64,000 bases of DNA from Candidatus Baltobacteraceae bacterium (GTDB lineage: Bacteria > Vulcanimicrobiota > Vulcanimicrobiia > Vulcanimicrobiales > Vulcanimicrobiaceae). Both the position numbers and the translations under genes were made by a program. Shown in pieces: positions 1-64,000 of the stretch (its first letter is position 1; each line of letters starts with the position of its first letter). Where the stretch lies: positions 1 to 64,000 of the forward strand of contig DASXGW010000013.1 in assembly GCA_036488875.1 (NCBI GenBank). Direction: 5' to 3'. The notes under the pieces are model-generated. The model saw only the letters and a program-made list of their open reading frames with translations, was not told where the DNA came from and made no database searches.

Positions 1-1317
1 CGCGGGGGCCGGCGGGATGCCCTCCAGGTTGAACTCGCCGAGCAGGCGGTTGTCGGCGGCCATCGGGCGCTCGCCCTGGTAGACCTTGATCGTCACGGCG
101 GTTTGGTTGTCCTCGGCGGTGGTGAAGACCTCTTTCTTCTCGGTGGGGATGGTCGTGTTGCGCTCGGCGAGCACGGTGAACACGCCCCCCTTGGTCTCCA
201 GGCCCAGCGACAGGGGCGTCACGTCGAGCAGAACGACATCGCGGACTTCGCCAGCTAGGACGCCGGCTTGAATCGCCGCACCGATCGCCACGACTTCGTC
301 GGGATTGACGGTGAGGTTCGGTTCCTTGCCGGTAAGCTTGCGGACGAGTTCCTGAATGACCGGCATGCGCGTCGCGCCGCCGACCATGATCACTTCGTCG
401 ATCTTCGAGATGTCGAGCTTCGCATCGGCGATCGCGCTCTTGAACGGTCCGATGCATCGATCGGTGAGGTCGGCGGTGAGCTCTTCGAACTTCGCACGCG
501 TCAGCGTGTAGTCGAGATGCTTGGGACCTTCTTGATCGGCCGTGATGAACGGCAGGTTGATGCTCGTCTGCACGACCGACGAGAGCTCGATCTTGGCTTT
601 TTCGGCCGCTTCCGTCAAACGCTGCATCGCCTGCTTGTCTTTGCTGAGGTCGATGCCTTGGTCGCGACGGAATTGGTCGACGAGCCATTCCACAGCGCGT
701 TGGTCGTAGTCGTCGCCGCCGAGATGCGTGTCGCCGTTGGTCGCCTTCACCTCGAAGACGCCGTCGCCGACTTCCAGGATCGAGACGTCGAACGTACCGC
801 CGCCGAGATCCCACACCAGGATCGTCTCGTTGCCCTTCTTTTCGAGACCGTACGCCAGGGCGGCCGCCGTCGGCTCGTTGATGATGCGCAGCACGTCGAG
901 ACCGGCGATCTTGCCGGCGTCTTTGGTCGCTTGACGCTGCGAATCGTTGAAATAGGCGGGAACCGTGATGACCGCTTTGGTCACGCGCTCGCCCAAATAG
1001 TTACTCGCGTCGTTGACGAGTTTCTGGAGAATCATCGCGGAGATCTCTTGCGGCGTGTAATCCTTGCCGTCGATCTTGACGCTATAATCGCCTTCGCCCA
1101 TATGACGCTTGATCGAAGCGATCGTGCGATCGGGATTGGTGATTGCTTGACGCTTCGCGAGTTGTCCGACGAGACGCTCGCCGGTTTTAGTAAATGCGAC
1201 CACCGAAGGAGTCGTGCGCGATCCTTCGGAGTTCGGAATGACGACGGGCTGCGGGCCCTCCATCACGGCGACGACCGAGTTGGTCGTGCCGAGGTCGATA
1301 CCGACCACTTTAGCCAT
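1..1317 (-). CDS. dnaK: Chaperone protein DnaK (Hsp70), 3' end outside the window
   Basis: ATP-dependent cytoplasmic chaperone that binds unfolded polypeptides with DnaJ and GrpE. The 439 residues present start [14 protein letters not shown], which is the phosphate-1 loop of the Hsp70 ATPase. The [12 protein letters not shown] phosphate-2 motif and the MVGGATRMP adenosine motif follow, so the ATPase domain is complete. The linker region ([13 protein letters not shown]) and the start of the substrate-binding domain are also present. The usual family length is about 600-640 residues, so the rest lies past the left edge. The ATG at 1317 has GAGG about 11 nt upstream. No grpE or dnaJ lies immediately upstream on this strand, since htrA ends there. 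Confidence 0.97.
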
Positions 1318-1494
1318 GAAAACGATACCTCGTTAGGATTTCCGGCGCTCTGGACCAGCTTAGCCGGGTCGGTCGTGCGCGAGGTCGCACTCCCTCCTCG
1401 GCGGTGCCTTGCCGCTTACGGGCGGCCGGATAGATTTTGAAATGTACCCGCACCATCATACACGATGGCACGGTCTAGTGTTTCCAAAATTACA

Positions 1495-1520
1495 CAACCC
1501 CGGCTGAGGTGCCGGGGTTG
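1495..1520 (-). terminator. Rho-independent terminator of htrA
   Basis: A perfect 10-bp inverted repeat (CAACCCCGGC / GCCGGGGTTG) with a 6-nt loop lies about 50 nt after the htrA stop. Read on the minus strand, it is followed by the T-rich stretch TGTAATTTTGG. No T-tract follows in the plus direction. It separates htrA from dnaK transcription. Confidence 0.75.
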
Positions 1521-1572
1521 CAGGAGTGGCCTTCCCCACGCGACTTTGTCGCGCCGGGCCCCCAGGATTGGA

Positions 1573-2841
1573 CTACGGTTGCTCGGGCTGCTCCGGTTGC
1601 TGTTCGGGCTGCTCGGGTTGCTGTTGCTGCTCCTGACTCATCGGCTGGGCGGCCGGCATCTCGCCGAGCTTGACCGCGACCATCTTTTTCATGCCCTGCG
1701 ACCAGATGCTCAGACGGACCGAGTCGCCCGGTTTCTTGCTCTTGATGTAGTCCTGGAGCGACTTGAGATCGCTGTAGGTCTTTCCGTCGACCTGCGTGAT
1801 GACGTCGCCGGGCGAAACGCCCGACTGGTCCGCGGGCGATCCCGAGACCACCTCGCGGATCCCGATGCCGCTGTCGCCCTGATAGCCGGTCTGATTTTTG
1901 AAGCCGGGCGTCAACTGCTGCATGAGGATGCCCAAGAAGCCCTCGTCGGTGCCCTGATGGACGCCTGGGTGCTTCATAAGGTCGGCGACCACGCGCCTGA
2001 CGGTATTCGAAGGGATAGCGAAGCCGATTCCCTGCGCGTATGCGGACTTCACCGTCGATTGGTTCAAGCCGATGACGCGGCCGTCGATGTCGAGCAGAGG
2101 TCCGCCGGAGTTACCCGGGTTGATCGGCGCCGAGGTCTGGAGCAGCCCTTTGAAGTTGATCTCGCTGCCGTTCTCGGTCGGAATCGGCTCGGTACGATCG
2201 AACGCCGAGACCACGCCCACCGTAACGGTTTGCTGGAGCTGCAGCGGCTCGCCGATGGCGATCGCCCACTGACCCGCCTCGAGCCGGTCCGAATCGGCCA
2301 ACTGCAGCGGCGGCGGCAGTTTCTTATAGTTGTCGACCTTGATGATCGCGACGTCGGCACCGACGTTGGCGGCTACGACGTGCGCCGGTACTTTATCGCC
2401 GTTCGCAAACACGACAGTGAGGTTGGTTATCCTCGAGTTGGGCTGCTCGGGCGGCTGAACGACGTGCGCGTTCGTGACGATGTCGCCCTGATCGTCGAGG
2501 ACGAATCCCGAGCCGGAAGCTTCGGCTTTATACGGCTGACTGAAGCCGGGGCCTTGCTGCCCGAAAAACTGCTGGAAGAACGGATCTGCCGGAATGTATT
2601 GCTGACCGTTGATCTGTTCGGTGATTGCCACGACCGAGCTCTTCGTGCGTTTGACCGCACTGACGATGCGGTCTTGATCGCTGACTCCGGTCAACGGCGC
2701 CGACGCGAAGGCTGGAGGCGTTTGGCCCGGTCCGGCAACGCCGCCGAAGTGCGAGCCGGCGTAGATCATCATGGCAAAGCTGCCGACGACTGCGCCGATG
2801 AGGCCCACGATCAGCGTGGGCAGTGTTCTATTCCTTAACAT
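1573..2841 (-). CDS. HtrA/DegQ-type trypsin-like serine protease with one PDZ domain
   Basis: Envelope quality-control protease. Residues 8-28 form a signal anchor. The catalytic triad is visible: His126 in TNAHVV, Asp163 in ADVAIIKVD and Ser245 in NPGNSGGP. One PDZ domain covers roughly residues 300-393 (FLGILMQQL to VRLSIWS). This is the DegS/PepD-like single-PDZ layout rather than the two PDZ domains of DegP. The last 20 residues are a low-complexity run of Glu, Gln and Pro (EQPEQ repeats), probably a flexible tail. A GAGAAG motif precedes the ATG. It lies downstream of the MacAB-like operon on the same strand and has its own terminator at 1495-1520. Confidence 0.95.
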   Translation of the reverse strand: MLRNRTLPTLIVGLIGAVVGSFAMMIYAGSHFGGVAGPGQTPPAFASAPLTGVSDQDRIVSAVKRTKSSVVAITEQINGQQYIPADPFFQQFFGQQGPGFSQPYKAEASGSGFVLDDQGDIVTNAHVVQPPEQPNSRITNLTVVFANGDKVPAHVVAANVGADVAIIKVDNYKKLPPPLQLADSDRLEAGQWAIAIGEPLQLQQTVTVGVVSAFDRTEPIPTENGSEINFKGLLQTSAPINPGNSGGPLLDIDGRVIGLNQSTVKSAYAQGIGFAIPSNTVRRVVADLMKHPGVHQGTDEGFLGILMQQLTPGFKNQTGYQGDSGIGIREVVSGSPADQSGVSPGDVITQVDGKTYSDLKSLQDYIKSKKPGDSVRLSIWSQGMKKMVAVKLGEMPAAQPMSQEQQQQPEQPEQQPEQPEQP

Positions 2842-2928
2842 TGCTTCTCAATCGTACCCTATGGGGGAGTGTCTTGGCTCTATCTACTCGCGTAACGAAA
2901 AAAAGTCACAGCGGGGTGCGGCCTTCGG

Positions 2929-3639
2929 CTAGGCAGAGCAAGCGGGCACGGTCGTGTCGGCCACGACCAAGCCGTCGAGAAGACGGATCGTCCGGCCGGC
3001 GTGGGCGGCGACGCGCTCGTCGTGCGTGACCATAACGATCGTACGGCCGGAGCCGTGAAGCTTGGCGAAGAGCGCCATGATCTCTGCGCTGGTTTTTGAG
3101 TCGAGGTTCCCGGTTGGTTCGTCCGCCAGGAGTACCGCGGGGTCGTTGATGAGGGCACGGGCGATGGCCACGCGCTGCTGTTGGCCGCCCGAAAGCTGCG
3201 TCGGCTGGTGATGTCCGCGGTCGGCCAGACCCACCGCGTCGAGTGTCCGTTGCGCCAGCTCGCGCCGTTTGCGTCCGTTGATCCCGGCGTAAAAGAGCGG
3301 AAGCGCGACGTTGTTGAGCGCGTCGGTGCGCGCGAGCAAGTTGAATCCTTGGAACACGAAGCCCAGCTTGCGTAGGCGAATCTCCGCCAGCGCGTTGTCG
3401 TCGAGCTTCGATACGTCGACGCCGTCGAGCACGTAGGTTCCCGACGTGGGACGATCGAGACAACCGATTAAGTTCATCAACGTCGACTTGCCGGATCCCG
3501 AAGGCCCCATGATCGCGACGTACTCTCCCGGCTGCACCGTAAAACTGATGCCGTGCAGCACGGGCACTTTCAGCGGCCCGTTTTCATACGTCTTGCGAAT
3601 GTCGCGCAGATCGATCGCGCTGATGCCGTTATTACTCAT
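2929..3639 (-). CDS. MacB/LolD-type ABC transporter ATP-binding protein
   Basis: Cytoplasmic ATPase of the adjacent permeases. It has the Walker A motif GPSGSGKST, the Q-loop FVFQGFNL, the signature [15 protein letters not shown] and the Walker B with D-loop [11 protein letters not shown], plus the switch His in VTHDERVA. The ATG at 3639 is preferred over an in-frame TTG 15 nt upstream. GAGG lies 9 nt before the ATG, and the ATG overlaps the upstream permease stop by 8 nt (ATGAGTAA), which suggests translational coupling. At 236 residues it matches the MacB nucleotide-binding domain or LolD. It is the last gene of a six-gene operon. Confidence 0.95.
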
Positions 3640-4828
3640 ACCGTAACGCCTCAATAGGATCTAGACTGGCCGCTCTAAATGCGGGATAGGTACCGAACGC
3701 CAGCGTTACTACGACGGCGAAGGCGACCGTGGTGGCGATCGTTTGCAGCCATGGAACGGGTACGACGCTTCCCGTCACCTTAATGATCGCAACGTTATTG
3801 ACCAGCGCGCCGATGCCGACGCCGATCGCCCAACCGATCGCGCATCCAACCCCGCACAGCGTGAGTGCCTCGATGAAAAACTGCGCGAGCACTTGTGACC
3901 GTCGCGCACCGATCGCCTTGCGCACGCCGATTTCCCGAGTGCGCTCGGCAACCGAGACGAGCATGATGTTCATGATCCCGATGCCGGCGACCAATAGCGA
4001 GACGGCCCCGATGACCGCCACGACGAACGTGATCGCGTTGAAAACGCCGGCGACGCCCTGCGAGAACTGCGATTTGTCGAAAGTTTGGTACTGCAGATCG
4101 GGCTTGCCGCGCAGTTGGCGCAGCTCGTTGATGACGGCGACCTCGGAACTGCCGATCTTCGACGCGTCCGACGCCACGAAGCGGGCGGCAAAGATCTGGT
4201 CGCCGCGCAGGTAGCGGTGGACGTACGTCGTCCACGGGATGGCGATGCCGCCCCCGAAACTCGCGTTGAGAAAACCTCGCTTCGGCGGCGTCAACACCCC
4301 CACGATGAGAAAGCGGTTTGGGCCCGCGTAGATGCTTTGGCCGGTCGGATCGCCGCCGCTCGGGAATAATCGCAGGTACACGTCGTTCGAGATGACCGCG
4401 ACGTTGGTGGCACCGGTCACGTCGTCGGCATCGATTTTGCGTCCGTAAAGCAGCGGCAGATTATTGAACGGGTTGGCGCTTTCAGGCGAAATGCGATAGC
4501 GCCCTTCGACGTGTCCGTTGCGCACCAGATCTTGCGAGCCGCCGATCGGGACGCCGTCGATTATCGACGGCACGTTGTCGACGACTTGTTGAAGGTCGCT
4601 GAGCTTTATCACCGCTTCGTTGACGTTGCGTTGCGTCTGTGAAGGAAAGATGATAAATGAGTTATCGGACATGTTGCCTATGAGACCGTCAATCGAACCG
4701 GCCATGCTGGCTCCCAGCACTTGGATGGCGATCACGGCGCCGACGCCGATGATCAAGCCCGTGATGGTGAGCAGAGATCGGACCTTGTTTGCGAACAGCA
4801 CCGCGAACGCTTCTTGAAGGTAAATCAT
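3632..4828 (-). CDS. MacB-type ABC transporter permease (second of two)
   Basis: Inner-membrane subunit of a type VII (mechanotransmission) ABC transporter. The N-terminal transmembrane helix (KVRSLLTITGLIIGVGAVIAI) is followed by a MacB-like periplasmic domain (residues about 45-260). Three C-terminal helices carry the FtsX-family sequence GIMNIMLVSVAERTREIGVRKAIGA. It ends with the typical [11 protein letters not shown]. The ATG at 4828 has GGAG 9 nt upstream. It has the same length (398 aa) and architecture as the neighbouring permease but a clearly different sequence, so the two may form a heterodimer. This is an inference from the paired genes. Confidence 0.93.
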   Translation of the reverse strand: MIYLQEAFAVLFANKVRSLLTITGLIIGVGAVIAIQVLGASMAGSIDGLIGNMSDNSFIIFPSQTQRNVNEAVIKLSDLQQVVDNVPSIIDGVPIGGSQDLVRNGHVEGRYRISPESANPFNNLPLLYGRKIDADDVTGATNVAVISNDVYLRLFPSGGDPTGQSIYAGPNRFLIVGVLTPPKRGFLNASFGGGIAIPWTTYVHRYLRGDQIFAARFVASDASKIGSSEVAVINELRQLRGKPDLQYQTFDKSQFSQGVAGVFNAITFVVAVIGAVSLLVAGIGIMNIMLVSVAERTREIGVRKAIGARRSQVLAQFFIEALTLCGVGCAIGWAIGVGIGALVNNVAIIKVTGSVVPVPWLQTIATTVAFAVVVTLAFGTYPAFRAASLDPIEALRYE

Positions 4829-4866
4829 CTGACGCCGCTCCGCGTCACACGTGCCTTCGGCCCGTG

Positions 4867-4894
4867 CCCACATCCTGTGGGGTCACAATGGCTC
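4867..4894 (-). repeat. Hairpin element with AGGAT loop, copy A
   Basis: The stem CCCAC / GTGGG surrounds a 5-nt loop that reads AGGAT on the minus strand, next to GAGCCATTGTGAC. It sits in the 79-nt gap between the two permease genes. A second copy at 17071-17096 keeps the loop and the flanking GAGCCATTGT, but its stem is GGAC / GTCC. Paired stem changes of this kind suggest the structure matters. Confidence 0.45.
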
Positions 4895-4907
4895 GCCTCC
4901 AGCTCGC

Positions 4908-6104
4908 TCACGAGCGGAGCGCCTCGATGGGATCCAAACTCGCCGCGCGAATCGCAGGATACGTCCCAAAGATCATTCCGATTGCAATTGAAAACGACAG
5001 CGCGATGCTCACGATCAAGACGTAGGGAATGATCAGTTCGCCGAGCTGCTTACTCAGCAGGAACGCAGTTCCGATGGTCGCCGCGATGCCGATGCCCATT
5101 CCGATTCCGCCGCCTATGATCGAAAGGACAACGGCCTCGAGCATGAACTGCAGGATAATGTTGCCGCGGCTGGCACCGATCGCTTTGCGAATGCCGATCT
5201 CACGCGTCCGCTCGGCGACCGAAACCAGCATGATGTTCATGATCCCGATTCCCGCTACGAGCAGCGCGACGCCGCCGATAGCGGAAAGGCCCGTCGCGAT
5301 GACGCTGAGCACGCTGCTGAACGCGGCGACGAATCCGGCGCCGTTCTGAACTTGGTACTGCGATTTGGATCCATGAATGCGCTGTAAGGCCGCGATCGTT
5401 TCGTTTCCGATCTCGTCGGCCCGGCTCTGATCGGCCGGAAACACCTGAACGTCATCGACGCTGCCGGGACTGAGGCTGCGGTAGAACGTTGTGGCGGGCA
5501 AGTACACAGAGCTGTTGCTGAAAACCGCACTCATGAACGAGCCTTTGATGTCGGCGTATACGCCGATGACCTCGCAGCGGTTCCCGCCGACTCGCAGATA
5601 ACGTCCGACGGCCGGACCTCCCCCAAGGTACTTGCGTGCCAGATCTGCGGTGAGCACGCAGACTTGCGCGGCACGATCGACGTCGTCGCGATCGATCTGG
5701 CGACCTTCCGCCATCGCTAGCGAATTGTCGTTATACCCGTCCCACGACGTAACTTGTTCGTAGTCGTGCGTATTGCCGGCCGCAACGGTATAGCTGCGTG
5801 ACCATACGGGCCCAACGTCGATGGCGCTATCGCCGAGCGCCTCCCGCACGGCTGCGACGTCGCGATATTGAATCTGAGCGGCCGTCGGGTCGTCCTGCGA
5901 CTCGTCGACGCTGACCCAAACCGGCAGAACGCCAAACGAGGCGAAAGTCCCCGTGATGCCGCTCGTCGCCGCGCGGCTGATACCGAAGACTGCGATGATC
6001 GACGCGCTTCCGATGATCATGCCGAGCATGGTCAACGCCGAGCGGACGCGGTTGCGCCAGAGCGCGGCGGCCGCCTCTTCGACATAGGCGAAGAGAACCG
6101 TCAC
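4908..6104 (-). CDS. MacB-type ABC transporter permease (first of two)
   Basis: Paralogue of the next gene in the operon, also 398 aa. It has an N-terminal transmembrane helix (NRVRSALTMLGMIIGSASIIAV), a periplasmic MacB-like domain and three C-terminal helices with GIMNIMLVSVAERTREIGIRKAIGA, and it ends SLDPIEALRS. The GTG start at 6104 overlaps the stop of the membrane-fusion gene (GTGA). MacB itself is a single polypeptide with a fused ATPase that works as a homodimer. Here two distinct permeases and a separate ATPase replace it. Confidence 0.93.
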   Translation of the reverse strand: MTVLFAYVEEAAAALWRNRVRSALTMLGMIIGSASIIAVFGISRAATSGITGTFASFGVLPVWVSVDESQDDPTAAQIQYRDVAAVREALGDSAIDVGPVWSRSYTVAAGNTHDYEQVTSWDGYNDNSLAMAEGRQIDRDDVDRAAQVCVLTADLARKYLGGGPAVGRYLRVGGNRCEVIGVYADIKGSFMSAVFSNSSVYLPATTFYRSLSPGSVDDVQVFPADQSRADEIGNETIAALQRIHGSKSQYQVQNGAGFVAAFSSVLSVIATGLSAIGGVALLVAGIGIMNIMLVSVAERTREIGIRKAIGASRGNIILQFMLEAVVLSIIGGGIGMGIGIAATIGTAFLLSKQLGELIIPYVLIVSIALSFSIAIGMIFGTYPAIRAASLDPIEALRS

Positions 6105-7408
6105 GTTCCGCTAGGCGAAGGAAGAGACGACGCGGACGGCGCCGGTTTCACCTTCGCGCCTTGTTTGAGTAACTCGTTGTGCTGCGCGACGATCACGTTA
6201 CCCGGCGCAAGGCCGGACTTCACTAACGTCGTGGTGTCGCCGACCTTTCCAACGACGATCGGGCGTTTTTCGGCCATGCCGTTGACGATCACCCAAACGT
6301 AAGACTTGTTCTTTTCCTTGAAGACGGCGTCGTTGGGAACCACGATCGAGTGCGGGATGTCGGTCGTGAGAATGTCGACGTCGGCACTCATTCCGTCGCG
6401 AAGATACGGCGGATTCGAATCCAGTACGATCGTCGTGAGCACTTGTTTGGCCGTGCTCGACGCATCGGTCGATTTCGTTGCGATCGGTGCGATGTCGGCG
6501 ACGTGTCCGTTAATCGTCCGTCCCGGAAAATCTTGGCCCGTAATGTGCGCCGGCATTCCGAGCTTTACGTTGATAATGTCTTGCTCGTCGACCTCGGCAC
6601 GGACGATGTACCCGTGCCCTCCGGCAATGGTGAACAAGGGCTGTCCGGCAGTGACTTGATCGCCCGGCTGCAGCGGCCGCAGCGCATCGTTGGTTTGCGC
6701 GGTGACGCTTTGAATCACGCCGTCGAACGGCGCGCGGACTTCCAGGAATCCCGCTTGCTGCTGGTTTTGAGCATTGAGAATGCGGGCTTTTTGTTCGGCG
6801 GCTATCATCGCTTGCGTCGTTCCGCCGTTGAATCCCGACACCGCTCCAAGCTTCAATTGCGCGACGGATTGATCGTAGGCGACTTGCGCCTGTTCGAGCT
6901 TTGCCCTGTCGGCGTCGAGCTGATTTCGCGGAATCGCCCTGTTGGCAAAAAGCGTGACGTCGGAATCGTAAACGCGTTTGGCTTCGTCGAGCGCCGACTT
7001 GTTCGTGTCGACTTGAGCCTGGTAGCCGACCTTGGCGTTCTGCTCCTGAACTTGCGCCGCGGTGACGTTGGCGGTCGCCGACGCTTGGTCGGCCGACGAT
7101 CCTGCCGCAGCGTAATCGATCGACGGGTTGTAGACAGTGGCGAGCAGTTGCCCTTCGCTCACCTGGCTGCCGGCACTTACGAGCATTCGCCCGATGTTGC
7201 CCGCAACCAAGACCGGAATCGTAGCCGCGCGTTCGTGCATGACGATGCCGTTCTCCGGCAGCTTGATCGTAAACGGCGCGTAGGAGAGCTTCTGTACGCG
7301 GACTTCGAGGGCGTCGCCGCTACTGCGGCGTCCGGCGATCACCGCGATGAGGGTGAGGACGACGAGTCCTCCGACGATCACGATGACGTTACGCGTTCGT
7401 TTCTTCAT
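6101..7408 (-). CDS. Membrane-fusion protein, HlyD/MacA family
   Basis: Periplasmic adaptor linking an inner-membrane transporter to TolC. The 435-residue protein starts MKKRTRNV, followed by one transmembrane segment (IVIVGGLVVLTLIAVIAG). It then has a barrel-sandwich half (GNIGRMLVSAGSQVSEGQLLATVYNP), an alanine- and glutamine-rich coiled coil (residues about 90-200) and the returning lipoyl half (RAPFDGVIQSVTAQ). A beta-barrel and membrane-proximal domain complete it. The ATG at 7408 lies 2 nt after the tolC stop. A reading frame continues upstream inside tolC but is basic and unlike this family, so it was excluded. It should pair with the two downstream permeases. Confidence 0.94.
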   Translation of the reverse strand: MKKRTRNVIVIVGGLVVLTLIAVIAGRRSSGDALEVRVQKLSYAPFTIKLPENGIVMHERAATIPVLVAGNIGRMLVSAGSQVSEGQLLATVYNPSIDYAAAGSSADQASATANVTAAQVQEQNAKVGYQAQVDTNKSALDEAKRVYDSDVTLFANRAIPRNQLDADRAKLEQAQVAYDQSVAQLKLGAVSGFNGGTTQAMIAAEQKARILNAQNQQQAGFLEVRAPFDGVIQSVTAQTNDALRPLQPGDQVTAGQPLFTIAGGHGYIVRAEVDEQDIINVKLGMPAHITGQDFPGRTINGHVADIAPIATKSTDASSTAKQVLTTIVLDSNPPYLRDGMSADVDILTTDIPHSIVVPNDAVFKEKNKSYVWVIVNGMAEKRPIVVGKVGDTTTLVKSGLAPGNVIVAQHNELLKQGAKVKPAPSASSLPSPSGT

Positions 7409-7410
7409 TT

Positions 7411-8778
7411 TTATTGCAAATCCATGACGGCGGAGCGGGCGTCGTAGGTACCCAGCGATACGCGAAGCTTGACGATGGCGTCGACATAGTTCACGCGCGC
7501 GTTGACGTAATCGTCGAGGGCTTGTTGAGCGGCGAGTTGAGCTTGGAGGACGTCGTAAATGGTCTTGACCCCGGCTTTGTATTGAAGCTGCGCGATGCGT
7601 GCCGATTCGGTTCCGTAGTCCGACTCTTGCTTGGCCCACATGAGTTGCGACTGCGCGGTTTGCGCGGCGCGGTAGCTCTGACGCACGTCCAACTCGGCCT
7701 GCAGCCGCGTCTGCGTGAACGTTGTTTCCGCCGACACCAGCTGCGCGTCGTCGTTAACGCGCTCGCTGTGCCGCGCGTTGTAATCCACGAGCGGCAAGGT
7801 GAGCGTCGTAACCGCTTGGAGCGACCAGAAACCCGGAGATCCTCGGGGAACGCTCGGACACGGCGCGATACCGTAGAACCGGCAGAGCTGCTCCTCGGAA
7901 AGCTGCGACGCCGCGGCGCTCGTCGGGGAAAACTGGTTGCCCATGTTCGCGGAAAGCGAGATCTGCGGATAGAGCTCGACGTTCCAGCCGCGCCGCGTGT
8001 AGCGGGCCGCGAGCACGCCTTCGCGCGCCGCGGAGACGTCGGGCCGATTTGCGTCGGCGATCGCTACCAGACTATCGACGCTTCCCTTGGGAATCGGCGG
8101 TTGCGGCACTTCGTTACCCACATTGAACCGCGTGCTCAGCGGCGCGCCTATTTGCTGCGCGAGCGCTTCGCTCGCGTCTTCGACCGCCGCTTTATCGCCG
8201 ACCAGTGACGACTCGCTCTTCGCCGCCGACGTTTTGGCTTGGAGTACGTCGACCCCGGCCGCCACTCCGGCCTTTTCTTTGGCAACGGCCACCTCGACCA
8301 GAACGTTCTGCGCGTTGAGCGTAATCGCATCGACGTTTACGATAGCTTGCTTCTGAACGATGCCGTAGAAGGCGTTGGTAACCGTCGATGCTACTTGGTC
8401 TTCGTCATTGGCTAGCGTGTTCTGCGCTTGCTCGGTCTGTGCGCGGGCGGCCGCCAGCGCGAGGAACGAGAACCCGCCGGTCGTTACGTTCCAATTGTTG
8501 AAGCCCACTGACGCGGTATTTTGACTAACGACGTTTTGCTGCGCCGCACCAATGGCTGCGAACGTACCTTGAAAGTTCGCACTCTTGGCCAAGAAGCTTT
8601 GAAGGGTTCCGTTGACCGTCGGCCACGCCACGCCGCGTTGCAGTGCCAGGGCGTGCTGAGCCGAAGTCAGCGCCGCGCGCTGCGTCGCGACCGTGGAGCT
8701 ATGCCCGATCGCGTACGCGACGGCGTCGGGGAGCGTCATCGATACGGCCAGTACCGGTGCGAGGGGCAGTGCGAACAC
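7411..8778 (-). CDS. TolC-family outer membrane efflux protein
   Basis: Outer-membrane channel with a long periplasmic alpha-barrel. The 455-residue sequence has the two repeated OEP halves. They are rich in Ala, Gln and Thr and end with similar helices (AAARAQTEQAQNTLANDEDQV and TAQSQLMWAKQESDY). It closes with KAGVKTIYDVLQAQLAAQQAL followed by YVDAIVKLRVSLG, the usual TolC helix-strand pattern. The GTG start, 3 nt after the Yip1 stop, gives a short signal-like N-terminus (FALPLAPVLAVSM). The operon also supplies its adaptor and transporter. Confidence 0.93.
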   Translation of the reverse strand: MFALPLAPVLAVSMTLPDAVAYAIGHSSTVATQRAALTSAQHALALQRGVAWPTVNGTLQSFLAKSANFQGTFAAIGAAQQNVVSQNTASVGFNNWNVTTGGFSFLALAAARAQTEQAQNTLANDEDQVASTVTNAFYGIVQKQAIVNVDAITLNAQNVLVEVAVAKEKAGVAAGVDVLQAKTSAAKSESSLVGDKAAVEDASEALAQQIGAPLSTRFNVGNEVPQPPIPKGSVDSLVAIADANRPDVSAAREGVLAARYTRRGWNVELYPQISLSANMGNQFSPTSAAASQLSEEQLCRFYGIAPCPSVPRGSPGFWSLQAVTTLTLPLVDYNARHSERVNDDAQLVSAETTFTQTRLQAELDVRQSYRAAQTAQSQLMWAKQESDYGTESARIAQLQYKAGVKTIYDVLQAQLAAQQALDDYVNARVNYVDAIVKLRVSLGTYDARSAVMDLQ

Positions 8779-8781
8779 TCT

Positions 8782-9534
8782 TTAGCCGCCGTAGAAGCGT
8801 GACGTGCCGGCAAAAATGCAGGCGCCGCCGAGCAGTATCAACAGTGGAAAGATCCATGCGACGGCGCCGCTTACCCGTGCCATAATGCGCATCATCGCGA
8901 CGTTGAGGCCGAAACCCCATAGCGTGAAGACGTTTATGCCCATCAAGAAGCCGGCGAGTGCGCCCCGCGTTCCGGGAAGAAGCGTCGCGAGCCCCGGAAC
9001 CGATCGAAGCAGATCGCCGGTGTTTTGAAAGTGATCCGCGCCAACGGCTAGGCAGATGACGCCCAGCACCACGTAGTTTAGGCCGAACGTCGGTATGGCG
9101 ATGTTCATCGACGCCGCCCACAAGCGACCGAAATCGGCACGCCCGCGCCCGGCTATATTTGCGATCAGCAGCACCACACTGTTGATCAAGGCGGCAAAGA
9201 ATAAGCTGACGATCACACCAAAGACGCCGAACGCAGTCTGTAGGGCACTTGGGTGCGACGCGCTCTCAATGGCACGCTGTTTCTGCTCGTCGCTCATGCT
9301 GGCGAACAGCGAGTTGGTGGCCATCATGTGTTGAAGCGTTCCAACGGCGGCATGGAGCTGTGCCGGTCGTTGCAATGCGTAACCGCCGAGGAGGAGCACG
9401 ATTGCGACCAGACACGCCCATCCCCACGTCGGCGAGACGGCGAGCGCCTCGAAGGCCTCTTTGGGGGAAATGATCGTATCGACGAGCGTGTTAAGCCCGC
9501 TGGCTTTCGTCTCTTGGGACGAATCGACGGCCAT
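8782..9534 (-). CDS. Yip1-family multi-pass membrane protein
   Basis: The 250-residue integral membrane protein has five or so hydrophobic segments (from about residue 38, WACLVAIVLLLGGYAL, to the C-terminal IFPLLILLGGACIFAG). The N-terminal sequence TLVDTIISPKEAFEAL resembles the start of bacterial Yip1-domain proteins, whose function is not established. A GAGG motif lies close to the ATG. It is the first gene of the MacAB-TolC-like operon, separated by only 3 nt from tolC, so it is probably expressed with the exporter. It could affect assembly or substrate handling, but nothing in the sequence shows this. Confidence 0.75.
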   Translation of the reverse strand: MAVDSSQETKASGLNTLVDTIISPKEAFEALAVSPTWGWACLVAIVLLLGGYALQRPAQLHAAVGTLQHMMATNSLFASMSDEQKQRAIESASHPSALQTAFGVFGVIVSLFFAALINSVVLLIANIAGRGRADFGRLWAASMNIAIPTFGLNYVVLGVICLAVGADHFQNTGDLLRSVPGLATLLPGTRGALAGFLMGINVFTLWGFGLNVAMMRIMARVSGAVAWIFPLLILLGGACIFAGTSRFYGG

Positions 9535-9600
9535 ACAGAGTCCTCGCTATTCTCAACAAGCGCTGCCGGGTAGTACTAGCCCGTCGCGCGCCCGATTGTT

Positions 9601-9888
9601 TCACTCCGGCGAGGCTTGCGCCTCCAGGCACCCGCGCAGCGGCTCCTGCGGTCGCAAATCCCATGGGAGGCGGCGCAGGATCGCCATTCTGACGCATTCC
9701 AACCGCTCGTCGCGTAGTTCGTAAAGACGCAGTTGGATCAAGAGCTTGGCCCGGCGCAGCGCCCGTTTCGACAACAGCTGGTCGACGCGCTCGGATCGCA
9801 GCGCCGGCGCCGGAGTCGTGCGGGTCTTCGGCTTGGCGGCCGCCGCGCTGAAGGCGATGGCAGCGGCCAAAGGAAGAGTGTAGGTCAT
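9601..9888 (-). CDS. Small predicted secreted protein, unknown function
   Basis: The 95-residue protein is supported mainly by a strong ribosome-binding site (GGAGG, 6 nt before the ATG) and a clear signal peptide (MTYTLPLAAAIAFSAAAA, cleavage likely before KPK). The mature part is basic and rich in Arg and Leu (LLSKRALRRAKLLIQLRLYELRDERL), probably helical, with a single Cys near the end. No family was recognised. It lies between the Yip1 gene and RNase J, transcribed away from RNase J. Confidence 0.6.
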   Translation of the reverse strand: MTYTLPLAAAIAFSAAAAKPKTRTTPAPALRSERVDQLLSKRALRRAKLLIQLRLYELRDERLECVRMAILRRLPWDLRPQEPLRGCLEAQASPE

Positions 9889-9941
9889 CGAGGTCCTCCG
9901 GGGACCTCATTTCACGCACAACGCCAAAAGAACAAGAGCCC

Positions 9942-11642
9942 TTGACCAATTCCGACGCTCTGATCGTCCCTGCGCCGCCTTCCGAGCCGTACGCGCGAGT
10001 CGTCCCGCTCGGGGGCTGCGGCGAGATCGGCCGCAACATGACCGTCATCGAGACGGCGGAAGATCTCGTGGTCGTCGATTGCGGCCTGATGTTCCCCGAC
10101 GACGAGATGTACGGCGTCGACATCGTGATCAACGATTTCACCTACGTCCGCGAGCGCGCGCACAAACTTCGCGCCGTCCTCGTGACGCACGGCCACGAAG
10201 ATCACATCGGCGGATTACCCTACTTCATTCGCGAGTTTCCGTCGACGCCGATCGTCGGAACGTCGCTCTCGATCGCGTTGATCAAAGCCAAGTCGCGCGG
10301 CGAGCAGAAGCTGGGCGAGGTCGAGTTCGTCCAGGTCGAGCCCGGAGACCGCGTAACGTACGGTTCGATCGAAGCCGAGTTCGTGCACATCAACCATTCG
10401 GTGGCCGGAGCCTGCGCGCTGGCGATTCGCACGCCCGTCGGTACGATTTTTCACACCGGCGACTTCAAGTTCGATCAAACGCCGATCGACGGCAAACCGG
10501 CCGACTTCGCGCGGATCGCCCGCATCGGCGACGAGGGCGTGCTGTGCATGCTCTCCGACTCCACCAACGCCGAACGACCGGGTCACACGCTGTCGGAGCG
10601 CATGGTCGGCGAGGCGTTCACCGGGATCTTCTCGCACGCCAAGGGGCGCATCGTCGTCGCGTCGTTTGCGTCGAACGTGCCGCGGATTCAGCAAGTCATC
10701 GATCACGCCGTGCGCTTCAACCGCAAGGTGGCGTTTCTCGGGCGCTCGATGCAAAACGTCGTGCACTTTTCCAGCGAACTCAAATATCTGCGCATTCCGT
10801 CCGAGACGATCGTAAAGATCGAAGAGATCGACAATCATCCGCCCGAACGCGTCGTCGTGATGACCACCGGCTCGCAAGGCGAGCCGATGAGCGGACTCGC
10901 GCGCATGTCGGTACGCGATCACAAGAAGTTTCGGATCGTTCCGGGCGACACGGTGGTCATTAGCGCGACGCCGATTCCCGGTAACGAAAAGAGCGTTTAT
11001 AAAACGATCAACAACCTCTGCAAGCTCGGTGCGACCGTCATTCACGGCACCGACGGACGTTCGCACGTCTCGGGCCACGGCTCACAAGAAGAGCTGCTGC
11101 TGATGCTCAACCTGGTTCGGCCCGAGTTCTTCGTACCGGTTCACGGCGAATACCGGATGTTGATGCAGCACGGACGCCTTGCCGTACAGACCGGCGTCGA
11201 GTCCGGAAACGTCTTCGTGTTGGAGAACGGCGACGTGCTCCAGTTTACGCACGAATACGGCGACAAGATCGGCAAAACGTACGGCGGTCACGTCTTCGTC
11301 GACCGTTCCGGCGTAGGGAACGTCGGCGAAGCGGTGCTTCGCGACCGCAAGGCGCTCTCCAACGACGGTATCATGATGGTGGTCGTCGCCATCGACGCCG
11401 AGGAAGCCCGCGTGATCGCCGGGCCCGACTTGATCTCGAAGGGTGTTTTCTACCTGCCCGAATCCGACGGCGTGCTCGACGAGTTGCGCGCGGAGCTGCT
11501 CGCCAGCATCGGCGAGGTTTCGGTCGAAGGCATGCGCGACGTCAATACGGTCAAGGAGCACATCCGTAACGGCCTCGCGCGCGCCATTCACAATCGCACC
11601 AAGCGCCGCCCCGTGGTGATTCCCGTCGTCATGGAGGTCTAA
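9942..11642 (+). CDS. rnj: Ribonuclease J
   Basis: Metallo-beta-lactamase and beta-CASP ribonuclease involved in mRNA decay and 5'-end processing. The zinc motif HGHEDHIGG carries His83, His85, Asp87 and His88. IFHTGDFKFD and MLSDSTNAERPGHT follow, and the beta-CASP part contains MTTGSQGEPMSGLARM. HVSGHGSQEELLLMLNLVRPEFFVPVHGEYRML is the standard C-side motif of the nuclease core. At 566 residues it is full length. The TTG start at 9942 lacks a strong Shine-Dalgarno sequence, but the N-terminus aligns well with the family. It is monocistronic here. Confidence 0.96.
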   Translation: MTNSDALIVPAPPSEPYARVVPLGGCGEIGRNMTVIETAEDLVVVDCGLMFPDDEMYGVDIVINDFTYVRERAHKLRAVLVTHGHEDHIGGLPYFIREFPSTPIVGTSLSIALIKAKSRGEQKLGEVEFVQVEPGDRVTYGSIEAEFVHINHSVAGACALAIRTPVGTIFHTGDFKFDQTPIDGKPADFARIARIGDEGVLCMLSDSTNAERPGHTLSERMVGEAFTGIFSHAKGRIVVASFASNVPRIQQVIDHAVRFNRKVAFLGRSMQNVVHFSSELKYLRIPSETIVKIEEIDNHPPERVVVMTTGSQGEPMSGLARMSVRDHKKFRIVPGDTVVISATPIPGNEKSVYKTINNLCKLGATVIHGTDGRSHVSGHGSQEELLLMLNLVRPEFFVPVHGEYRMLMQHGRLAVQTGVESGNVFVLENGDVLQFTHEYGDKIGKTYGGHVFVDRSGVGNVGEAVLRDRKALSNDGIMMVVVAIDAEEARVIAGPDLISKGVFYLPESDGVLDELRAELLASIGEVSVEGMRDVNTVKEHIRNGLARAIHNRTKRRPVVIPVVMEV

Positions 11643-11685
11643 GCTTGGCCGGTCACGGCCGCGCTCGGTCCAGCGTTGCGTTCCC

Positions 11686-11694
11686 TGCTATACT
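11686..11694 (+). promoter_or_regulatory. Extended -10 promoter candidate
   Basis: TGCTATACT is a TGn-extended -10 box (TATACT). It would start transcription about 11 nt upstream of the first start codon of the gene at 11717. No convincing -35 box lies 17 nt upstream. Confidence 0.4.
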
Positions 11695-11716
11695 CGAGTG
11701 AGGGGTGCTTGCGATC

Positions 11717-12493
11717 ATGCAGCCGCTTTCCGTTGCAGCTTTTCTGGTAGCGACCGCCGTGGCGTCACCGTCGCCACAGCCGACGACGTTAAAGACGATC
11801 GTCACGGTGCACTCGTCGCAGTTCTGTACGGCGTTGGGGAAAGCGGTACGTCCGGTACTTGCCGGCCTCATTCTCAACGATAGATTGATCGAACGAGGGC
11901 GTACTGCGTTTGCGGACGCGGGGTACCGGGCGACGCACGGCGCTATCGACAGTCCCTCCGTTGCCGAAGTCATAGGGCCGCCTGCTACGTCGCAATCGCA
12001 GGGCGACGCCACGATCGTCGAGATCCGGCAGCGCCGGCTCGCCAAGAATCTCGAGGACGGCGTCGAGACCATCGAAGCGATGCTCGCCGACAAGAAGCGC
12101 TTTGCCGGTATTACGGCAAGCGATGAAACGGCCAAGCTCTCGGCGATCGACTCGCAACTCAACGCGATTGCCGCCAAGCAGCGCACGGCCGTCGACCTCA
12201 TCTCCGGACAGGTCGAAAACTCGGAACTCGTGACGCTGTACAATCGCGACCCGTCGTGGGGCGGTGCCGACGCGACCAACGGAGTGAGCCCCTTGGAGGC
12301 GATGAAAGCCGGTCACGGCGGGGAAGGCGACGCGATCTACAACGTCTGGCAAGCCGCGACGATATCCCAGCGGCCGTTCTACGATCCATACGAGCCCTTC
12401 ACGCGGGCGCTAGTGAGCGACGAGGCGTCGATCTCCGATGCAGAAAGCGTCGCCTCGAAGAGCATCGTCGAAGCCTCGGGAGGATGCCAATAG
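11717..12493 (+). CDS. Secreted protein of an unrecognised KTIVTV-SS-C family, copy 1
   Basis: Function unknown. A signal peptide (MQPLSVAAFLVATAVASPSP) precedes the conserved block LKTIVTVHSSQFCTALG, and the protein ends SIVEASGGCQ. The middle is helical, with a motif of the type DARQRxLxxxIxxxxxxxxxxLxD (here EIRQRRLAKNLEDGVETIEAML). The same N-terminal block and a Cys near the C-terminus occur in the genes at 13373, 14200 and 62394. The two conserved cysteines could form a disulphide outside the cytoplasm. An in-frame GTG 12 nt upstream is an alternative start. A transporter gene follows 12 nt downstream. Confidence 0.8.
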   Translation: MQPLSVAAFLVATAVASPSPQPTTLKTIVTVHSSQFCTALGKAVRPVLAGLILNDRLIERGRTAFADAGYRATHGAIDSPSVAEVIGPPATSQSQGDATIVEIRQRRLAKNLEDGVETIEAMLADKKRFAGITASDETAKLSAIDSQLNAIAAKQRTAVDLISGQVENSELVTLYNRDPSWGGADATNGVSPLEAMKAGHGGEGDAIYNVWQAATISQRPFYDPYEPFTRALVSDEASISDAESVASKSIVEASGGCQ

Positions 12494-12505
12494 GAAGGAT
12501 AGCCG

Positions 12506-13345
12506 ATTCTCGTCGCGGTTAGCTGTGGAATCGCGGCCGCGGCGTTCTACGGGTCGGCCGATTTCCTCGGAGGTTTCGCGTCAAAACGCGCGCCGATGCT
12601 TGCCGTCACGCTTATCGCGCAGTCGGTCGGGCTGATCTGCCTGCTCGGCGTCGTGCCGTTTTACGGCGGTCATCCACTGCATTCCGAGCTGCTCTGGAGC
12701 GCGGCCGGCGGCGTCTTCGGCGCAATAGGTATCGCGCTGCTCTACCACGCGCTTTCGATCGGAAAGATGGGTGTGGTTTCGCCGATCACGGCCGTCATTG
12801 CCGCGGCGTTTCCCGTCATCGCCGGAGTCGTCCGCGGTGACGCGTTGACGTGGTTCCAACTGCTCGGCATCTTCGTCGCACTCGTCGCCGTCGTGCTGAT
12901 CTCGATGTCGAAAGAAGAAAGTGGAGAGCGCGAGATCGCGACCGAAGGCGTCAAAGAGGCAATTGCGTCGGGCGTCGCAATCGGTCTCTTTTTCTTGGCG
13001 CTGGGTCTGGGTCAGCGCGGCCACGGCTTCGGCGGTTTGCTCGCCGCCCGCATCGGATCGGTCGTGTGTCTGCTGCTGTTGGCGCTTGCCGGCCGAACGC
13101 CGATGCGGCTGCCGCGCGCGACGCTTGGAACGGTCGTGGCCTCCGGCGCGATCGACATGACCGCGAACGCGCTCTACGTCGTGGCCGCGCAAACCGGCCA
13201 GCTGGCCGTTGCATCGGTGCTGACCTCGCTCTACCCGGCCAGCACCGTTTTTCTCGCCCGTTTCGTCCTGCGCGAACGCTTGCAGCTCGTCCAGAAGTTC
13301 GGCGTGGGTTTGGCGCTGATCGGCGTGGCGCTCATCGCGGCGTAG
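12506..13345 (+). CDS. EamA/DMT-family transporter, probably starting at an ATT codon
   Basis: Ten-helix membrane transporter of the drug/metabolite superfamily with two EamA repeats. The second ends TSLYPASTVFLARFVLRERLQLVQKFGVGLALIGVALIAA. The first ATG in frame (12596) would remove the first helix. Upstream, the frame encodes ILVAVSCGIAAAAFYGSADF, which is the expected first helix, and it stays open back to a TAG at 12500. The only plausible start there is ATT at 12506, with AGGAAGGA 6 nt before it. The substrate cannot be told. It sits between copies 1 and 2 of the secreted KTIVTV family. Confidence 0.85.
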   Translation: MLVAVSCGIAAAAFYGSADFLGGFASKRAPMLAVTLIAQSVGLICLLGVVPFYGGHPLHSELLWSAAGGVFGAIGIALLYHALSIGKMGVVSPITAVIAAAFPVIAGVVRGDALTWFQLLGIFVALVAVVLISMSKEESGEREIATEGVKEAIASGVAIGLFFLALGLGQRGHGFGGLLAARIGSVVCLLLLALAGRTPMRLPRATLGTVVASGAIDMTANALYVVAAQTGQLAVASVLTSLYPASTVFLARFVLRERLQLVQKFGVGLALIGVALIAA

Positions 13346-13372
13346 TGGTAATCTGGGGACGGAGGAACTCGT

Positions 13373-14209
13373 ATGCTGCTAGCATGGATCAGCTTCTTGC
13401 TCACCGCTATGGTATCTCCGCCCGCGCCGCAGCCCTCGCCGCCCAAGACGATCGTCACCGTGCATTCGTCACAGTTCTGCACGTACTTGGTCCTGGCGAT
13501 CCGGCCGGCCCTCGTCGGTTTGATGCGCAACGACCAACTGATCGACCTGGGACGATCGACCCTGGTTGCCGGCGACCGCGATGTGAAATTCGGCGGCGCG
13601 CCGGTCTCGTCGTTCAATCAGCAAGGCGCGGCGCAGTGGACCGCCTCGGAGGGCGACGTCATGCTGCTCGACGCCCGGCAGCGCCAGCTGACCGCGGCAA
13701 TCACGCAAAACATGGAGATGGTCCAAACGGTGCTGGCCAATCCAAACGCGCCCAAGCCCGACGGCGACGACAAGGCCAAGCTCGCGCAGATCAGGGCGCA
13801 ACTGGACCTGATTCTGCACGAGCAGCGCAGCGCAACCAACATTATTGCCGGTAACACCGCCACGTCGGACCTAGCGGGCCTCTATAACTCCTCGTCGGCC
13901 ACCGGCATCGAAAGGGACGTGGTTGCGCCCATAACGCCGGCGGATCAGAGCGGCACTTCGGCACTGGGCGCGCGCCTGACGTCGCAGAATAACGTCGTGC
14001 CTCAAAGGGGAGGAATAAGGGGCTTCGCGCCAACGACCGATCCCACCACGGCATCGCAAGCAGCGATAAACCGCGCCGCAGGCTCGAACACGTTCGACAG
14101 TCCGTACGCGAAGCTCGCCAGCGCGTTAAAGATCGATCAAGCGATGATCGGACAAACCGAACAAACCGCGGCGCACGCGATTATCGAAGCGGTAGAAGGT
14201 TGCGAGTAG
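13373..14209 (+). CDS. Secreted protein of the KTIVTV-SS-C family, copy 2
   Basis: The 278-residue paralogue has a signal peptide (MLLAWISFLLTAMVSPPAPQP), the block PKTIVTVHSSQFCTYL and then LVGLMRNDQLIDLGRS, which is nearly identical in copy 3. The middle contains LLDARQRQLTAAITQNMEMV and LDLILHEQRSATNIIAGNTATSDLAGLYN. The end is AIIEAVEGCE. A good ribosome-binding site (GGAGG, 7 nt before the ATG) decides the start. It is closest to copy 3, which overlaps it by 10 nt, so the pair looks like a tandem duplication. Role unknown. Confidence 0.82.
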   Translation: MLLAWISFLLTAMVSPPAPQPSPPKTIVTVHSSQFCTYLVLAIRPALVGLMRNDQLIDLGRSTLVAGDRDVKFGGAPVSSFNQQGAAQWTASEGDVMLLDARQRQLTAAITQNMEMVQTVLANPNAPKPDGDDKAKLAQIRAQLDLILHEQRSATNIIAGNTATSDLAGLYNSSSATGIERDVVAPITPADQSGTSALGARLTSQNNVVPQRGGIRGFAPTTDPTTASQAAINRAAGSNTFDSPYAKLASALKIDQAMIGQTEQTAAHAIIEAVEGCE

Positions 14210-15006
14210 CGCTCTTGCTCTTAGTTGTTCTTGGAGCGCCGTCGCCGCAGCCGGCGCTCAAGACCATCGTAACCGTGCATTCGTCACCCTTCTGTACGGC
14301 ATTGGCAAACTCGGTAAAACCCGCGCTCGCCGGTCTGATGCGAAACGACCAGTTGATCGACTTGGGGCGATCGGCATTGATGGCCGGCGACCGCAACGCG
14401 AAATATGGCGGCGAGCCAACCTCGTCGTTCAACCAACAAGGACCGGCGCAGTGGTCGCCCACCTCGGGCCAGACCGCCATACTCGATTCCCGCCAGCGCC
14501 AGTTAGCTTCGGCGATCGACCACAACGTCGCGACGATCGAAACGATTCTTTCCGATCCGAAGCATTTGGCAACGGGTTCGGGCACGCAAGAGCAGGCGAA
14601 CCTGGCGGCGATCAAATCGCAACTGAGCGCGGTTCTCGATCGTCAGCATACGGCGGCAAATATTCTCGCCGGAACTGCCGATACGTCGGATCTTGCAAGC
14701 CTGTTCAATGCCGGAGCGGTCTCATTTATCAACGGAGGTGCGACGGGCCAGGCAGACCCGCTCAACGGGCTTTCGCCGTTGCAAGCGCGGCTGACGTCGC
14801 AGAAGAACATCGTCAAAGGTGCGGGTTCGACAAGCGACCCGGTCGCATCGTCGCAAGTCAGGATAGCTCAAGCGTCGGCATCGCGGCCTTTATATAGCCC
14901 ATACGAAAAGCTGGCCGATGCGATGAGAGTCGATCAAATTCTCATCGGTCGGTCGGAAAACGCCGCATCGCAGACGATCGTCGATGCCGCGGTCGGGTGT
15001 AAGTAG
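14200..15006 (+). CDS. Secreted protein of the KTIVTV-SS-C family, copy 3
   Basis: The 268-residue paralogue begins at a TTG, or possibly at a second TTG 15 nt later. The signal sequence is short (RVALLLLVVLGAPSPQP). The conserved block is LKTIVTVHSSPFCTALA, followed by LAGLMRNDQLIDLGRSALMAGDRNAKYGG, very close to copy 2. The middle repeats the ILDSRQRQLASAIDHNVATIETIL pattern and the end is TIVDAAVGCK. The shared phrase SPLQARLTSQKNIV matches LGARLTSQNNVV in copy 2. Function unknown. Confidence 0.8.
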   Translation: MRVALLLLVVLGAPSPQPALKTIVTVHSSPFCTALANSVKPALAGLMRNDQLIDLGRSALMAGDRNAKYGGEPTSSFNQQGPAQWSPTSGQTAILDSRQRQLASAIDHNVATIETILSDPKHLATGSGTQEQANLAAIKSQLSAVLDRQHTAANILAGTADTSDLASLFNAGAVSFINGGATGQADPLNGLSPLQARLTSQKNIVKGAGSTSDPVASSQVRIAQASASRPLYSPYEKLADAMRVDQILIGRSENAASQTIVDAAVGCK

Positions 15007-15019
15007 ACGCCGAGTCCGT

Positions 15020-15871
15020 TCAACCGTTGCTGCGGATGCGCGCGAGCTGCACTGCGTGCGTGAAGCGCGCAATCTCTTCGCGTTGATAGCCGTCGATGTC
15101 GGTAAACGTCACGCCGTAGATTTCGCGCCCTTGCTGCCCTTCGTACCGCGAAAGGATCCGTCCGCGAATCGCCATCTCTTCGAACGCACGTCGGTTGTCG
15201 GGTGCGTGAACGCGGCGTTGACCGAAGGGCGTGATCTCGACGCGACTCTCGGGGGCGGGATAGACGTTGAGCACGTTACTCGGCAGCGTGAATCGAATCT
15301 CGAGATCGCTGCCGATGGCTAACGAATCGGTACACATTAAGCGTAAGCCACCGGCCGAAATATCGCTGGCTTCGCCGACCGCCGCGGGCCGATTGACCGG
15401 GCGATAGCGCACCGGGACGGCGAAAACCGTACGAACGCTGGTGCGGCGCTGTTTGTTGCCCTCGGCCACGTATTTGGCCGACTCGCGCGCGGCGACGCGA
15501 GCGCTCGCGGCGCGGCGCTGCATCTCGGCAATCTCGCGTCCCAGTACGTCGCGTTGCCCTGCCTCGACATCTTCGAACGCGACGCCGTATTCGTAGCCGG
15601 CGTCGGTTTGCGGAGTAGCGCGCGACAACACGCGACCGCGCAGCTTCAGACCGTCCGAGCCCGGGCGGCTCAACTCGAACTCGATGATGCGGTTGCGGTC
15701 GAGAAGAATCAGCGACCTCAAGCGGCAGCCGGTTTCGGAGATATTGATGAGCGTTCCGTATACCGGCGCGGGAAGTCCGCGCACGCTCACCGCAATCGGC
15801 AGCTCAATAGACTGCCGATACGACCGGCGCTGATTGCTACGCTCGGGCGCAGAACGCGATAACCACACCAT
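15020..15871 (-). CDS. Protein with two PilZ-like domains
   Basis: Candidate cyclic-di-GMP receptor. The first half has RRSYRQ and later NISETGCRL. The second half has RTSVRTVFAVPVRYR and DISAGGLRL. These correspond to the RxxxR and (D/N)xSxxG parts of the PilZ ligand site, although the first domain carries Asn where Asp is usual. A charged Ala/Arg-rich helix (REIAEMQRRAASARVAARESAKYVAE) joins the halves. The C-terminus (GYQREEIARFTHAVQLARI) closely resembles the end of the paralogue at 23295-24134. Binding has not been shown. The neighbouring dehydrogenase is separately transcribed. Confidence 0.85.
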   Translation of the reverse strand: MVWLSRSAPERSNQRRSYRQSIELPIAVSVRGLPAPVYGTLINISETGCRLRSLILLDRNRIIEFELSRPGSDGLKLRGRVLSRATPQTDAGYEYGVAFEDVEAGQRDVLGREIAEMQRRAASARVAARESAKYVAEGNKQRRTSVRTVFAVPVRYRPVNRPAAVGEASDISAGGLRLMCTDSLAIGSDLEIRFTLPSNVLNVYPAPESRVEITPFGQRRVHAPDNRRAFEEMAIRGRILSRYEGQQGREIYGVTFTDIDGYQREEIARFTHAVQLARIRSNG

Positions 15872-15960
15872 GCTCGACGATGCTCATTTGAGTTTGGTGG
15901 TCGTCGGTCCTCAGTGGATGTGGTGCATAGGACCCAACTTGTGCGAAACTTTACAGTTTT

Positions 15961-17037
15961 TTAGAGCGTCGACCAGACGTCGAGTTTTCGGCGCACCCCC
16001 TCGATCACGGCATCCGTGAACTCGGTCGTGCTGGAGTGACCGCCGAGATCGGCGGTAGCCGTGCCGCTGTGTACCGCTTCGAGCGACGATTCGTAGATCG
16101 CGCGCGACGCATTGGCGGCGCGGCGATCGTCGACGTACGACAGCAGCGCGGCGGCGGCGAGAATCATCGCCAGCGGATTGGCGACGTTCTTGCCTTGCAG
16201 TCGCGGTGCGGTTCCGTGCGGAGCTTCGGCCATCACGACCGCCGGTTTGAGGTTGGCGTCGAACGATAGTAAAACCGATTCGGCGCCGGCGATCGAACCG
16301 AATAGCTGCATCACCAGATCCGATAGACAATCGCCGTCGCGATTGAGCGAGGGAATGACGAGCGGGTCGTCGCCCACGTTTGACAGCAGCAGCGCGTAGG
16401 TTGCATCGATGAGCTGCGGATCGTATCGCACGTCGGGATGCCGGGCCGCCGCGGCATCCATTTCTTCTTTGAGCATGCCTTCGTACACGGGGCTGACCGT
16501 ATACTTCGGTCCGCCGAACACCACGGCTTTCGTCTTTTTTGCGTGAACGAATGCGTACTCGCTCACGTAGCGGCACACCGCGCGCGAAATCGTCTCCGTG
16601 CGAAACGCAATTTCATCGAGTCCCTCGCCTTCGCGCCACTCCTTGGCGCCGTACGCGTCGCCGACCGCCATTCGCACGACCGAAATCGGTGCGTTAATGC
16701 CGGCCGCGGGGCGCACGCGCGGCAGCTTGCGCCCGGTTCGCATCATGACTTTTCCGTCGATCGCTTCGCGCAGCAGCAAGTTGGGCGAACCCACGTCGCC
16801 TTTGCCTTCAGGCGTGATGGTTGCGGCTTTGAGTCCCAATCCGTGAGTCTTCATTGCGTCGGCCGCTTCGAAGACGACCTGGTTTTGCGTCGCGCGCCGG
16901 TTCTCCAGCGACAAATCGTAGCGGACGAACGCGAGCTCGACGTCGATGACGGAGCGGTCCAGGACGCGCAGCGCTTCCAGCAGCAACTCTTGCCCGGTTT
17001 GGTCTCCCTCCAGGACGACGACGGTCGGTGTGCTCAT
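15961..17037 (-). CDS. Isocitrate/isopropylmalate dehydrogenase-family protein
   Basis: NAD(P)-dependent decarboxylating dehydrogenase fold, 358 residues. The sequence VVVLEGDQTGQELLLEAL replaces the usual GDGIGPE loop. RTGRKLPRVRPAAGINAPISVVR matches the substrate-binding region, SLNRDGDCLSDL the metal-binding aspartates, and EAPHGTAPRLQGKNVANPLAMI the cofactor loop. The exact substrate (isocitrate, isopropylmalate, tartrate or other) cannot be decided. The ATG at 17037 follows GGAGGGCGGTGAG. No leucine or TCA-cycle genes are adjacent. An AGGAT-loop hairpin (17071-17096) lies just upstream. Confidence 0.9.
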   Translation of the reverse strand: MSTPTVVVLEGDQTGQELLLEALRVLDRSVIDVELAFVRYDLSLENRRATQNQVVFEAADAMKTHGLGLKAATITPEGKGDVGSPNLLLREAIDGKVMMRTGRKLPRVRPAAGINAPISVVRMAVGDAYGAKEWREGEGLDEIAFRTETISRAVCRYVSEYAFVHAKKTKAVVFGGPKYTVSPVYEGMLKEEMDAAAARHPDVRYDPQLIDATYALLLSNVGDDPLVIPSLNRDGDCLSDLVMQLFGSIAGAESVLLSFDANLKPAVVMAEAPHGTAPRLQGKNVANPLAMILAAAALLSYVDDRRAANASRAIYESSLEAVHSGTATADLGGHSSTTEFTDAVIEGVRRKLDVWSTL

Positions 17038-17070
17038 CTCACCGCCCTCCGGGCGCCGCGCTGCGCGCGG

Positions 17071-17096
17071 GGACATCCTGTCCGTGACAATGGCTC
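17071..17096 (-). repeat. Hairpin element with AGGAT loop, copy B
   Basis: GGAC / GTCC stem around the loop AGGAT (minus strand), preceded by GAGCCATTGTCAC. It matches copy A (4867-4894) in the loop and in the flanking GAGCCATTGT but not in the stem. It lies in the divergent gap between the dehydrogenase (minus) and ftsK (plus). In both copies the element is about 35-45 nt upstream of a minus-strand ATG. Confidence 0.45.
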
Positions 17097-17151
17097 ACGT
17101 CGTGTTTGCTCAAGATGAACTCCTCGCGTTTAGGACGAACGGTGTTATTCC

Positions 17152-19434
17152 ATGGCGCGTGCGCGGTCCAAGGCGACTGCCAGAGCTCGGCTCAACCTCG
17201 AAATCGTAGGAATCACCGCGATCGGACTCGCCGTCCTTTGCGGCGTTTCGCTCGCCGTTCCGCACCTTGCCGGCAGCTTCGGCGGATGGACCGCGTCAAC
17301 GTTGCGCCTCCTCTTTGGAGGCGGTGCCGCGCTTTTCCCGGTGTTGTTGGCGGCAATGGGCGCCATTGTGTTCCTCGAGGTGAACGTTCCGCGCCTGATC
17401 GCGAGCTTTGGCAGCGCCGCGCTGGCGTACTTCCTTATGATCGACGCCGCGCTGGGCGCGGGAGGATCGACGCGCGGCGGGTTTATCGGCGCGCAGATCT
17501 GGTGGGCGCTGCACGCGCTGATCGGCCCCGTCGGGGCCTGGATCGCGTTGTCGATCGGGTTCTTGTCGCTGACGCTGTGGCTGACCAACGCGAGCCTCAA
17601 GCGGCTCATCGGCCGCGTCATCGTTGCGTCACGCGGCGTGAAGCTGCCGAAACTGCCGAGCCTGCCGCGCTTCAGTCTTCACGTGCCCACCGGCCACGCG
17701 TCGTTGAGCGAGGCGTTCGACGTTGCGTCGATTCCTAAGCCGGAGCCCTCGCCACAGGCCGAGGCGCCGCGGGCGGACGAGCCCGCTCCGCTTGCTGTGG
17801 CGCGACAACCCCAACCGCCGCGCAGCTCCGAGCCGCCGCTGATCGAGGGGTGGATGCATTTCGTCGCCCCACCCGCGCCGCCGCACGACGCCGAGGACGC
17901 CGTCGAAGACGTTGTTGAGGAAGAGGAAGAAGCCGAGCCCGCGATCGTTGCGGGCGAATACGAATCCGCCGACACCGTGACCGCGGTACGCGCCTACCGG
18001 CTTCCGGATCTGGCCATCTTCGATCCGCCGCAAGCGCAGGCGGTCGACGAGTCCAATCGGGGGCACGTGCTCGAGGACACCCTGGCCAGCTTCGGCGTCG
18101 GCGCAAAGGTCTCGCACATCGAGCGCGGTCCGTCGATCACGCGTTACGAGCTCAAGCCCGAACGGGGCGTGAAGATTTCGCGCATCGCTTCACTCGCAGA
18201 CGACATAGCGCTCGCGCTCGCTGCAACGAGCGTACGCATCGAGGCGCCGATTCCCGGCAAGTCCGCGGTCGGTATCGAGGTTCCCAACCAAACGATATCG
18301 ATCGTCGCCATTCGCGAGATCCTCGACTCGCTGCCGAACCGCGGCCAGGTTCCGCCGTTGTGGATGGCGCTCGGAAAGGACATTACCGGGCGCCCCGTTT
18401 TCGGCGATCTCGGGAAGATGCCGCATTTGCTGGTCGCCGGCGCGACCGGTGCCGGCAAATCCGTCTGCCTCAATACCATTATCGCATCGCTGCTCGTAAG
18501 CGCCACGCCGGATCAAGTTCAGCTGCTGATGATCGATCCCAAGCGCGTGGAGCTTGCGATCTACAACGGCATTCCGCACCTCATTAAAGAGGTCATCACC
18601 GATCCGCGGCTCGCCGCCGGCGCGCTCTTCGAAATGACCAAAGAGATGGACAGCCGGTACGAACGCTTTGCCAAAGCGGGCGTGCGCAAGATCGAAGAGT
18701 ACAACGCAAAATTCCCCGACGAGAAACTGCCGTACGTCGTTATCGTCATCGACGAGCTGGCCGACCTTATGCTCGTCGCGCCCGCAAAGGTCGAGACGAC
18801 GATCATGCGCCTCGCGCAGCTGGCGCGCGCGACGGGTATACACCTGATCGTCGCCACGCAACGGCCTTCCGTCGACGTCATCACCGGTTTGATCAAAGCC
18901 AACATTCCATCGCGCATCGCGTTTGCGGTCAGTTCGCAAGCCGATTCGCGCGTCATCCTCGACATGAACGGCGCCGAACGATTGCTCGGACGCGGCGACA
19001 TGCTCTACCTTCCGATCGACGCGCCAAAACCGGTGCGCGCGCAGGGCGCGCTGATCAACGCCTCCGAGGTCAACCGGCTGGTCGAGTTTTGGGCGCGCCA
19101 GGGACGTCCGGACAATCTGCTCGACGTCGAGGTGACGCCGATCGCCGACGAGGACGCCCGTAAGGACGCCGATCCGCTTTGCTGCGAAGCCGCACGCTTC
19201 ATCATCGAAACCAACTATGCGTCTACCGCGCAGCTGCAATCGCAGTTTTCGATCGGCCACCCGCGCGCCGTGCGGATCATGAAGCAGCTCGAGGAGTTCA
19301 AAGTCGTCGGCGCCCACGAGGGCACGAAGCCGCGCAAGATTCTCATCGGCCTGGCCGAGCTCGACATCATGGCATCGCGAATGGGACGCGAAGAAGGCGG
19401 CCAGCAGAACCTCTTCGCCGCCGGCGGAAGCTAA
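17152..19434 (+). CDS. ftsK: DNA translocase FtsK/SpoIIIE
   Basis: Septum-located hexameric DNA pump for chromosome segregation. About four N-terminal transmembrane helices occupy residues 18-155. A linker rich in Pro, Glu and Ala follows (about 195-280). The motor domain carries Walker A GATGAGKS (near residue 430) and Walker B VVIVIDELADLM. The motif VATQRPSVDVITGLIKANIPSRIAF is characteristic of FtsK. The C-terminal winged-helix gamma domain (STAQLQSQFSIGHPRAVRIMKQLEEFKVVG) would read the orienting sequences. At 760 residues it is of normal length for non-enterobacterial FtsK. Confidence 0.97.
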   Translation: MARARSKATARARLNLEIVGITAIGLAVLCGVSLAVPHLAGSFGGWTASTLRLLFGGGAALFPVLLAAMGAIVFLEVNVPRLIASFGSAALAYFLMIDAALGAGGSTRGGFIGAQIWWALHALIGPVGAWIALSIGFLSLTLWLTNASLKRLIGRVIVASRGVKLPKLPSLPRFSLHVPTGHASLSEAFDVASIPKPEPSPQAEAPRADEPAPLAVARQPQPPRSSEPPLIEGWMHFVAPPAPPHDAEDAVEDVVEEEEEAEPAIVAGEYESADTVTAVRAYRLPDLAIFDPPQAQAVDESNRGHVLEDTLASFGVGAKVSHIERGPSITRYELKPERGVKISRIASLADDIALALAATSVRIEAPIPGKSAVGIEVPNQTISIVAIREILDSLPNRGQVPPLWMALGKDITGRPVFGDLGKMPHLLVAGATGAGKSVCLNTIIASLLVSATPDQVQLLMIDPKRVELAIYNGIPHLIKEVITDPRLAAGALFEMTKEMDSRYERFAKAGVRKIEEYNAKFPDEKLPYVVIVIDELADLMLVAPAKVETTIMRLAQLARATGIHLIVATQRPSVDVITGLIKANIPSRIAFAVSSQADSRVILDMNGAERLLGRGDMLYLPIDAPKPVRAQGALINASEVNRLVEFWARQGRPDNLLDVEVTPIADEDARKDADPLCCEAARFIIETNYASTAQLQSQFSIGHPRAVRIMKQLEEFKVVGAHEGTKPRKILIGLAELDIMASRMGREEGGQQNLFAAGGS

Positions 19435-19451
19435 AGCTACCGGTTACGTCG

Positions 19452-20102
19452 GTGACGCTTCGCATCGGCGCGCTGATCAACGCGATCGTCGCGTTCGCCG
19501 TCTTCGCGTGGTTGGGATCGTACGCGGCGCGCAGCGGCGAGCCGGCGTTATTCGTCGGCTGGGAAAGCGCGTTGCTGAATCACTCGACACTCGTCGCGTG
19601 GTGGCTGACGTGGTCGTGTTACGTCTACGTACTCGGGCCCGTCGCGGTCGCGCTCATCGTCGTTGCGGTACGCGTGCCGTCGTGGCGCGGCCGCATCGCT
19701 TTTTCGCTGGTGATGCTGCTGCTCTGCTGGCTGGGGGCCGATCTCTTTCAGCACCTTTTTGCGCGACCGCGCAGGCTCGACTGGGTCGTGCGGCACGAAA
19801 CGGCGTTTTCGTATCCGAGCTCGCACGCCGCGATATCGTTGGGGTTCTACGGTCTGTGGGCGGCATTGATCTGGCGCTCCGAGTTAAGTCGCACCTTGCG
19901 GACCTTGCTTCCACTGCTGCTGCTCGCGCTCGTGCTGGGAACGTGCTGGTCGCGCCTGGCGCTCGGCGCGCATTACCTGACCGACCTCATCGGCGGCGCA
20001 CTGCTCGCCTGCGCGCTATTGTCGGCTGCGATAGCCGTCCTTCCGCTGAAGGCATTTGCCCTGCCTGAGGGAAGCGGAGACCACACCGATGACCTACCTT
20101 GA
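19452..20102 (+). CDS. PAP2-family membrane phosphatase
   Basis: Integral membrane phosphatase of 216 residues with six or so helices. The three PAP2 motifs are visible: LFARPRRLDW (part of KxxxxxxRP), PSSHAA, and SRLALGAHYLTD (SRxxxxxHxxxD). Likely substrates are undecaprenyl pyrophosphate or other lipid phosphates. The GTG at 19452 is chosen because the frame upstream of it lies inside ftsK. The 3' end overlaps mqnE by 14 nt, so it is probably cotranscribed with the menaquinone genes, but a role in that pathway is not shown. Confidence 0.88.
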   Translation: MTLRIGALINAIVAFAVFAWLGSYAARSGEPALFVGWESALLNHSTLVAWWLTWSCYVYVLGPVAVALIVVAVRVPSWRGRIAFSLVMLLLCWLGADLFQHLFARPRRLDWVVRHETAFSYPSSHAAISLGFYGLWAALIWRSELSRTLRTLLPLLLLALVLGTCWSRLALGAHYLTDLIGGALLACALLSAAIAVLPLKAFALPEGSGDHTDDLP

Positions 20103-21309
20103 TCCTGCGCTCCGAGAGATCGAGCGCAAAGTCGAATCAAACGTTGCGCTGTCGTTCGAGGACGGCCTGACGCTCTACCGGACGCACGATCTTCACGGTG
20201 TCGGCCGCATCGCGCGCCGGGTGAAAGAACGTAAGAGCGGCAAGAAAGTTTTCTACGTCCTCAACCGCTACATCAACTCGACCAACGTCTGTTTCGCCGC
20301 GTGCCGATTTTGTTCGTTCGCAGCCGACGAGTTCAAAGAGCCGCAGCGCGTCTTCCGGATGACGGCCGATCAGGTTTTCGCCAAGGCCGTTGAAACAGGA
20401 AACAACTTCAACCAAATTCACATCGTCGGCGGCCACGATCCGCGTCAGCTCTCACTCGATTATTGGCTTCCGCTGATGCGCAGGTTCAAGGAAGCGCTGC
20501 CGCACGTCCAGTTGTCGCTCTTTACGGCGGCCGAGATCGAGTACATGGCCAAGCGCCACCGCATGAGCTTCCCCGAGATCGTCGGCAAGCTCAAAGAGGC
20601 CGGGCTCGACAACGTCAACGGCGGCGCGGCCGAGATTCTGGGCGAAGAGACGCGAGCTAAGATTTGTCCGAACAAGGTCAATAGCGCCAACTGGCTGGCC
20701 ATCCACGAGGAGCTTCACCGGCAAGGCGTCGCGAGCAACGCGACCATGCTCTACGGTCACATCGAGTCGCTCGAGGACCGTGTCGATCACATGATCCGGC
20801 TGCGCGAGTCGCAGAACCGCTCGCCCGGCTTCAACGCGTTCATTCCGCTGGCGTTTCATCCCGACGGCAACGAGCTCTCCGACTGCGGCTGGACGACCGG
20901 CCTCGACGACTTGCGCACGTTCGCCGTCGCTCGCCTGATGCTCGACAACTTCGATCACATCAAGGCGTACTGGATGATTCAGGGCTTGAAAGTGTGCCAG
21001 GTCGCGCTGCAGTTCGGCGCCGACGACATGGACGGCACGCACGGCTCGACCGACGAGGAGATGATCTATCACTCGGCCGGGACGCGTTCGGCGCAGTACG
21101 TCGACGACCGCGAGTTCCGGCGCTTGATCGAAGAGGCGGGCTACGTTCCCGTTCGCCGCAACTCGACGTATCAAGAGTTCCCCTACGACTGGTCCCCACC
21201 CCAACGTGCTGCGCACGTCGGGGACCCCGATGGTTTAACAGGCACTGCGGCGCTGCGCGCCTCCGCGCCCCCCGCCCGCGAAGCGGTCGGGGCCCCCCAG
21301 GGGCTCTAG
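20089..21309 (+). CDS. mqnE: Aminofutalosine synthase MqnE
   Basis: Radical SAM enzyme that joins the 3-[(1-carboxyvinyl)oxy]benzoate made by MqnA to SAM, giving aminofutalosine in the futalosine route to menaquinone. The cluster motif is Cys68-x3-Cys72-x2-Cys75 (CFAACRFC). IHIVGGHDPRQLSLDYW, NVNGGAAEIL and the C-terminal QFGADDMDGTHG are typical of MqnE. The ATG at 20089 follows GGAAGCGGAG. The last 38 residues after EFPYDW are Pro/Ala/Arg-rich, unlike the family, and are encoded by GC-rich inverted repeats (21199-21223 and 21272-21292). mqnA begins 2 nt later. Confidence 0.95.
   Translation: MTYLDPALREIERKVESNVALSFEDGLTLYRTHDLHGVGRIARRVKERKSGKKVFYVLNRYINSTNVCFAACRFCSFAADEFKEPQRVFRMTADQVFAKAVETGNNFNQIHIVGGHDPRQLSLDYWLPLMRRFKEALPHVQLSLFTAAEIEYMAKRHRMSFPEIVGKLKEAGLDNVNGGAAEILGEETRAKICPNKVNSANWLAIHEELHRQGVASNATMLYGHIESLEDRVDHMIRLRESQNRSPGFNAFIPLAFHPDGNELSDCGWTTGLDDLRTFAVARLMLDNFDHIKAYWMIQGLKVCQVALQFGADDMDGTHGSTDEEMIYHSAGTRSAQYVDDREFRRLIEEAGYVPVRRNSTYQEFPYDWSPPQRAAHVGDPDGLTGTAALRASAPPAREAVGAPQGL
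21199..21223 (+). repeat. Inverted repeat in the 3' end of mqnE
   Basis: A stem of CCCC and ACGTGC pairs with GCACGT and GGGG around a TGC loop, with one A/C mismatch. With the second hairpin just downstream it encodes the unusual C-terminal tail of MqnE. No T-tract follows, so it is not a standard terminator. It resembles REP-type palindromes. Confidence 0.5.
21272..21292 (+). repeat. Second GC-rich inverted repeat at the mqnE 3' end
   Basis: The CCGC-GAA-GCGG core is extended imperfectly by CCCC/GGGG on both sides. It is followed by GGGGCCCCCCAGGGGC before the mqnE stop. A related run (CCTGGGGGCCC plus a hairpin) lies just after the htrA stop near 1524-1570. Confidence 0.4.
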
Positions 21310-21311
21310 CA

Positions 21312-22145
21312 GTGTTACGTTGCGGGCGCATCAAGTACACGAACGATCTTCCGATTTATGCTGCGTTTGACGCCGGTGCGATCGCGTATCCCGGTACGCT
21401 GCACGCCGACGTTCCGTCGCGCCTGAACGCAATGCTGCTCGGCGGCGAGCTCGACGTCAGCCCGATCTCGGCGTTCGCCTGGGCCGCGCATCCCGACGAG
21501 CTCGTGCTCCTTCCCGACTTATGCATCGGCGCGCGCGACGAGGTCGTCTCCGTCATCCTCGTGTCGCCCGCGGCGCCGCCGGCATTGGGCGACGCAACGA
21601 TCTACGTGACGCAAGAATCGGCCAGCGGCCGCAATCTGTTGCGCGTGCTGCTCGAACGGCGCTTCGGCGTGCGTCCGTCGTACCAGTCCGTGGACGATCC
21701 TCTGCAGCGCGCGGCGGCCGGACAGCCGGCGCTGCTCATCGGCGATGCCGCCATCGACGCGCGCGAGCGCTTCGCGCCGGAGTCGTGTTACGACTTGGGC
21801 AAGCTCTGGCACGAGTGGACCGGACATCAAACCGTTTTTGCCGTGTGGGCCGCGCGGCGCGACTCGTTCGAACGCGATCCGCAAGCGATCCGCGCGTGCA
21901 TGCACGCGCTTACCGACGCCTACACGTGGTCGCGGTCGCACGTGCAGTACGTCGTCGAAGCCGCGCAGCGCACGATCGCACGCCCGGCCGGATTCTACGA
22001 GTCGTACTACGGAAAGCTCAACTTCACGTTCCATTCCGCGGCGCAAAGCGGTTTGGGCGCGTTCTGCCGCGAGCTGCACGCCATCGGCGCGATCCCAGCG
22101 GTTCCCTCGTCGTTACCCGAGGCGATCGGTGTCCTCGCTAGCTGA
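21312..22145 (+). CDS. mqnA: Chorismate dehydratase MqnA
   Basis: First enzyme of the futalosine pathway, converting chorismate to 3-[(1-carboxyvinyl)oxy]benzoic acid. The 277-residue protein has the periplasmic-binding-protein-like fold of MqnA. It starts LRCGRIKYTNDLPIYAAF and has VPSRLNAMLLGGELDVSPISAFAWA followed by LPDLCIGARDEVVSVILVS. LLIGDAAI marks the second lobe. The GTG at 21312 lies 2 nt after the mqnE stop. Its 3' end overlaps mqnC by 17 nt. The closely related MqnD was considered, but the N-terminal motif fits MqnA better. Confidence 0.92.
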   Translation: MLRCGRIKYTNDLPIYAAFDAGAIAYPGTLHADVPSRLNAMLLGGELDVSPISAFAWAAHPDELVLLPDLCIGARDEVVSVILVSPAAPPALGDATIYVTQESASGRNLLRVLLERRFGVRPSYQSVDDPLQRAAAGQPALLIGDAAIDARERFAPESCYDLGKLWHEWTGHQTVFAVWAARRDSFERDPQAIRACMHALTDAYTWSRSHVQYVVEAAQRTIARPAGFYESYYGKLNFTFHSAAQSGLGAFCRELHAIGAIPAVPSSLPEAIGVLAS

Positions 22146-23214
22146 TCTGCTCGACCGCGCCGCGACCGGCGGCCGCCTGACCTTCGACGAAGGCGTGCGT
22201 ATCTACAATGAGGCCGACCTCCACGATCTCGGTGCGGCCGCGCACGCGCGCCGCATGCAGCTTTATCCGAGCAACGTCGTGACGTACGTGATCGACACGA
22301 CGATCAACTACACCAACGTTTGCAACGTGCATTGCACTTTCTGCGCGTTCTTCCGGCCGGAGAACCACAAGGAAGGCTACACGATGTCGCACGACAAGGT
22401 GCTCGAGCGCGTGAAGTTCGCCGCCGACCAGGGCGCGACGCAGATCATGATCCAGGGCGGCGTGAATCCTGAGCTGCGTTTGGACTGGTTCGAAACGCTC
22501 TTCGAGCGCGTGCAGCGCGAGTACCCCGGCGTGGACATTCACTCGTTGTCGGTTTCGGAGATCGTGGGTCTGGCCAGCGTCGAGGAGATGCCGACGCGCG
22601 AAGTGCTGGCGCGGCTGAAAGCCGCCGGGATGAAGTCGCTGCCGGGCGCCGGTGCCGAGATCTTGGTCGAACGGGTCCGCAAGCGCATCTCGGCACGGAA
22701 AGTGCAGCCCGACCGCTGGCTGGGTGTGATGCGCGAAGCGCAGCAGCTGGGCATGCCGACCACGGCGACGATGATGTTCGGGTCGATCGAGACCGCCGAG
22801 GAACGCGTCGAGCACATGCACGTTTTGCGCGAGCTGCAGGACGAAACCGGCGGCTTCACCGCCTTCATCCCGTGGTACTACGTGCCGTTCAAGACGCCGT
22901 TACGCGGTAGGGAAGCCACCGGGCTCGAGTACCTTCGAGTGCTTGCCGTGTCGCGGCTCTACATGGACAACTTCCCGCATCTCCAAGCGTCGTGGCTGAC
23001 GCCGGGGCTGAAGATGGGGCAGCTCGCGTTGTTCTACGGCTGCGACGATATGGGCGGCACGATCATCGAAGAGCAAGTCGTGCACGACGCCGGCAGCACC
23101 AACGAAGCCACGCGCCGCGATTTAGAGAATCTCATTCGCACCGCCGGCTTCGTTCCGGTCATCCGCGACACGTACTGGAACCTCCGCGACGACGTCGCGC
23201 TCGCCACGGCCTAG
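22129..23214 (+). CDS. mqnC: Cyclic dehypoxanthinyl futalosine synthase MqnC
   Basis: Radical SAM enzyme that cyclises dehypoxanthine futalosine. The cluster motif is Cys65-x3-Cys69-x2-Cys72 (CNVHCTFC), and FFRPENHKEGYTMS follows. IMIQGGVNPELRLDWFE, MKSLPGAGAEILVERVRK and YGCDDMGGTIIEE are typical of MqnC. The GTG at 22129, inside the end of mqnA, fits the family N-terminus. mqnB and mqnD are not in the window and must be elsewhere if the pathway is complete. Confidence 0.95.
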   Translation: MSSLADLLDRAATGGRLTFDEGVRIYNEADLHDLGAAAHARRMQLYPSNVVTYVIDTTINYTNVCNVHCTFCAFFRPENHKEGYTMSHDKVLERVKFAADQGATQIMIQGGVNPELRLDWFETLFERVQREYPGVDIHSLSVSEIVGLASVEEMPTREVLARLKAAGMKSLPGAGAEILVERVRKRISARKVQPDRWLGVMREAQQLGMPTTATMMFGSIETAEERVEHMHVLRELQDETGGFTAFIPWYYVPFKTPLRGREATGLEYLRVLAVSRLYMDNFPHLQASWLTPGLKMGQLALFYGCDDMGGTIIEEQVVHDAGSTNEATRRDLENLIRTAGFVPVIRDTYWNLRDDVALATA

Positions 23215-23233
23215 TGACAGTTGCGGAAAAGTG

Positions 23234-23267
23234 AGAGCCGCCGCAGTAGCTGCAATGCGGCGGCTCT
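23234..23267 (-). terminator. Terminator hairpin between mqnC and a PilZ gene
   Basis: A perfect 12-bp stem (AGAGCCGCCGCA / TGCGGCGGCTCT) surrounds a 10-nt loop. Read on the minus strand it is followed by CACTTTTCC, a short T-run, so it probably ends PilZ transcription. With no T-tract in the plus direction it may only pause mqnC transcripts. Confidence 0.65.
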
Positions 23268-23294
23268 ATGGCCCAGCGTGACGAGAACTTGTGG

Positions 23295-24134
23295 CTAGTG
23301 GCGGTTGCGCGCGCGCTGGACGGCGTGCGTGTAACGCGCGATCTCTTCGTGCTGGAATCCGTCGATGCACGTGAACGCGAGACCGTACGCGTAGGTCTTG
23401 TTGCCCAGCGGCCGATGGTTGACTACACGCGCGCCGATCGTCATCTCTTGGAAAGCGCGGCGCTGGTCGTTGCGCAGCGGCGTTGCCGTACCCTTGCGCA
23501 CGTCGAGTAGGGCGGTCTCTTCGGGGTACGCCGCGAGAACGTCGGCGGGTAGCGTGAACTTCAACTCGACGGGTTCCCCTTCGACGAGTGCCTCGCCGCA
23601 GATCATCAGCAGTCCGCCGGCCGAAACGTCGCCCGCCTTCGCCTGCCGGTAGTCTTCTTTGGGCGTGCGGTAGATGATCGGGAACTGGGTGACGACCCGC
23701 ACGGTCGAGCGCGTAAGCCGCTCGGTCGTCGGGAGGTTGCGAACCGCCGCCTCATTGGCGCGCATTTGCGCCTGGCGCTGGTAGTTCGCGTTCATCGTCC
23801 GCGCCAGCTCGTCGACTTCCTGGGGCGACATCTTGTCGAGGCGAACGCGATAGATGAATCGCGGACCGCTCTGGGCACGAGCGACGACGGTTCCGCGCGC
23901 CACCGCGCGCTGACCGCTCGACGCCTGGAACGGAAACTCGACGACGTCACCGTACTCGAAGAGCACGACCGTCCGGAAACGGCATTCGGAGGGGCTGAGA
24001 TGTTCGATCACGCAGTTCGCGGGAGCGATCCCGCGGGTGCTGACCGTGGTAGGAAACTCGAGCGACCGAGGTGCTTTGGCGAGCTCGGCTTTGGGGGCGG
24101 TCGGTTTTTGTTTTGTGTTGCCTATCCATGACAT
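23295..24134 (-). CDS. PilZ-domain protein, paralogue of the next upstream gene
   Basis: The 279-residue protein has a degenerate N-terminal PilZ-like half (VSTRGIAPANCVIEHLSPSECRFRTVVLFEYGDVVEF). A linker rich in Gln, Arg and Ala follows. The C-terminal PilZ half has RSTVRVVTQFPIIYR and DVSAGGLLM, parts of the cyclic-di-GMP site. The ending FQHEEIARYTHAVQRARNR is close to that of the protein at 15020-15871. It probably arose by duplication with 24189-24857, whose N-terminal half reads almost the same (VKTRGVAPANAVVERITPTEC). The partner or output is not evident. Confidence 0.83.
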   Translation of the reverse strand: MSWIGNTKQKPTAPKAELAKAPRSLEFPTTVSTRGIAPANCVIEHLSPSECRFRTVVLFEYGDVVEFPFQASSGQRAVARGTVVARAQSGPRFIYRVRLDKMSPQEVDELARTMNANYQRQAQMRANEAAVRNLPTTERLTRSTVRVVTQFPIIYRTPKEDYRQAKAGDVSAGGLLMICGEALVEGEPVELKFTLPADVLAAYPEETALLDVRKGTATPLRNDQRRAFQEMTIGARVVNHRPLGNKTYAYGLAFTCIDGFQHEEIARYTHAVQRARNRH

Positions 24135-24188
24135 AATCGAGACTTCCTACGGCTCGATTTTTATGGTCGGCTGCCCTATCCCCGAAGA

Positions 24189-24857
24189 TTAAGGTTTTTG
24201 CCGAAGCTTTACACGGCCTACGGCGTCGACAAACCGCGTGATTTGGTCGCGATCGTGACGGCTGAGGCCGACGAAATTGACGCCGTACGCGTACAGCTCC
24301 GAGCCCAACGGCCTATAGTGAACGACGCGCGCCTGAACGACGATGTCGTCGAACGGCTGGCGGAGTTTCGAGCGATCGGAGCCCTTCTTGAAACTGTACA
24401 CCGCGAGCACTTCCGACGGCAGAAGGAAGTGCAGTTCGAGAAACATGCCTTCGACGAGTGCCTCTTTGCTCGTCATCAAGAGTCCGCCGGTCGAGACGTT
24501 GCGGCCCTTGGCCTTTCGGAAGCCTTCCTTGGCGGTGCGATACTGCAGCGAAAACTCGGCCTCGTACCGTTGGTGTTTGCGTCCGAGTTCTTCGGGGCGA
24601 GTTTCCGCAGTTGCCGGAGCTTCGAGCGGCTGCAAGGCGATCGTGTACTCGAAGCGCGGCGGTACCGGCACGCGCGAACGGATCGTGCCTTTTACCGCAA
24701 GCGGCGGACGATCGGGAAAGCACGCTTCGAACTCGACGGGGGCGTTCACATCGAACAGCAAGACGCAACGCATCACGCACTCCGTCGGCGTGATCCGCTC
24801 GACGACGGCGTTCGCCGGTGCGACGCCCCTTGTCTTCACCTGCGTTTGGAACCCCAT
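24189..24857 (-). CDS. PilZ-domain protein
   Basis: The 222-residue paralogue of the following gene begins MGFQTQVKTRGVAPANAVVERITPTEC. Its C-terminal PilZ half has RKHQRYEAEFSLQYR and NVSTGGLLM, so the usual Asp of DxSxxG is Asn here. The ending DRDQITRFVDAVGRVKLR is a variant of the tail in the two other PilZ proteins. A 54-nt gap separates it from the next PilZ gene. The altered residue may weaken ligand binding, which is an inference only. Confidence 0.8.
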   Translation of the reverse strand: MGFQTQVKTRGVAPANAVVERITPTECVMRCVLLFDVNAPVEFEACFPDRPPLAVKGTIRSRVPVPPRFEYTIALQPLEAPATAETRPEELGRKHQRYEAEFSLQYRTAKEGFRKAKGRNVSTGGLLMTSKEALVEGMFLELHFLLPSEVLAVYSFKKGSDRSKLRQPFDDIVVQARVVHYRPLGSELYAYGVNFVGLSRHDRDQITRFVDAVGRVKLRQKP

Positions 24858-24914
24858 GTGTTATTAGAGTATTCGACCTCTTCGTGCCGCTCGCCCGAGG
24901 GCTTGAACGAATCT

Positions 24915-25994
24915 TTACGCCAGCGCGCGCGAAATCGTCGCGGCTCCGAGCACTTCGCAACCGTCGTCATCAAAAAATGCGACGAGTTGGCCCGGCGCGA
25001 CCGCACGTTGCGGACGATCGAAGCGCAGCTCGATTCCGTCGCGACCAAGCAGGCGTACGTTCGCCGGCGCAGGGTTCGAGCGATACCGAATCATCGCCGT
25101 CATCGGCGTTTTTCCGTCGAAGCGCTCGGGTCGAATGAGGTTGCGTGCGTCGGCTTCGACGACGGTCGACGACAACTCGTCCTCGCGCCCGACGACGATC
25201 GTATTGGTCGGCGAGTCGATCCGCGTCACGTAGCGCGGGCCTTCGGCGCTCGGCGGGACGCCGGCGCGCTGGCCGACCGTGTAACGCGCGATTCCGCGAT
25301 GCGATCCCGCCGGCGCGCCATGGGTCGTAAGCACGTCGCCCGGTCGATCGATCTCGGGACGAATGCGCGTCAGCACTTCGCGATAGTCGCCGCCTTCGAC
25401 GAAACAGATGTCTTGCGATTCTGGTTTGTCGTGTACCGGCAAGCCCAGGCGCCGCGCGTGTTCGCGAGTCGCCGCTTTATCGAGATCGCCCAGCGGCAAG
25501 AGCAGCCGAGCGAGTTGATCGGACCGCAGTTGCGCCAGCGCGTAGGCCTGGTCTTTGGCGTGCGTGCCGCGATACAGGTGGGCCCCGTCATCGCGGTGCT
25601 CGACGCGAGCGTAATGTCCGGTGGCGACGAAACGCGCATCGACGCGATCGGCGTACTCCGCGAGGGTCCCAAGCTTGACGAAGTTATTGCAGGCGACGCA
25701 CGGATTCGGCGTACGCCCCGCGGCGTAGTCGTCGGCGAATCGTTCGATCACGTTTTTGCGAAACGTTTCTTGAAAGTCGAGCACGTAGTGCGGGATCCCC
25801 AAGGTTGCCGCGCTGCGGCGCGCATCGTCGAAATCGTCGATGCCGCAACAACTTTTTGCGTGTGCCGGCTTAGACGGTGAGTACATTTTCATCGTCACGC
25901 CCACCACGTCGAATCCGGCTTCCACCAACAAACCAGCAGCCACGGCGGAGTCGACTCCGCCGCTCATTGCCGCAATTACGCGTTCTCTTGCCAT
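24915..25994 (-). CDS. mnmA: tRNA-specific 2-thiouridylase MnmA
   Basis: Cytoplasmic enzyme that thiolates U34 of tRNA-Lys, -Glu and -Gln. The PP-loop is SGGVDSAVA (residues 11-19). The catalytic Cys99 lies in TPNPCVACN and the partner Cys197 in [12 protein letters not shown]. Both match the positions expected from E. coli MnmA (102 and 199). ATGHYAR and [15 protein letters not shown] are also typical. At 359 residues it is full length. The ATG at 25994 follows GGAG. A divergent rodZ gene starts 50 nt away. The start region partly resembles the AGGAT-loop elements. Confidence 0.97.
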
Positions 25995-26044
25995 GTGACT
26001 CCGGACAGGATAACACCTGACCGGGGCAAACTCAAAATCCCGAA

Positions 26045-26791
26045 ATGTCAGCTTTGGGCGAGCGATTTCGCGCAGCGCGCGAGGCCCGCGGTCTCTCCCT
26101 CTCAGACGTCTCCGAGCAGATTCGCATACGCTCGGTTTACTTGGCCGCTATCGAGGAGGAGAACTGGAGTGCTATTGGGGCGCCCGTCTACGTCCGCGGC
26201 TTTCTCCGTACGTACGCCCGGTTTTTGGGGCTCGATCCCGAGGAGGTCGTGGCTTCCTTCAATAGCGCCGGCCCCAGCCAGCCCGCGGCCGTCGCGGAAC
26301 GCACCCCTCGCGGCAGCTACGTGGCGCCGCCCGTCACGCAGGACGAGCGAGGGAGCCGCGGGGCGCCGGTCATTTGGCTTGCCGCCGTGGTGGCCGCGCT
26401 GCTGGTGGCCTTCGTCGTCTACAACGAACTCACGATGCGCCATCGATCGGCACCGCCGTCCTTGGCCGCCGATACCGAGACGCCGGCTCTTCCTTCTAAT
26501 AGCCCTAGCGCCGCCCCGCCGGCGACCCAGACGCCTTCTGCGGCGCCCGGGCTCTATGGCCCCAACTCGATCGCGCTGGTGCTCAGCGCACCCTCTTGGC
26601 TGCGCGTTACGGTTGACGGCAATGTTAGCATGGAGGGTACGTTTCCGGCCGGTACGTCGAAAACGTTCCACGGCAAAAACGCCCTCGTGCGCATCGGAAA
26701 CGCCGGCGGGGTCGAGATCTTCGTCGACGGCAAGGATGTTGGAAAGCTGGGCAAACCGGGCGACGTCGTCGAGCACGCGTTTAGCCTGTAA
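26045..26791 (+). CDS. rodZ: RodZ-like protein with HTH, one TM helix and DUF4115
   Basis: Likely cell-shape factor that links the MreB cytoskeleton to the envelope. The N-terminal helix-turn-helix ([35 protein letters not shown]) and the following [12 protein letters not shown] are typical of RodZ. One transmembrane helix lies near residues 111-131 ([16 protein letters not shown]). A Pro/Ser/Ala linker leads to a C-terminal DUF4115 domain ([15 protein letters not shown] to [20 protein letters not shown]). No mre genes are in the window. yajQ and rimO follow in the same direction. Confidence 0.88.
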
Positions 26792-26813
26792 AGAAGGTTA
26801 GGACGGCAGAGAA

Positions 26814-27305
26814 ATGGCGAGTGAATCGTCGTTCGATATCGTGTCACGCATCGACCAGCAAGAGCTGGACAACGCCCTCAATCAGGCACGTAAGGAAATC
26901 GAAGGCCGCTTCGATTTCAAGAACAGCAAGACCAGCATCGAATCGGACGACAAAAAGATCACGCTCGTTTCGGACGACGAGCTGAAGATGCGCAACGTCG
27001 TCGACATCGTTAGGCAGAAGGCCGTTCGCCGCGGCATCGACGTCAAGGCGTTCGATATGGGGGAGGTCGAGCCGGCCGCCGGCAACACGGTTCGCCAAAC
27101 GATTGCGCTTCGCAACGGCATTCCCAAAGACAAGAGCAAGGCGCTCCTCGAAAAGATCAAATTGCTCAAGCTCAAGGTCAACGCCCAAATTCAGGACGAG
27201 CAGATTCGCGTGACCGGCAAGAACAAGGACGATTTACAAAAGGTCATCACCGCGCTCAAAGCGATGGAGTTCGACCTCCCGCTGCAGTTTACGAACTATA
27301 GGTAG
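26814..27305 (+). CDS. YajQ-family nucleotide-binding protein
   Basis: The 163-residue protein has two ferredoxin-like halves. It starts SFDIVSRIDQQELDNALNQA, then ERFDFK-like GRFDFKNSK. The C-terminal half has VRVTGKNKDDLQKVITALK and ends DLPLQFTNYR. Xanthomonas YajQ-family proteins are reported to bind cyclic-di-GMP, which fits a genome with several PilZ proteins, but the ligand here is not shown. The start lies 22 nt after rodZ, and rimO begins 4 nt after the stop. Confidence 0.93.
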   Translation: MASESSFDIVSRIDQQELDNALNQARKEIEGRFDFKNSKTSIESDDKKITLVSDDELKMRNVVDIVRQKAVRRGIDVKAFDMGEVEPAAGNTVRQTIALRNGIPKDKSKALLEKIKLLKLKVNAQIQDEQIRVTGKNKDDLQKVITALKAMEFDLPLQFTNYR

Positions 27306-27309
27306 AGGC

Positions 27310-28683
27310 GTGCAAAAGAGCGTTGCGTTCGTCAGCTTAGGCTGCGCGAAGAATCTGGTCGACACCGAGGTGATGATTGCCAAACTGGGCGCTGCCGGCT
27401 GGAGCCTGGAAGCCGACGCGGAGCGCGCCGGGACGGTCGTGATCAACACGTGCGCCTTTATCGATCCGGCCAAAGCCGAGTCGACGGAGGCGATTCTCGA
27501 ACAGGCGTCGCGTAAACGCGCCGGCCAACAGCTCGTGGTCGCGGGATGTCTCGCGCAGCGCTACGGCGAGCAGCTGCAGTCGCTGATTCCCGAGATCGAC
27601 GCGGTCGTCGGCACGGGCGCCTACGCCGGCATCGCGGAGCTGCTCGACGACGCGCGAGCGGGGCTGCGTCCCGTTCGGCTGGGCTTCGAAGCGGAGCCGG
27701 AACACGACTTCTTGCCGCGCTTGGTGACGACGCCGCGCGCCACCGCCTATCTCAAGATCGCCGAGGGTTGCGACCATCCGTGCACGTTCTGCATCATTCC
27801 AACGTTGCGCGGTACGTTTCGCAGCCGCAGTGAGGAATCGATCCTCAAGGAAGCGCGCGCTCTCGCCGATGCCGGCACGAAAGAACTGGTGCTGATCGCG
27901 CAGGATACGTCGATGTGGGGACGCGACCGTGGTTACCGTCGCGGCGGTCTGGCCGCTTTGCTGGAACGCCTGCACGAGGTCGACGGCATCGAGTGGATTC
28001 GGTTGCTCTATCTGTATCCGGCAACGGTCGATCGCGAGCTCATAACCGCCATCGCCGACCTGCCCAAGGTCTGTAAGTACATGGACATGCCGCTGCAGCA
28101 CGCGCATCCCGACGTCTTGCGCGCGATGCTGCGGCCCTCCAACGGCGAGCGTTATCTCGAGATCGTCGACGAGTTTCGGTCGCGCGTTCCGGGCATCACG
28201 ATGCGCTCCACGTTCATCGTCGGCTTCCCCGGCGAGAACGAAGAGCACGTCGCCTACCTCGAAGAGTGGATCGGCCGGGCCGACCTCGATCGCGTCGGGT
28301 TCTTCGAGTATAGTGCCGAGGAAGGCACGCCTGCCGGCGAGATGCAGGGGGCGTGCAGTGCCAAGGAACGCCGCCGGCGTTTGATTCGTCTGCGTGAAGC
28401 GCAGCGTGCCGCTTCGGAACGCGCGCGCGGGCGACGTATCGGCTCGACCGTCCAGGTGCTCGTCGAGGAACGGCGCAGCATCGCCAAAGCGCACGCTCTG
28501 CGCGCGGCGCTCGGCGCGTCGGCGTGGTTCGGACGTTCGCAAGGGGAAGCGCCGGGCGTGGACGGGGGGGTATATTTCGCGGGCGAAGCGCACGTGGGCG
28601 ACTTTGTATCGGTCACACTCGACGGCTGCGGGCCGTTCGATTTCTTCGGCCGCGCGGCCGTCATGGAGCACGCAACCGCTTGA
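27310..28683 (+). CDS. rimO: Ribosomal protein S12 methylthiotransferase RimO
   Basis: Radical SAM methylthiotransferase acting on an aspartate of ribosomal protein S12. The N-terminal UPF0004 domain starts VAFVSLGCAKNLVDTE and has the cysteine motifs INTCAFI and VAGCLAQRY. The radical SAM cluster is Cys154-x3-Cys158-x2-Cys161 (CDHPCTFC), followed by IIPTLRGTFRSR, typical of RimO rather than MiaB. STFIVGFPGE and a C-terminal TRAM domain are present. The GTG start is at 27310. Its stop overlaps the next gene's TTG start (TTGA). The TRAM region carries an Ala/Glu-rich insert near residue 400. Confidence 0.95.
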   Translation: MQKSVAFVSLGCAKNLVDTEVMIAKLGAAGWSLEADAERAGTVVINTCAFIDPAKAESTEAILEQASRKRAGQQLVVAGCLAQRYGEQLQSLIPEIDAVVGTGAYAGIAELLDDARAGLRPVRLGFEAEPEHDFLPRLVTTPRATAYLKIAEGCDHPCTFCIIPTLRGTFRSRSEESILKEARALADAGTKELVLIAQDTSMWGRDRGYRRGGLAALLERLHEVDGIEWIRLLYLYPATVDRELITAIADLPKVCKYMDMPLQHAHPDVLRAMLRPSNGERYLEIVDEFRSRVPGITMRSTFIVGFPGENEEHVAYLEEWIGRADLDRVGFFEYSAEEGTPAGEMQGACSAKERRRRLIRLREAQRAASERARGRRIGSTVQVLVEERRSIAKAHALRAALGASAWFGRSQGEAPGVDGGVYFAGEAHVGDFVSVTLDGCGPFDFFGRAAVMEHATA

Positions 28684-30050
28684 ACGCATTGATTCTGAAA
28701 CGGATCGTATTCATCGCCGGGCTCGTCGCACTGGGGATCGGCTCGACGATGGCGGGTTACGCGATTTTCATGCACCGCAATCCGATCGTGGCGTTCACGC
28801 AGATGTTCGTGCCGTCTCCGCTGCAGGTCTTCGGCAAACCCAACATTCTCGTGCTCGTCGAAGGGCTCGATTACGACTACACGGCGGCCGATCAGGAGTT
28901 TTCGACCAACTCGCGCAGCGACGTCATCTGGGCGGTCAATCTCGACTTCGCGAACAAACGGATATTCGAGCTCTCCATACCGCGCGATACCATCGCGACG
29001 ATGCCCAACGGCAGTCAAGCCAAGATCAACGAAGCGCAATCCGAAGGCGGGGTCAACGAGGCGCGCAGCGTGATTGCGCAGTTCCTCGGAATTCCCGGAT
29101 TCGACCGGTACGTGATCTTGCGAATCGATGCCACCCGCGAGTTCGTCAACGCGATCGGCGGCGTGAACGTCGACGTAAAATCGTCGGATTGTTTGCGATA
29201 CAAGACGGGTTGCACGGGTGACACGCTCAACTACGACGACACCTGGGGCCACCTGCACATTCATTTAAAGGAAGGCATGCAGCACCTCGGGGGTGACGAT
29301 GCCGTCGCCTACATGCGCTTCCGGCACGATTGGTGCAGCGATCCGTGCCGCATCATGCGCCAGCAGCAAGTCCTGCACGCAATGATCGACAAGCTCAAAG
29401 GCGATCGCGTCAATACGCTGATGCATCTCCCCGATCTGCTGCGCACCTTCAAGAAATACGTGCAAACCGATTTCACCGATTCGGAGCTGCTCGCGCTCGC
29501 GAACTATTATCAAGGCATTGCGCAAAGCGCGATCGTGGCCAATCAGGTGCCGTACAAGGACGACGTCGATCTGCCGGGTTACGGCGACTCGCTCGTGCCT
29601 GATGAGCAAGAGCGCGATCGGCTCGTCGAAAGCATGCTGCTGGCGCCGCCGGTGCCCGAACCGTCGCCCGACGCCATGGCGCTTGCCGCGATCGCGCCGG
29701 GGACGCTGCGCGTCGACGTCGAGAACGGCAGCGGCATCGACGGAGCCGCCAAACGCGTCGCCGACCGTCTGCGCAAAGCCGGTTTCGTCATTGGTTCGGT
29801 TGGCGATGCGTCGCACGCGGGCTATGCGGCCACCGAGATTCACGAACATTCGACCGTCGCGTTTGCGGGTGCCAAGATCCGCGCGGCGCTGCCTCCCGCG
29901 AAGGCGGAAGTGATTCCGGATCCGTCCCCCGCCGGATCGCCGGTACCCGATGCGACCGCGGTCACGAGCGACGTCACCGTGATCGTCGGCGAGGATTTGG
30001 CCAAGCTTCCGACCTTGGCGACGCAAGGTTCGCAGCAGCAGATCCGTTAA
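28680..30050 (+). CDS. LytR-CpsA-Psr family protein with a LytR_C domain
   Basis: Membrane-anchored extracytoplasmic enzyme class that attaches glycopolymers to the cell wall. It has one N-terminal transmembrane helix (RIVFIAGLVALGIGSTMAGYAIF). The LCP domain covers about residues 55-300: NILVLVEGLDYDY, SRSDVIWAVNLDF, LSIPRDTIATMPNG, KINEAQSEGG and YMRFRHD. A LytR_C domain follows (LRVDVENGSGIDGAAKRVADRLRKAGF). The TTG start at 28680 overlaps the rimO stop by 4 nt. The role in a diderm is uncertain. A deacetylase follows directly. Confidence 0.9.
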   Translation: MNALILKRIVFIAGLVALGIGSTMAGYAIFMHRNPIVAFTQMFVPSPLQVFGKPNILVLVEGLDYDYTAADQEFSTNSRSDVIWAVNLDFANKRIFELSIPRDTIATMPNGSQAKINEAQSEGGVNEARSVIAQFLGIPGFDRYVILRIDATREFVNAIGGVNVDVKSSDCLRYKTGCTGDTLNYDDTWGHLHIHLKEGMQHLGGDDAVAYMRFRHDWCSDPCRIMRQQQVLHAMIDKLKGDRVNTLMHLPDLLRTFKKYVQTDFTDSELLALANYYQGIAQSAIVANQVPYKDDVDLPGYGDSLVPDEQERDRLVESMLLAPPVPEPSPDAMALAAIAPGTLRVDVENGSGIDGAAKRVADRLRKAGFVIGSVGDASHAGYAATEIHEHSTVAFAGAKIRAALPPAKAEVIPDPSPAGSPVPDATAVTSDVTVIVGEDLAKLPTLATQGSQQQIR

Positions 30051-30062
30051 TTGACTAGCTGG

Positions 30063-30869
30063 ATGAAAGTCGCCGCCGCGCTCGTTTTGCTCGCCGCCCT
30101 GCTCGCAGGCGGGTGGCGTGCGATCGTACACAAGAGCAATATCAAACCGGCCCTGGTAACGCCCGGTGCAAACGTCCATTTGGAACTTTCCGACGACGTG
30201 CCCTCGCGCATCTATCGCGCGACGCATGAGTCGCTCGGGGGCGATCGCTCCGGGCGTCCGCGGCTGATCGCGCTCACGTTCGATGACGGACCGTATCCGG
30301 TCTTCACTCCGATGCTGCTCGACGTGCTCCACGATCTGCGCGTTCCGGCCACGTTCTTCTTGATCGGACAAGACGCGCAGCAATGGCCCGAGTTGACGCG
30401 GCGCGTGGAGTCGCTCGGAAACGAAGTGGCCGATCACACGCTGACTCATCCCAACCTCGACCAGGAACCCAACGACGTAGTGCGCCGCGAGATTCTGACC
30501 GGCGGCGACGTTCTCTGGTCGCTTACGCACGATCCGGCTACGCGGACCTTGATGCGTCCGCCGCACGGACGCTACACCGAGCGCACGCTGCGCGTCGCGC
30601 AATCGCTGGGATATTCCGTCGTGCTTTGGACCGATGACGGCGGTGATTGGCGGACGTTGACCGTCGAACAACTCGAGCGTCACGTTTTAGATCACGCCAC
30701 CGCGCCCGAAATCGTGCTGCTGCACAGCGGAAAGCTCGCTACGATCGAAGCGTTGCCGACCATCGTGGATCGGTTCGAGAAGGCGGGCTACCGGTTCGTC
30801 ACCGTCGGGACCCTGCTCTCCCGCGTGAAGGCGGCGGATCTCAACCATCCCCTGCGGCGAGCGGTCTAG
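30063..30869 (+). CDS. Polysaccharide deacetylase (NodB homology domain)
   Basis: Secreted or membrane-tethered carbohydrate esterase family 4 enzyme. An N-terminal hydrophobic helix (KVAAALVLLAALLAGGWRAI) is followed by the NodB motifs. These are LTFDDGP (catalytic base and metal Asp), HTLTHPNL (metal His pair), RPPHGRY, and DDGGDW with VLLHSG near the end. The likely substrate is peptidoglycan or another acetylated glycan. An in-frame TTG 12 nt upstream, right after the previous stop, is an alternative start. It is linked with the LCP gene and a small membrane protein. Confidence 0.9.
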   Translation: MKVAAALVLLAALLAGGWRAIVHKSNIKPALVTPGANVHLELSDDVPSRIYRATHESLGGDRSGRPRLIALTFDDGPYPVFTPMLLDVLHDLRVPATFFLIGQDAQQWPELTRRVESLGNEVADHTLTHPNLDQEPNDVVRREILTGGDVLWSLTHDPATRTLMRPPHGRYTERTLRVAQSLGYSVVLWTDDGGDWRTLTVEQLERHVLDHATAPEIVLLHSGKLATIEALPTIVDRFEKAGYRFVTVGTLLSRVKAADLNHPLRRAV

Positions 30870-31051
30870 TGCCCCGCCAGATCATCGATACCGAGTCGAG
30901 CCGCCCGGCCTACGTCCGGCGGCGCATCACGACCTTTGTCGCGGTCGCCGTGGTCGTGGTGGCGCTCGCCGCGGCCGGTTGGTTCTTGATGAGAAATCAC
31001 GCCGCCGCACCCGTAGAGACGCACGCCGTCCAAGGAAACTCGTCGCACTAA
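30869..31051 (+). CDS. Small single-span membrane protein, unknown
   Basis: The 60-residue protein starts at a GTG that overlaps the deacetylase TAG by one base. It has a charged N-terminus (RQIIDTESSRPAYVRRR) and one strong transmembrane helix (TTFVAVAVVVVALAAAGWFL). The short tail contains two histidines near its end. Its position suggests translation coupled to the cell-wall genes. No family was recognised. Confidence 0.55.
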   Translation: MPRQIIDTESSRPAYVRRRITTFVAVAVVVVALAAAGWFLMRNHAAAPVETHAVQGNSSH

Positions 31052-31090
31052 GGGAACCCTCCCGCGGTCCCCTGCCCAGGAGAGTGAATT

Positions 31091-32353
31091 TTGCTGTCTC
31101 GGCTTACCCTTGCCTTTTTCGCCGCGAGCATCGCCATCGCGGTCGCGGCGTGCAGTTCGTATGGTTCGTCGACGGTCGGCGGCAACGGCGTCGGTCCGAG
31201 CTTCCCGTCGCAAACGCTGTACGCTGCCAGCAGCAACCAGAACAGCATCGACATCTATACCAAGGGCCAGAAGAGCGGAACGGGGCCGGCCTACCGGATC
31301 GGCGGAGCGACCACGACCCTCAACGGACCGCAATACATCGCACTCGATAGCAAGAAGAATCTCTGGGTTACCAACTACAACACGTCCACGGGAGCGGCAG
31401 TGCTCGTCGAGATCGCCGCGCTAGCGACCGGGAACGTGCTCCCCTTAGCCTCGATTCCGCTTACGGGGCGTCCGCGCGGAATCGCGATCACGCCGAAGTC
31501 GAGCGCGGCGCCGACCTACACGCCGGCAGCGGTCGGGGTGCGGCCGGCCGCGACGAGCAGCGCCAGCGCTAGTCCGAGCCCAAGTCCCAGCCCAAAAATC
31601 CACAGCGAAATCATCGTCATGTCGGCCGTCGTCCCGACCGCCTTTTATCCCAACCAGTTGCAGCTGTGGCTCGAGGGCGCCACCGGACCCTACGACACGA
31701 TTGCCGGTCCGAATCCGAATTTGAACGTTCCCGGTGGTGTGGCGCTCGACGAAAACAACAACATTTACGTCACGGAAGTCCAAGGACAGCGCGTCGATAA
31801 GTTCATTCTGCCGACGCCGTCCCCGACGCCCAAGCCCACGCCCACGCCGAAGACGACGCCGACTCCGTCGGCAAGCCCGTCGACCAGTCCGAGCACCTCG
31901 CCTTCGCCCAGCGCATCGCCCTCGCCGTCACCGACGCCGATCAACGTTCGCCCCACGTTTTCGATCACCGGTAAGAACACGCACGTGTTCGTTCCCACCA
32001 GCGTCGCGCTCGACCACGCAGGCAACGTGTACGTCGCCGACCAGGGTGCCGCGCATGCCAAGTGCGGTTCCAACAGCGCCCCGGCGATTCTCATCTTTGC
32101 CCATCCAAGGGTCAAGGGCATAGGAAACATCATCAGCAGTCCGCCGGCGCACATCATTTCCGGATGCGCGACCCAGCTCAATGCGCCGACCGATATCAAA
32201 GTCGATTCGCAAGGTTTGATCTACGTCGCCGACACGACGCAGTCCGGCAGCGGAGTCGTCTACATCTTCGCGCCGGGCAAATACGGTAACGCCGCCTCCA
32301 TGGGGTTCTACACCTCGGGCGGCAACGTGTCCGGTCTGATCGTAGTGCCGTAG
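31091..32353 (+). CDS. NHL/SMP-30-like beta-propeller lipoprotein with Pro/Ser/Thr linkers
   Basis: The signal sequence with lipobox AVAAC places a lipid-modified Cys at residue 21. Propeller blades recur as NIYVTEVQGQRVDKF, NVYVADQGAAH and LIYVADTTQ, each after a GGVALDENN-like turn. Two low-complexity linkers of Pro, Ser and Thr (near 31556-31598 and 31803-31938) break the propeller. The TTG at 31091 has AGGAGAG about 6 nt before it. It probably sits on the outer surface. The ligand is unknown. The Pro/Thr/Ser repeats make this gene prone to length variation. Confidence 0.82.
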   Translation: MLSRLTLAFFAASIAIAVAACSSYGSSTVGGNGVGPSFPSQTLYAASSNQNSIDIYTKGQKSGTGPAYRIGGATTTLNGPQYIALDSKKNLWVTNYNTSTGAAVLVEIAALATGNVLPLASIPLTGRPRGIAITPKSSAAPTYTPAAVGVRPAATSSASASPSPSPSPKIHSEIIVMSAVVPTAFYPNQLQLWLEGATGPYDTIAGPNPNLNVPGGVALDENNNIYVTEVQGQRVDKFILPTPSPTPKPTPTPKTTPTPSASPSTSPSTSPSPSASPSPSPTPINVRPTFSITGKNTHVFVPTSVALDHAGNVYVADQGAAHAKCGSNSAPAILIFAHPRVKGIGNIISSPPAHIISGCATQLNAPTDIKVDSQGLIYVADTTQSGSGVVYIFAPGKYGNAASMGFYTSGGNVSGLIVVP

Positions 32354-32499
32354 GAACGCCCAAAGGAGCCGCCGTTCTTTCGCGTGATCTGGGTGTAACG
32401 GCTCTCCATAGCCTCGTCGATGCGGCAACGCCGCGAGAGAAGGCCGAGGCGATTGCGGCGGCCGCACGATCGGCGGTTGGCGGCGGCACCACGACCGTA

Positions 32500-34947
32500 T
32501 TGCTCTTCAGCGACGCCACGACGATCGTGGGGGCCTCGCCGCACGACGCCGTCGCGTTTACCTTGCGCGACGACTCTCTCGAACTGCGCCGTCTCTTCCT
32601 TCACGCCGTCGCGCGCTATGGCGACGTCGCGACGTACCTCGGTACCGCGCAGCAGCGTCCGCTCGCGGGCACGAGCGCGTCGGCGTGCAAGAGTGACGTC
32701 GTCCTCGTCGCGCTGATGGTTGGACGACGCTCCATCGGCGTCGTCGTCGTCAACGTCGAAGGCGAACCCGATCGCGACGCGCTCGACCTTCTTACGGGCT
32801 TTTGCCGGCTTGCCGCTCGCCTCATCGACATGGATCGCGCGCTGCTGTCGGCGCGACGGCAATCGCGCGACAGCCGGCTGCTGGCGATGGTGAACGAACG
32901 TCTGCATAAATCGCTCGACCGGCGCGACGTTCTATTCGGCATCGTCGAGGGCGTGCGCGCGGCTTTCGGGGCGGACCGGTGCATCGTCTATCAGCGCTCG
33001 CACGACGGGGAGCGCGCAGTTCCGGTGGCGGTCGCGGCGCAAGGCAGCACGGCTTCGATAACGGCCGAGCCGGTCGAGCTCGACGCGGACCTGCGCAAAG
33101 TCTTCGGCGGTCTCACCCTTCGCACCGACGATAGCGTGGCGGTTCCGTTCGTCGTCGAGGGCCGCGTTGAGGACGCGCTGATGCTGTCGTTCGACCGGCC
33201 CAATGCATTCGACGACGCCGACGTGACGGCGGTGCGTTCGCTCGCGTTTCACGTCGGTTTGGCGCTCTCGAACGCGCGGCTGTACGAGCGCGAGCGGGCA
33301 CGCCGAAAACAGGCCGAGTCGCTGGAGCGCGTGGTTCGGATCCTGCGCGACACGCAGTACGTCGACGAAGTGCTGCTCGTCTTCGTCGTCACCGTGTCGC
33401 ACGAACTGCCCGTCGACTGCGCGGCTTATCGCCTTGAAGGCAACGTGATGGCGCGGCGCGCGCTGCGCCTGCGCGAGCAGCGTTCGCCCGTTTTCGAGGA
33501 GCGAATCGAGCGCCAATACCTCGAGCCGTTCTTCTCGGTCGACGAACCCAGCGATGCGGCCCTGCTTCCGCGCGCCGTGCGCGGCGCGCTGTTCGAAGGG
33601 CGCAGCGGCGTTGTGGTGCCGCTGCGGCTCGACGGTGGTTTGTGGGGGATGCTCGCGGTTCGCGGTACGCCCGATGCGGAGTTGGAATGGTCGACGGAGG
33701 AGCGCGTGACGTTCTTTCGTACGCTGGGTTCGCATTTGGAAATCGCGCTAGCCAACGCGCACGCATACGAGCGCGAGCTGCGCCGCGCACAGGAGCGCGA
33801 AACGCTGGCTGAAGCGGCACGGACGATCCTGAGCCACCGCGCGCTCGGACCGCTAGCGGCAGCGATGTGCCGGTTGGCCGCGACGCTCGTGCACGCCGGC
33901 AGCGCTTGCGTTCTCAACTGGCACGGCGCGTCGTACGTGCGGACCGGCTCGTACGGTGAGGATGTCGACGTTCTCATCGCCGAGAGCGGCTTCGACACGA
34001 CGCATCGCGTCGAGCGGTCCGCAGCGATGGGCGGGGAAGAGCGGCGCATTCAACGGTTCATCGACGGACCCGGGTACGTCGTCGTTCCGCTGCCGCGGCC
34101 GGTAGCCGAGAATGACGGCGACACCATCGACACGTTTCTGCTCGTGGGCAAACCGGGCGCCGAGCGGTTCGGCCGCGACGAGCTGCGCCTGCTCCAGGAG
34201 CTCGGCGCGCTGCTCGTGCTGGCACTGCGCAACATCGAGCTGTACGAAGCCGTCGTTCGAGCGAACTACGCGCTGCAAGAGTCCAGCGAGTTCAAAGACG
34301 ATCTCTTGGCCATGCTCGCACACGATTTCAAGGGACCGTTGACGGTGATCTCGGGGTACTGCGAGCTGCTGCTGGAGAGCGACCGGGATCACGAGGACGA
34401 GATCGAAACCGTCAACGCCCAAACGCAGCGGCTGATTGCACTCTCGGAGGACGCGCTCGTGCTCGCGCAGACGCAGGCCGAGGGGTTCTCGCTGGTTCGA
34501 ACGACCGTCGATCTCGGCACGTTCGTGAAGGAGTGCGTCGAGGCAACGGCGCCGAACAACCCGCGGCTGGTCGTGTCGGTGCCCAAGAAACGGTTACCGG
34601 TCGAACTCGATCCGCAACGCTTCCGTCACGTGATCGACAATCTGGTTTCCAACGCGCTGAAGTACTCCGAGGCACAAGCGCTCGTGACGGTGCGCGCCGA
34701 GAAGGGACGCGCCGTCATCGCCGTCGCCGACCGAGGGATCGGCATCCCGCCCGAGGAGCTGCCCGCCCTGTTCACCCGTTTCGGGCGAGCGAGCAACGCC
34801 CGAAACCGCGGGATCGCCGGCTCGGGCATCGGACTCTACGTTGCCAAAAAAGTCGTCGAGGCGCATCGTGGGACCCTCGACGTGCAGTCTAAGGAAAACG
34901 AGGGAAGCACCTTCACGGTATCCCTTCCAATCGCGGAGAATAGTTAG
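32500..34947 (+). CDS. Sensor histidine kinase with tandem GAF domains
   Basis: Cytoplasmic sensor kinase with no transmembrane helix. Three or four GAF-like modules cover residues 1-590 (for example VFLGIVEG-like [21 protein letters not shown]). The HisKA box [10 protein letters not shown] has His608. The HATPase domain has [12 protein letters not shown] (N box), [11 protein letters not shown] (G1), FTRFGRA (F) and [18 protein letters not shown] (G2). No response regulator is adjacent. The frame stays open upstream with plausible coding, and AGGAG lies at 32364-32368 without an ATG, GTG or TTG next to it, so the true start may be about 32374-32389. secA follows. Confidence 0.87.
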
Positions 34948-34957
34948 GACCCTTTTT

Positions 34958-37609
34958 ATGTCATTTTTGAAGAGTATTTTCGACGGAAACGAGCGCGAGG
35001 TGGCCCGCGTCAGGCGGACTGCGGTCGCGGTCAACGCCCTTGAAGGCGAGATCTCCGCGCTATCCGACGAGGCGCTGCGCGCCAAGACCGGGGAGTTCCG
35101 CGGCCGTTTGGACGCAGGTGAATCGCTCGACGCGATGTTGCCCGAAGTCTTCGCCGTGGTCCGCGAAGCCGGAAAACGGACGCTCGGCATGCGCCATTTC
35201 GACGTCCAGATCATGGGCGGACAAGTGCTATACGAAGGCCGGATCGCCGAGATGAAAACCGGCGAAGGCAAGACGCTCGTTTCGACGCTGCCTATTTTCG
35301 CGCGAGCTCTCGAAGGACGCGGGGTCCACCTCGTGACCGTCAACGACTACTTGGTGCGTCGCGACGCGGAGTGGATGGGCGCAATCTACCAGTTTTTAGG
35401 CCTCTCCGTCGGCATTATTCAGCACGGGCTCGACCCGGCGGAGCGCCGCGCGGCCTACGCCTGCGACATCACCTACGTTACGAACAACGAAGTCGGTTTC
35501 GATTATCTGCGCGACAACATGGCGTGGCAGGTCGAGGACCTCGTTCAGCGCGAGCTGTACTTCGCGCTCGTCGACGAAGTCGATTCGATTCTGATCGACG
35601 AAGCGCGCACGCCGCTGATCATCAGCGGCCCGTCGCAAGAATCGACCGAGCTCTACCAAAAGTTCGCGCAAATCCTTCCGCGCCTCAAGAAAGAAGAAGA
35701 CTTCACCGTCGACGAGAAGGCGCACGCCGTCCCGATCACGGAAGCCGGCGTCGCGAAGGTCGAGAAGATGCTGGGCATCCAGAATCTCTACGACCAGCGC
35801 AATATCGAGCTGACGCACCAGCTCAACGCGGCCCTCAAGGCGTGGAACTTGTTCCATCGCGATCAGCAGTACATCGTCAAAGACGGTGACGTGATCATCG
35901 TCGACGAGTTCACCGGACGGCTGATGTACGGCCGGCGCTACTCCGACGGCATCCATCAGGCGATCGAGGCGAAGGAAGGCATCAAGGTTCGCGGCGAGGA
36001 TCAGACGCTCGCGACGATTACGTTCCAAAATCTCTTCCGTCTGTACGATCATCTCGCCGGTATGACCGGCACGGCAAAAACCGAAGAACGTGAGTTTCGC
36101 GACATCTACGGCCTCGACGTCGTAGTCGTTCCGACGAACATGCCGATGATCCGTAAGGACAACTCCGACATCGTTTACAAGAGCGAGAAGGCAAAGTTCG
36201 AAGCCGTCGTCGACGAGATCATCGCCGAGCACCAAAAAAACCGTCCGGTTCTCGTCGGCACGCGCTCGATCGAAAAGAGCGAATTGCTGGCCGCGATGCT
36301 GCGCCGCAAAGGCGTCGAATGCAACGTCCTCAACGCCAAATACCACGAGCAGGAAGCCGAGATCATTAAGGATGCGGGACAACCGGCGCAGGTAACCATC
36401 GCTACGAACATGGCGGGCCGCGGTACCGACATCAAGCTCGGTGAGCGCGTCGCGCAAAGCGGCGGACTGCACATCATCGGCACCGAGCGCCACGAGTCGA
36501 GGCGTATCGACAACCAGCTCCGCGGCCGATCGGGACGTCAAGGCGACCCCGGCTCGTCGCGCTTCTACGTTTCGCTGGAGGACGAAGTCATGCGTCTCTT
36601 CGGCGGCGAGCGCATGACGGCAATCATGGATAGGGTCGGCTTTACCGACGAGCAGCCGATCGAATCGGGACTCGTTACGAAGTCGATCGAGCGCGCGCAA
36701 AGTAAAGTCGAAAATCACAACTACGAGATCCGCAAACACGTTCTCGAGTACGACGACGTGATGAACAAGCAGCGCGCGATCATCTACGCCGATCGCCGCG
36801 CCATTCTCGAAGGCAAATTCGATTCGCGGACCTTCCTGCTGCAGACGCTCGAGGCAAAAGTCGACGAGACGGTCGAGCAGAACGCACCGGAGAACGCACA
36901 CCCCAGCGACTGGGGTTTGGGCGAGATGATCAACGAACTCGATATCATCTTCCCCGCCAAGCGCGCCGCGTCGGTGAGCGATCTCGAGAACAAGGATCGC
37001 GAAGAAATTCGCCGTTTCCTCAACGCCAAAGCGCTCGAAGCCTACGAAGCCAAGGAAAACGAGGTGACGCCGGAGATTCTGCGCGTCGTGGAGCAGCGCT
37101 ATCTGCTGCTGCCGATCATCGATCGGCAGTGGGTCGACCATCTCTACGTGATGGATCATCTCAAGACCGGCATCGGCCTTCGCGGGTACGGTCAGAAAGA
37201 TCCGCGTGTGGAGTACGAAAAGGAAGCCTTCGAAATCTTCGAGTCCCTCAAGAACAATATCGCCGACGAAGCGATCAAGGGCGTCTTCCGCGTGCAGATC
37301 GAACACGGGCCGCCGCCCGCGGAGCTGATGGCGCAGCAACACGGAGCGGGACCGCAGTTCGAACCGATTCCGTCGGGTGAAATTCTTCCGCAACCCGCGC
37401 AACAGGGTCGTCTCGCACCGCAAGAGGTCGAGCAGCTTCTCGGCCCGATGCCGGGCACGGATCGCCGGCCCCAGCAGCTCCACACCAACAAGGACGACGA
37501 GTCGCCGGCTAAGCCCATGCAACGCGAACAACCCAAGGTCGGACGCAACGAACTATGTCCCTGTGGAAGCGGCAAGAAGTTCAAAAAATGTCACGGGGCC
37601 GCGGCGTAG
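34958..37609 (+). CDS. secA: Preprotein translocase ATPase SecA
   Basis: Motor of Sec-dependent export. It starts [15 protein letters not shown] and has Walker A MKTGEGKT near residue 100. [27 protein letters not shown], the [19 protein letters not shown] motif and [13 protein letters not shown] follow. The C-terminal SecB/zinc motif [14 protein letters not shown] is intact. At 883 residues it is of normal length. The ATG at 34958 has AGGA about 8 nt upstream. Its own transcript is likely, since it starts 10 nt after the kinase stop. It is convergent with the lipoprotein gene at 37627 with only 17 nt between. Confidence 0.97.
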
Positions 37610-37626
37610 CGTAAACGCAGGTCTGG

Positions 37627-39948
37627 TCAAGGCCCAAACGCATAGAGTTTATGGTTGAACGAACCGACGAAGACGCGGTTATCGACCAGCGGTGCTCCAA
37701 AGACGCCGCAACTCCCGTACGAAGTGCAGGGCGAGCCGATGATTGTCCCGCTATGCCACAAAAGCACCCCCGTCGCATCGTTGAACGCCCAGAGCTGGTC
37801 GCCTATGCCGTCGGTGAAGTAGACGACTCCGTTTGCAACCGTGGGAGCTTGATTGTCGTTATCCGTCGCGTTCGTCGTGCCGACGCTGGCCTTCCACTGG
37901 AGCGTTAATCCCTTGCAGCCGCCCGCAGTTTGCGCGAATGCATTGAGCCCGTACGCATAGTTTCCGGTCGACTTCGGATTGCCCACGTAGACGAGCCCGG
38001 TAGCCGGATCGAATGCCGGCACTCCGATGAAGTCGCCGATATCCGTGGTCTTGGCGACTTGAATTTGTTGCACCGCCGTAAGGCCGCTTGAGTTTTCCCC
38101 ATAGGTGTAGAGATATCCGTCCTTGTTTTTCGTGGTCGAAAGCTCCGCGGAGCAATTGGGAGTACTATAGAGCATCGGCGTCGCTCCGTAGTCGGAATCG
38201 TTCTTCACGTTGACGCCGTTGATAGTCGCCCCTTCATAGCTTATGAGATTCAGCTGCGGGCTCAGCTCGACGACGGCATCTCCGTACGGATACGTTTCGC
38301 CCATAGTATTAGTCGGGCAGCCGCTTGCGGTCGTCGCTATATTGCCGGTCGCGACCAACACGTCGTTCGTCAGGGGATCGATCGACGCGCCACCCATTCC
38401 CCAAATCCCACCACCGCAATAAACGGTGGCGGATGTACTGGGCGCGGTCCTGCTGGGAAGGAAGGCGGCAACGACCTGGTGTGTTGCCGTACTAATTGCG
38501 ACGATGCGGCCATGCCATGGCGCTCTATCGCAAAAGGCTGCCGTCTCGGCGTAGAGCAAACCGTTACTGGGGTTAAATGTCAGCGCCGAATAGATATGAT
38601 CTTGCGCCGGGGTCCCGATGACGGACTGCGTAATCGGATCGAAGAGAATATTTACCCGCCACTGCTCGACACCCGTGGACATCGAGAGCGCGTGCACGTT
38701 GTCACTGGCGTCAGCGACGTACACGAGGCCGGAGCTCCTGTCGAACGTAGCCGTCCCGGTAATACCGAATTGACCTCCGGGAAGGTCGAGGCAACTGGTG
38801 TGTTGCGGGGCCCCAAAGGTGGAGTTACTCCATAGCACGGCGCCGCTGTCGGCGTTGATTGCATAGAAGACGTTGTTTTCGGCGCCGACGTAGAGTACGT
38901 TCACCGGCGTACCATTCATCGAAACGTTGGTGGCTAGTACCGGCTGGGCGGTGATCGCAGCTCCGAGATCTGTCGGCGTCGCCCATTTTTCGCTCAATCC
39001 GCTCGAAACATTGCTTGCTGTAAGGGTGCTTTCGTTCGGATTATCACCCGTCCGCTGCAAATTGTATCCAAACGTGTTCCAGTCGACATACCCGCTGCTT
39101 TCGGTCCCGGCGGCGTAGTGATTCGCGATCTGGGTGGCCGTCAATGCTCTACCGGCGTAAACGGCCACTTCATCGATGGTCCCCTTGAATGACGGACCGT
39201 TGAGCGCCGGTGCGTTGCCGATCGTCAAGCCGGCTCCTTGATTGGATTTGAAGTCGCGTCCTGCCGGTGCCGGCGCGGTAGCGACCTGCGAACCGTTCAC
39301 GAAAATCCGTGCCGTATGCACATCATACGTTCCGGCAACGTAGTACGTCGTGTTCGGCAAAAGCGGAGTCGGCGCGGCGAGATTCACCGTACCGCCGTCA
39401 AGTGAAAGCGTGACGTTGATCTTTCCGTCCGCCGATAAGAAGAGCCCGTAAAGCGGCGAGGACGACCCGTCGTTACCGTATCCGAGGACGAACGTTTGGT
39501 TCGACGGTACGGAAGCAAATCGTACCCATGCCTCGAACGAGACCACACAACAGGGTCGCAATAACGTCGTAGCCGGTACCGCAACGACGCCGGCTGCGGA
39601 TGCCAGACCCGGAAACGACATCGCGGCGTCGGTGGACGTCGCGATGAGCCCCGGAGCGCTTTCCGCAATAGAGCTGCCGATCTTCCCGCTCAGGGCCCGC
39701 CCCGAAGAATCGTGCGCAGTCGTGCCGGTATCGTCAAGACGGTAGTACGCCGTTGGTGAATCGGCCAGAATGACCTGGGCGTAATCGGCGGACGACTGAA
39801 ACGGGTGAACGTGGAACTTGCCGTTCGCCGGCATTCTCGGTGTAGGAATCGGCGCCGAATCGTGACCGCTGCAACCCGCAAGCAAAGCAAAAGCTACGAG
39901 AATAGATAACGCGGAACGGACTGGCCCGCAAGATCGCCGATCTTTCAT
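37627..39948 (-). CDS. Lipoprotein with LamG-like and PQQ-type beta-propeller domains
   Basis: Predicted outer-envelope lipoprotein with lipobox LAGC, Cys26. A concanavalin/LamG-like domain spans about residues 60-270 (AYYRLDDTGTTAHDSSG, FEAWVRF, GTIDEVAVYAGRALTATQI). It is followed by a PQQ-binding-type propeller with blades such as VLYVGAENNVFYAINADSGAVLW, VYVADASDNVHALS and QLWAFNDATGVLLW. The final blade is VFVGSFNHKLYAFGP. About 773 residues. The ATG at 39948 gives the best signal peptide; an in-frame GTG lies 9 nt earlier. It may bind carbohydrate or act as an adhesin. No enzyme partner is next to it. Confidence 0.85.
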   Translation of the reverse strand: MKDRRSCGPVRSALSILVAFALLAGCSGHDSAPIPTPRMPANGKFHVHPFQSSADYAQVILADSPTAYYRLDDTGTTAHDSSGRALSGKIGSSIAESAPGLIATSTDAAMSFPGLASAAGVVAVPATTLLRPCCVVSFEAWVRFASVPSNQTFVLGYGNDGSSSPLYGLFLSADGKINVTLSLDGGTVNLAAPTPLLPNTTYYVAGTYDVHTARIFVNGSQVATAPAPAGRDFKSNQGAGLTIGNAPALNGPSFKGTIDEVAVYAGRALTATQIANHYAAGTESSGYVDWNTFGYNLQRTGDNPNESTLTASNVSSGLSEKWATPTDLGAAITAQPVLATNVSMNGTPVNVLYVGAENNVFYAINADSGAVLWSNSTFGAPQHTSCLDLPGGQFGITGTATFDRSSGLVYVADASDNVHALSMSTGVEQWRVNILFDPITQSVIGTPAQDHIYSALTFNPSNGLLYAETAAFCDRAPWHGRIVAISTATHQVVAAFLPSRTAPSTSATVYCGGGIWGMGGASIDPLTNDVLVATGNIATTASGCPTNTMGETYPYGDAVVELSPQLNLISYEGATINGVNVKNDSDYGATPMLYSTPNCSAELSTTKNKDGYLYTYGENSSGLTAVQQIQVAKTTDIGDFIGVPAFDPATGLVYVGNPKSTGNYAYGLNAFAQTAGGCKGLTLQWKASVGTTNATDNDNQAPTVANGVVYFTDGIGDQLWAFNDATGVLLWHSGTIIGSPCTSYGSCGVFGAPLVDNRVFVGSFNHKLYAFGP

Positions 39949-40038
39949 TTGCAACACCCCGTAGGAAGGTTTCCCGCAATTCTACTCTCCTCGTGTTCGC
40001 AACGATATGGGCCGAATGGCCAAGGGCCGGTCGCGTTT

Positions 40039-41043
40039 TTAGTACGGGGTCAAGTGGATCGGGGGTTGCTGCGTTGGGAAGATGGGAGCCGTTATGAGGC
40101 CGGCGACCGGCGGTGTGCCGATCGGTGACGAGCCGATCGGGGATGGCGTTATCGGTTGCCAAGGATCCAGCGGCGGATTTGAGATTGGGCCAAAGACCGG
40201 GCCGCCGATAATCGGCGTACCGATGGGAGTCGGCGTGCCGATCGGCGATTGCTGATTTCCGGCGACGAGCGAACCGCCGAGATCGACGTTCTGCGCGTTG
40301 GCTTCAACGTTGACGCCTTGACCCTGAGCGGTGAGCGTCGTTTGAATGCTTCCGCCGTACTGATTTTGCGCTAGAACGGAAAGCGAGCCATTGCCGTTGC
40401 ACGTAACGCTCGCGCCGCTGCCGAGATTGAGCGTCTGTCCCGCGGCGATCGGAATCATGCGATCTCCATCGCGCACGGTGGCTTGTCCTTCGTTGTTCAT
40501 CGACACTGCGACGTTACCGTTGTCGAGCGCAACCGTGGCCGACTGGTTCCACGTCACCCCTTTGGCGTTCGGCGCCGTGACCTGCGTCGAGACCTGATAG
40601 CCGCCGGGAATCGAATTGGAGTCGAGCAGATCGGGCTGAGACGACATGCTGTTCCAATGGCTGCCGTTGAAGGACAGATGCGGGTCGCCGGTGCTCGATC
40701 CCGAGGCGTTGGAAAAGTACTGCTCGTTGCCGTAGCCGTTGCAGCCGCCCGTGTAGCCGCCGTATCCTCCGTATTCGCCGTAGCCGGCGTTGCCCATCAT
40801 CGACTGCAGCATCTGCATGAGCTGTTGCAAGAGGCCCGACAGCGGGCCGAAGAGTGCGGTCTGAGTTGGGTTTTGCTGCATGGCGTCGCTGATTCCCGGC
40901 GGCACGAAGCGCGTGATACCGTCCTGGGTACCGAGCGGCTGAGCGAGCAGATTTTGCGCCGGTGAAAGAACGCTCTCGGCCGCGGTCTCGAGCGGTGCGA
41001 GCGTTGTGGGGCCGAGTTGGCCGTCTAGGGGTTGGACGTACAT
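40039..41043 (-). CDS. Protein with a GDPH site, possibly a DUF1521/MIIA-type self-cleaving domain
   Basis: The 334-residue protein has no classical signal peptide. It has a Gln/Met-rich helical region (residues 60-90), a Gly/Tyr-rich stretch and STGDPHLSFNGSHWN with Asp120-Pro121. The rest reads as beta-strands and ends with Pro/Ile/Gly repeats. Proteins with a DUF1521 (MIIA) domain such as NopE1 self-cleave at a GD-PH site when calcium is present. The same residues also open von Willebrand D domains, so this is a candidate only. The ATG at 41043 has GGAGG 6 nt upstream. It is divergent from prfB. Confidence 0.6.
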   Translation of the reverse strand: MYVQPLDGQLGPTTLAPLETAAESVLSPAQNLLAQPLGTQDGITRFVPPGISDAMQQNPTQTALFGPLSGLLQQLMQMLQSMMGNAGYGEYGGYGGYTGGCNGYGNEQYFSNASGSSTGDPHLSFNGSHWNSMSSQPDLLDSNSIPGGYQVSTQVTAPNAKGVTWNQSATVALDNGNVAVSMNNEGQATVRDGDRMIPIAAGQTLNLGSGASVTCNGNGSLSVLAQNQYGGSIQTTLTAQGQGVNVEANAQNVDLGGSLVAGNQQSPIGTPTPIGTPIIGGPVFGPISNPPLDPWQPITPSPIGSSPIGTPPVAGLITAPIFPTQQPPIHLTPY

Positions 41044-41135
41044 TGCACACCTCCGTCGTGAGTCGCACACCGTTCACGACGGGAGCGCGCGGCGACAAGG
41101 GAGGGCGGCCGAATTCCCGAAAACGCTTTCCCCTC

Positions 41136-42240
41136 ATGAGCGACTCTCAACTTACCGCCATCGCACGTCTCGACGATCGTCTCACGACGCTCAAGGAGCG
41201 TCTTTGACTTCGCCGGTAAGTCGCGCCGCATAAGCGAGCTCGAAGCGCGCTCGCACGCGGAGGGTTTTTGGAACGAGCCCGAGAGCGCTCAGCGCATCAT
41301 GAAGGAGCTCGCCGGCCTCCGCGAGGAGAACGCCAAGATCGAAGCCGCCGCAAAGGCGCTGCAGGACGCGCGCGACGTTCTCGAACTCTTCGGCGACGAC
41401 GACGAGGCCACGCGCGACGTCGATACGGGGATCGCGTCGGCCCAGCAAATCGTCGACGACCTCGAGATGGCCGCCAACTTCGACGGCGAGTTCGACGCGC
41501 ACAACGCCATTCTCAGCGTTTTTGCCGGTGCGGGCGGCGTCGATGCGGCCGATTGGACGCAGATGATGGCGCGCATGTATTTGCGATGGGCCGAGGCCAA
41601 AGGCTTCCAGACGCAAATCGTCGACGAGTCGCCGGCCGAAGAGGCCGGATTGAAATCGATAACGTTCTTCGTGCGCGGCCGCAACGCGTACGGAATGCTC
41701 GAGAGCGAGCGCGGCGTTCACCGGCTCGTTCGCCTCTCGCCGTTCGACGCCGCGCATCGGCGGCACACGTCGTTTGCCGCCGTCGACGTCATTCCCGAGA
41801 TCGAGGCGGACGAAAGCACCGACGTCGAGATTAAATCCGACGACTTGCGCATCGAGACGTTCAAGTCGGGCGGTGCGGGCGGTCAATACGTGAACAAGAC
41901 CGAATCGGCGGTCCGGATCGTGCACCTTCCGAGTGGAATCGTCGTTGCGTCGCAGCAGGAGCGGTCGCAGGCGCAGAACCGCGAGGTCGCGATGAACATC
42001 TTGCGCGCGAAGCTCGTGCAGCGGGCCGCGCGGGAGCACGAGAACAAACTCGCCGGTTTACGCGGGGAGCGCCAGGCCAACGAGTGGGGCAGCCAGATTC
42101 GTTCCTACGTGCTGCAGCCGTACCAACTCGTGAAGGATCATCGCACCGACGTGGAGACCGGCAACGCACAGGCGGTGCTCGACGGGGACATCGATGGGTT
42201 CATTTGGCCATATCTGCTGAAGCGACGCGCGGCAGTCTAG
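41136..42240 (+). CDS. prfB: Peptide chain release factor 2, with programmed +1 frameshift
   Basis: Class I release factor for UAA and UGA. The first 23 codons (MSDSQLTAIARLDDRL...) end at an in-frame TGA at 41205-41207. The frame then shifts +1 at CTT-TGA-C, and the rest reads DFAGKSRRISELEARSHAEGFW onward. AAGGAG lies just before the shift site, as in other bacteria. The SPF anticodon-like tripeptide (RLSPFDAAHRRHTSF) identifies RF2, and GGAGGQYVNKTESAVR is the catalytic GGQ loop. The regulation is autogenous: low RF2 favours frameshifting. The start has no clear Shine-Dalgarno. Confidence 0.95.
41190..41208 (+). promoter_or_regulatory. prfB: RF2 programmed frameshift site
   Basis: The sequence has the SD-like AAGGAG, then CGT, then the slippery CTT before TGA C, ending at 41208. 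In E. coli the same order (SD, CUU, UGA, C) drives +1 shifting when RF2 is scarce. Coding continues in the +1 frame without a break to the GGQ domain. Confidence 0.92.
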
Positions 42241-43592
42241 AACGTCGCGTTAGCGACGGGCTGCTTTGGCTGGGCTGCCTTCTTTACGCAGCGCTTTTCA
42301 CGTTTCTTGGCGCCGTCAAGTACGCCGCTCACCGCAATCTCGTCGATTTCGGTATCTTCCAGCAGACGGTAGCGAGCGCGTTCGGATGTTTTTGTAACCC
42401 GCTCGAGGGAAGCCACTGGGCCTTCCACTTCTCGCCCATCCTCTATCTCGCCGCCGCTGCCGTTGCCGTCGTCCACTCGCCGCTGACGCTGGTCGCGCTG
42501 CAAGCAATCGCGGGGGCGTTGTGCGCTCCACCGGTATATGGCATCGTCAGGGCGCGCGCGGACGTTTCGACCGCGCGTCTCGCGGCCGTCGTTGCGTGGC
42601 TGTATCCGCCGCTGGCCGGCCTGGTGTTCGGAGATTTTCACGAAAATGGGTTCGCGCCCGCGGCGGTGGCATGGAGCCTCTACGCATTCGACGCCGGCGC
42701 CCTCACGATATCGGGTCTGTTTGCGGCGGTCGTGCTCGCCGTCAAAGAAGATCAGGCGATCTTCTTGGCCTGCGCCGAACTGGGCATGGCGTTTGCGTAC
42801 CGCGGCGACGCGCGCCGGTGGCGGTTTGCCGTGGGTGTTGCGCTCGTCTCGCTGGCGGTCGAAGCCGTGTTCTTTCTCGTCATCGAGCCGCACGCGAACG
42901 CGTTGCCGGCGTGGCAGCCCACTCGTTTCTTCGCATGGACGGGCGCGGACCGGCACGCACTGTTTCCGCGCGGCATTTTAGAACGAATCGGATTCCTCGC
43001 GTTGATCCTCGCGCCGCTTGCGTTCGTTCCCCTGCGGACTCGCGCGATCGTTATCACGCTTGCTCCGCTGGTTGAAGTGCTCGCATCGCGCATGAGCACC
43101 ACGTTTACGCTCGGGTCGCACTACGCGGGTGCCTGGATCGGTTACGTACTCGTTGCGTTCGCTACGGGTATCGGTCAGTTGGCGGAGCGCAATCGTGCGC
43201 GACTGACGCTCTATTGGGCCCTGGGGCTGTGCGTCGTCGAGTTCGCGGTGGCAAATCCGCTGCATCCGGGATTGAACCTGCGCGCGCGCCAGGCGCGCGA
43301 CGTCGCGCTCGACGCGGCGTTGGCACGAATACCGCGCGACGCAAGCGTAGCAACGCAAGAAGAAGCCTACACGCACCTCGCGCTCGACGACCCCTACGTG
43401 CGTCTGCTTCCGGAAGACCCGCGGGTCGAAACGCAGGCGTGCTTCGTTTTGATCGATCGGGACTTTCCGAATTCGCCGCGGCTGCGAGAATACGGGAGTG
43501 CGCTTACAACCCTCGTGCGTAACGGCGTCTACGTGCCCGTTGGGAAGGAAGGCGGTATCGAGCTGTATCGCCGCTCGGCGCGATGCCGCTAG
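42204..43592 (+). CDS. DUF2079-family multi-pass membrane protein
   Basis: The protein of about 460 residues has 8-10 hydrophobic segments. It starts with LLWLGCLLYAALFTFLGAVKYAAHRNLVDFGIFQQTVASAFGC. This is the DUF2079 pattern, close to GT-C type glycosyltransferases, including the DFGIFQQ acidic segment and FHFSPILYLAA. It ends with a soluble domain (VATQEEAYTHLALDDPYVRLLPED). The true start is unclear. TTG 42204 overlaps prfB by 37 nt, and later starts are non-standard. Its stop overlaps that of the next, convergent gene (CTAG). Confidence 0.83.
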   Translation: MAISAEATRGSLERRVSDGLLWLGCLLYAALFTFLGAVKYAAHRNLVDFGIFQQTVASAFGCFCNPLEGSHWAFHFSPILYLAAAAVAVVHSPLTLVALQAIAGALCAPPVYGIVRARADVSTARLAAVVAWLYPPLAGLVFGDFHENGFAPAAVAWSLYAFDAGALTISGLFAAVVLAVKEDQAIFLACAELGMAFAYRGDARRWRFAVGVALVSLAVEAVFFLVIEPHANALPAWQPTRFFAWTGADRHALFPRGILERIGFLALILAPLAFVPLRTRAIVITLAPLVEVLASRMSTTFTLGSHYAGAWIGYVLVAFATGIGQLAERNRARLTLYWALGLCVVEFAVANPLHPGLNLRARQARDVALDAALARIPRDASVATQEEAYTHLALDDPYVRLLPEDPRVETQACFVLIDRDFPNSPRLREYGSALTTLVRNGVYVPVGKEGGIELYRRSARCR

Positions 43593-44509
43593 CCGGGTTG
43601 CGGCTCCGTCAGGATCAGCGTATCGTCGGGCACGAACGTCGATAATCCGGCATCGATGCGTGCGACCGAGCGTACGTTTTCGAACGAGACGCTCGCCGAG
43701 CTGTACCCGTGCTTTTTCAACTGGATCGGAGCGAGCGCCGTCTCGGTTGCGATGTACGACGCTTCGCCGATCCGATCGAAGGTGATCGACCACGGAACTG
43801 CCGTTCCCGGCCCCGTTACAAAGTTCAATGCCTCGACGAGCTTGATCGGAGCGTACGTTCGCGTATCGACCCAAAGCTCGCGTAAACGAAAGCGCCCCGG
43901 ATCGCGCAGCGGCTGCAATCGCAGATGATAGGCCGGCCGCGTCGCGGCGTTCTCTATCCCGACGAGCGAGATGGCATAGGTTCGCGACCGCGCCTCGACG
44001 ACGGCAATTTCGCGCAGCCCGGACGTCGGTTCGGGCGCCGGCGCCGGTCGATTTCGCGGCATCGGATCGCGGAACGCTTGCCGGATTTCTTCCACGAGCT
44101 GCGCGTCGTTGGGCTCGCTCTCGGCGCAGCCGCGCGGCGTCGTTCCCAAGCCGAATGAATAGTTCGGTGCGAGCATCGGTATGCCCAGGAAATCCATCCC
44201 GGCGTTCGTGCTGTGGATACGATCGAATGGAGAGACGAGCCCGAAGCCGCCCGGCGCGTAATAGGGATGCGCCTCTTCGTAGTCGCTTACCGAGTTGAAG
44301 TGAACGACGTCCTGGACCGCGTCGTAAGCGCTGCGATAGCGCTCGGTTTTTTGCCGGCCGTTTTCGGTGACGGTTACGGCAACGTCGTAGGCTAGAAGCT
44401 CGGGATAGCGCTGTGATTCCCAAGCCAACCGCGTTTTGCCGAATATTTCATAACCGGCGTTCGAGTCTGCCTGAAGCGTCGCCGCTGCCAAGACCAACGC
44501 GGTGAGCAT
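43589..44509 (-). CDS. Predicted secreted protein, unknown function
   Basis: The 306-residue protein has a short hydrophobic N-terminus (LTALVLAAATLQA) that would be cleaved near residue 14. It has alternating strands typical of an extracytoplasmic beta-rich domain (YDVAVTVTENGRQKTERYRSAYD, YAISLVGIENAATRPAYHLRLQPL, IKLVEALNFVTGP). It recalls LolA-like folds, but no motif proves this. One Cys is present. It lies just downstream of the GT9 gene on the same strand. Its start may lie a few codons upstream, where the frame stays open. Confidence 0.65.
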   Translation of the reverse strand: MLTALVLAAATLQADSNAGYEIFGKTRLAWESQRYPELLAYDVAVTVTENGRQKTERYRSAYDAVQDVVHFNSVSDYEEAHPYYAPGGFGLVSPFDRIHSTNAGMDFLGIPMLAPNYSFGLGTTPRGCAESEPNDAQLVEEIRQAFRDPMPRNRPAPAPEPTSGLREIAVVEARSRTYAISLVGIENAATRPAYHLRLQPLRDPGRFRLRELWVDTRTYAPIKLVEALNFVTGPGTAVPWSITFDRIGEASYIATETALAPIQLKKHGYSSASVSFENVRSVARIDAGLSTFVPDDTLILTEPQPG

Positions 44510-44566
44510 AGGCCAAGCAATGCGCGCGTGCGCGCGCGGCGCCCTTCTCGCCGGCTGAAGATTGCG

Positions 44567-45538
44567 TTAGATCAGCTGTGCCAAAGCGCGGGCCGTTCCG
44601 ATCGGCCAGTCGCCATCGGCGCGTACGATGCGGTGCGATGCGGCCCACGGCGACCAGCGTGCGACTTGCAGCCCAAAGTCGCGGCCCGGCGGAAAGACTG
44701 CAACGACCGGCGTTCCCACGAAACCAGCGACGTGCAGCGCGCCGGAATCCGGTACGACGATCGCCCTGGCGGCACCGATCGCCGACTTCCAGGGCTCGAG
44801 CGCGGCGAAGCGCTCGACGCGCATCCTCGTTGCAGTCTCGACGCGAGCGGCGTAGGCCGATTCAATTTCGGATGCGATCAGCCGCAACTCGCGCAACGCG
44901 CTGCAACGCTCGATCAGCTCGATGACGGATGCAAACGGCATGCCGAGCCGTTCCCACTTATCGGAAATCTGGACCGCGACTCGATCGTCCGGCGGGGGTT
45001 CGGTTTCGAGCACGAGCGGGCGCAGGCGCCGCAGGTCGCGCGACGGCTGCGCGTCGCCGAGTAATGGCGCGCCGAGCCGAAACAACACCTCGCACTCGTG
45101 CGGTGCCCGCGGGTCGAGACCGGCGCTGCGATAAACGCGCACGTTGATGCAGCTGCGCGACCACAGCGTCTTCAACGGCTTGCCCCAGAGATTGGTAAAC
45201 CCCACGCGCAGCGGTGCTTGCGTCTCGCGCGCCAGACGGTAGCCGGCCGGGTCTTCGGTCGCCACGAGCACGTGCGTGTAGTCACGCGCTCGCAATCCTT
45301 GCCCCAACCGGTCGATTGCGGCCAGATTATCCGCGTCGTCAGATCGTTGGCGCACTCCGGCGGCGATGACGACGTCGCGCACCGCGCGGCTGGAAAACAC
45401 GCCGGCATTAGACGGGCGCAGCACCACGTCGGCCGGGATGGCGCGTTCCCGGAACGCATCGAGCAGCGGAACCAGCGCCAGCGCATCACCGATCGCGTCG
45501 AGGCGGATGACGAGCACCGACGGGGAAGTGGGGGGCAT
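44567..45538 (-). CDS. Glycosyltransferase family 9 (heptosyltransferase-like)
   Basis: GT-B fold enzyme of the family that adds heptoses or other sugars to LPS cores. The N-terminus VLVIRLDAIGDALALVPLLDAFRE is the family signature. The C-terminal half has AIGAARAIVVPDSGALHVAGFVGTPVVAVFPPG, the donor-binding part. Length 323 residues is normal. It supports a diderm with a surface polysaccharide, though the acceptor is unknown. The ATG at 45538 is divergent from ybjQ, with 39 nt between. Confidence 0.92.
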   Translation of the reverse strand: MPPTSPSVLVIRLDAIGDALALVPLLDAFRERAIPADVVLRPSNAGVFSSRAVRDVVIAAGVRQRSDDADNLAAIDRLGQGLRARDYTHVLVATEDPAGYRLARETQAPLRVGFTNLWGKPLKTLWSRSCINVRVYRSAGLDPRAPHECEVLFRLGAPLLGDAQPSRDLRRLRPLVLETEPPPDDRVAVQISDKWERLGMPFASVIELIERCSALRELRLIASEIESAYAARVETATRMRVERFAALEPWKSAIGAARAIVVPDSGALHVAGFVGTPVVAVFPPGRDFGLQVARWSPWAASHRIVRADGDWPIGTARALAQLI

Positions 45539-45577
45539 GCTGCACTCTGCGACCGTCGCCCGGAGGACGCCTGCTCG

Positions 45578-45919
45578 GTGATCGCGCGCGACGACGTCGT
45601 GACGTTCGAGGAAATCGACGGCTACCGCACCGTTCGTAGCTTCGGGTACGTCTCGGGCATCGCGTCGCGTCAGAGGAATCGATTGCGCTCGACGTTCCGC
45701 AGCCTCGGTATGCTTATCGGATTATCGGCCGGCGAGTTTCTCAGCGATGCGGAGCAGTTGCGTACCGACGCACTCGACGGATTGCGCCGCCGCGCCGACG
45801 AGCTCGGCGCGAACGCGGTTTTGGGACTGCAGTTCTATGTTTCCGAAGGCAGCGACGGATCGTGCAAGGTCGTCGCCTTCGGAAAGGCGGTGCTGGTAAC
45901 GAAGGCCGATCCGGCGTGA
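45578..45919 (+). CDS. YbjQ/UPF0145-family protein
   Basis: The 113-residue protein belongs to the YbjQ (DUF74) fold, which forms a pentameric beta-alpha assembly and is sometimes called heavy-metal binding. It starts RDDVVTFEEIDGYRTVRSFGYVSGIASR and ends GANAVLGLQFYVSEGSDGSCKVVAFGKAVLVTK. The LRRRADELGANAVLGLQF helix-strand is diagnostic. The GTG at 45578 has GGAGG 11 nt upstream. The stop overlaps the UDG start (GTGA), so both are probably cotranslated. Confidence 0.88.
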   Translation: MIARDDVVTFEEIDGYRTVRSFGYVSGIASRQRNRLRSTFRSLGMLIGLSAGEFLSDAEQLRTDALDGLRRRADELGANAVLGLQFYVSEGSDGSCKVVAFGKAVLVTKADPA

Positions 45920-46608
45920 GTCTCGAGGAACGCGCGCAGCGCCTGCGGCTGCTCGAGCAAGAAACGACCGCTGCCGACGCGTGCCGTCTGTGCGCGATCG
46001 GCGCGCAACGCCGCAACAACGTGTACGGCGAAGGCAATCCGTGCGCGCGTCTCATGGTCGTCGGCGAAGGTCCGGGAGAAACCGAAGACGAGTTGGGGCG
46101 TCCGTTCGTCGGACGTGCCGGACAACTGCTCGATCGCATGCTCGTCGCGATCGGCCTGCCGCGCGAAGACGTTTATATTTGCAACACGGTGAAGTGCCGT
46201 CCGACCTTACCGGGACCACGCGGTCCGCGCAATCGCGCGCCGGATCCGCAAGAGATGGCGAACTGCCGTCCGTTCCTCGATCGTCAAATCGATATCATCC
46301 GCCCCGACGTGATTATGGCGTTGGGATCGCCCGCGGCAAAATCGTTCTTAGGCCGCGACTTTCAAATTACGAAGATGCGGGGTCGCTGGTATGCCGGACC
46401 GAACGGCATACCGTTGATGGTCACCTTTCATCCGGCGTACGTGCTGCGGCAGACGGGCGGAGAAATCGAAGCCGTGAAACGCCTGGTTTGGGCCGACCTC
46501 AAGGCGGTACGCACGAGGCTCGACGAGATCGCCGCCGTCCGCGAGGCGCCTCCGGCGCAAGAAGCTGCCCTCCAACCCGAGCAGTTCAGCCTCTTTGGCG
46601 ACGTGTGA
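45916..46608 (+). CDS. Type-4 (iron-sulphur) uracil-DNA glycosylase
   Basis: DNA repair enzyme that removes uracil. The 230-residue protein has the four cluster ligands: Cys23 and Cys26 (CRLC), Cys94 (TVKCRP) and Cys117 (ANCRPF). The active-site loop GEGPGETEDELGRPFVGRAGQLLD and the C-terminal VTFHPAYVLRQ loop (His-Pro-Ala) are those of the family. The GTG start overlaps the ybjQ stop (GTGA). rlmN begins 4 nt after the stop. Confidence 0.94.
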   Translation: MSLEERAQRLRLLEQETTAADACRLCAIGAQRRNNVYGEGNPCARLMVVGEGPGETEDELGRPFVGRAGQLLDRMLVAIGLPREDVYICNTVKCRPTLPGPRGPRNRAPDPQEMANCRPFLDRQIDIIRPDVIMALGSPAAKSFLGRDFQITKMRGRWYAGPNGIPLMVTFHPAYVLRQTGGEIEAVKRLVWADLKAVRTRLDEIAAVREAPPAQEAALQPEQFSLFGDV

Positions 46609-46612
46609 TACA

Positions 46613-47710
46613 ATGGCCGCCGTGATTCGCGAGCCCAAGGACATTTGGCTTTCCAACGTCGTTCGGCCCGCGGGGTTTCCCGATGCCGCGTCGTTTGCTG
46701 CCGAGTTTGAGTTGCGGCCCTACCGCCTGACGCAGCTCTATCGCGCGGCGTGTAAGGAACTCGCCGCCGGTATCGACGACGTCACGACGCTGCCCAAGGA
46801 GCTGCGCTCGCGCCTAGCCGAGCGCGGCATTGGTTTCTCGGCGGTGACGCCGTCGGTGGTGCAGCGTTCGATCGACGCCCAGACGACCAAGGCGCTGTTT
46901 CGCCTATCCGACGGAAAAGAAGTCGAGGCGGTTTTGATGGAGCATACCGGCGATCGCACGACCGTCTGCATATCGTCGCAGGCCGGCTGTGCGTTCGCAT
47001 GCGCGTTTTGCTCGACGGGCCAAGCCGGCTTCACGCGAAACCTCACCGCCGTCGAAATCTTCGATCAAGCGCGCTACTTCGCGCGCGAGCTCGCGTCGCG
47101 CGGCAAGCGCGTCACCAACATCGTGTTCATGGGCATGGGCGAGCCGTTTCATAACTACGACGCGGTGATGGAAGCGGTGGCACTGCTCAACGATCCGCAC
47201 GGCTTCGGTTTGGGTCATCGTCACATCACGATCTCGACCGTCGGCCTCGTCGACAAGATCGACCGTTTTGCCGGCGAGCATGTGCAGGTGAATCTCGCGA
47301 TCTCGCTGCACGCCCCCAACGACACGATTCGATCCGGCATCATGCCGGTGAACCGAAAGTTCGACATCGCTCAACTCATGGCCGCGTGCGAGCGGTACGT
47401 CGAGAAGACCAACCGCAAAGTCTTTTTCGAATACGTCATGCTCGAAGGCGTCAACGATTCGCGGGAAACGGCACGCGAACTGGCCGAGCTCATGCGCGGG
47501 CGGCTGTATCACGTGAATTTGATTCCCTATAACACGACGCCCGACGGACCGTTCGCCGGGACCGGCGATGCGAAAATCTGGGAGTTTGCGGCGATTCTGG
47601 AAGCCGCCGGCGTACCCGTAACCGTACGCCGGAATATGGGACGCGACATCGCCGCCGCGTGCGGGCAGCTCCGCGCGCAAACGCAGCCGAAGCTACGCGC
47701 GCCGGCTTAA
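46613..47710 (+). CDS. rlmN: Dual-specificity RNA methyltransferase RlmN
   Basis: Radical SAM enzyme methylating C2 of A2503 in 23S rRNA and A37 in some tRNAs. The cluster motif is Cys126-x3-Cys130-x2-Cys133 (CAFACAFC), followed by STGQAGFTRNLTAVEIFDQ. VFMGMGEPFHNYDAV and ISTVGLVDKI are typical. The C-terminal Cys in IAAACGQLRAQ is the methyl-accepting catalytic residue. About 365 residues. The 3' end overlaps a convergent gene by 18 nt. Confidence 0.96.
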   Translation: MAAVIREPKDIWLSNVVRPAGFPDAASFAAEFELRPYRLTQLYRAACKELAAGIDDVTTLPKELRSRLAERGIGFSAVTPSVVQRSIDAQTTKALFRLSDGKEVEAVLMEHTGDRTTVCISSQAGCAFACAFCSTGQAGFTRNLTAVEIFDQARYFARELASRGKRVTNIVFMGMGEPFHNYDAVMEAVALLNDPHGFGLGHRHITISTVGLVDKIDRFAGEHVQVNLAISLHAPNDTIRSGIMPVNRKFDIAQLMAACERYVEKTNRKVFFEYVMLEGVNDSRETARELAELMRGRLYHVNLIPYNTTPDGPFAGTGDAKIWEFAAILEAAGVPVTVRRNMGRDIAAACGQLRAQTQPKLRAPA

Positions 47711-48328
47711 CCCGCCTCGCGCCTGCCGCGACGCGGCATACTCCTTGTCGAATTCCAGCCACCGGTCTGCCACTGGAAGCCGCGGTTCCCCAGCCGGATA
47801 CGCCCCTCGGGGATGAGCTTTTATCCACCGAAACGACACCATTGCCGCGTACTCGAAGTTCTCCCAGACCGAGATGCCGATCTTGCGACGCGCGAGCGCA
47901 ACGGCGGGTTCCACTGCTTCCCAAGCATTGCTCAAATCCGACGAGTAGATCATGCAGAGCGACTCGCGATCGACGAGGCCGGCGAGCATAAGCGCGCCCA
48001 TGTCCTCGAAGTAGTTCCCGATGAGCCGCAGTCTGTCGATGTCGTCCCGAAACTCCGCCGTACGCTCGGATTCGTTGCAGAATTGATATCGGAACTCGGG
48101 ATTCTCCAGCAGCTCGGGCAATCGCGTCTCGATAAAACCCCTCGCTTCCGAAAATTCCCGGGATTGGAAGGCGTCTCTGAGCTCGGCAAGGGCGGCGATC
48201 TGGTTGCTGCCCCGCGCGTGACGCAGCTGAACGATCGCCGCAATCGCCGTCGCGGCGATGACGAGAAACGTCCCCAACGTCGCAAGCGTATTGACGAGCT
48301 CCAAAGATGCCACTGCGGGGAACTTCAT
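47693..48328 (-). CDS. Membrane-anchored protein resembling DUF4760, unknown
   Basis: The 211-residue protein has one N-terminal transmembrane helix (VNTLATLGTFLVIAATAIAAIVQL), then a cytoplasmic helical domain (HARGSNQIAALAELRDAFQSREFSEAR). This order (one helix followed by a helical HARGSNQ-type segment) is common in proteins labelled DUF4760. The ATG at 48328 was chosen. ATG 48355 and 48448 are also in frame but lie inside or beyond the divergent gene. No function is known. Confidence 0.65.
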   Translation of the reverse strand: MKFPAVASLELVNTLATLGTFLVIAATAIAAIVQLRHARGSNQIAALAELRDAFQSREFSEARGFIETRLPELLENPEFRYQFCNESERTAEFRDDIDRLRLIGNYFEDMGALMLAGLVDRESLCMIYSSDLSNAWEAVEPAVALARRKIGISVWENFEYAAMVSFRWIKAHPRGAYPAGEPRLPVADRWLEFDKEYAASRQARGGLSRRA

Positions 48329-48353
48329 GGTAAGGCCGGAAGAGTCTTTCTCC

Positions 48354-48746
48354 ATGGCTACGTGGAGCGACGTGCGCAAGATTGCGCTCGCATTTCCCGG
48401 CGCGAGTGAAGGGACGGCATTTGGAACCGCGGCCTGGACGGTGAACAAGAAGTTTTTCGTCTGGGAACGCCCGTTACGAAAGTCGGATCTCGCGGCGCTG
48501 GGTGCCGGGGCGCCGAAGGGACCTATTCTCGGCGTGCGAACCGCCGATCTCGAGATGAAAGACGTCCTGCTCGCAAGCGATCCGAAGATCTTTTTTACGA
48601 CACCTCACTTCGACGGATATCCCGCGGTACTCGTGCGGCTGGGCAAGATCGGCGTGAAGCGTCTGCGCGACGTGATCGAGGAAGCGTGGCTATCGCGCGC
48701 GGGCAAACGTGCCGTAGCGGAGTATTTGCATGAAAACCGGCGGTAG
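48354..48746 (+). CDS. MmcQ/YjbR-family DNA-binding-like protein
   Basis: The 130-residue protein has the CyaY-like fold named after MmcQ/YjbR. It starts MATWSDVRKIALAFPGASEGTAFG, then AWTVNKKFFVWERP. FFTTPHFDGYPAVLVRLGKIGVKRLRDVIEEAWLSRA is the diagnostic second half. The ATG at 48354 lies within the 5' end of the divergent gene, depending on which start the latter uses. Its 3' end overlaps the SDR by 17 nt. Confidence 0.88.
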   Translation: MATWSDVRKIALAFPGASEGTAFGTAAWTVNKKFFVWERPLRKSDLAALGAGAPKGPILGVRTADLEMKDVLLASDPKIFFTTPHFDGYPAVLVRLGKIGVKRLRDVIEEAWLSRAGKRAVAEYLHENRR

Positions 48747-49536
48747 AGTCGCCATCGTCACGGGCGCGTCGGGCAGCATCGGTTCGTCGACCGTGCGTGC
48801 CTTAGCCGCGTCCGGCGCTAATCTCGTGTTAGCGGCAATTCCCAGCGAAGCAACGTTGCTCGACGCGCTTGTAGCCGAAGCGATAGCGCGCGGCGTTCGT
48901 GCGATCGCCGTTTCGGCGGACGTGCGCAGCAACGACGACGTAAGCCGCTTGGTGCGGTCCGCGCTGGATGCCTTTGGGAGCGTCGACATCCTCTGCAACG
49001 TCGCCGGTATTGGGTCGGGTCCTTCGTTGTGCGACGAAACGAACGCCTCGATCGAAGCGGTCGTGGACATAAACCTCACCGGCTGCGCGCGCACGATGCG
49101 TGCCGTCTTGCCGATTATGAAATCACAGCGGCGCGGGTCGATCGTCAACATCGGTTCGATCGCCGGTGAAGCGGGTGTCATGGGGATCTATTCGGCTTCG
49201 AAATTCGGTTTGCGCGGCTTAACCGACAGCGTTCGTCGCGAGGTGCGCAGCTACGGTATCGGAGTGACGTTGATCGAACCCGGCTTCGTGCAAAGCAAAA
49301 TGAACGAAGCGATGGGCGACGGTCTGCCGAGCCCCGATATCGTCGCCGCCGCGGTCGTGGCCGCGATTCGGCGGCCGCGCCGCCGCACGATCGTTCCCTG
49401 GTACTACTCGCCGGTGGTTCGCATAGCTACCGCTTTTCCGGGGTTGATCGACCTCGTTTTCGGCGACGCTCGCATTCAAGAGCGTCTGAACCGCGACGCG
49501 CGTGCCGAGCGTGCTGCCAGAGAGACCGCGACTTGA
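48730..49536 (+). CDS. Short-chain dehydrogenase/reductase
   Basis: NAD(P)-dependent oxidoreductase of 268 residues with a Rossmann fold. The cofactor motif is TGASGSIG, followed by NVAGIG and the active-site YSASKFG (Tyr-x3-Lys). IGSIAGEAG holds the catalytic Ser. The C-terminus includes RIATAFPGLIDLVF, typical of SDRs in lipid metabolism. Substrate unknown. A second SDR overlaps it by 4 nt (TTGA), suggesting the pair acts on related substrates. Confidence 0.93.
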   Translation: MKTGGRVAIVTGASGSIGSSTVRALAASGANLVLAAIPSEATLLDALVAEAIARGVRAIAVSADVRSNDDVSRLVRSALDAFGSVDILCNVAGIGSGPSLCDETNASIEAVVDINLTGCARTMRAVLPIMKSQRRGSIVNIGSIAGEAGVMGIYSASKFGLRGLTDSVRREVRSYGIGVTLIEPGFVQSKMNEAMGDGLPSPDIVAAAVVAAIRRPRRRTIVPWYYSPVVRIATAFPGLIDLVFGDARIQERLNRDARAERAARETAT

Positions 49537-50372
49537 GTACGCCGCGCGGGGTAGTCATCAGCGGAGCGTCGACGGGCATCGGCGCCGCGACTGCTTTGGT
49601 GCTCGCCGAGAAGGGGTACGTGGTCTTCGCAGGCGTGCGCAGCGACGACGACGCGCGACGGCTCGCCGCGGTTTCGCCGGGCGTGAGACCCGTGATGCTC
49701 GACGTTACGCAAGCCGATTCGGTGACGCGCGCCGCGGAAATCGTGCGCGGTAGCGGAATCGAACTGCACGGCGTCGTCAGTAATGCCGGCATTGCCGTCG
49801 GCGGCCCTCTCGAGCACGTTTCTATGGACGACATGCGGCAACAGTTTGAAGTCAACGTTTTCGGTGCGCTCGCGCTCGCGCAGGCCTTCATTCCGTTATT
49901 TTCCGCGAGCGGCGGCCGCATCGTCTTCGTCGGTTCCATCTCGGGACGACTGGCGATGCCCTATGTCGGTCCGTACAGCGCTTCGAAGTTTGCACTGCGA
50001 GGTCTGGTTGATGCGTTGCGTGTCGAGCTCGCGCCCGCGGAAATTCGTGTATCTCTGATCGAGCCGGGCTCGGTGAAGACGCCGATCTGGGCAAAGGGGC
50101 GCGCCCAAGCCGGTCAAATTGCATCGCGACACGCCAGCAAGCGTCCGCATTACCGGATGGCCCTCGAGCGCATCGTTTCCATTACCGAGCGAGAGGCGCG
50201 CGACGGTATGCCGGTCGAGATCGTCGCTGCGACGATCCTCCACGCCCTGGCTGCGCGCCGGCCGCGGGCGGAGTACGTACTGGGTACGCCGGCGCGCATG
50301 GGAAGCTTCGTCGCGGCATTGCCGCCCGCACTGCGGGACCGCGCGGTTCGCGCTTCGATGCGCCTGTCGTAA
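49533..50372 (+). CDS. Short-chain dehydrogenase/reductase, second of a pair
   Basis: The 279-residue SDR has ISGASTGIGAATALVLAEKGY, SNAGIAVGG, VGSISGRLA and PYSASKFALRG. The extended C-terminus (MALERIVSITERE to LPPALRDRAVRASMRL) resembles retinol- or 11-beta-hydroxysteroid-dehydrogenase-like SDRs. The TTG at 49533 overlaps the upstream stop. A glycosyltransferase follows after 2 nt. The reaction cannot be assigned. Confidence 0.92.
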   Translation: MSTPRGVVISGASTGIGAATALVLAEKGYVVFAGVRSDDDARRLAAVSPGVRPVMLDVTQADSVTRAAEIVRGSGIELHGVVSNAGIAVGGPLEHVSMDDMRQQFEVNVFGALALAQAFIPLFSASGGRIVFVGSISGRLAMPYVGPYSASKFALRGLVDALRVELAPAEIRVSLIEPGSVKTPIWAKGRAQAGQIASRHASKRPHYRMALERIVSITEREARDGMPVEIVAATILHALAARRPRAEYVLGTPARMGSFVAALPPALRDRAVRASMRLS

Positions 50373-50374
50373 CG

Positions 50375-51514
50375 TTGACCGCGTTCGTCGCATTCCTCGT
50401 CGCGGTCAACCTGCTGTTCGCACTTCGCGGCTTCGTACTAGCCCGGCGACCCTACGATCGCGTCGAGGCGCGCGACGTTGTGTCCGTTTTGCCCACACTT
50501 TCGATCGTCGTGCCGGCTCGCAACGAAGAGCGGCAAATCGAGGAGTGCGTACGCTCGCTGCTGGCGCAGCGCCACAACGACTTTGAAGTCGTCGTCGTCG
50601 ACGATTGCTCGGACGACGCGACCCCGCAAATCCTTGCACGCCTTGCGTCTGAGGACGCGCGTTTGCGTATCGTCTGGGGTACGGCGCTTCCCGACGGCTG
50701 GGTAGGCAAGCCATGGGCGTTGACGCAAGGCGTGCGTGAGTCGCGCGGCGCGTGGCTGCTGTTTACCGACGCCGACACCTTTCACTATCCCAATGGCGCC
50801 GCTTCCGTGCAGCGCGCTGCGATCGAACGCAATCTCGGCGCGCTGAGCGTGCTCACGGATCAAGATCTGGTGACGTTGCCGGAGCGCGCGCTCATGCCGA
50901 GCCTCTTCCTCGCTATTCTCGGCGGAACGGGGCCGATCGGCGATGTGGGCGATCCGGAAAAACCCGACGTCGCGCTGTTCAACGGGCAGTACGTCCTGGC
51001 GTCGCGCACGGCGTACGAAGCGATCGGCGGCCATGCGGCGGTGCGCAACGAGATCGCCGAGGATTTGGAGCTCGCACGCCGTTTCAAACGCGACGGACGT
51101 TTTCGGATCGCACTGACCGGATCGGAAGGCGTCGCGCACACGCGAATGTACCGGTCACTGGGCGAGATCTGGGCCGGGTTCACGAAGAACTTCGCGCTCG
51201 GCTTGCGCGAGCGCCCCGTGTGGGGAGCGATCGGCGCGTGCGCGCTGGCGTGCATCTCGCCGCTTACGCAACTTACTTTTATCGCAGCGCTGCTGTCGGC
51301 GCGGTGGATCGACGCGGCGGTTCTCGCGGTCGCCATGGCGGCGGTTCTGGCAGTCGTCGCGTACCAAATGCGCCTCATGCGCGCGCCGGCTTCCTCGGTG
51401 CCGTGGTATCCGGTCGGCACCGCGTTCACCGTTGCGGTCTTGACCGTCTCGATCGCGCTCTTTGCGAGCGGCCGCGGCGTCGTCTGGCGAGGAAGGCGCT
51501 ACGGCGCGGGCTGA
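50375..51514 (+). CDS. Membrane-bound glycosyltransferase family 2
   Basis: The 379-residue GT-A enzyme has an N-terminal hydrophobic helix and then LSIVVPARNEERQIEECVRSLLAQ. VVDDCSDDAT and FTDADTFH (the DxD-type motif) follow. The acceptor region has EDLELARRFKRDG (ED motif). Several C-terminal helices follow (LACISPLTQLTFIAALLSA, and others). It resembles HpnB/CrtQ-type transferases that act on lipids. The TTG start lies 2 nt after the SDR stop, so it is probably in the same operon. Confidence 0.9.
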   Translation: MTAFVAFLVAVNLLFALRGFVLARRPYDRVEARDVVSVLPTLSIVVPARNEERQIEECVRSLLAQRHNDFEVVVVDDCSDDATPQILARLASEDARLRIVWGTALPDGWVGKPWALTQGVRESRGAWLLFTDADTFHYPNGAASVQRAAIERNLGALSVLTDQDLVTLPERALMPSLFLAILGGTGPIGDVGDPEKPDVALFNGQYVLASRTAYEAIGGHAAVRNEIAEDLELARRFKRDGRFRIALTGSEGVAHTRMYRSLGEIWAGFTKNFALGLRERPVWGAIGACALACISPLTQLTFIAALLSARWIDAAVLAVAMAAVLAVVAYQMRLMRAPASSVPWYPVGTAFTVAVLTVSIALFASGRGVVWRGRRYGAG

Positions 51515-51531
51515 TAAATCTACAAGGCCTT

Positions 51532-52869
51532 ATGGAATCGGCCCAGGAGACCCGCGTAACCATGGAAGAGATCACGGCGCTGGCAAAGCGCCGCGGTTTC
51601 ATCTTTCAATCGAGCGAGATTTACGGCGGCCTCAACGGGTTCTGGGATTACGGGCCGCTCGGCGCGCTGCTCAAGCGAAACGTGAAAAACGCCTGGTGGC
51701 GGGATACGGTCGAGCTGCGCGACGACGTCGTCGCCTTCGACTCCTCCATCATCATGCATTCCGACGTGTGGAAAGCGTCGGGTCACGTGGACGTCTTTCA
51801 CGACGTGATGGTCGATTGTAAGGTCTGTAAGCACCGCTTTCGCTTGGACCATCTCAAGAATCGCGCGCAGTGCCCGGATTGCGGGAGCAAAGACTCGTTT
51901 ACGGAGCCGCGCAACTTCAACCTGATGATGAAGACGTCCGTCGGGCCGATGGAAGATACGTCGGCCGTTGCGTACCTGCGTCCGGAAACCGCTCAGGGCA
52001 TCTTCGTCAACTTCAAGAACGTCTATCAGACGGCGCGCAAGAAGCCGCCGTTCGGCATCGCTCAGATCGGTAAGTCCTTCCGAAACGAGATCACGCCGGG
52101 AAACTTTACCTTTCGCGTGCGTGAGTTCGAACAGGCCGAGCTCGAATATTTCGTTCCCGACGACGGGAAGGACATGGACGTCTTTCGTGAGTGGGTCGAC
52201 CGGCGCAAAGCGTGGTATTCGAGCTACGGTATCAAGCCCGAGCGGCTGCGTTTCTACGAGCTCACCGATGCGGAACGTCCGCACTACGCCAAGGCCGGTA
52301 TCGACGTCGAGTACCTCTTTCCGTGGGGCTGGGGCGAGCTCGAATCGATCGCGCACCGCACGACCTACGATCTCGACGCGCATATGAAGTTGTCGGGTAA
52401 GGACCTGCAGTTCTTCGACGAAGCCAGCAAGACGCATTACACGCCCCTGTTGATCGAAAGCTCGGCGGGCATGGACCGGACGGCGCTGACGTTCCTGATC
52501 GACGCCTACGACCGCGAGAGCAGCGTCGATCCCAACGGCAAGAAAATCGAACGCACGGTGCTGCGTTTTCACCCGCAGATCGCGCCCGTTCAAGCCGCGA
52601 TCTTCTCGCTGGCTCGCAATCGCGACGATTTGGTCGAGCGCGCGCGCGGAATCGAATCGAACCTTCGCCCGCACTTCCGCACGCAGTACGACGAAGGCAA
52701 CATCGGCCAGCTCTACCGGCGGCAAGACGAGATCGGCACGCCGTTCTGCATTACCGTCGATCACCAGACGCTCGAGGACGCCGCCGTTACGGTGCGCGAG
52801 CGCGATTCGATGCGACAAGACCGGGTACAAGCCGAGCAGTTGGAACGCTACTTACGAGAGCGACTCTGA
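51532..52869 (+). CDS. glyQS: Glycine--tRNA ligase (alpha2 type)
   Basis: Class II synthetase of the homodimeric type, 445 residues. It starts VTMEEITALAKRRGFIFQSSEIYGG with the GFWDYGPLG motif. A zinc-like CKVCKHRF and CPDCGSKD pair forms the insertion. Motif 2 is FGIAQIGKSFRNEI followed by FRVREFEQAE. The C-terminal anticodon-binding domain ends VTVRERDSMRQDRV. The ATG at 51532 has AAGG 5 nt upstream. ppdK follows after 4 nt, an arrangement seen in other bacteria. Confidence 0.96.
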   Translation: MESAQETRVTMEEITALAKRRGFIFQSSEIYGGLNGFWDYGPLGALLKRNVKNAWWRDTVELRDDVVAFDSSIIMHSDVWKASGHVDVFHDVMVDCKVCKHRFRLDHLKNRAQCPDCGSKDSFTEPRNFNLMMKTSVGPMEDTSAVAYLRPETAQGIFVNFKNVYQTARKKPPFGIAQIGKSFRNEITPGNFTFRVREFEQAELEYFVPDDGKDMDVFREWVDRRKAWYSSYGIKPERLRFYELTDAERPHYAKAGIDVEYLFPWGWGELESIAHRTTYDLDAHMKLSGKDLQFFDEASKTHYTPLLIESSAGMDRTALTFLIDAYDRESSVDPNGKKIERTVLRFHPQIAPVQAAIFSLARNRDDLVERARGIESNLRPHFRTQYDEGNIGQLYRRQDEIGTPFCITVDHQTLEDAAVTVRERDSMRQDRVQAEQLERYLRERL

Positions 52870-52873
52870 AGCC

Positions 52874-55564
52874 GTGTCCGTAGGAGCCGGTGTGCAGTAC
52901 GTCTATTTCTTCGAGCAGGCAAACGCGATAAAGGAAGCCGCCGGAGCGGAAGCCATGCGCGACCTGCTGGGCGGCAAAGGCGCCGGCTTGGCGGAGATGA
53001 CGTCGGCCGGTTTACCGGTTCCCAGCGGCTTCACGATTACCACCGAGGCGTGTCTGGAGTTCTATCGCCAGGGACGTACGTTTCCAAGCGGGCTCGGCGA
53101 TCAAGTCTCCGTCGCGATGCGCGAGCTCGAGCAGCGTACCGGAAAGGGTTTCGGCTCGGTCGAAAATCCGCTGCTCGTCTCGGTGCGCAGCGGCGCGCGC
53201 GTCTCGATGCCCGGTATGATGGACACGATTCTCAATCTCGGGCTTAACGACGGCACGGTGGAGACGCTGGCGCGTTTGACCGGCAACGAACGCTTCGCGT
53301 GGGACGCATATCGGCGATTCATCATGATGTTCGCCGACATCGTCCTGGGCGTCGACAAGGAGGCGTTTGACGAACTCATCGACGAGCGTAAGCGCGAGCT
53401 CGGCGTGGCGACCGATCCCGAAGTCGATGCCGCATCGTGGCGCGAGCTCAGCGGCCGTTTTAAAACGCTGATTCGCGAGCGGGCCGGCCGCGACTTCCCT
53501 CAGGACGTTCGCGAACAGCTCGAACTGGCCATCACCGCCGTGTTCGATTCGTGGAACTCCAAGCGCGCGATCGATTATCGCCGCTACAATAAAATTTCCG
53601 ACGAGTGGGGCACCGCCGTCAGCGTGATGGAGATGGTCTTCGGAAACATGGGCGACGATTCGGGCACGGGCGTCGCGTTCACCCGCAATCCAAATACCGG
53701 CGAGAAGATGCTGTTCGGCGAGTACCTGCGTAACGCGCAGGGCGAAGACGTCGTCGCCGGTATCCGGACGCCGGAGCGGATCACCGATCTGAAGACGTCG
53801 CAGCCGGAAGTCTACGCGCAGTTCAAAGACATCGCTCGGCGGCTCGAGCGACACTACCACGACATGCAGGATCTGGAGTTTACCGTCGAGCGCGGTAAGC
53901 TATTCATGCTGCAGACGCGCAGCGGAAAGCGCAGCGCCGAAGCCGCCGTCAAAATTGCGCTCGACTTCGTGGCCGAGGATATCGTCGACCGGCGCCACGC
54001 CGTGGGTATGGTCGACGCGCAATCGCTCGATCAGCTCTTCCACGCACGAATCGATCCCAACGAACGCGTGAACGTGGCCGCCAAAGGACTCAACGCGTCG
54101 CCCGGTGCCGCGACCGGACAGGTCGTCTTTACCGCCGACGATGCGGTCGAGTGGAAAGAGCAAGGCAAGACGACGATCCTCGTTCGCACCGAGACGAATC
54201 CCGACGACGTTCACGGCATGATTGCGGCTCAAGGCATTCTCACCGCCAAAGGCGGCGCGACGTCGCACGCCGCCGTGGTGGCGCGCGGCATGGGAAAGCC
54301 CTGCGTGGCCGGCTGCGACGCTCTGCACGTCGATCGCCGCAACAAACAGGCGACGGTCGGCGAGTCGACGGTTCGCGAAGGCGATTGGATGACGATCGAC
54401 GGCTCCACCGGAAACGTTTCGATGGGCAAGCTGGCGTTGATTCCGCCGCCGTCGGAGCTGCCGGAATGGCTGGCGATCTTTTTGTCGTGGGCCGACGAGC
54501 TGCGCGGTTTGCATGTGTGGGCAAACGCGGACACGCCCGAAGACGCCACGCGGGCTCGCAGTTTGGGCGCCCAGGGCATCGGGCTCTGCCGGACCGAGCA
54601 CATGTTCATGCAGCAAGATCGCTTGCCGATCGTCCAGCAAATGATTCTCGCCGACTCGCGCGAGGCGCGCGACGCGGCCCTGGCTAAGCTGCTGCCGATT
54701 CAGCGCGGCGATTTCGTGGGCATCCTGCGCGCCATGGACGGATTGCCGGTGACGATTCGGCTGCTCGATCCGCCGCTGCACGAGTTCTTACCGTCGCTCG
54801 AGCAACTGCTGGTCGAAGCGACGGAACTGCGCGTCACGCGCGGCAGCGATTCGCCGGAGTTCAAGATCAAGGATGCCGTGCTGCATCGCGTGCTGCAGCT
54901 GCACGAGCAGAACCCCATGCTCGGCTTGCGCGTGTGCCGTCTAGGGATCGTGTACCCGGAAATCTATGCCATGCAAGTTCGCGCGATCTTCGAGGCCGCG
55001 TGCGCGCTAAAGCGCGAGGGCCTCGATCCTATTCCCGAGGTGATGATACCCGGCGTCGGTACGAAAGAAGAGATGCGTGCGACGCGCGACGCCGCCAAAG
55101 CGGCCGCGGACGAGGTTCTGACCAAAGAAGGCGTTACGCTGCCTTATAAGGTCGGCACGATGATCGAGCTTCCGCGCGCGTGCGTGGTCGCAGACGAGAT
55201 CGCCGAGGACGCGGAGTTCTTCTCGTTCGGCACCAACGACCTCACGCAGACGACCTATGGCTATAGCCGCGACGATGCCGAGGCGTCGTTCATCCCGGTC
55301 TACCTCGAGAAGAAGGTGCTCAAAGCCGACCCGTTCATCGTACTCGATCGGCGCGGCGTCGGAACGCTGATGCGGGAGGCGGTCATGCGCGGCCGGTCGA
55401 CGCGTCCGGACATCAAGATCGGTATTTGCGGCGAGCACGGCGGCGAGCCGAGCAGCGTTGCGTTCTGCCATCAGCTCGGCCTCGACTATGTCTCCTGCTC
55501 GCCGTTTCGCGTTCCCATCGCGCGACTCGCCGCCGCACAAGCCTCAATCGGCGTTTTAGAGTAA
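52874..55564 (+). CDS. ppdK: Pyruvate, phosphate dikinase
   Basis: Interconverts pyruvate, ATP and phosphate with PEP, AMP and pyrophosphate. The 896-residue protein has the N-terminal nucleotide-binding part (LLGGKGAGLAEMTSAGLPVPSGF, VRSGARVSMPGMMDTILNLGLND). The swivelling domain has catalytic His in KGGATSHAAVVARGMGKPCV (about residue 465). The C-terminal PEP domain has GLCRTEHMF and CGEHGGEPSSVAF with the active-site Cys. The GTG start lies 4 nt after glyQS. The regulatory protein PDRP was not seen nearby. Confidence 0.96.
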   Translation: MSVGAGVQYVYFFEQANAIKEAAGAEAMRDLLGGKGAGLAEMTSAGLPVPSGFTITTEACLEFYRQGRTFPSGLGDQVSVAMRELEQRTGKGFGSVENPLLVSVRSGARVSMPGMMDTILNLGLNDGTVETLARLTGNERFAWDAYRRFIMMFADIVLGVDKEAFDELIDERKRELGVATDPEVDAASWRELSGRFKTLIRERAGRDFPQDVREQLELAITAVFDSWNSKRAIDYRRYNKISDEWGTAVSVMEMVFGNMGDDSGTGVAFTRNPNTGEKMLFGEYLRNAQGEDVVAGIRTPERITDLKTSQPEVYAQFKDIARRLERHYHDMQDLEFTVERGKLFMLQTRSGKRSAEAAVKIALDFVAEDIVDRRHAVGMVDAQSLDQLFHARIDPNERVNVAAKGLNASPGAATGQVVFTADDAVEWKEQGKTTILVRTETNPDDVHGMIAAQGILTAKGGATSHAAVVARGMGKPCVAGCDALHVDRRNKQATVGESTVREGDWMTIDGSTGNVSMGKLALIPPPSELPEWLAIFLSWADELRGLHVWANADTPEDATRARSLGAQGIGLCRTEHMFMQQDRLPIVQQMILADSREARDAALAKLLPIQRGDFVGILRAMDGLPVTIRLLDPPLHEFLPSLEQLLVEATELRVTRGSDSPEFKIKDAVLHRVLQLHEQNPMLGLRVCRLGIVYPEIYAMQVRAIFEAACALKREGLDPIPEVMIPGVGTKEEMRATRDAAKAAADEVLTKEGVTLPYKVGTMIELPRACVVADEIAEDAEFFSFGTNDLTQTTYGYSRDDAEASFIPVYLEKKVLKADPFIVLDRRGVGTLMREAVMRGRSTRPDIKIGICGEHGGEPSSVAFCHQLGLDYVSCSPFRVPIARLAAAQASIGVLE

Positions 55565-55606
55565 CGCCCTCTAGCCCTCCGGCGTTGCGGCGTGATTGGT
55601 CTCTCC

Positions 55607-55813
55607 GTGAGACCAAGGGAAGCGGTTAGGCTCCTGCTGTCCGCGGGATTCGTGGTTATACGCAAACAAGGCAGCCACGTAATTTTCGCTCATCCGGAGC
55701 ATCGCGGCCAACGTTCGATGATAGTGCCGTATCACGCCGGAAGAGAACTTTCCATCGGCGTTGAAATGACCGTACGGAGAGCGATTTTGCGCGTACAAGG
55801 CAGGCCACGATGA
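55607..55813 (+). CDS. hicA: HicA-family toxin (mRNA interferase)
   Basis: Small double-stranded-RNA-binding-fold toxin that would cleave mRNA when not bound by HicB. The protein of about 68 residues reads RPREAVRLLLSAGFVVIRKQGSHVIFAHP, with the catalytic-type His in GSH. The remainder is SMIVPYHAGRELSIGVEMTVRRAIL. The GTG at 55607 gives the normal HicA length. Another GTG at 55592 adds five residues. hicB overlaps it by 4 nt (ATGA). Confidence 0.9.
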   Translation: MRPREAVRLLLSAGFVVIRKQGSHVIFAHPEHRGQRSMIVPYHAGRELSIGVEMTVRRAILRVQGRPR

Positions 55814-56028
55814 AATACGCAGTAGTTTTTGATCCGGCAGACGATGGCTCGTGGGGCGCCGTCGTTCCAGACCTCCCGGGTTGCACGTCGGCAGGCGACA
55901 CACTCGATGAAGCGCGCCTGAACGTTCGCGAAGCTATTGAGCTATGGATTGAGGTCGAGCGTGAACGTGGTCACGATGTACCGCCACCCATTACGGTAGC
56001 CGAACCGGTCGAAGTCGGCTCCCTGTAA
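55810..56028 (+). CDS. hicB: HicB-family antitoxin
   Basis: The 72-residue partner of HicA has the partly degraded RNase H-like fold: YAVVFDPADDGSWGAVVPDLPGCTSAGDTLDEARLNVREAIELWIE. No obvious C-terminal DNA-binding HTH or ribbon-helix-helix was seen, as in the short HicB type. It overlaps hicA by 4 nt. Its stop touches the stop of the convergent nitrile-hydratase gene. The pair forms a type II toxin-antitoxin module next to an operon that interrupts the ppdK-dnaG neighbourhood. Confidence 0.9.
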   Translation: MKYAVVFDPADDGSWGAVVPDLPGCTSAGDTLDEARLNVREAIELWIEVERERGHDVPPPITVAEPVEVGSL

Positions 56029-56634
56029 CTAAACCAATGCCGTGCCGATCATGCCGTTGCGCGTGACGAGCGCGGTTAGTTCGTCTTCGCTCAGACCTTC
56101 AGTGCCCGACGGGCGCGCCGGCACGACGAGGTAGCGCGTTTCGGCGGTGCTGTCCCAAACGTCGATGTCGACACTCGGGGCGAGCGTGACGTCGAACTCG
56201 GCGAGAACGCCGCGCGGATCGCGTACCGCCCGCGAACGGTACGCTTCGCTCTTGTACCATGGGGGTGAAGGCCCAAGCAGCGCGATCGGGTAGCACGAGC
56301 AGAGCGTGCAGACGACGAGATTGTGGCGCTGCTCGGTGTTCGCGACGGCGCGCAGCTTCACCGGTGCCCAATGGCTCATGTCGATTCCCAGCTCGGTTAC
56401 GGCTTCGCTTGCGCCTTCGAGCAATCGCGCTTTGAACGCCGCGTCGGTCCAGGCGCGTGCGACCACGCGTTTTCCGTTGGCCGGCGACGCGCGAAGCAAA
56501 AAGTCTTCGACGATGCCGTCGAGAGCCGATTCGCGCACGAGATTTCGGCGTTCGAGTTCGGCGACGAGACGCTTGACGCGATTGGAGACCGCGGCACTGC
56601 GTTCGTGATCGTGCGCGTGTTCGAGAGAACTCAC
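56029..56634 (-). CDS. Nitrile hydratase alpha subunit (or thiocyanate hydrolase gamma-like)
   Basis: Metal-bearing subunit, 201 residues. The claw motif VCTLCSCYP has Cys109, Cys112, Ser113 and Cys114. Thr at position 110 is typical of cobalt-type enzymes, where iron-types have Ser. LGPSPPWYKSEAYRSRAVRDPRGVLAEF and the ending TEGLSEDELTALVTRNGMIG match nitrile hydratase alpha. The GTG start overlaps the stop of the previous gene (GTGA). The activity could be on nitriles, thiocyanate or a specialised nitrile. No activator gene was seen next to it. Confidence 0.9.
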   Translation of the reverse strand: MSSLEHAHDHERSAAVSNRVKRLVAELERRNLVRESALDGIVEDFLLRASPANGKRVVARAWTDAAFKARLLEGASEAVTELGIDMSHWAPVKLRAVANTEQRHNLVVCTLCSCYPIALLGPSPPWYKSEAYRSRAVRDPRGVLAEFDVTLAPSVDIDVWDSTAETRYLVVPARPSGTEGLSEDELTALVTRNGMIGTALV

Positions 56635-56903
56635 GACATCCGCTCCAAATACGATTCGAAAAGGTCGGCCGAGATCGTCGCCGCCTGCGCGTCGTCGCCC
56701 CACACGTCAATGCCGGCAAAACAGACCGTGTAGAGCGTTTGCACCGCCGCCGTGCCGGCCAACGCGCGTTCGTCAGCGAAGGGATACGCGCCGATGACGC
56801 GCTCGATGCGGCCCGTTCGACCGCGCAAGTAGGCCGGCAGCCGCGTGTGCCCCTCGGGATTGTTCAGGCGCGTGCGCACGCGGTCGCCAAGGTTAAAGCT
56901 CAT
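56631..56903 (-). CDS. C-terminal half of nitrile hydratase beta as a separate subunit
   Basis: The 90-residue protein reads FNLGDRVRTRLNNPEGHTRLPAYLRGRTGRIERVIGAYPF, the SH3-like C-terminal domain of nitrile hydratase beta. The RGR segment includes an arginine position that in known enzymes contacts the oxidised cysteines. It has its own ATG, overlaps the N-half gene by 11 nt and the alpha gene by 4 nt. The beta chain is a single gene in most nitrile hydratases. Split forms are known in thiocyanate hydrolase (ScnA/ScnB) and toyocamycin nitrile hydratase (ToyK/ToyL). Confidence 0.87.
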   Translation of the reverse strand: MSFNLGDRVRTRLNNPEGHTRLPAYLRGRTGRIERVIGAYPFADERALAGTAAVQTLYTVCFAGIDVWGDDAQAATISADLFESYLERMS

Positions 56904-57162
56904 CGATCGCGTCTTTTTCGTGCAGCAACGTTTCGATGGCGTGGAGCCAGCGTTCGTAGTACGAGGCGCCGAGGTATTCTTGCGGGTCCATCCGTTCGAT
57001 GGCGTACCGGAACTCGTCGAGCGTGTACGCTCCGCGCTCGAGCATCAGGCGGTTGATGGCAAAGACGCGGGCTTCCCACTCGTGATGGAACGGCGCACCG
57101 TCGTCGCGGGTCTCGATCGGGCCGAATCCGTGCATGCCGCCGACGTCGTTGATGCGACTCAC
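56893..57162 (-). CDS. N-terminal half of nitrile hydratase beta as a separate subunit
   Basis: The 89-residue protein starts SRINDVGGMHGFGPIETRDDG, then FHHEWEARVFAINRLMLERGAYTLDEFRYAIERM. This is the helical N-terminal domain of nitrile hydratase beta, including the DVGGMHGFGP arm that wraps around alpha. It ends SYYERWLHAIETLLHEKDAIDEL, where beta would normally continue through a linker to the SH3-like half. The GTG at 57162 overlaps the SPFH gene stop. Both halves have intact frames, so this looks like real subunits rather than a broken gene. Confidence 0.87.
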   Translation of the reverse strand: MSRINDVGGMHGFGPIETRDDGAPFHHEWEARVFAINRLMLERGAYTLDEFRYAIERMDPQEYLGASYYERWLHAIETLLHEKDAIDEL

Positions 57163-58070
57163 GGTGACTTCGGCGCGTTGCCCCCTGCTATGTCGAGCAG
57201 CGCCGAGCCGTTACCCATGACCGCCGGTAGGTTCCCCGACGTCCATTTATCGCGCAGCAGCTCGATCGTTTTGAGCCGCACGATGGCGTCGGCCAAGCGC
57301 GGATCGCCGCCGAACGAGTTGATCAGGTCGCGATTGGCTTTGGCTTGATACTGCGCGGTGACGTAGTTTTGCTGGCCTTGCACGCCTTTGGTCTGCAGCT
57401 CGATCTGTGCGCGTTGGAGTTCCTGTTGCGCGATGGCGCGCTGTTCGGAGGCGTCTTGATACTCCTTGCTCGGCACGATGTCCGTGACCGACACGAACGT
57501 GACGCGTACGCCCTGCGGTCCGAGCTCTCGCACGAGATCGTCGCGCAACTGGTCGCTGACTTCCTGGCGCTTGGCGATGAGCTGCGCGGCGGTATAGTTG
57601 GGCTCGATCGTCTTGAGCCACTGTTCGGTGCGCGGCTTGATGAGCTGGTCGAGGATGTCGTCGCGATAGCGCTGGGCGATCTGCGACAGCATCGCATCGT
57701 CGAGCGAATAGTTGACGGTCACGTCATTGCGCTCGACCTGCTGGTCGCGCGAAAAGGCTTCGTCTTGCGACAACTGAGCCACGACGGCCGACGTGCGCAT
57801 CGTGAGAACGCCTTGCCACGGCGCTTTGAAGTTCAACCCGGGATGGAGAACGGTATTCGTGTACGCACCGAAGTTGGTTACGACCGCGGCGTCGTTCCCG
57901 CTGACTTCCACTATCGTTCGTCCCAAAACGAGGCACGCTAAGAAGACGGCGACGCCGTAAACGACGGCGGTTATGCGCGATCCGGCTTTTTCGCCCTGAG
58001 CTAAGTACGCCACGAAACCTCCGGCGGCGCCCAGAATAGTAGAAAGAAAGAGTACGGTGGAGCTACTCAT
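57159..58070 (-). CDS. SPFH/Band 7 (prohibitin-like) membrane protein
   Basis: Two hydrophobic segments occupy residues 1-55 (TVLFLSTILGAAGGFVAYL, TAVVYGVAVFLACLVLG). The SPFH domain follows (NDAAVVTNFGAYTNTVLHPGLNFKAPWQGVLTMRT to VSVTDIVPSKEYQDA). An alanine/glutamine coiled coil (AIAQQELQRAQIELQTKGVQGQQNYVTAQ) supports ring assembly. Total 303 residues. Prohibitins organise membrane microdomains. The gene overlaps both the HD gene (8 nt) and the nitrile-hydratase N-half (GTGA), so they are probably cotranslated. Confidence 0.92.
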   Translation of the reverse strand: MSSSTVLFLSTILGAAGGFVAYLAQGEKAGSRITAVVYGVAVFLACLVLGRTIVEVSGNDAAVVTNFGAYTNTVLHPGLNFKAPWQGVLTMRTSAVVAQLSQDEAFSRDQQVERNDVTVNYSLDDAMLSQIAQRYRDDILDQLIKPRTEQWLKTIEPNYTAAQLIAKRQEVSDQLRDDLVRELGPQGVRVTFVSVTDIVPSKEYQDASEQRAIAQQELQRAQIELQTKGVQGQQNYVTAQYQAKANRDLINSFGGDPRLADAIVRLKTIELLRDKWTSGNLPAVMGNGSALLDIAGGNAPKSP

Positions 58071-59298
58071 GCGTGGCGTCGTTCAACGCAGACCGGCGAT
58101 TTCCGGCGATGCGGGCGCAGATCGTGCGCGCTTCTCCAACGTCGACGCCGGTTCTTCTTACGAACAACTTGCGCCAAAACGCCTTGCCGCTGAGCTTTGC
58201 GATGAGGTCTGAAGCCTCGCGGGCATCGATGGGTCCGGCCGGCGTTTCCACCCAGACCGTCCGCTCGTCGCCTAGGCCCAGCGGCAGACGGTGAAGCACC
58301 TGCGACTGTTCGTCGGCCCAGACTTTGTCGTCGCCGAAGCGGTCGCGCAGCGCCGATTCGCACGCTTCGAAGACGCTCAAATCGCGCTCGGCGTTGAACT
58401 CGGCGGCGAGCGCGTAGGGAACGATCCGCTCGCGTAAGGCGCGCGCCGGTTCGCTGGGTTTGTCGGCGATTGCGTCGAGCACCCGGAAATCGTCCCACCG
58501 GAGAAACTGGTCGATCGCGTCGAGCCCGCGAGGATTGGGCCAGAGCTCGCGCAGTACGTCCTGCAGCACGCGTTCGAAGATGCGGGTGGTATGGTGGAAA
58601 TACACCGAGGCAAACATCATATAGCGCGCGGTAACGAACGACTCGAGCGCGACGACGCCGCGCGCGTCGATTCCGACCGAGAGACGCCCGTTGCGCTCGA
58701 ATAAGCGCAGCGACGCGACGAGCTGCTCGGCGTCGTAACGCCCGCTGGCGACGCCCGTAAAATACGCGTCGCGCTGCAAATAGTCCATTCGATCGGCGTC
58801 GAGATTCGGTCCGCTGACGAGCTCGCGCAAAGCGGGATAGCGGCTCTGCGCGTCGCCGAGCACCAAGCCGAGAACGTCGTCGGGCGAAACCTCGAGGTCC
58901 GAGAGTCCCCGGCGCAAGCCGTCGAGCGCGAGCAGCTCGCTCGTTCGGGCCTCGTGTGCGACGCCCAAGACCGCTTCGCACGCATGGCTGAAGGGCCCGT
59001 GACCGATGTCGTGCAGCAGCAGCGCGGCGCGCACGAGGCGCCGCTGGTACGCAACGTCGGCGTCGCCGCCGAAGAACGCGCGCCCGTGGCGAACCAGCTC
59101 GTCGAAGGCGCGCGTACCCATCGCCAGGGCGCCCAGAGCGTGCGTAAAGCGCGAGTGTTCGGCCGAGGGGAACGCAAGGTACGCCAGTCCGAGCTGGCGC
59201 AAGCGCCGCAGTCGCTGCAGCGCCGGCGCGTCCAGCAACCGCGCCTCGGCTGTGGATAGTTCTATGAAGCGGTGGACCGGGTCAAAAATCCGTTTCAA
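58063..59298 (-). CDS. HD-domain phosphohydrolase (dNTPase/SAMHD1-like)
   Basis: Predicted metal-dependent phosphohydrolase, 411 residues. It has FDPVHRFIELSTAEARLLDAPALQRLRRLRQLG and His53 in RFTHALG. His96-Asp97 lie in LLLHDIGHGPFSHA. LDADRMDYLQRDAYFTGV gives the last metal Asp. The pattern fits proteins annotated as HD superfamily phosphohydrolases related to dGTPase. It starts at TTG 59298, with the dnaG ATG on the other strand sharing that base. dGTPase-like genes next to dnaG occur in other bacteria, which supports this assignment. Confidence 0.9.
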   Translation of the reverse strand: MKRIFDPVHRFIELSTAEARLLDAPALQRLRRLRQLGLAYLAFPSAEHSRFTHALGALAMGTRAFDELVRHGRAFFGGDADVAYQRRLVRAALLLHDIGHGPFSHACEAVLGVAHEARTSELLALDGLRRGLSDLEVSPDDVLGLVLGDAQSRYPALRELVSGPNLDADRMDYLQRDAYFTGVASGRYDAEQLVASLRLFERNGRLSVGIDARGVVALESFVTARYMMFASVYFHHTTRIFERVLQDVLRELWPNPRGLDAIDQFLRWDDFRVLDAIADKPSEPARALRERIVPYALAAEFNAERDLSVFEACESALRDRFGDDKVWADEQSQVLHRLPLGLGDERTVWVETPAGPIDAREASDLIAKLSGKAFWRKLFVRRTGVDVGEARTICARIAGNRRSALNDATHE

Positions 59299-61139
59299 TG
59301 CCAGGCAGCTTCGCTCGTCTCATTAAATACCATCTAGAAGTGCGATACGACCAGGGCGTTTTACGCGAGATCCACGCGCGCGTGGACATCGCCAACTTCA
59401 TCGGCGAGTACGTTCCGCTGCGTAAGCGCGGAAACGATCTCGTCGGCTTGTGCCCGTTCCATTCCGAAAAGACGCCGTCGTTTCACGTTCACCCCGATCG
59501 CGGATTCTTCAAGTGCTTCGGATGCGGCGTGGGCGGCGACGTCATTACGTTCCTACAGAAACTCGAGAACGTCGCGTTTGCCGAAGCGGTACGCACGCTC
59601 GCCGTCAAAGCGGGCGTCGAACTCGAACCCGAGAATCCGCACGCCGCTCGCGCGCGAAGCGAACGGGAAGCGATCTACGATGCGAACCGCTTGGCGGCGG
59701 CGTTTTTCGCTCGCGCCTTGCAAAGCGAGGCCGGCGCGCGGGCGCGCGCGTACTGCGAAAAGCGAGGTTTCTCGGCGGCGACCGTCGAGCGTTTCGGCCT
59801 AGGATACGCACCCGATTCGTGGGACGCGCTCGTCGACGATCTGCGCGAGAACGGGGTCGATCTCGCATTGGCCGCAAAGGCCGGTTTGGTGAAGCCGAGT
59901 CAGCGCGGAGGCTTTTACGATTTTTACCGGGACCGGCTGATGGTGCCCACGTACGCGACTACCGGCGAGGTGATCGCGTTCGGCGGTCGCGCGCTCGGCG
60001 ATGCCGAACCGAAATACCTCAACACCGCCGGCACGCCCGTCTATACCAAAGGACAACATCTGTACGCGCTCAACGTCGCCCGGCGGGCTGCGCAAAGCGA
60101 CCGAACGCTTATCGTCGTCGAAGGGTACCTTGATTGCATCGCGATGCATCAAGCCGGTTTCGAAAATGCCGTGGCGGCCTTAGGGACGTCCTTTACCCCC
60201 GAGCAAGCGACCGAGCTTCGGAAATATGCCGAGTACGTGTACTTGTGCTTCGACGGAGACATCGCGGGCAATACGGCTGCAACCAAAGCCGTCGACGTCG
60301 CGTCTAAGGCAATCGAGCACACCGGGTCTGCGGTCAAGATCGTGCTTCTCCCGCCGGGTGAAGATCCGGACAGTTTCCTGCGGCAGCACGGAGCCGCGGC
60401 GCTTCGCGACCAGTTGGAGCGCGCCAAACCAGCCATCGAGTTCAAGATAGACGCCGAGATCGATCGCTTACGCGCCGGCTTTGACACGCCGGCAAAAATC
60501 ACCCCAAAGGCCGAAGCGCTGATTCGTCAGCTCACACCGCGCGAGGAGTGGGATCGCTGGCGCGTGTACGTCGCGGGTCGACTGCAGGTGAACGTCGACG
60601 ACCTTAGGAATAGCCGGTTTCTCGCAAACGGGGCAAACTTCGCACCACGCTCGCCTGTCCCGGCGAGCGGCGTGGGCAGCCGCCACACGCGAGCCTCGAT
60701 CGAGCCGCTCTCGTTCGAACGTGAGGTCATGAGCATCGTGCTCGAAGATCCCGCTCTCGCAACGGAGTACGCTCAACGCATCCCTTCGGCGCGCTTCCGC
60801 AACGAAATCTATCGTCGGATCTACGAGCGCTTCGTCGAAGCCGCTTCGACGATACGCACGACTGCCGACGTGTTCGGACTCTTCGCGGAAGATCAGGCGA
60901 GTCTCGACGCGTTGGCCACGTTGGGACGGCGCGACCGCAGCTCGACGGTTCGCTACGGCGGCTCCGACGAGCGACGGGCGCATCTGGAGCGGGTGGTCGA
61001 ACGGCTGCAGCACGAGGACGAGCAGCGCCGATACCAGGAGGTGTCGCGTCTCATCGACGAGCATTTGGCTGCGGGTCGCCCGGTCTCCGACGAACTTCGC
61101 GGTGAGTTCGAGACGCTCGTGGCCCGCTTAAAAAGGTAG
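59298..61139 (+). CDS. dnaG: DNA primase DnaG
   Basis: RNA-primer synthase for replication. The CHC2 zinc finger (CPFHSEKTPSFHVHPDRGFFKCFGCGVGGD) starts near residue 50. The core has YRDRLMVPTYATTGEVIAFGGRALG, and the Toprim acidic residues lie in VVEGYLDCIAMHQAG and CFDGDIAGNTA. The C-terminal helicase-interaction domain is present but diverse. About 613 residues from ATG 59298. A GTG at 59340 (RYDQGVLREIHARVDI) fits the usual primase N-terminus equally well and would free the shared start with the divergent gene. Confidence 0.95.
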   Translation: MPGSFARLIKYHLEVRYDQGVLREIHARVDIANFIGEYVPLRKRGNDLVGLCPFHSEKTPSFHVHPDRGFFKCFGCGVGGDVITFLQKLENVAFAEAVRTLAVKAGVELEPENPHAARARSEREAIYDANRLAAAFFARALQSEAGARARAYCEKRGFSAATVERFGLGYAPDSWDALVDDLRENGVDLALAAKAGLVKPSQRGGFYDFYRDRLMVPTYATTGEVIAFGGRALGDAEPKYLNTAGTPVYTKGQHLYALNVARRAAQSDRTLIVVEGYLDCIAMHQAGFENAVAALGTSFTPEQATELRKYAEYVYLCFDGDIAGNTAATKAVDVASKAIEHTGSAVKIVLLPPGEDPDSFLRQHGAAALRDQLERAKPAIEFKIDAEIDRLRAGFDTPAKITPKAEALIRQLTPREEWDRWRVYVAGRLQVNVDDLRNSRFLANGANFAPRSPVPASGVGSRHTRASIEPLSFEREVMSIVLEDPALATEYAQRIPSARFRNEIYRRIYERFVEAASTIRTTADVFGLFAEDQASLDALATLGRRDRSSTVRYGGSDERRAHLERVVERLQHEDEQRRYQEVSRLIDEHLAAGRPVSDELRGEFETLVARLKR

Positions 61140-61153
61140 TAAAAAATTCCGAG

Positions 61154-61164
61154 AAAGGAGGTGA
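61154..61164 (+). promoter_or_regulatory. rpoD: Perfect Shine-Dalgarno of rpoD
   Basis: AAAGGAGGTGA matches the anti-SD end of 16S rRNA along 11 bases and lies 11 nt before the ATG at 61176. It is the longest such match noticed in the window. It decides against the in-frame GTG at 61161, which is inside it. Confidence 0.8.
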
Positions 61165-61175
61165 GAGCGAAAACG

Positions 61176-62342
<1,167 letters not shown>

Positions 62343-62393
62343 CGGGCGGGGAGGACTGCATCACGCGGGCACCCTCCGTGCGTTATAGGTAAC

Positions 62394-63098
62394 GTGATAC
62401 TCTCGATTGCCGGCCTTCTTTTCGCCCTGATACCGCCCGCCGGGCCGGTCGCGACCTCCGCCGCCTCGCCGGGACCTGCGGTGGCGCCACGCCCACTCAA
62501 GACCATCGTCACGGTGAAGTCGTCGCCGTACTGTAACGCGCTCGCCGAGCATTTCAACGGAGCGTTCGTTCCGATGGTCGCAAACGACCGCGTCTTCGAT
62601 GCAGTCGACGTGCAGCTCGACGATATGAACGTCATGTTCAACTATCCGGACTACGTCAATCGGTTCATGGACCTGCGCGCCAAGATCGTCAAGGAGTCGG
62701 GAACGCTCGAGCAGTCGCTCAACCCAATTCGCGCGCAGATCGACGCCCTTCGTGATTCGGCGTCGTTAACGACCGATCCGCAAGCCGCCAAACAGATGAA
62801 GGACGCTGCGGCGCAACTGCAGGACGCGTATCTGCACCAGTTTCAGCTTTCGACCGACCTCATGAGCCTAGCTCACGCGATGCTGAACTATAACATTATG
62901 CGTGGACAGCATCCGCTCAACGGTTGGACGCCGCATGACAACATGGTGCCGGCCGACGAGAAGAACGTCAAAGTCGTTCTGCACTTCCCCCAGCAACGCC
63001 AAACCATCGGCTGGGGAGAAGACAAAGCGGTGGATATTGCTACGACCGCAGCAGAAACGCAGTGCTCGTCGGCAGCGTCGCCGTCGCCGAAACCCTAG
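62394..63098 (+). CDS. Secreted protein of the KTIVTV-SS-C family, copy 4 (divergent)
   Basis: The 234-residue protein starts at GTG 62394 with a signal peptide (ILSIAGLLFALIPPAGPVA). It then has LKTIVTVKSSPYCNALAEHF, the same block as the genes at 11717, 13373 and 14200. The middle differs. It ends TAAETQCSSAASPSPKP, with a Cys 11 residues from the end. It is the most diverged of the four, lacks the DARQRQL block and sits after rpoD. Its stop overlaps the stop of the next, convergent gene (CTAG). Function unknown. Confidence 0.78.
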   Translation: MILSIAGLLFALIPPAGPVATSAASPGPAVAPRPLKTIVTVKSSPYCNALAEHFNGAFVPMVANDRVFDAVDVQLDDMNVMFNYPDYVNRFMDLRAKIVKESGTLEQSLNPIRAQIDALRDSASLTTDPQAAKQMKDAAAQLQDAYLHQFQLSTDLMSLAHAMLNYNIMRGQHPLNGWTPHDNMVPADEKNVKVVLHFPQQRQTIGWGEDKAVDIATTAAETQCSSAASPSPKP

Positions 63099-63781
63099 TC
63101 CATTTTTTCAGCGGCCGCCGAAGGTACGACGTCGGGATTTTTGTCTGCGAAAGCGCCGGCCGGATTGGGCTTGATCCACACGATGAGGTCCCAGATCGAG
63201 GGGAACAAGAAGACGTGTTTGACGTCGGCGACGTTCTTTGCCTTTCCCATCTTGACGATCGTTTCGGCCTGCGGGTCGTCGACGTTACCGCCGGCGGCGG
63301 CAAACTTTTTAGCGGAAAGGCCGCCGTAAGTCTCGGTGCCGTTGGGTCCGGCTAAGACGTAGTGAATGTGCTCGCGGAACGAAGCCCAGCGGCGATAGTC
63401 GACGCCCCAGAGTTTGGGTGGTGCCATCGACGAGCTTTGCAGCACGGAGAAATCGGCGCCGAGCAAGTTCCCCTTTACGTCGTACCAGAGCTGGCTGGGA
63501 TGCTGCGGATCGGCGCTCTGCCATTGCAGATTGGCATAGCTGATCGCGCCGTCTTCGTCCTCGTTGCCGTAACGGAAGTAGCCCGCTTTTTCGGCATCGG
63601 CGATAGTCGCGAAGCGCGAGCCCAAATCTTTTTGGATTGACTGGACGAACGCGACTTCGTCTCCTTGGGGAAACGGCGAAATCTTCACGGGAGCCGGCGA
63701 CGGCGTAGGAGCGGCTGCGAGCAGCGAGGTGCCGGCGAGCGCGCACAGCGCGAGCATGCCCAGCATACGAGTGATCATCAC
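63095..63781 (-). CDS. Predicted secreted protein, unknown function
   Basis: The 228-residue protein has a signal peptide (MLGMLALCALAGTSLLAAAP) and a mature domain starting KISPFPQGDEVAFVQSIQKDLGSRFATIADAEKAGYFRYGNEDED. It contains many Trp, Tyr and Phe residues (NLQWQSADPQHPSQLWYDVKGNLLGADFSVLQ, VFLFPSIWDLIVWIKPNP). No family was recognised. It is downstream of a partial secreted-protein gene at the right edge, with 16 nt between, so the two probably share a transcript. Confidence 0.7.
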   Translation of the reverse strand: MMITRMLGMLALCALAGTSLLAAAPTPSPAPVKISPFPQGDEVAFVQSIQKDLGSRFATIADAEKAGYFRYGNEDEDGAISYANLQWQSADPQHPSQLWYDVKGNLLGADFSVLQSSSMAPPKLWGVDYRRWASFREHIHYVLAGPNGTETYGGLSAKKFAAAGGNVDDPQAETIVKMGKAKNVADVKHVFLFPSIWDLIVWIKPNPAGAFADKNPDVVPSAAAEKMD

Positions 63782-63797
63782 GATCGGCGTCCCTTTC

Positions 63798-64000
63798 TCA
63801 GTTGGGAGCCGTAGTCGGACTCCCGGATGGCGTTGGCGATGGCGTTGGCGAGGGTGACGGATGAACCTGCCGCTTTCCTAATGCCGGTCCGAACGGAGTC
63901 GCGAGCGGCTCGACGGGGAAGCTCGAGTTGGGGACTGCCAGGCTGGTGCTGGGCGGCCGCGGCGTCTCGATGGCGACGGTGCCGTTTGGTAATGCCGTCA
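63798..64000 (-). CDS. C-terminal end of a secreted protein, 5' end outside the window
   Basis: The last 67 codons of a minus-strand frame that runs off the right edge. The visible part (TALPNGTVAIETPRPPSTSLAVPNSS and then VHPSPSPTPSPTPSG) ends with a Pro/Ser/Thr repeat similar to the linkers in the lipoprotein at 31091-32353. The other two frames on this strand are interrupted or basic. It lies directly upstream of the secreted protein at 63095-63781. No domain can be named from this fragment. Confidence 0.5.
   Translation of the reverse strand, partial: TALPNGTVAIETPRPPSTSLAVPNSSFPVEPLATPFGPALGKRQVHPSPSPTPSPTPSGSPTTAPN

Follow-up and report, generated by a model that had tools for sequence, protein, structure and literature searches.

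The four-helix bundle is a common fold type. The described proteins nearest to the family analysed here are the ligand domain of the Tar chemoreceptor (4z9j) and the NarQ sensor (6xyn), both extracytoplasmic four-helix bundles similar in size to the extracytoplasmic bundle predicted for the family. In a receptor, a sensor domain of this kind is flanked by two transmembrane helices, whereas the family proteins have only one strongly hydrophobic stretch, located N-terminally. The likeness to chemoreceptors and sensors extends to gene order, with the founder gene of the family (see below) adjoining cheA-cheW.

The window, i.e., the whole analysed stretch of 64,000 nucleotides, contains four family members on the forward strand. 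Three of them encode two-cysteine proteins predicted to be exported: W1 (258 aa, 11717..12493, Cys codons at about 11825-11827 and 12485-12487), W2 (278 aa, 13373..14209, Cys codons at about 13478-13480 and 14201-14203), and W3 (268 aa, 14200..15006, Cys codons at about 14293-14295 and 14998-15000). W1 could alternatively start at an in-frame GTG at 11705, and W3 starts with a TTG inside the end of W2. The fourth member, W4 (234 aa, 62394..63098), is of a short type and follows directly after dnaG (59298-61139) and rpoD (61161-62342). The initial annotation, made from the letters of the window, had described three secreted-type paralogues at 11717-15006 and counted a fourth sequence, which is W4. 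The three open reading frames were found at these positions, and they are selected coding genes, since codon position 2 is far better kept than position 3 (identity 0.74-0.75 and 0.48-0.51, respectively, for W1 against its same-genus orthologue and for W2 against W3). Their GC3 was 0.68-0.78. Chance open reading frames were ruled out by the codon-position and profile evidence. The sequence blocks that had been pointed out, KTIVTVHSS(Q/P)FC, RQRxL (here RQR(R/Q)L), and an end of the form GC(Q/E/K), are common to W1, W2, and W3. The signal peptides claimed for the three proteins agree with their hydrophobic N-termini (Kyte-Doolittle maxima of 2.3-2.6 within the first residues), which are followed by a Pro/Ser-rich segment, and the rest of each protein is nowhere as hydrophobic.

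A DMT transporter had also been assigned to the cluster, and the gene between W1 and W2 (12506..13345, forward strand) is a real EamA gene (E=3.8e-19). Near its expected start, no ATG, GTG, or TTG was found; there is an ATT at 12506, with an in-frame TAG two codons 5' of it. The same ATT and the in-frame stop two codons upstream were observed in the same-genus genome G001 (locus L073). The ATT is probably the start codon, a rare one conserved in both same-genus genomes. A promoter scan across the W1-W3 cluster gave no signal above chance.

The profile of W1-W3 recovered ten family genes in the window's genome (G000), including W4, and the same ten were recovered with a profile of 43 diverse sequences (A4). 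One of these paralogues (G000:C3:107666-108353, L070) is split over two reading frames and is either a pseudogene or an assembly error. Profile alignments were full-length, with E-values down to 1e-80, and in profile-profile comparison W1-W3 matched the founder subfamily at E 3.5e-18 and the short type of W4 at E 5.7e-13. With the 43-sequence profile, the family was detected in 103 of 149 genomes of the phylum: 93/99 in the window's family-level group (f1), 4/4 in a second family of the same order (f2), 6/14 in another family of the same class (f3), and 0/32 in other classes of the phylum, where 26 unlisted genomes were taken as other-class, like the genomes listed just before them. The copy number ranged from 1 to 10 per genome with no obvious pattern. 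The names Baltobacteraceae and Baltobacterales have been published (PMC10582173) and probably apply to f1. When peptide patterns of the founder subfamily were run against 84,980 GTDB species, 28 loci were confirmed, all with titles of Eremiobacterota, Eremiobacteria, or unnamed bacterium; an earlier pattern scan of GTDB based on the alignment of W1-W3 had confirmed zero loci. On these sequence searches, the family is so far restricted to one class of the soil phylum Eremiobacterota, the pattern scan of GTDB genomes being the sole basis for this outside the phylum.

No family had been recognised in the initial annotation, and sequence searches of Pfam, NCBIfam, PHROG, and PDB likewise returned no match, so that a known domain was rejected for these four libraries. 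No Pfam family was common to more than one of the 43 members at E 0.01. A plasmid-borne family was also considered and dropped, as W3 had no match among plasmids. In the libraries and papers covered, neither the family nor its two-cysteine rule nor its spread across the class appears to have been described.

W2 and W3 had been taken for a recent tandem pair. They are in tandem, overlapping by 10 bp, but the duplication is not recent, because the proteins are 48% identical and the third codon positions are saturated (0.48 identical). In the tree, W1 grouped with the single family gene of G001 (support 99/97) and W2 with W3 (99/96), all four forming one clade (97/97). On this tree, the split between W1 and W2/W3 is older than the divergence of the window species and the G001 species. 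The gene order in G001 is RNase J, DMT, and one family gene; therefore, the cluster was rearranged or partly lost there. W1-W3 would represent a local, genus-level expansion at the RNase J-DMT locus. Between the window's genome and G001, identity was 52% for the family member, 77% for the DMT protein, and 93% for RNase J. The DMT gene is no functional partner of the family; it adjoins family members in the present genus-level branch only, the remaining paralogues being located elsewhere.

Every lineage of paralogues has kept a locus of its own (neighbour gene names that lack a Pfam check were read from sequence). The tree is unrooted, and the subfamilies labelled founder on account of their conserved position and wide spread sit downstream of cheC-cheA-cheW at 19 loci, including one in the window's genome, often with fliR-flhB-flhA-pilZ on the 5' side and ImuA-DnaE2 after. 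Genes of the W4 type follow dnaG-rpoD in the window and at L098, L104, L106, and L107. Other members lie by cox15-ctaB (L099, L100, L102) or next to aroC-aroK-aroB and priA (L101), and RNase J is the neighbour in the window, in G001 and, for another subtype, at L105. No partner gene was shared among about 60 loci. No FlhA-family gene at all was found in G025 (eight family matches) and G005 (five), and FlhA was present with no family copy in G019 and G022; strict dependence on flagella was ruled out by these two pairs of genomes.

Several further features were seen around these loci. A block of BlaI, M56 (BlaR1-like), pentapeptide-repeat, and CBM9-like genes lies between cheW and the founder gene at L041, L059, L071, L079, and L081, and is missing in other genomes. 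A few bases 5' of the founder start, a conserved element, AAGCAGG-N20-TAGAAT, was observed in several genera (L071, G000:C10:48952-48985), and the pattern AAGCAGGN{17,23}TANNAT occurs once in the window's genome, at the L071 founder site. FHIPEP genes come in twos in many genomes of the group: a copy of ~850 bits adjoins the che genes, and a second, of ~640 bits, is located elsewhere and is also present in genomes that lack the first. At L088-L091 (f2), a family member is divergently paired with a gene for an exported-looking protein of ~150 aa (TRNIILGGAA...LIINHNRKVHERYAEDA).

Exactly two cysteines were present in 43/43 aligned mature proteins, which, with the confinement to one class of Eremiobacterota, is the kind of result that the initial annotation had named as support for its reading. 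In W3 mature numbering, C20, Q137, and C255 were invariant across the 43 sequences, I11, N37, D38, and E241 were at >=90%, and N97 was found in 33/43. The AlphaFold model of W3, built with 31 natural relatives as input, has four long helices (18-57, 77-105, 118-145, and 222-253; mean pLDDT 74, pTM 0.67), and that of a founder-subfamily member likewise has four (16-54, 56-88, 101-150, and 198-232; mean pLDDT 79.7). Most helix residues have pLDDT >90, while the connection between helices 3 and 4 (pLDDT <50) is long and mostly unordered in both models. In both models, one cysteine stands where helix 1 begins and the second where helix 4 ends, so that the two lie at one end of the bundle. Since the start of helix 1 meets the end of helix 4 in an up-down-up-down bundle, one disulphide is likely to fasten the two ends. 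A VKOR-type disulphide-forming enzyme is encoded in the window's genome, and the predicted placement and this gene are compatible with disulphide formation. Of the exported disulphide fold proposed before, export and the invariant cysteine pair are supported, and the bond itself is likely on the models. On a helical wheel, none of the seven residues C20, N37, D38, N97, Q137, E241, and C255 deviates by more than about 70 degrees from the hydrophobic face of its helix, so all of them are directed at the core of the bundle. The conserved polar ones may have a purely structural role. Pro-rich stretches follow the signal peptide and often also occur at the C-terminus. Several members have a signal peptide with no charged n-region, and the N-terminus may be an uncleaved anchor rather than a cleaved signal peptide. 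A known fold was rejected: in Foldseek searches of the PDB, neither model had a match at E 0.001, and generic helical bundles only were returned.

We favour, with moderate confidence, a joint reading in which the family consists of class-limited, multi-copy, Sec-exported, disulphide-clasped four-helix bundles, each a stand-alone binding or scaffold protein. The family and the fold are well supported, and the binding or scaffold role is the one that we infer, because there is no partner gene, the conserved core is rigid, polar residues face the core, and the loop is variable. W1-W4 would be Sec-exported soluble proteins, presumably cleaved and located in the periplasm. The mature protein would be an antiparallel four-helix bundle with a disulphide joining the helix 1 cysteine to the helix 4 cysteine, with N37, D38, N97, Q137, and E241 facing the core as a polar pocket, and with helices 3 and 4 joined by a long, variable, Pro/Gly-rich loop. 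Each copy would be a clasped, rigid scaffold that works by itself, periplasmic or on the surface, and binds its own ligand or envelope partner via the variable loop and the polar pocket; specificities would have diverged as copies duplicated and drifted at separate loci.

Two rival readings are still live, a structural role in the envelope and an accessory role in chemotaxis. The proteins might be structural, with clasped helical rods stiffening or coating the envelope and Pro-rich ends that link them through the wall, in which case a specific ligand would not be involved. The Pro-rich stretches at both ends, the many copies lacking partner genes, and the fast divergence relative to the DMT protein and RNase J of the same two genomes fit such a role, but the core polar residues are conserved beyond the needs of a rod and the copy number follows no obvious pattern; we regard it as possible, although unlikely. 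Somewhat more doubtful is a motility or chemotaxis accessory family, in which the founder would act on the periplasmic side together with the flagellum or chemoreceptors, e.g., as a stand-alone, sensor-like four-helix bundle touching receptors, and the other copies would be derivatives. The 19 founder loci directly 3' of cheC-cheA-cheW, often after fliR-flhB-flhA-pilZ, speak for this, as does the Tar ligand domain among the weak fold matches. That match, however, falls short of significance (E 2.1), motility genes adjoin neither W1-W4 nor most paralogues, multi-copy genomes lack FlhA (G025, G005), some flagellar genomes (G019, G022) lack the family, and flagella are absent from Vulcanimicrobium, a member of the phylum that is in culture (PMC9758169).

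A bolder version, to which we assign little probability, makes the founder gene, which ends the flagellar-chemotaxis operon, a free-standing periplasmic sensor bundle with input to the chemotaxis array; copies of this detached sensor would have spread within the class to many loci, each reading another ligand. The similarity could in principle also be due to chance, i.e., unrelated secreted proteins sharing a signal peptide, a Pro-rich linker, and one cysteine: some pairs fall to 20-25% identity, and the weakest similarity is largely in the N-terminal block. This is extremely improbable, being contradicted by the full-length profile alignments, the profile-profile matches, the conserved residues in all four helices, and the synteny kept within each lineage.

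The work delimits a family present in nearly all sampled genomes of a common soil lineage, often in several copies, and if a ligand were found, part of how these bacteria handle their surroundings would be explained. With its fold, likely disulphide, and conserved core, the family lends itself to clear tests in a phylum that has a member in culture. As it stands, this is one more lineage-specific exported family with a putative role only.

The AlphaFold bundle matched Tar weakly in Foldseek (E 2.1, TM 0.33/0.47), and neither the Tar (4z9j) nor the NarQ (6xyn) match was significant (E above 1); the 43 family sequences did not match the 4HB_MCP or TarH-type sensor-domain profiles of Pfam. Generic and designed helical bundles (8gl3, TM 0.59 on the target) have the same up-down four-helix topology, a likeness of shape in which a sequence relation to the family is absent. 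In contrast to the Tar and NarQ sensors, the family proteins are short, with no transmembrane anchor or signalling domain seen, and have two invariant cysteines at the two ends.

Follow-up and report, generated by a model that had tools for sequence, protein, structure and literature searches.

Three adjacent genes of the analysed DNA encode, with high probability, an activator-free cobalt nitrile hydratase (NHase) of the AnhDEA type, a cassette of three small proteins inserted between a gene for an HD-domain phosphohydrolase (HD) and ppdk. The DNA, here termed the window, is the whole stretch of 64,000 nucleotides from a Candidatus Baltobacteraceae bacterium (DASXGW010000013.1), whose phylum is Candidatus Eremiobacterota. 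Direct support comes from homology, gene order, protein sizes, conserved residues, the absence of a second betaN-type gene and the lack of a conserved linkage with HD or with the adjoining SPFH gene; assembly, cobalt, substrate and chaperone role are predicted from homology. Against this reading stand an alpha subunit that scores below the TIGR01323 cutoff, an Ile after the cobalt claw, the lack of a NicO transporter, the tight overlaps with HD and SPFH and a contig end in the sister species G073. The trio is a further example of the known activator-free three-subunit NHase type, in a phylum for which we found no description of an NHase in the open-access literature searched.

The five-gene array

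The initial annotation described five minus-strand genes in the order HD, SPFH, betaN, betaC and alpha, overlapping by 4-11 nt, and all of these open reading frames (ORFs) and their family matches were confirmed. HD (58063-59298) starts with TTG and encodes 411 aa with the Pfam domains HD and HD_assoc_2. It is followed by the gene for a prohibitin-like SPFH/Band_7 membrane protein of 303 aa (57159-58070; PF01145 Band_7, 3.9e-28). The next gene, betaN (56893-57162, GTG start), encodes a free, AnhD-like N-terminal half of the NHase beta chain (89 aa, 10.48 kDa; PF21006 NHase_beta_N, 9.8e-32), and betaC (56631-56903, ATG start) encodes the free, AnhE-like C-terminal half (90 aa, 9.96 kDa; PF02211 NHase_beta_C, 7.9e-26). 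The array ends with the AnhA-like NHase alpha subunit (56029-56634, GTG start, 201 aa, 22.03 kDa; PF02979 NHase_alpha, 2.4e-71). The longest ORF of alpha begins at 56703; the start at 56634 was preferred because of homology and the 4-nt overlap. From HD to alpha, the successive overlaps amount to 8 nt (HD/SPFH), 4 nt (SPFH/betaN), 11 nt (betaN/betaC) and 4 nt (betaC/alpha). Overlaps of 4-8 nt with SPFH and HD suggest co-transcription, and as upstream neighbours of the trio these two genes perhaps share an mRNA with the NHase genes. On the plus strand, a HicA/HicB toxin-antitoxin pair lies between ppdk and alpha (HicA, 55592-55813; HicB, 55810-56028; PF07927 and PF15919 for the pair) and immediately abuts the stop codon of alpha.

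A probable cobalt-type nitrile hydratase with a divided beta chain

The claim that the beta chain consists of two proteins was borne out by relatives. Our survey covered 149 genomes of the phylum, and an alpha gene is present in 27 of them, the window's genome included. BetaN and betaC are distinct ORFs, arranged betaN-betaC-alpha, in 24 of the 26 other alpha-bearing genomes; the exceptions are G091, which has a fused beta chain and an activator gene, and G117, which is cut at a contig end. Therefore an assembly error or frameshift as the cause of the split, the objection that the initial annotation itself had named, is ruled out. The split three-gene form is the common one among NHase carriers of Eremiobacterota, and activator-free three-gene NHases also occur in Dormibacterota, Streptomyces and Proteobacteria. 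Named genomes show the same layout, one example being a Streptomyces plasmid, where it is annotated as 'nitrile hydratase / SH3-like domain-containing protein / nitrile hydratase subunit alpha'.

Both halves align with known beta chains. BetaN matches residues 1-86 of the Pseudomonas putida Co-NHase beta chain (3qxe_B), and betaC matches residues 131-217 of the same chain and 139-225 of 1ire_B. In NHases, beta Arg52 and Arg157 form hydrogen bonds to the oxidised claw cysteines and their mutation abolishes activity (PMC7587978). Both arginines are present in the window: Arg52 of betaN equals beta Arg52, and Arg21 of betaC aligns with beta-Arg149 of 3qxe and Arg157 of 1ire. Across the sequences compared, Arg52 is kept in 37/37 free betaN proteins and 21/21 fused beta chains and in 2/21 activators, and the HxR arginine is found in all 56 of 56 betaC domains.

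Exactly one betaN-type domain was detected in each of 26 NHase genomes and two in G091, the sole carrier of an activator gene. Since each has a single betaN domain, the genomes with a split beta chain are without a betaN-like (Co-type) activator gene, which, as distinct from Fe-type GTPase activators, is the kind that the search covered. The window's genome, which is 97.6% complete, contains no second betaN-type domain of a Co-type or P15K-type activator, and a hidden activator of this kind elsewhere in the genome was rejected on this ground. We also considered whether betaN is itself an activator and not a beta half. In the betaN tree, all activators fall into one clade (100/99) and the window protein lies outside, together with beta N-halves; the tree is built on 82 columns only and its inner forks are therefore weak. 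On this placement and the presence of Arg52, the activator reading was rejected.

The alpha subunit carries the Co-type claw motif CTLCSCYP. It scores 238.8 bits against TIGR01323 (NHase alpha) and so misses the NCBIfam equivalog cutoff of 249.85 by 11 bits; this cutoff is an annotation threshold and not a biological feature, and the Pfam cutoff is passed by a wide margin. The score against TIGR03887, the model for the gamma subunit of thiocyanate hydrolase (SCNase), is 155.9 bits and does not reach the cutoff of 291.45. Among solved chains, alpha subunits of Co-type NHases come closest (180-190 bits; about 181 versus 133 for SCNase gamma), and betaN gave no match to SCNase beta in the comparison with solved chains. 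Judged by these scores and by the unmatched SCNase beta, NHase is the better assignment. That the window encodes an SCNase is very improbable, although SCNase, too, possesses a cobalt claw and a beta chain divided in two, and its gamma and alpha subunits match window proteins at 133 and 41.7 bits: in addition to the scores, SCNase has a separate activator, P15K (referred to in PMC3511329), of which the window's genome holds no counterpart. The initial annotation had likened the split to that of SCNase; the kinship with SCNase is weaker than that with NHase.

The residue that follows CTLCSCYP differs between groups of NHases. Among the loci compared (L028-L142), it is Ile in the window alpha and Ile, Leu or Val throughout the window's three-gene clade, and Arg or Lys in a second three-gene clade; Trp occupies the position in all fused-beta NHases examined and in a split group from Rhodospirillales. 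A solo alpha on a Rhizobium plasmid (L142) has Thr. With Ile instead of Trp, the substrate range may differ. This pattern would also suit an NHase-family protein that has taken on a different role or substrate. We consider such an adaptation unlikely, as conservation is complete at the claw cysteines and at both catalytic arginines.

The alpha tree unites the fused-plus-activator enzymes in a supported clade (95/93). Outside this clade, the activator-free split enzymes, the window alpha among them, make up at least two groups. Rhodospirillales metagenome-assembled genomes (MAGs) contribute a split-with-activator group that is nested within the fused clade, and from this position its split is read as a separate, independent fission. 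In the four loci from Rhodospirillales/Alphaproteobacteria MAGs (L114, L116, L117 and L125) beta is encoded by two ORFs, and on contigs of sufficient length (L114 and L125) the activator is kept. Both the alpha and the betaN tree are unrooted, were built without SCNase, Fe-type, ToyJ or S. canus sequences and give no direction of change. The alpha phylogeny that had been proposed as a check places the window protein with NHases and outside the fused-plus-activator clade, within a comparison set that is without SCNase gamma and ToyJ. We regard it as possible, but on balance doubtful, that the activator-free three-gene NHases represent deep lineages outside the textbook enzymes and may be ancestral, with fused beta and activator derived; if this is true, Ile/Leu/Val or Arg/Lys in place of Trp after the claw would mark a different substrate range. 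The post-claw residue and Arg52, kept in halves and mostly lost in activators, provide markers that distinguish the two kinds of small betaN-like protein, and these bear on the origin of the activator, a question that the S. canus authors did not settle.

The HD and SPFH genes and the history of the site

HD is a housekeeping neighbour of dnaG. The protein is related by sequence to the solved HD phosphohydrolases 2hek, 2q14 and 2o6i and to SAMHD1, and homologues are present in 112 of the 149 genomes. Of 16 HD stretches taken from relatives, 13 show HD flanked by a divergent dnaG and a convergent ppdk, the latter adjoining HD or set apart from it by a short gap of at most 1.7 kb. SPFH and NHase are absent from all 16 stretches. 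In an Actinomycetes MAG (L130:1589-5827, JANYJX010000017.1), a dGTPase-like HD gene and dnaG are followed directly by a fused-type NHase with the order beta-alpha-activator; this second, differently arranged NHase beside dnaG is probably a coincidence.

The best solved relative of the SPFH protein is a prohibitin (60.7 bits). Close homologues occur in 6 of the 149 genomes, three of them in the window's family, and only in the window's genome do they stand beside NHase. Those of G076 and G098 are located apart from the NHase genes. In none of the relatives did the stretches surrounding NHase, which span at most about 7 kb, yield a homologue of the window SPFH at E<1e-4; among the matches listed, the nearest other Band_7 gene is about 5-7 kb from an NHase, in G122. 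Hence SPFH adjoins NHase in 1 of 27 NHase genomes, the window's own, with the contig of G073 stopping before the SPFH position. The trio itself occupies unrelated neighbourhoods in relatives, with no recurrent functional neighbour common to more than a few loci, and in G118 it lies about 2.4 Mb from HD on a single contig.

These data bear on the coupling of an SPFH scaffold to NHase that the initial annotation had put forward. In such an operon the five genes would act together, SPFH scaffolding a membrane-associated NHase and the HD enzyme serving as a regulator. The overlaps of 4-11 nt make translational coupling plausible, and SPFH is the sole Band_7 protein detected in the window's genome. 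Nevertheless, HD is a housekeeping gene that occurs without the others, neither the close SPFH homologues of G076 and G098 nor the unrelated NHase contexts fit a joint unit, and among the 20 matches listed of 245 we found no literature report of NHase together with SPFH or prohibitin. A functional operon is thus hardly credible. The coupling found no support in any of the 26 other alpha-bearing genomes, and the same five-gene order was seen on this contig only, wherever the region is readable, an outcome that the initial annotation had itself named as refuting; the lack of conserved order in relatives rules out the five genes as a conserved unit. Since no relative with a readable region keeps them together, SPFH and HD look like accidental neighbours of the NHase trio, and SPFH probably does not belong to the NHase system. 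This part of the locus matters only if a functional link is shown, and conservation speaks against one.

In G073, the one sister species, ppdk and alpha are separated by 3 bp, which puts the trio at the same ppdk-adjacent site as in the window. The NHase contig of this genome ends within betaN, and the contig with dnaG starts within that gene, which would place HD and SPFH in the gap. The HicAB pair is absent from the ppdk-alpha junction of G073. The trio is a self-contained cassette, and its insertion between HD and ppdk probably took place in the genus ancestor. In the simplest history, SPFH was added at that insertion or later, and HicAB was gained between ppdk and alpha in the window lineage or lost in G073.

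Predicted function and comparison with known systems

By analogy with characterised NHases, alpha would bind cobalt through the claw, and betaN and betaC would close the active site with one arginine each. The subunits are predicted to assemble into an alpha2-betaN2-betaC2 hexamer that hydrates R-CN to R-CONH2. Free betaN probably doubles as a cobalt-loading and subunit-swapping chaperone, as AnhD does in S. canus. The genome encodes one enzyme of the amidase family, which could hydrolyse the resulting amide. A search for cobalt transporters of the NicO family, the only family searched, found none in the genome. A rarely studied type of NHase, characterised in S. canus, is hereby extended to an uncultured phylum.

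The closest parallel is the NHase of S. canus CGMCC 13662. Its genes are ordered anhD-anhE-anhA, AnhD and AnhE are homologous to the N- and C-terminus of beta, there is no activator gene, and AnhD serves as a metal and subunit-swapping chaperone (PMC7329996). The predicted masses of AnhD, AnhE and AnhA are 10.41, 11.35 and 21.33 kDa (PMC7329996), compared with 10.48, 9.96 and 22.03 kDa in the window. The likeness rests on the shared betaN-betaC-alpha order, on masses with halves of about 10 kDa and on the absence of an activator gene, not on sequence identity. The host belongs to another phylum, and activity, cobalt content and the chaperone function of AnhD were shown in S. canus only.

ToyJ, ToyK and ToyL belong to the toyocamycin biosynthetic cluster, and in this they differ from the window genes, which have no such biosynthetic neighbours. 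The enzyme from Streptomyces rimosus forms a hexamer from chains of 21.2, 10 (beta) and 11.4 kDa (gamma) (PMC8574189), and its three-subunit nature is credited to Nelp et al. 2014 as cited in PMC7329996. The half size of about 90 aa, regarded as unusual in the initial annotation, is therefore not exceptional, as AnhD and AnhE and the beta and gamma chains of toyocamycin NHase are of similar mass (PMC8574189, PMC7329996). The solo NHase alpha of L142 lies on the Rhizobium leguminosarum plasmid pRL23b2 (L142:658-7438, NZ_CP050089.1) between queC and IMP dehydrogenase/queE; further neighbours are a 6-carboxytetrahydropterin synthase, a phosphoribosyltransferase, a HAD hydrolase, purB and an adenylosuccinate synthetase, and the locus resembles a 7-deazapurine cluster of the toyocamycin/sangivamycin type.

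Thiocyanate hydrolase of Thiobacillus thioparus (2dd4) shares with the window the split beta chain, the cobalt claw and common ancestry, but differs in much lower scores, in a larger betaC-like alpha subunit (126 aa) and in the separate activator P15K. The Co-type NHase of P. putida (3qxe) aligns with alpha, betaN and betaC over nearly their whole length and keeps the arginines and the claw. It differs from the window trio in its fused beta chain, its extra activator gene and the Trp that follows CTLCSCYP.
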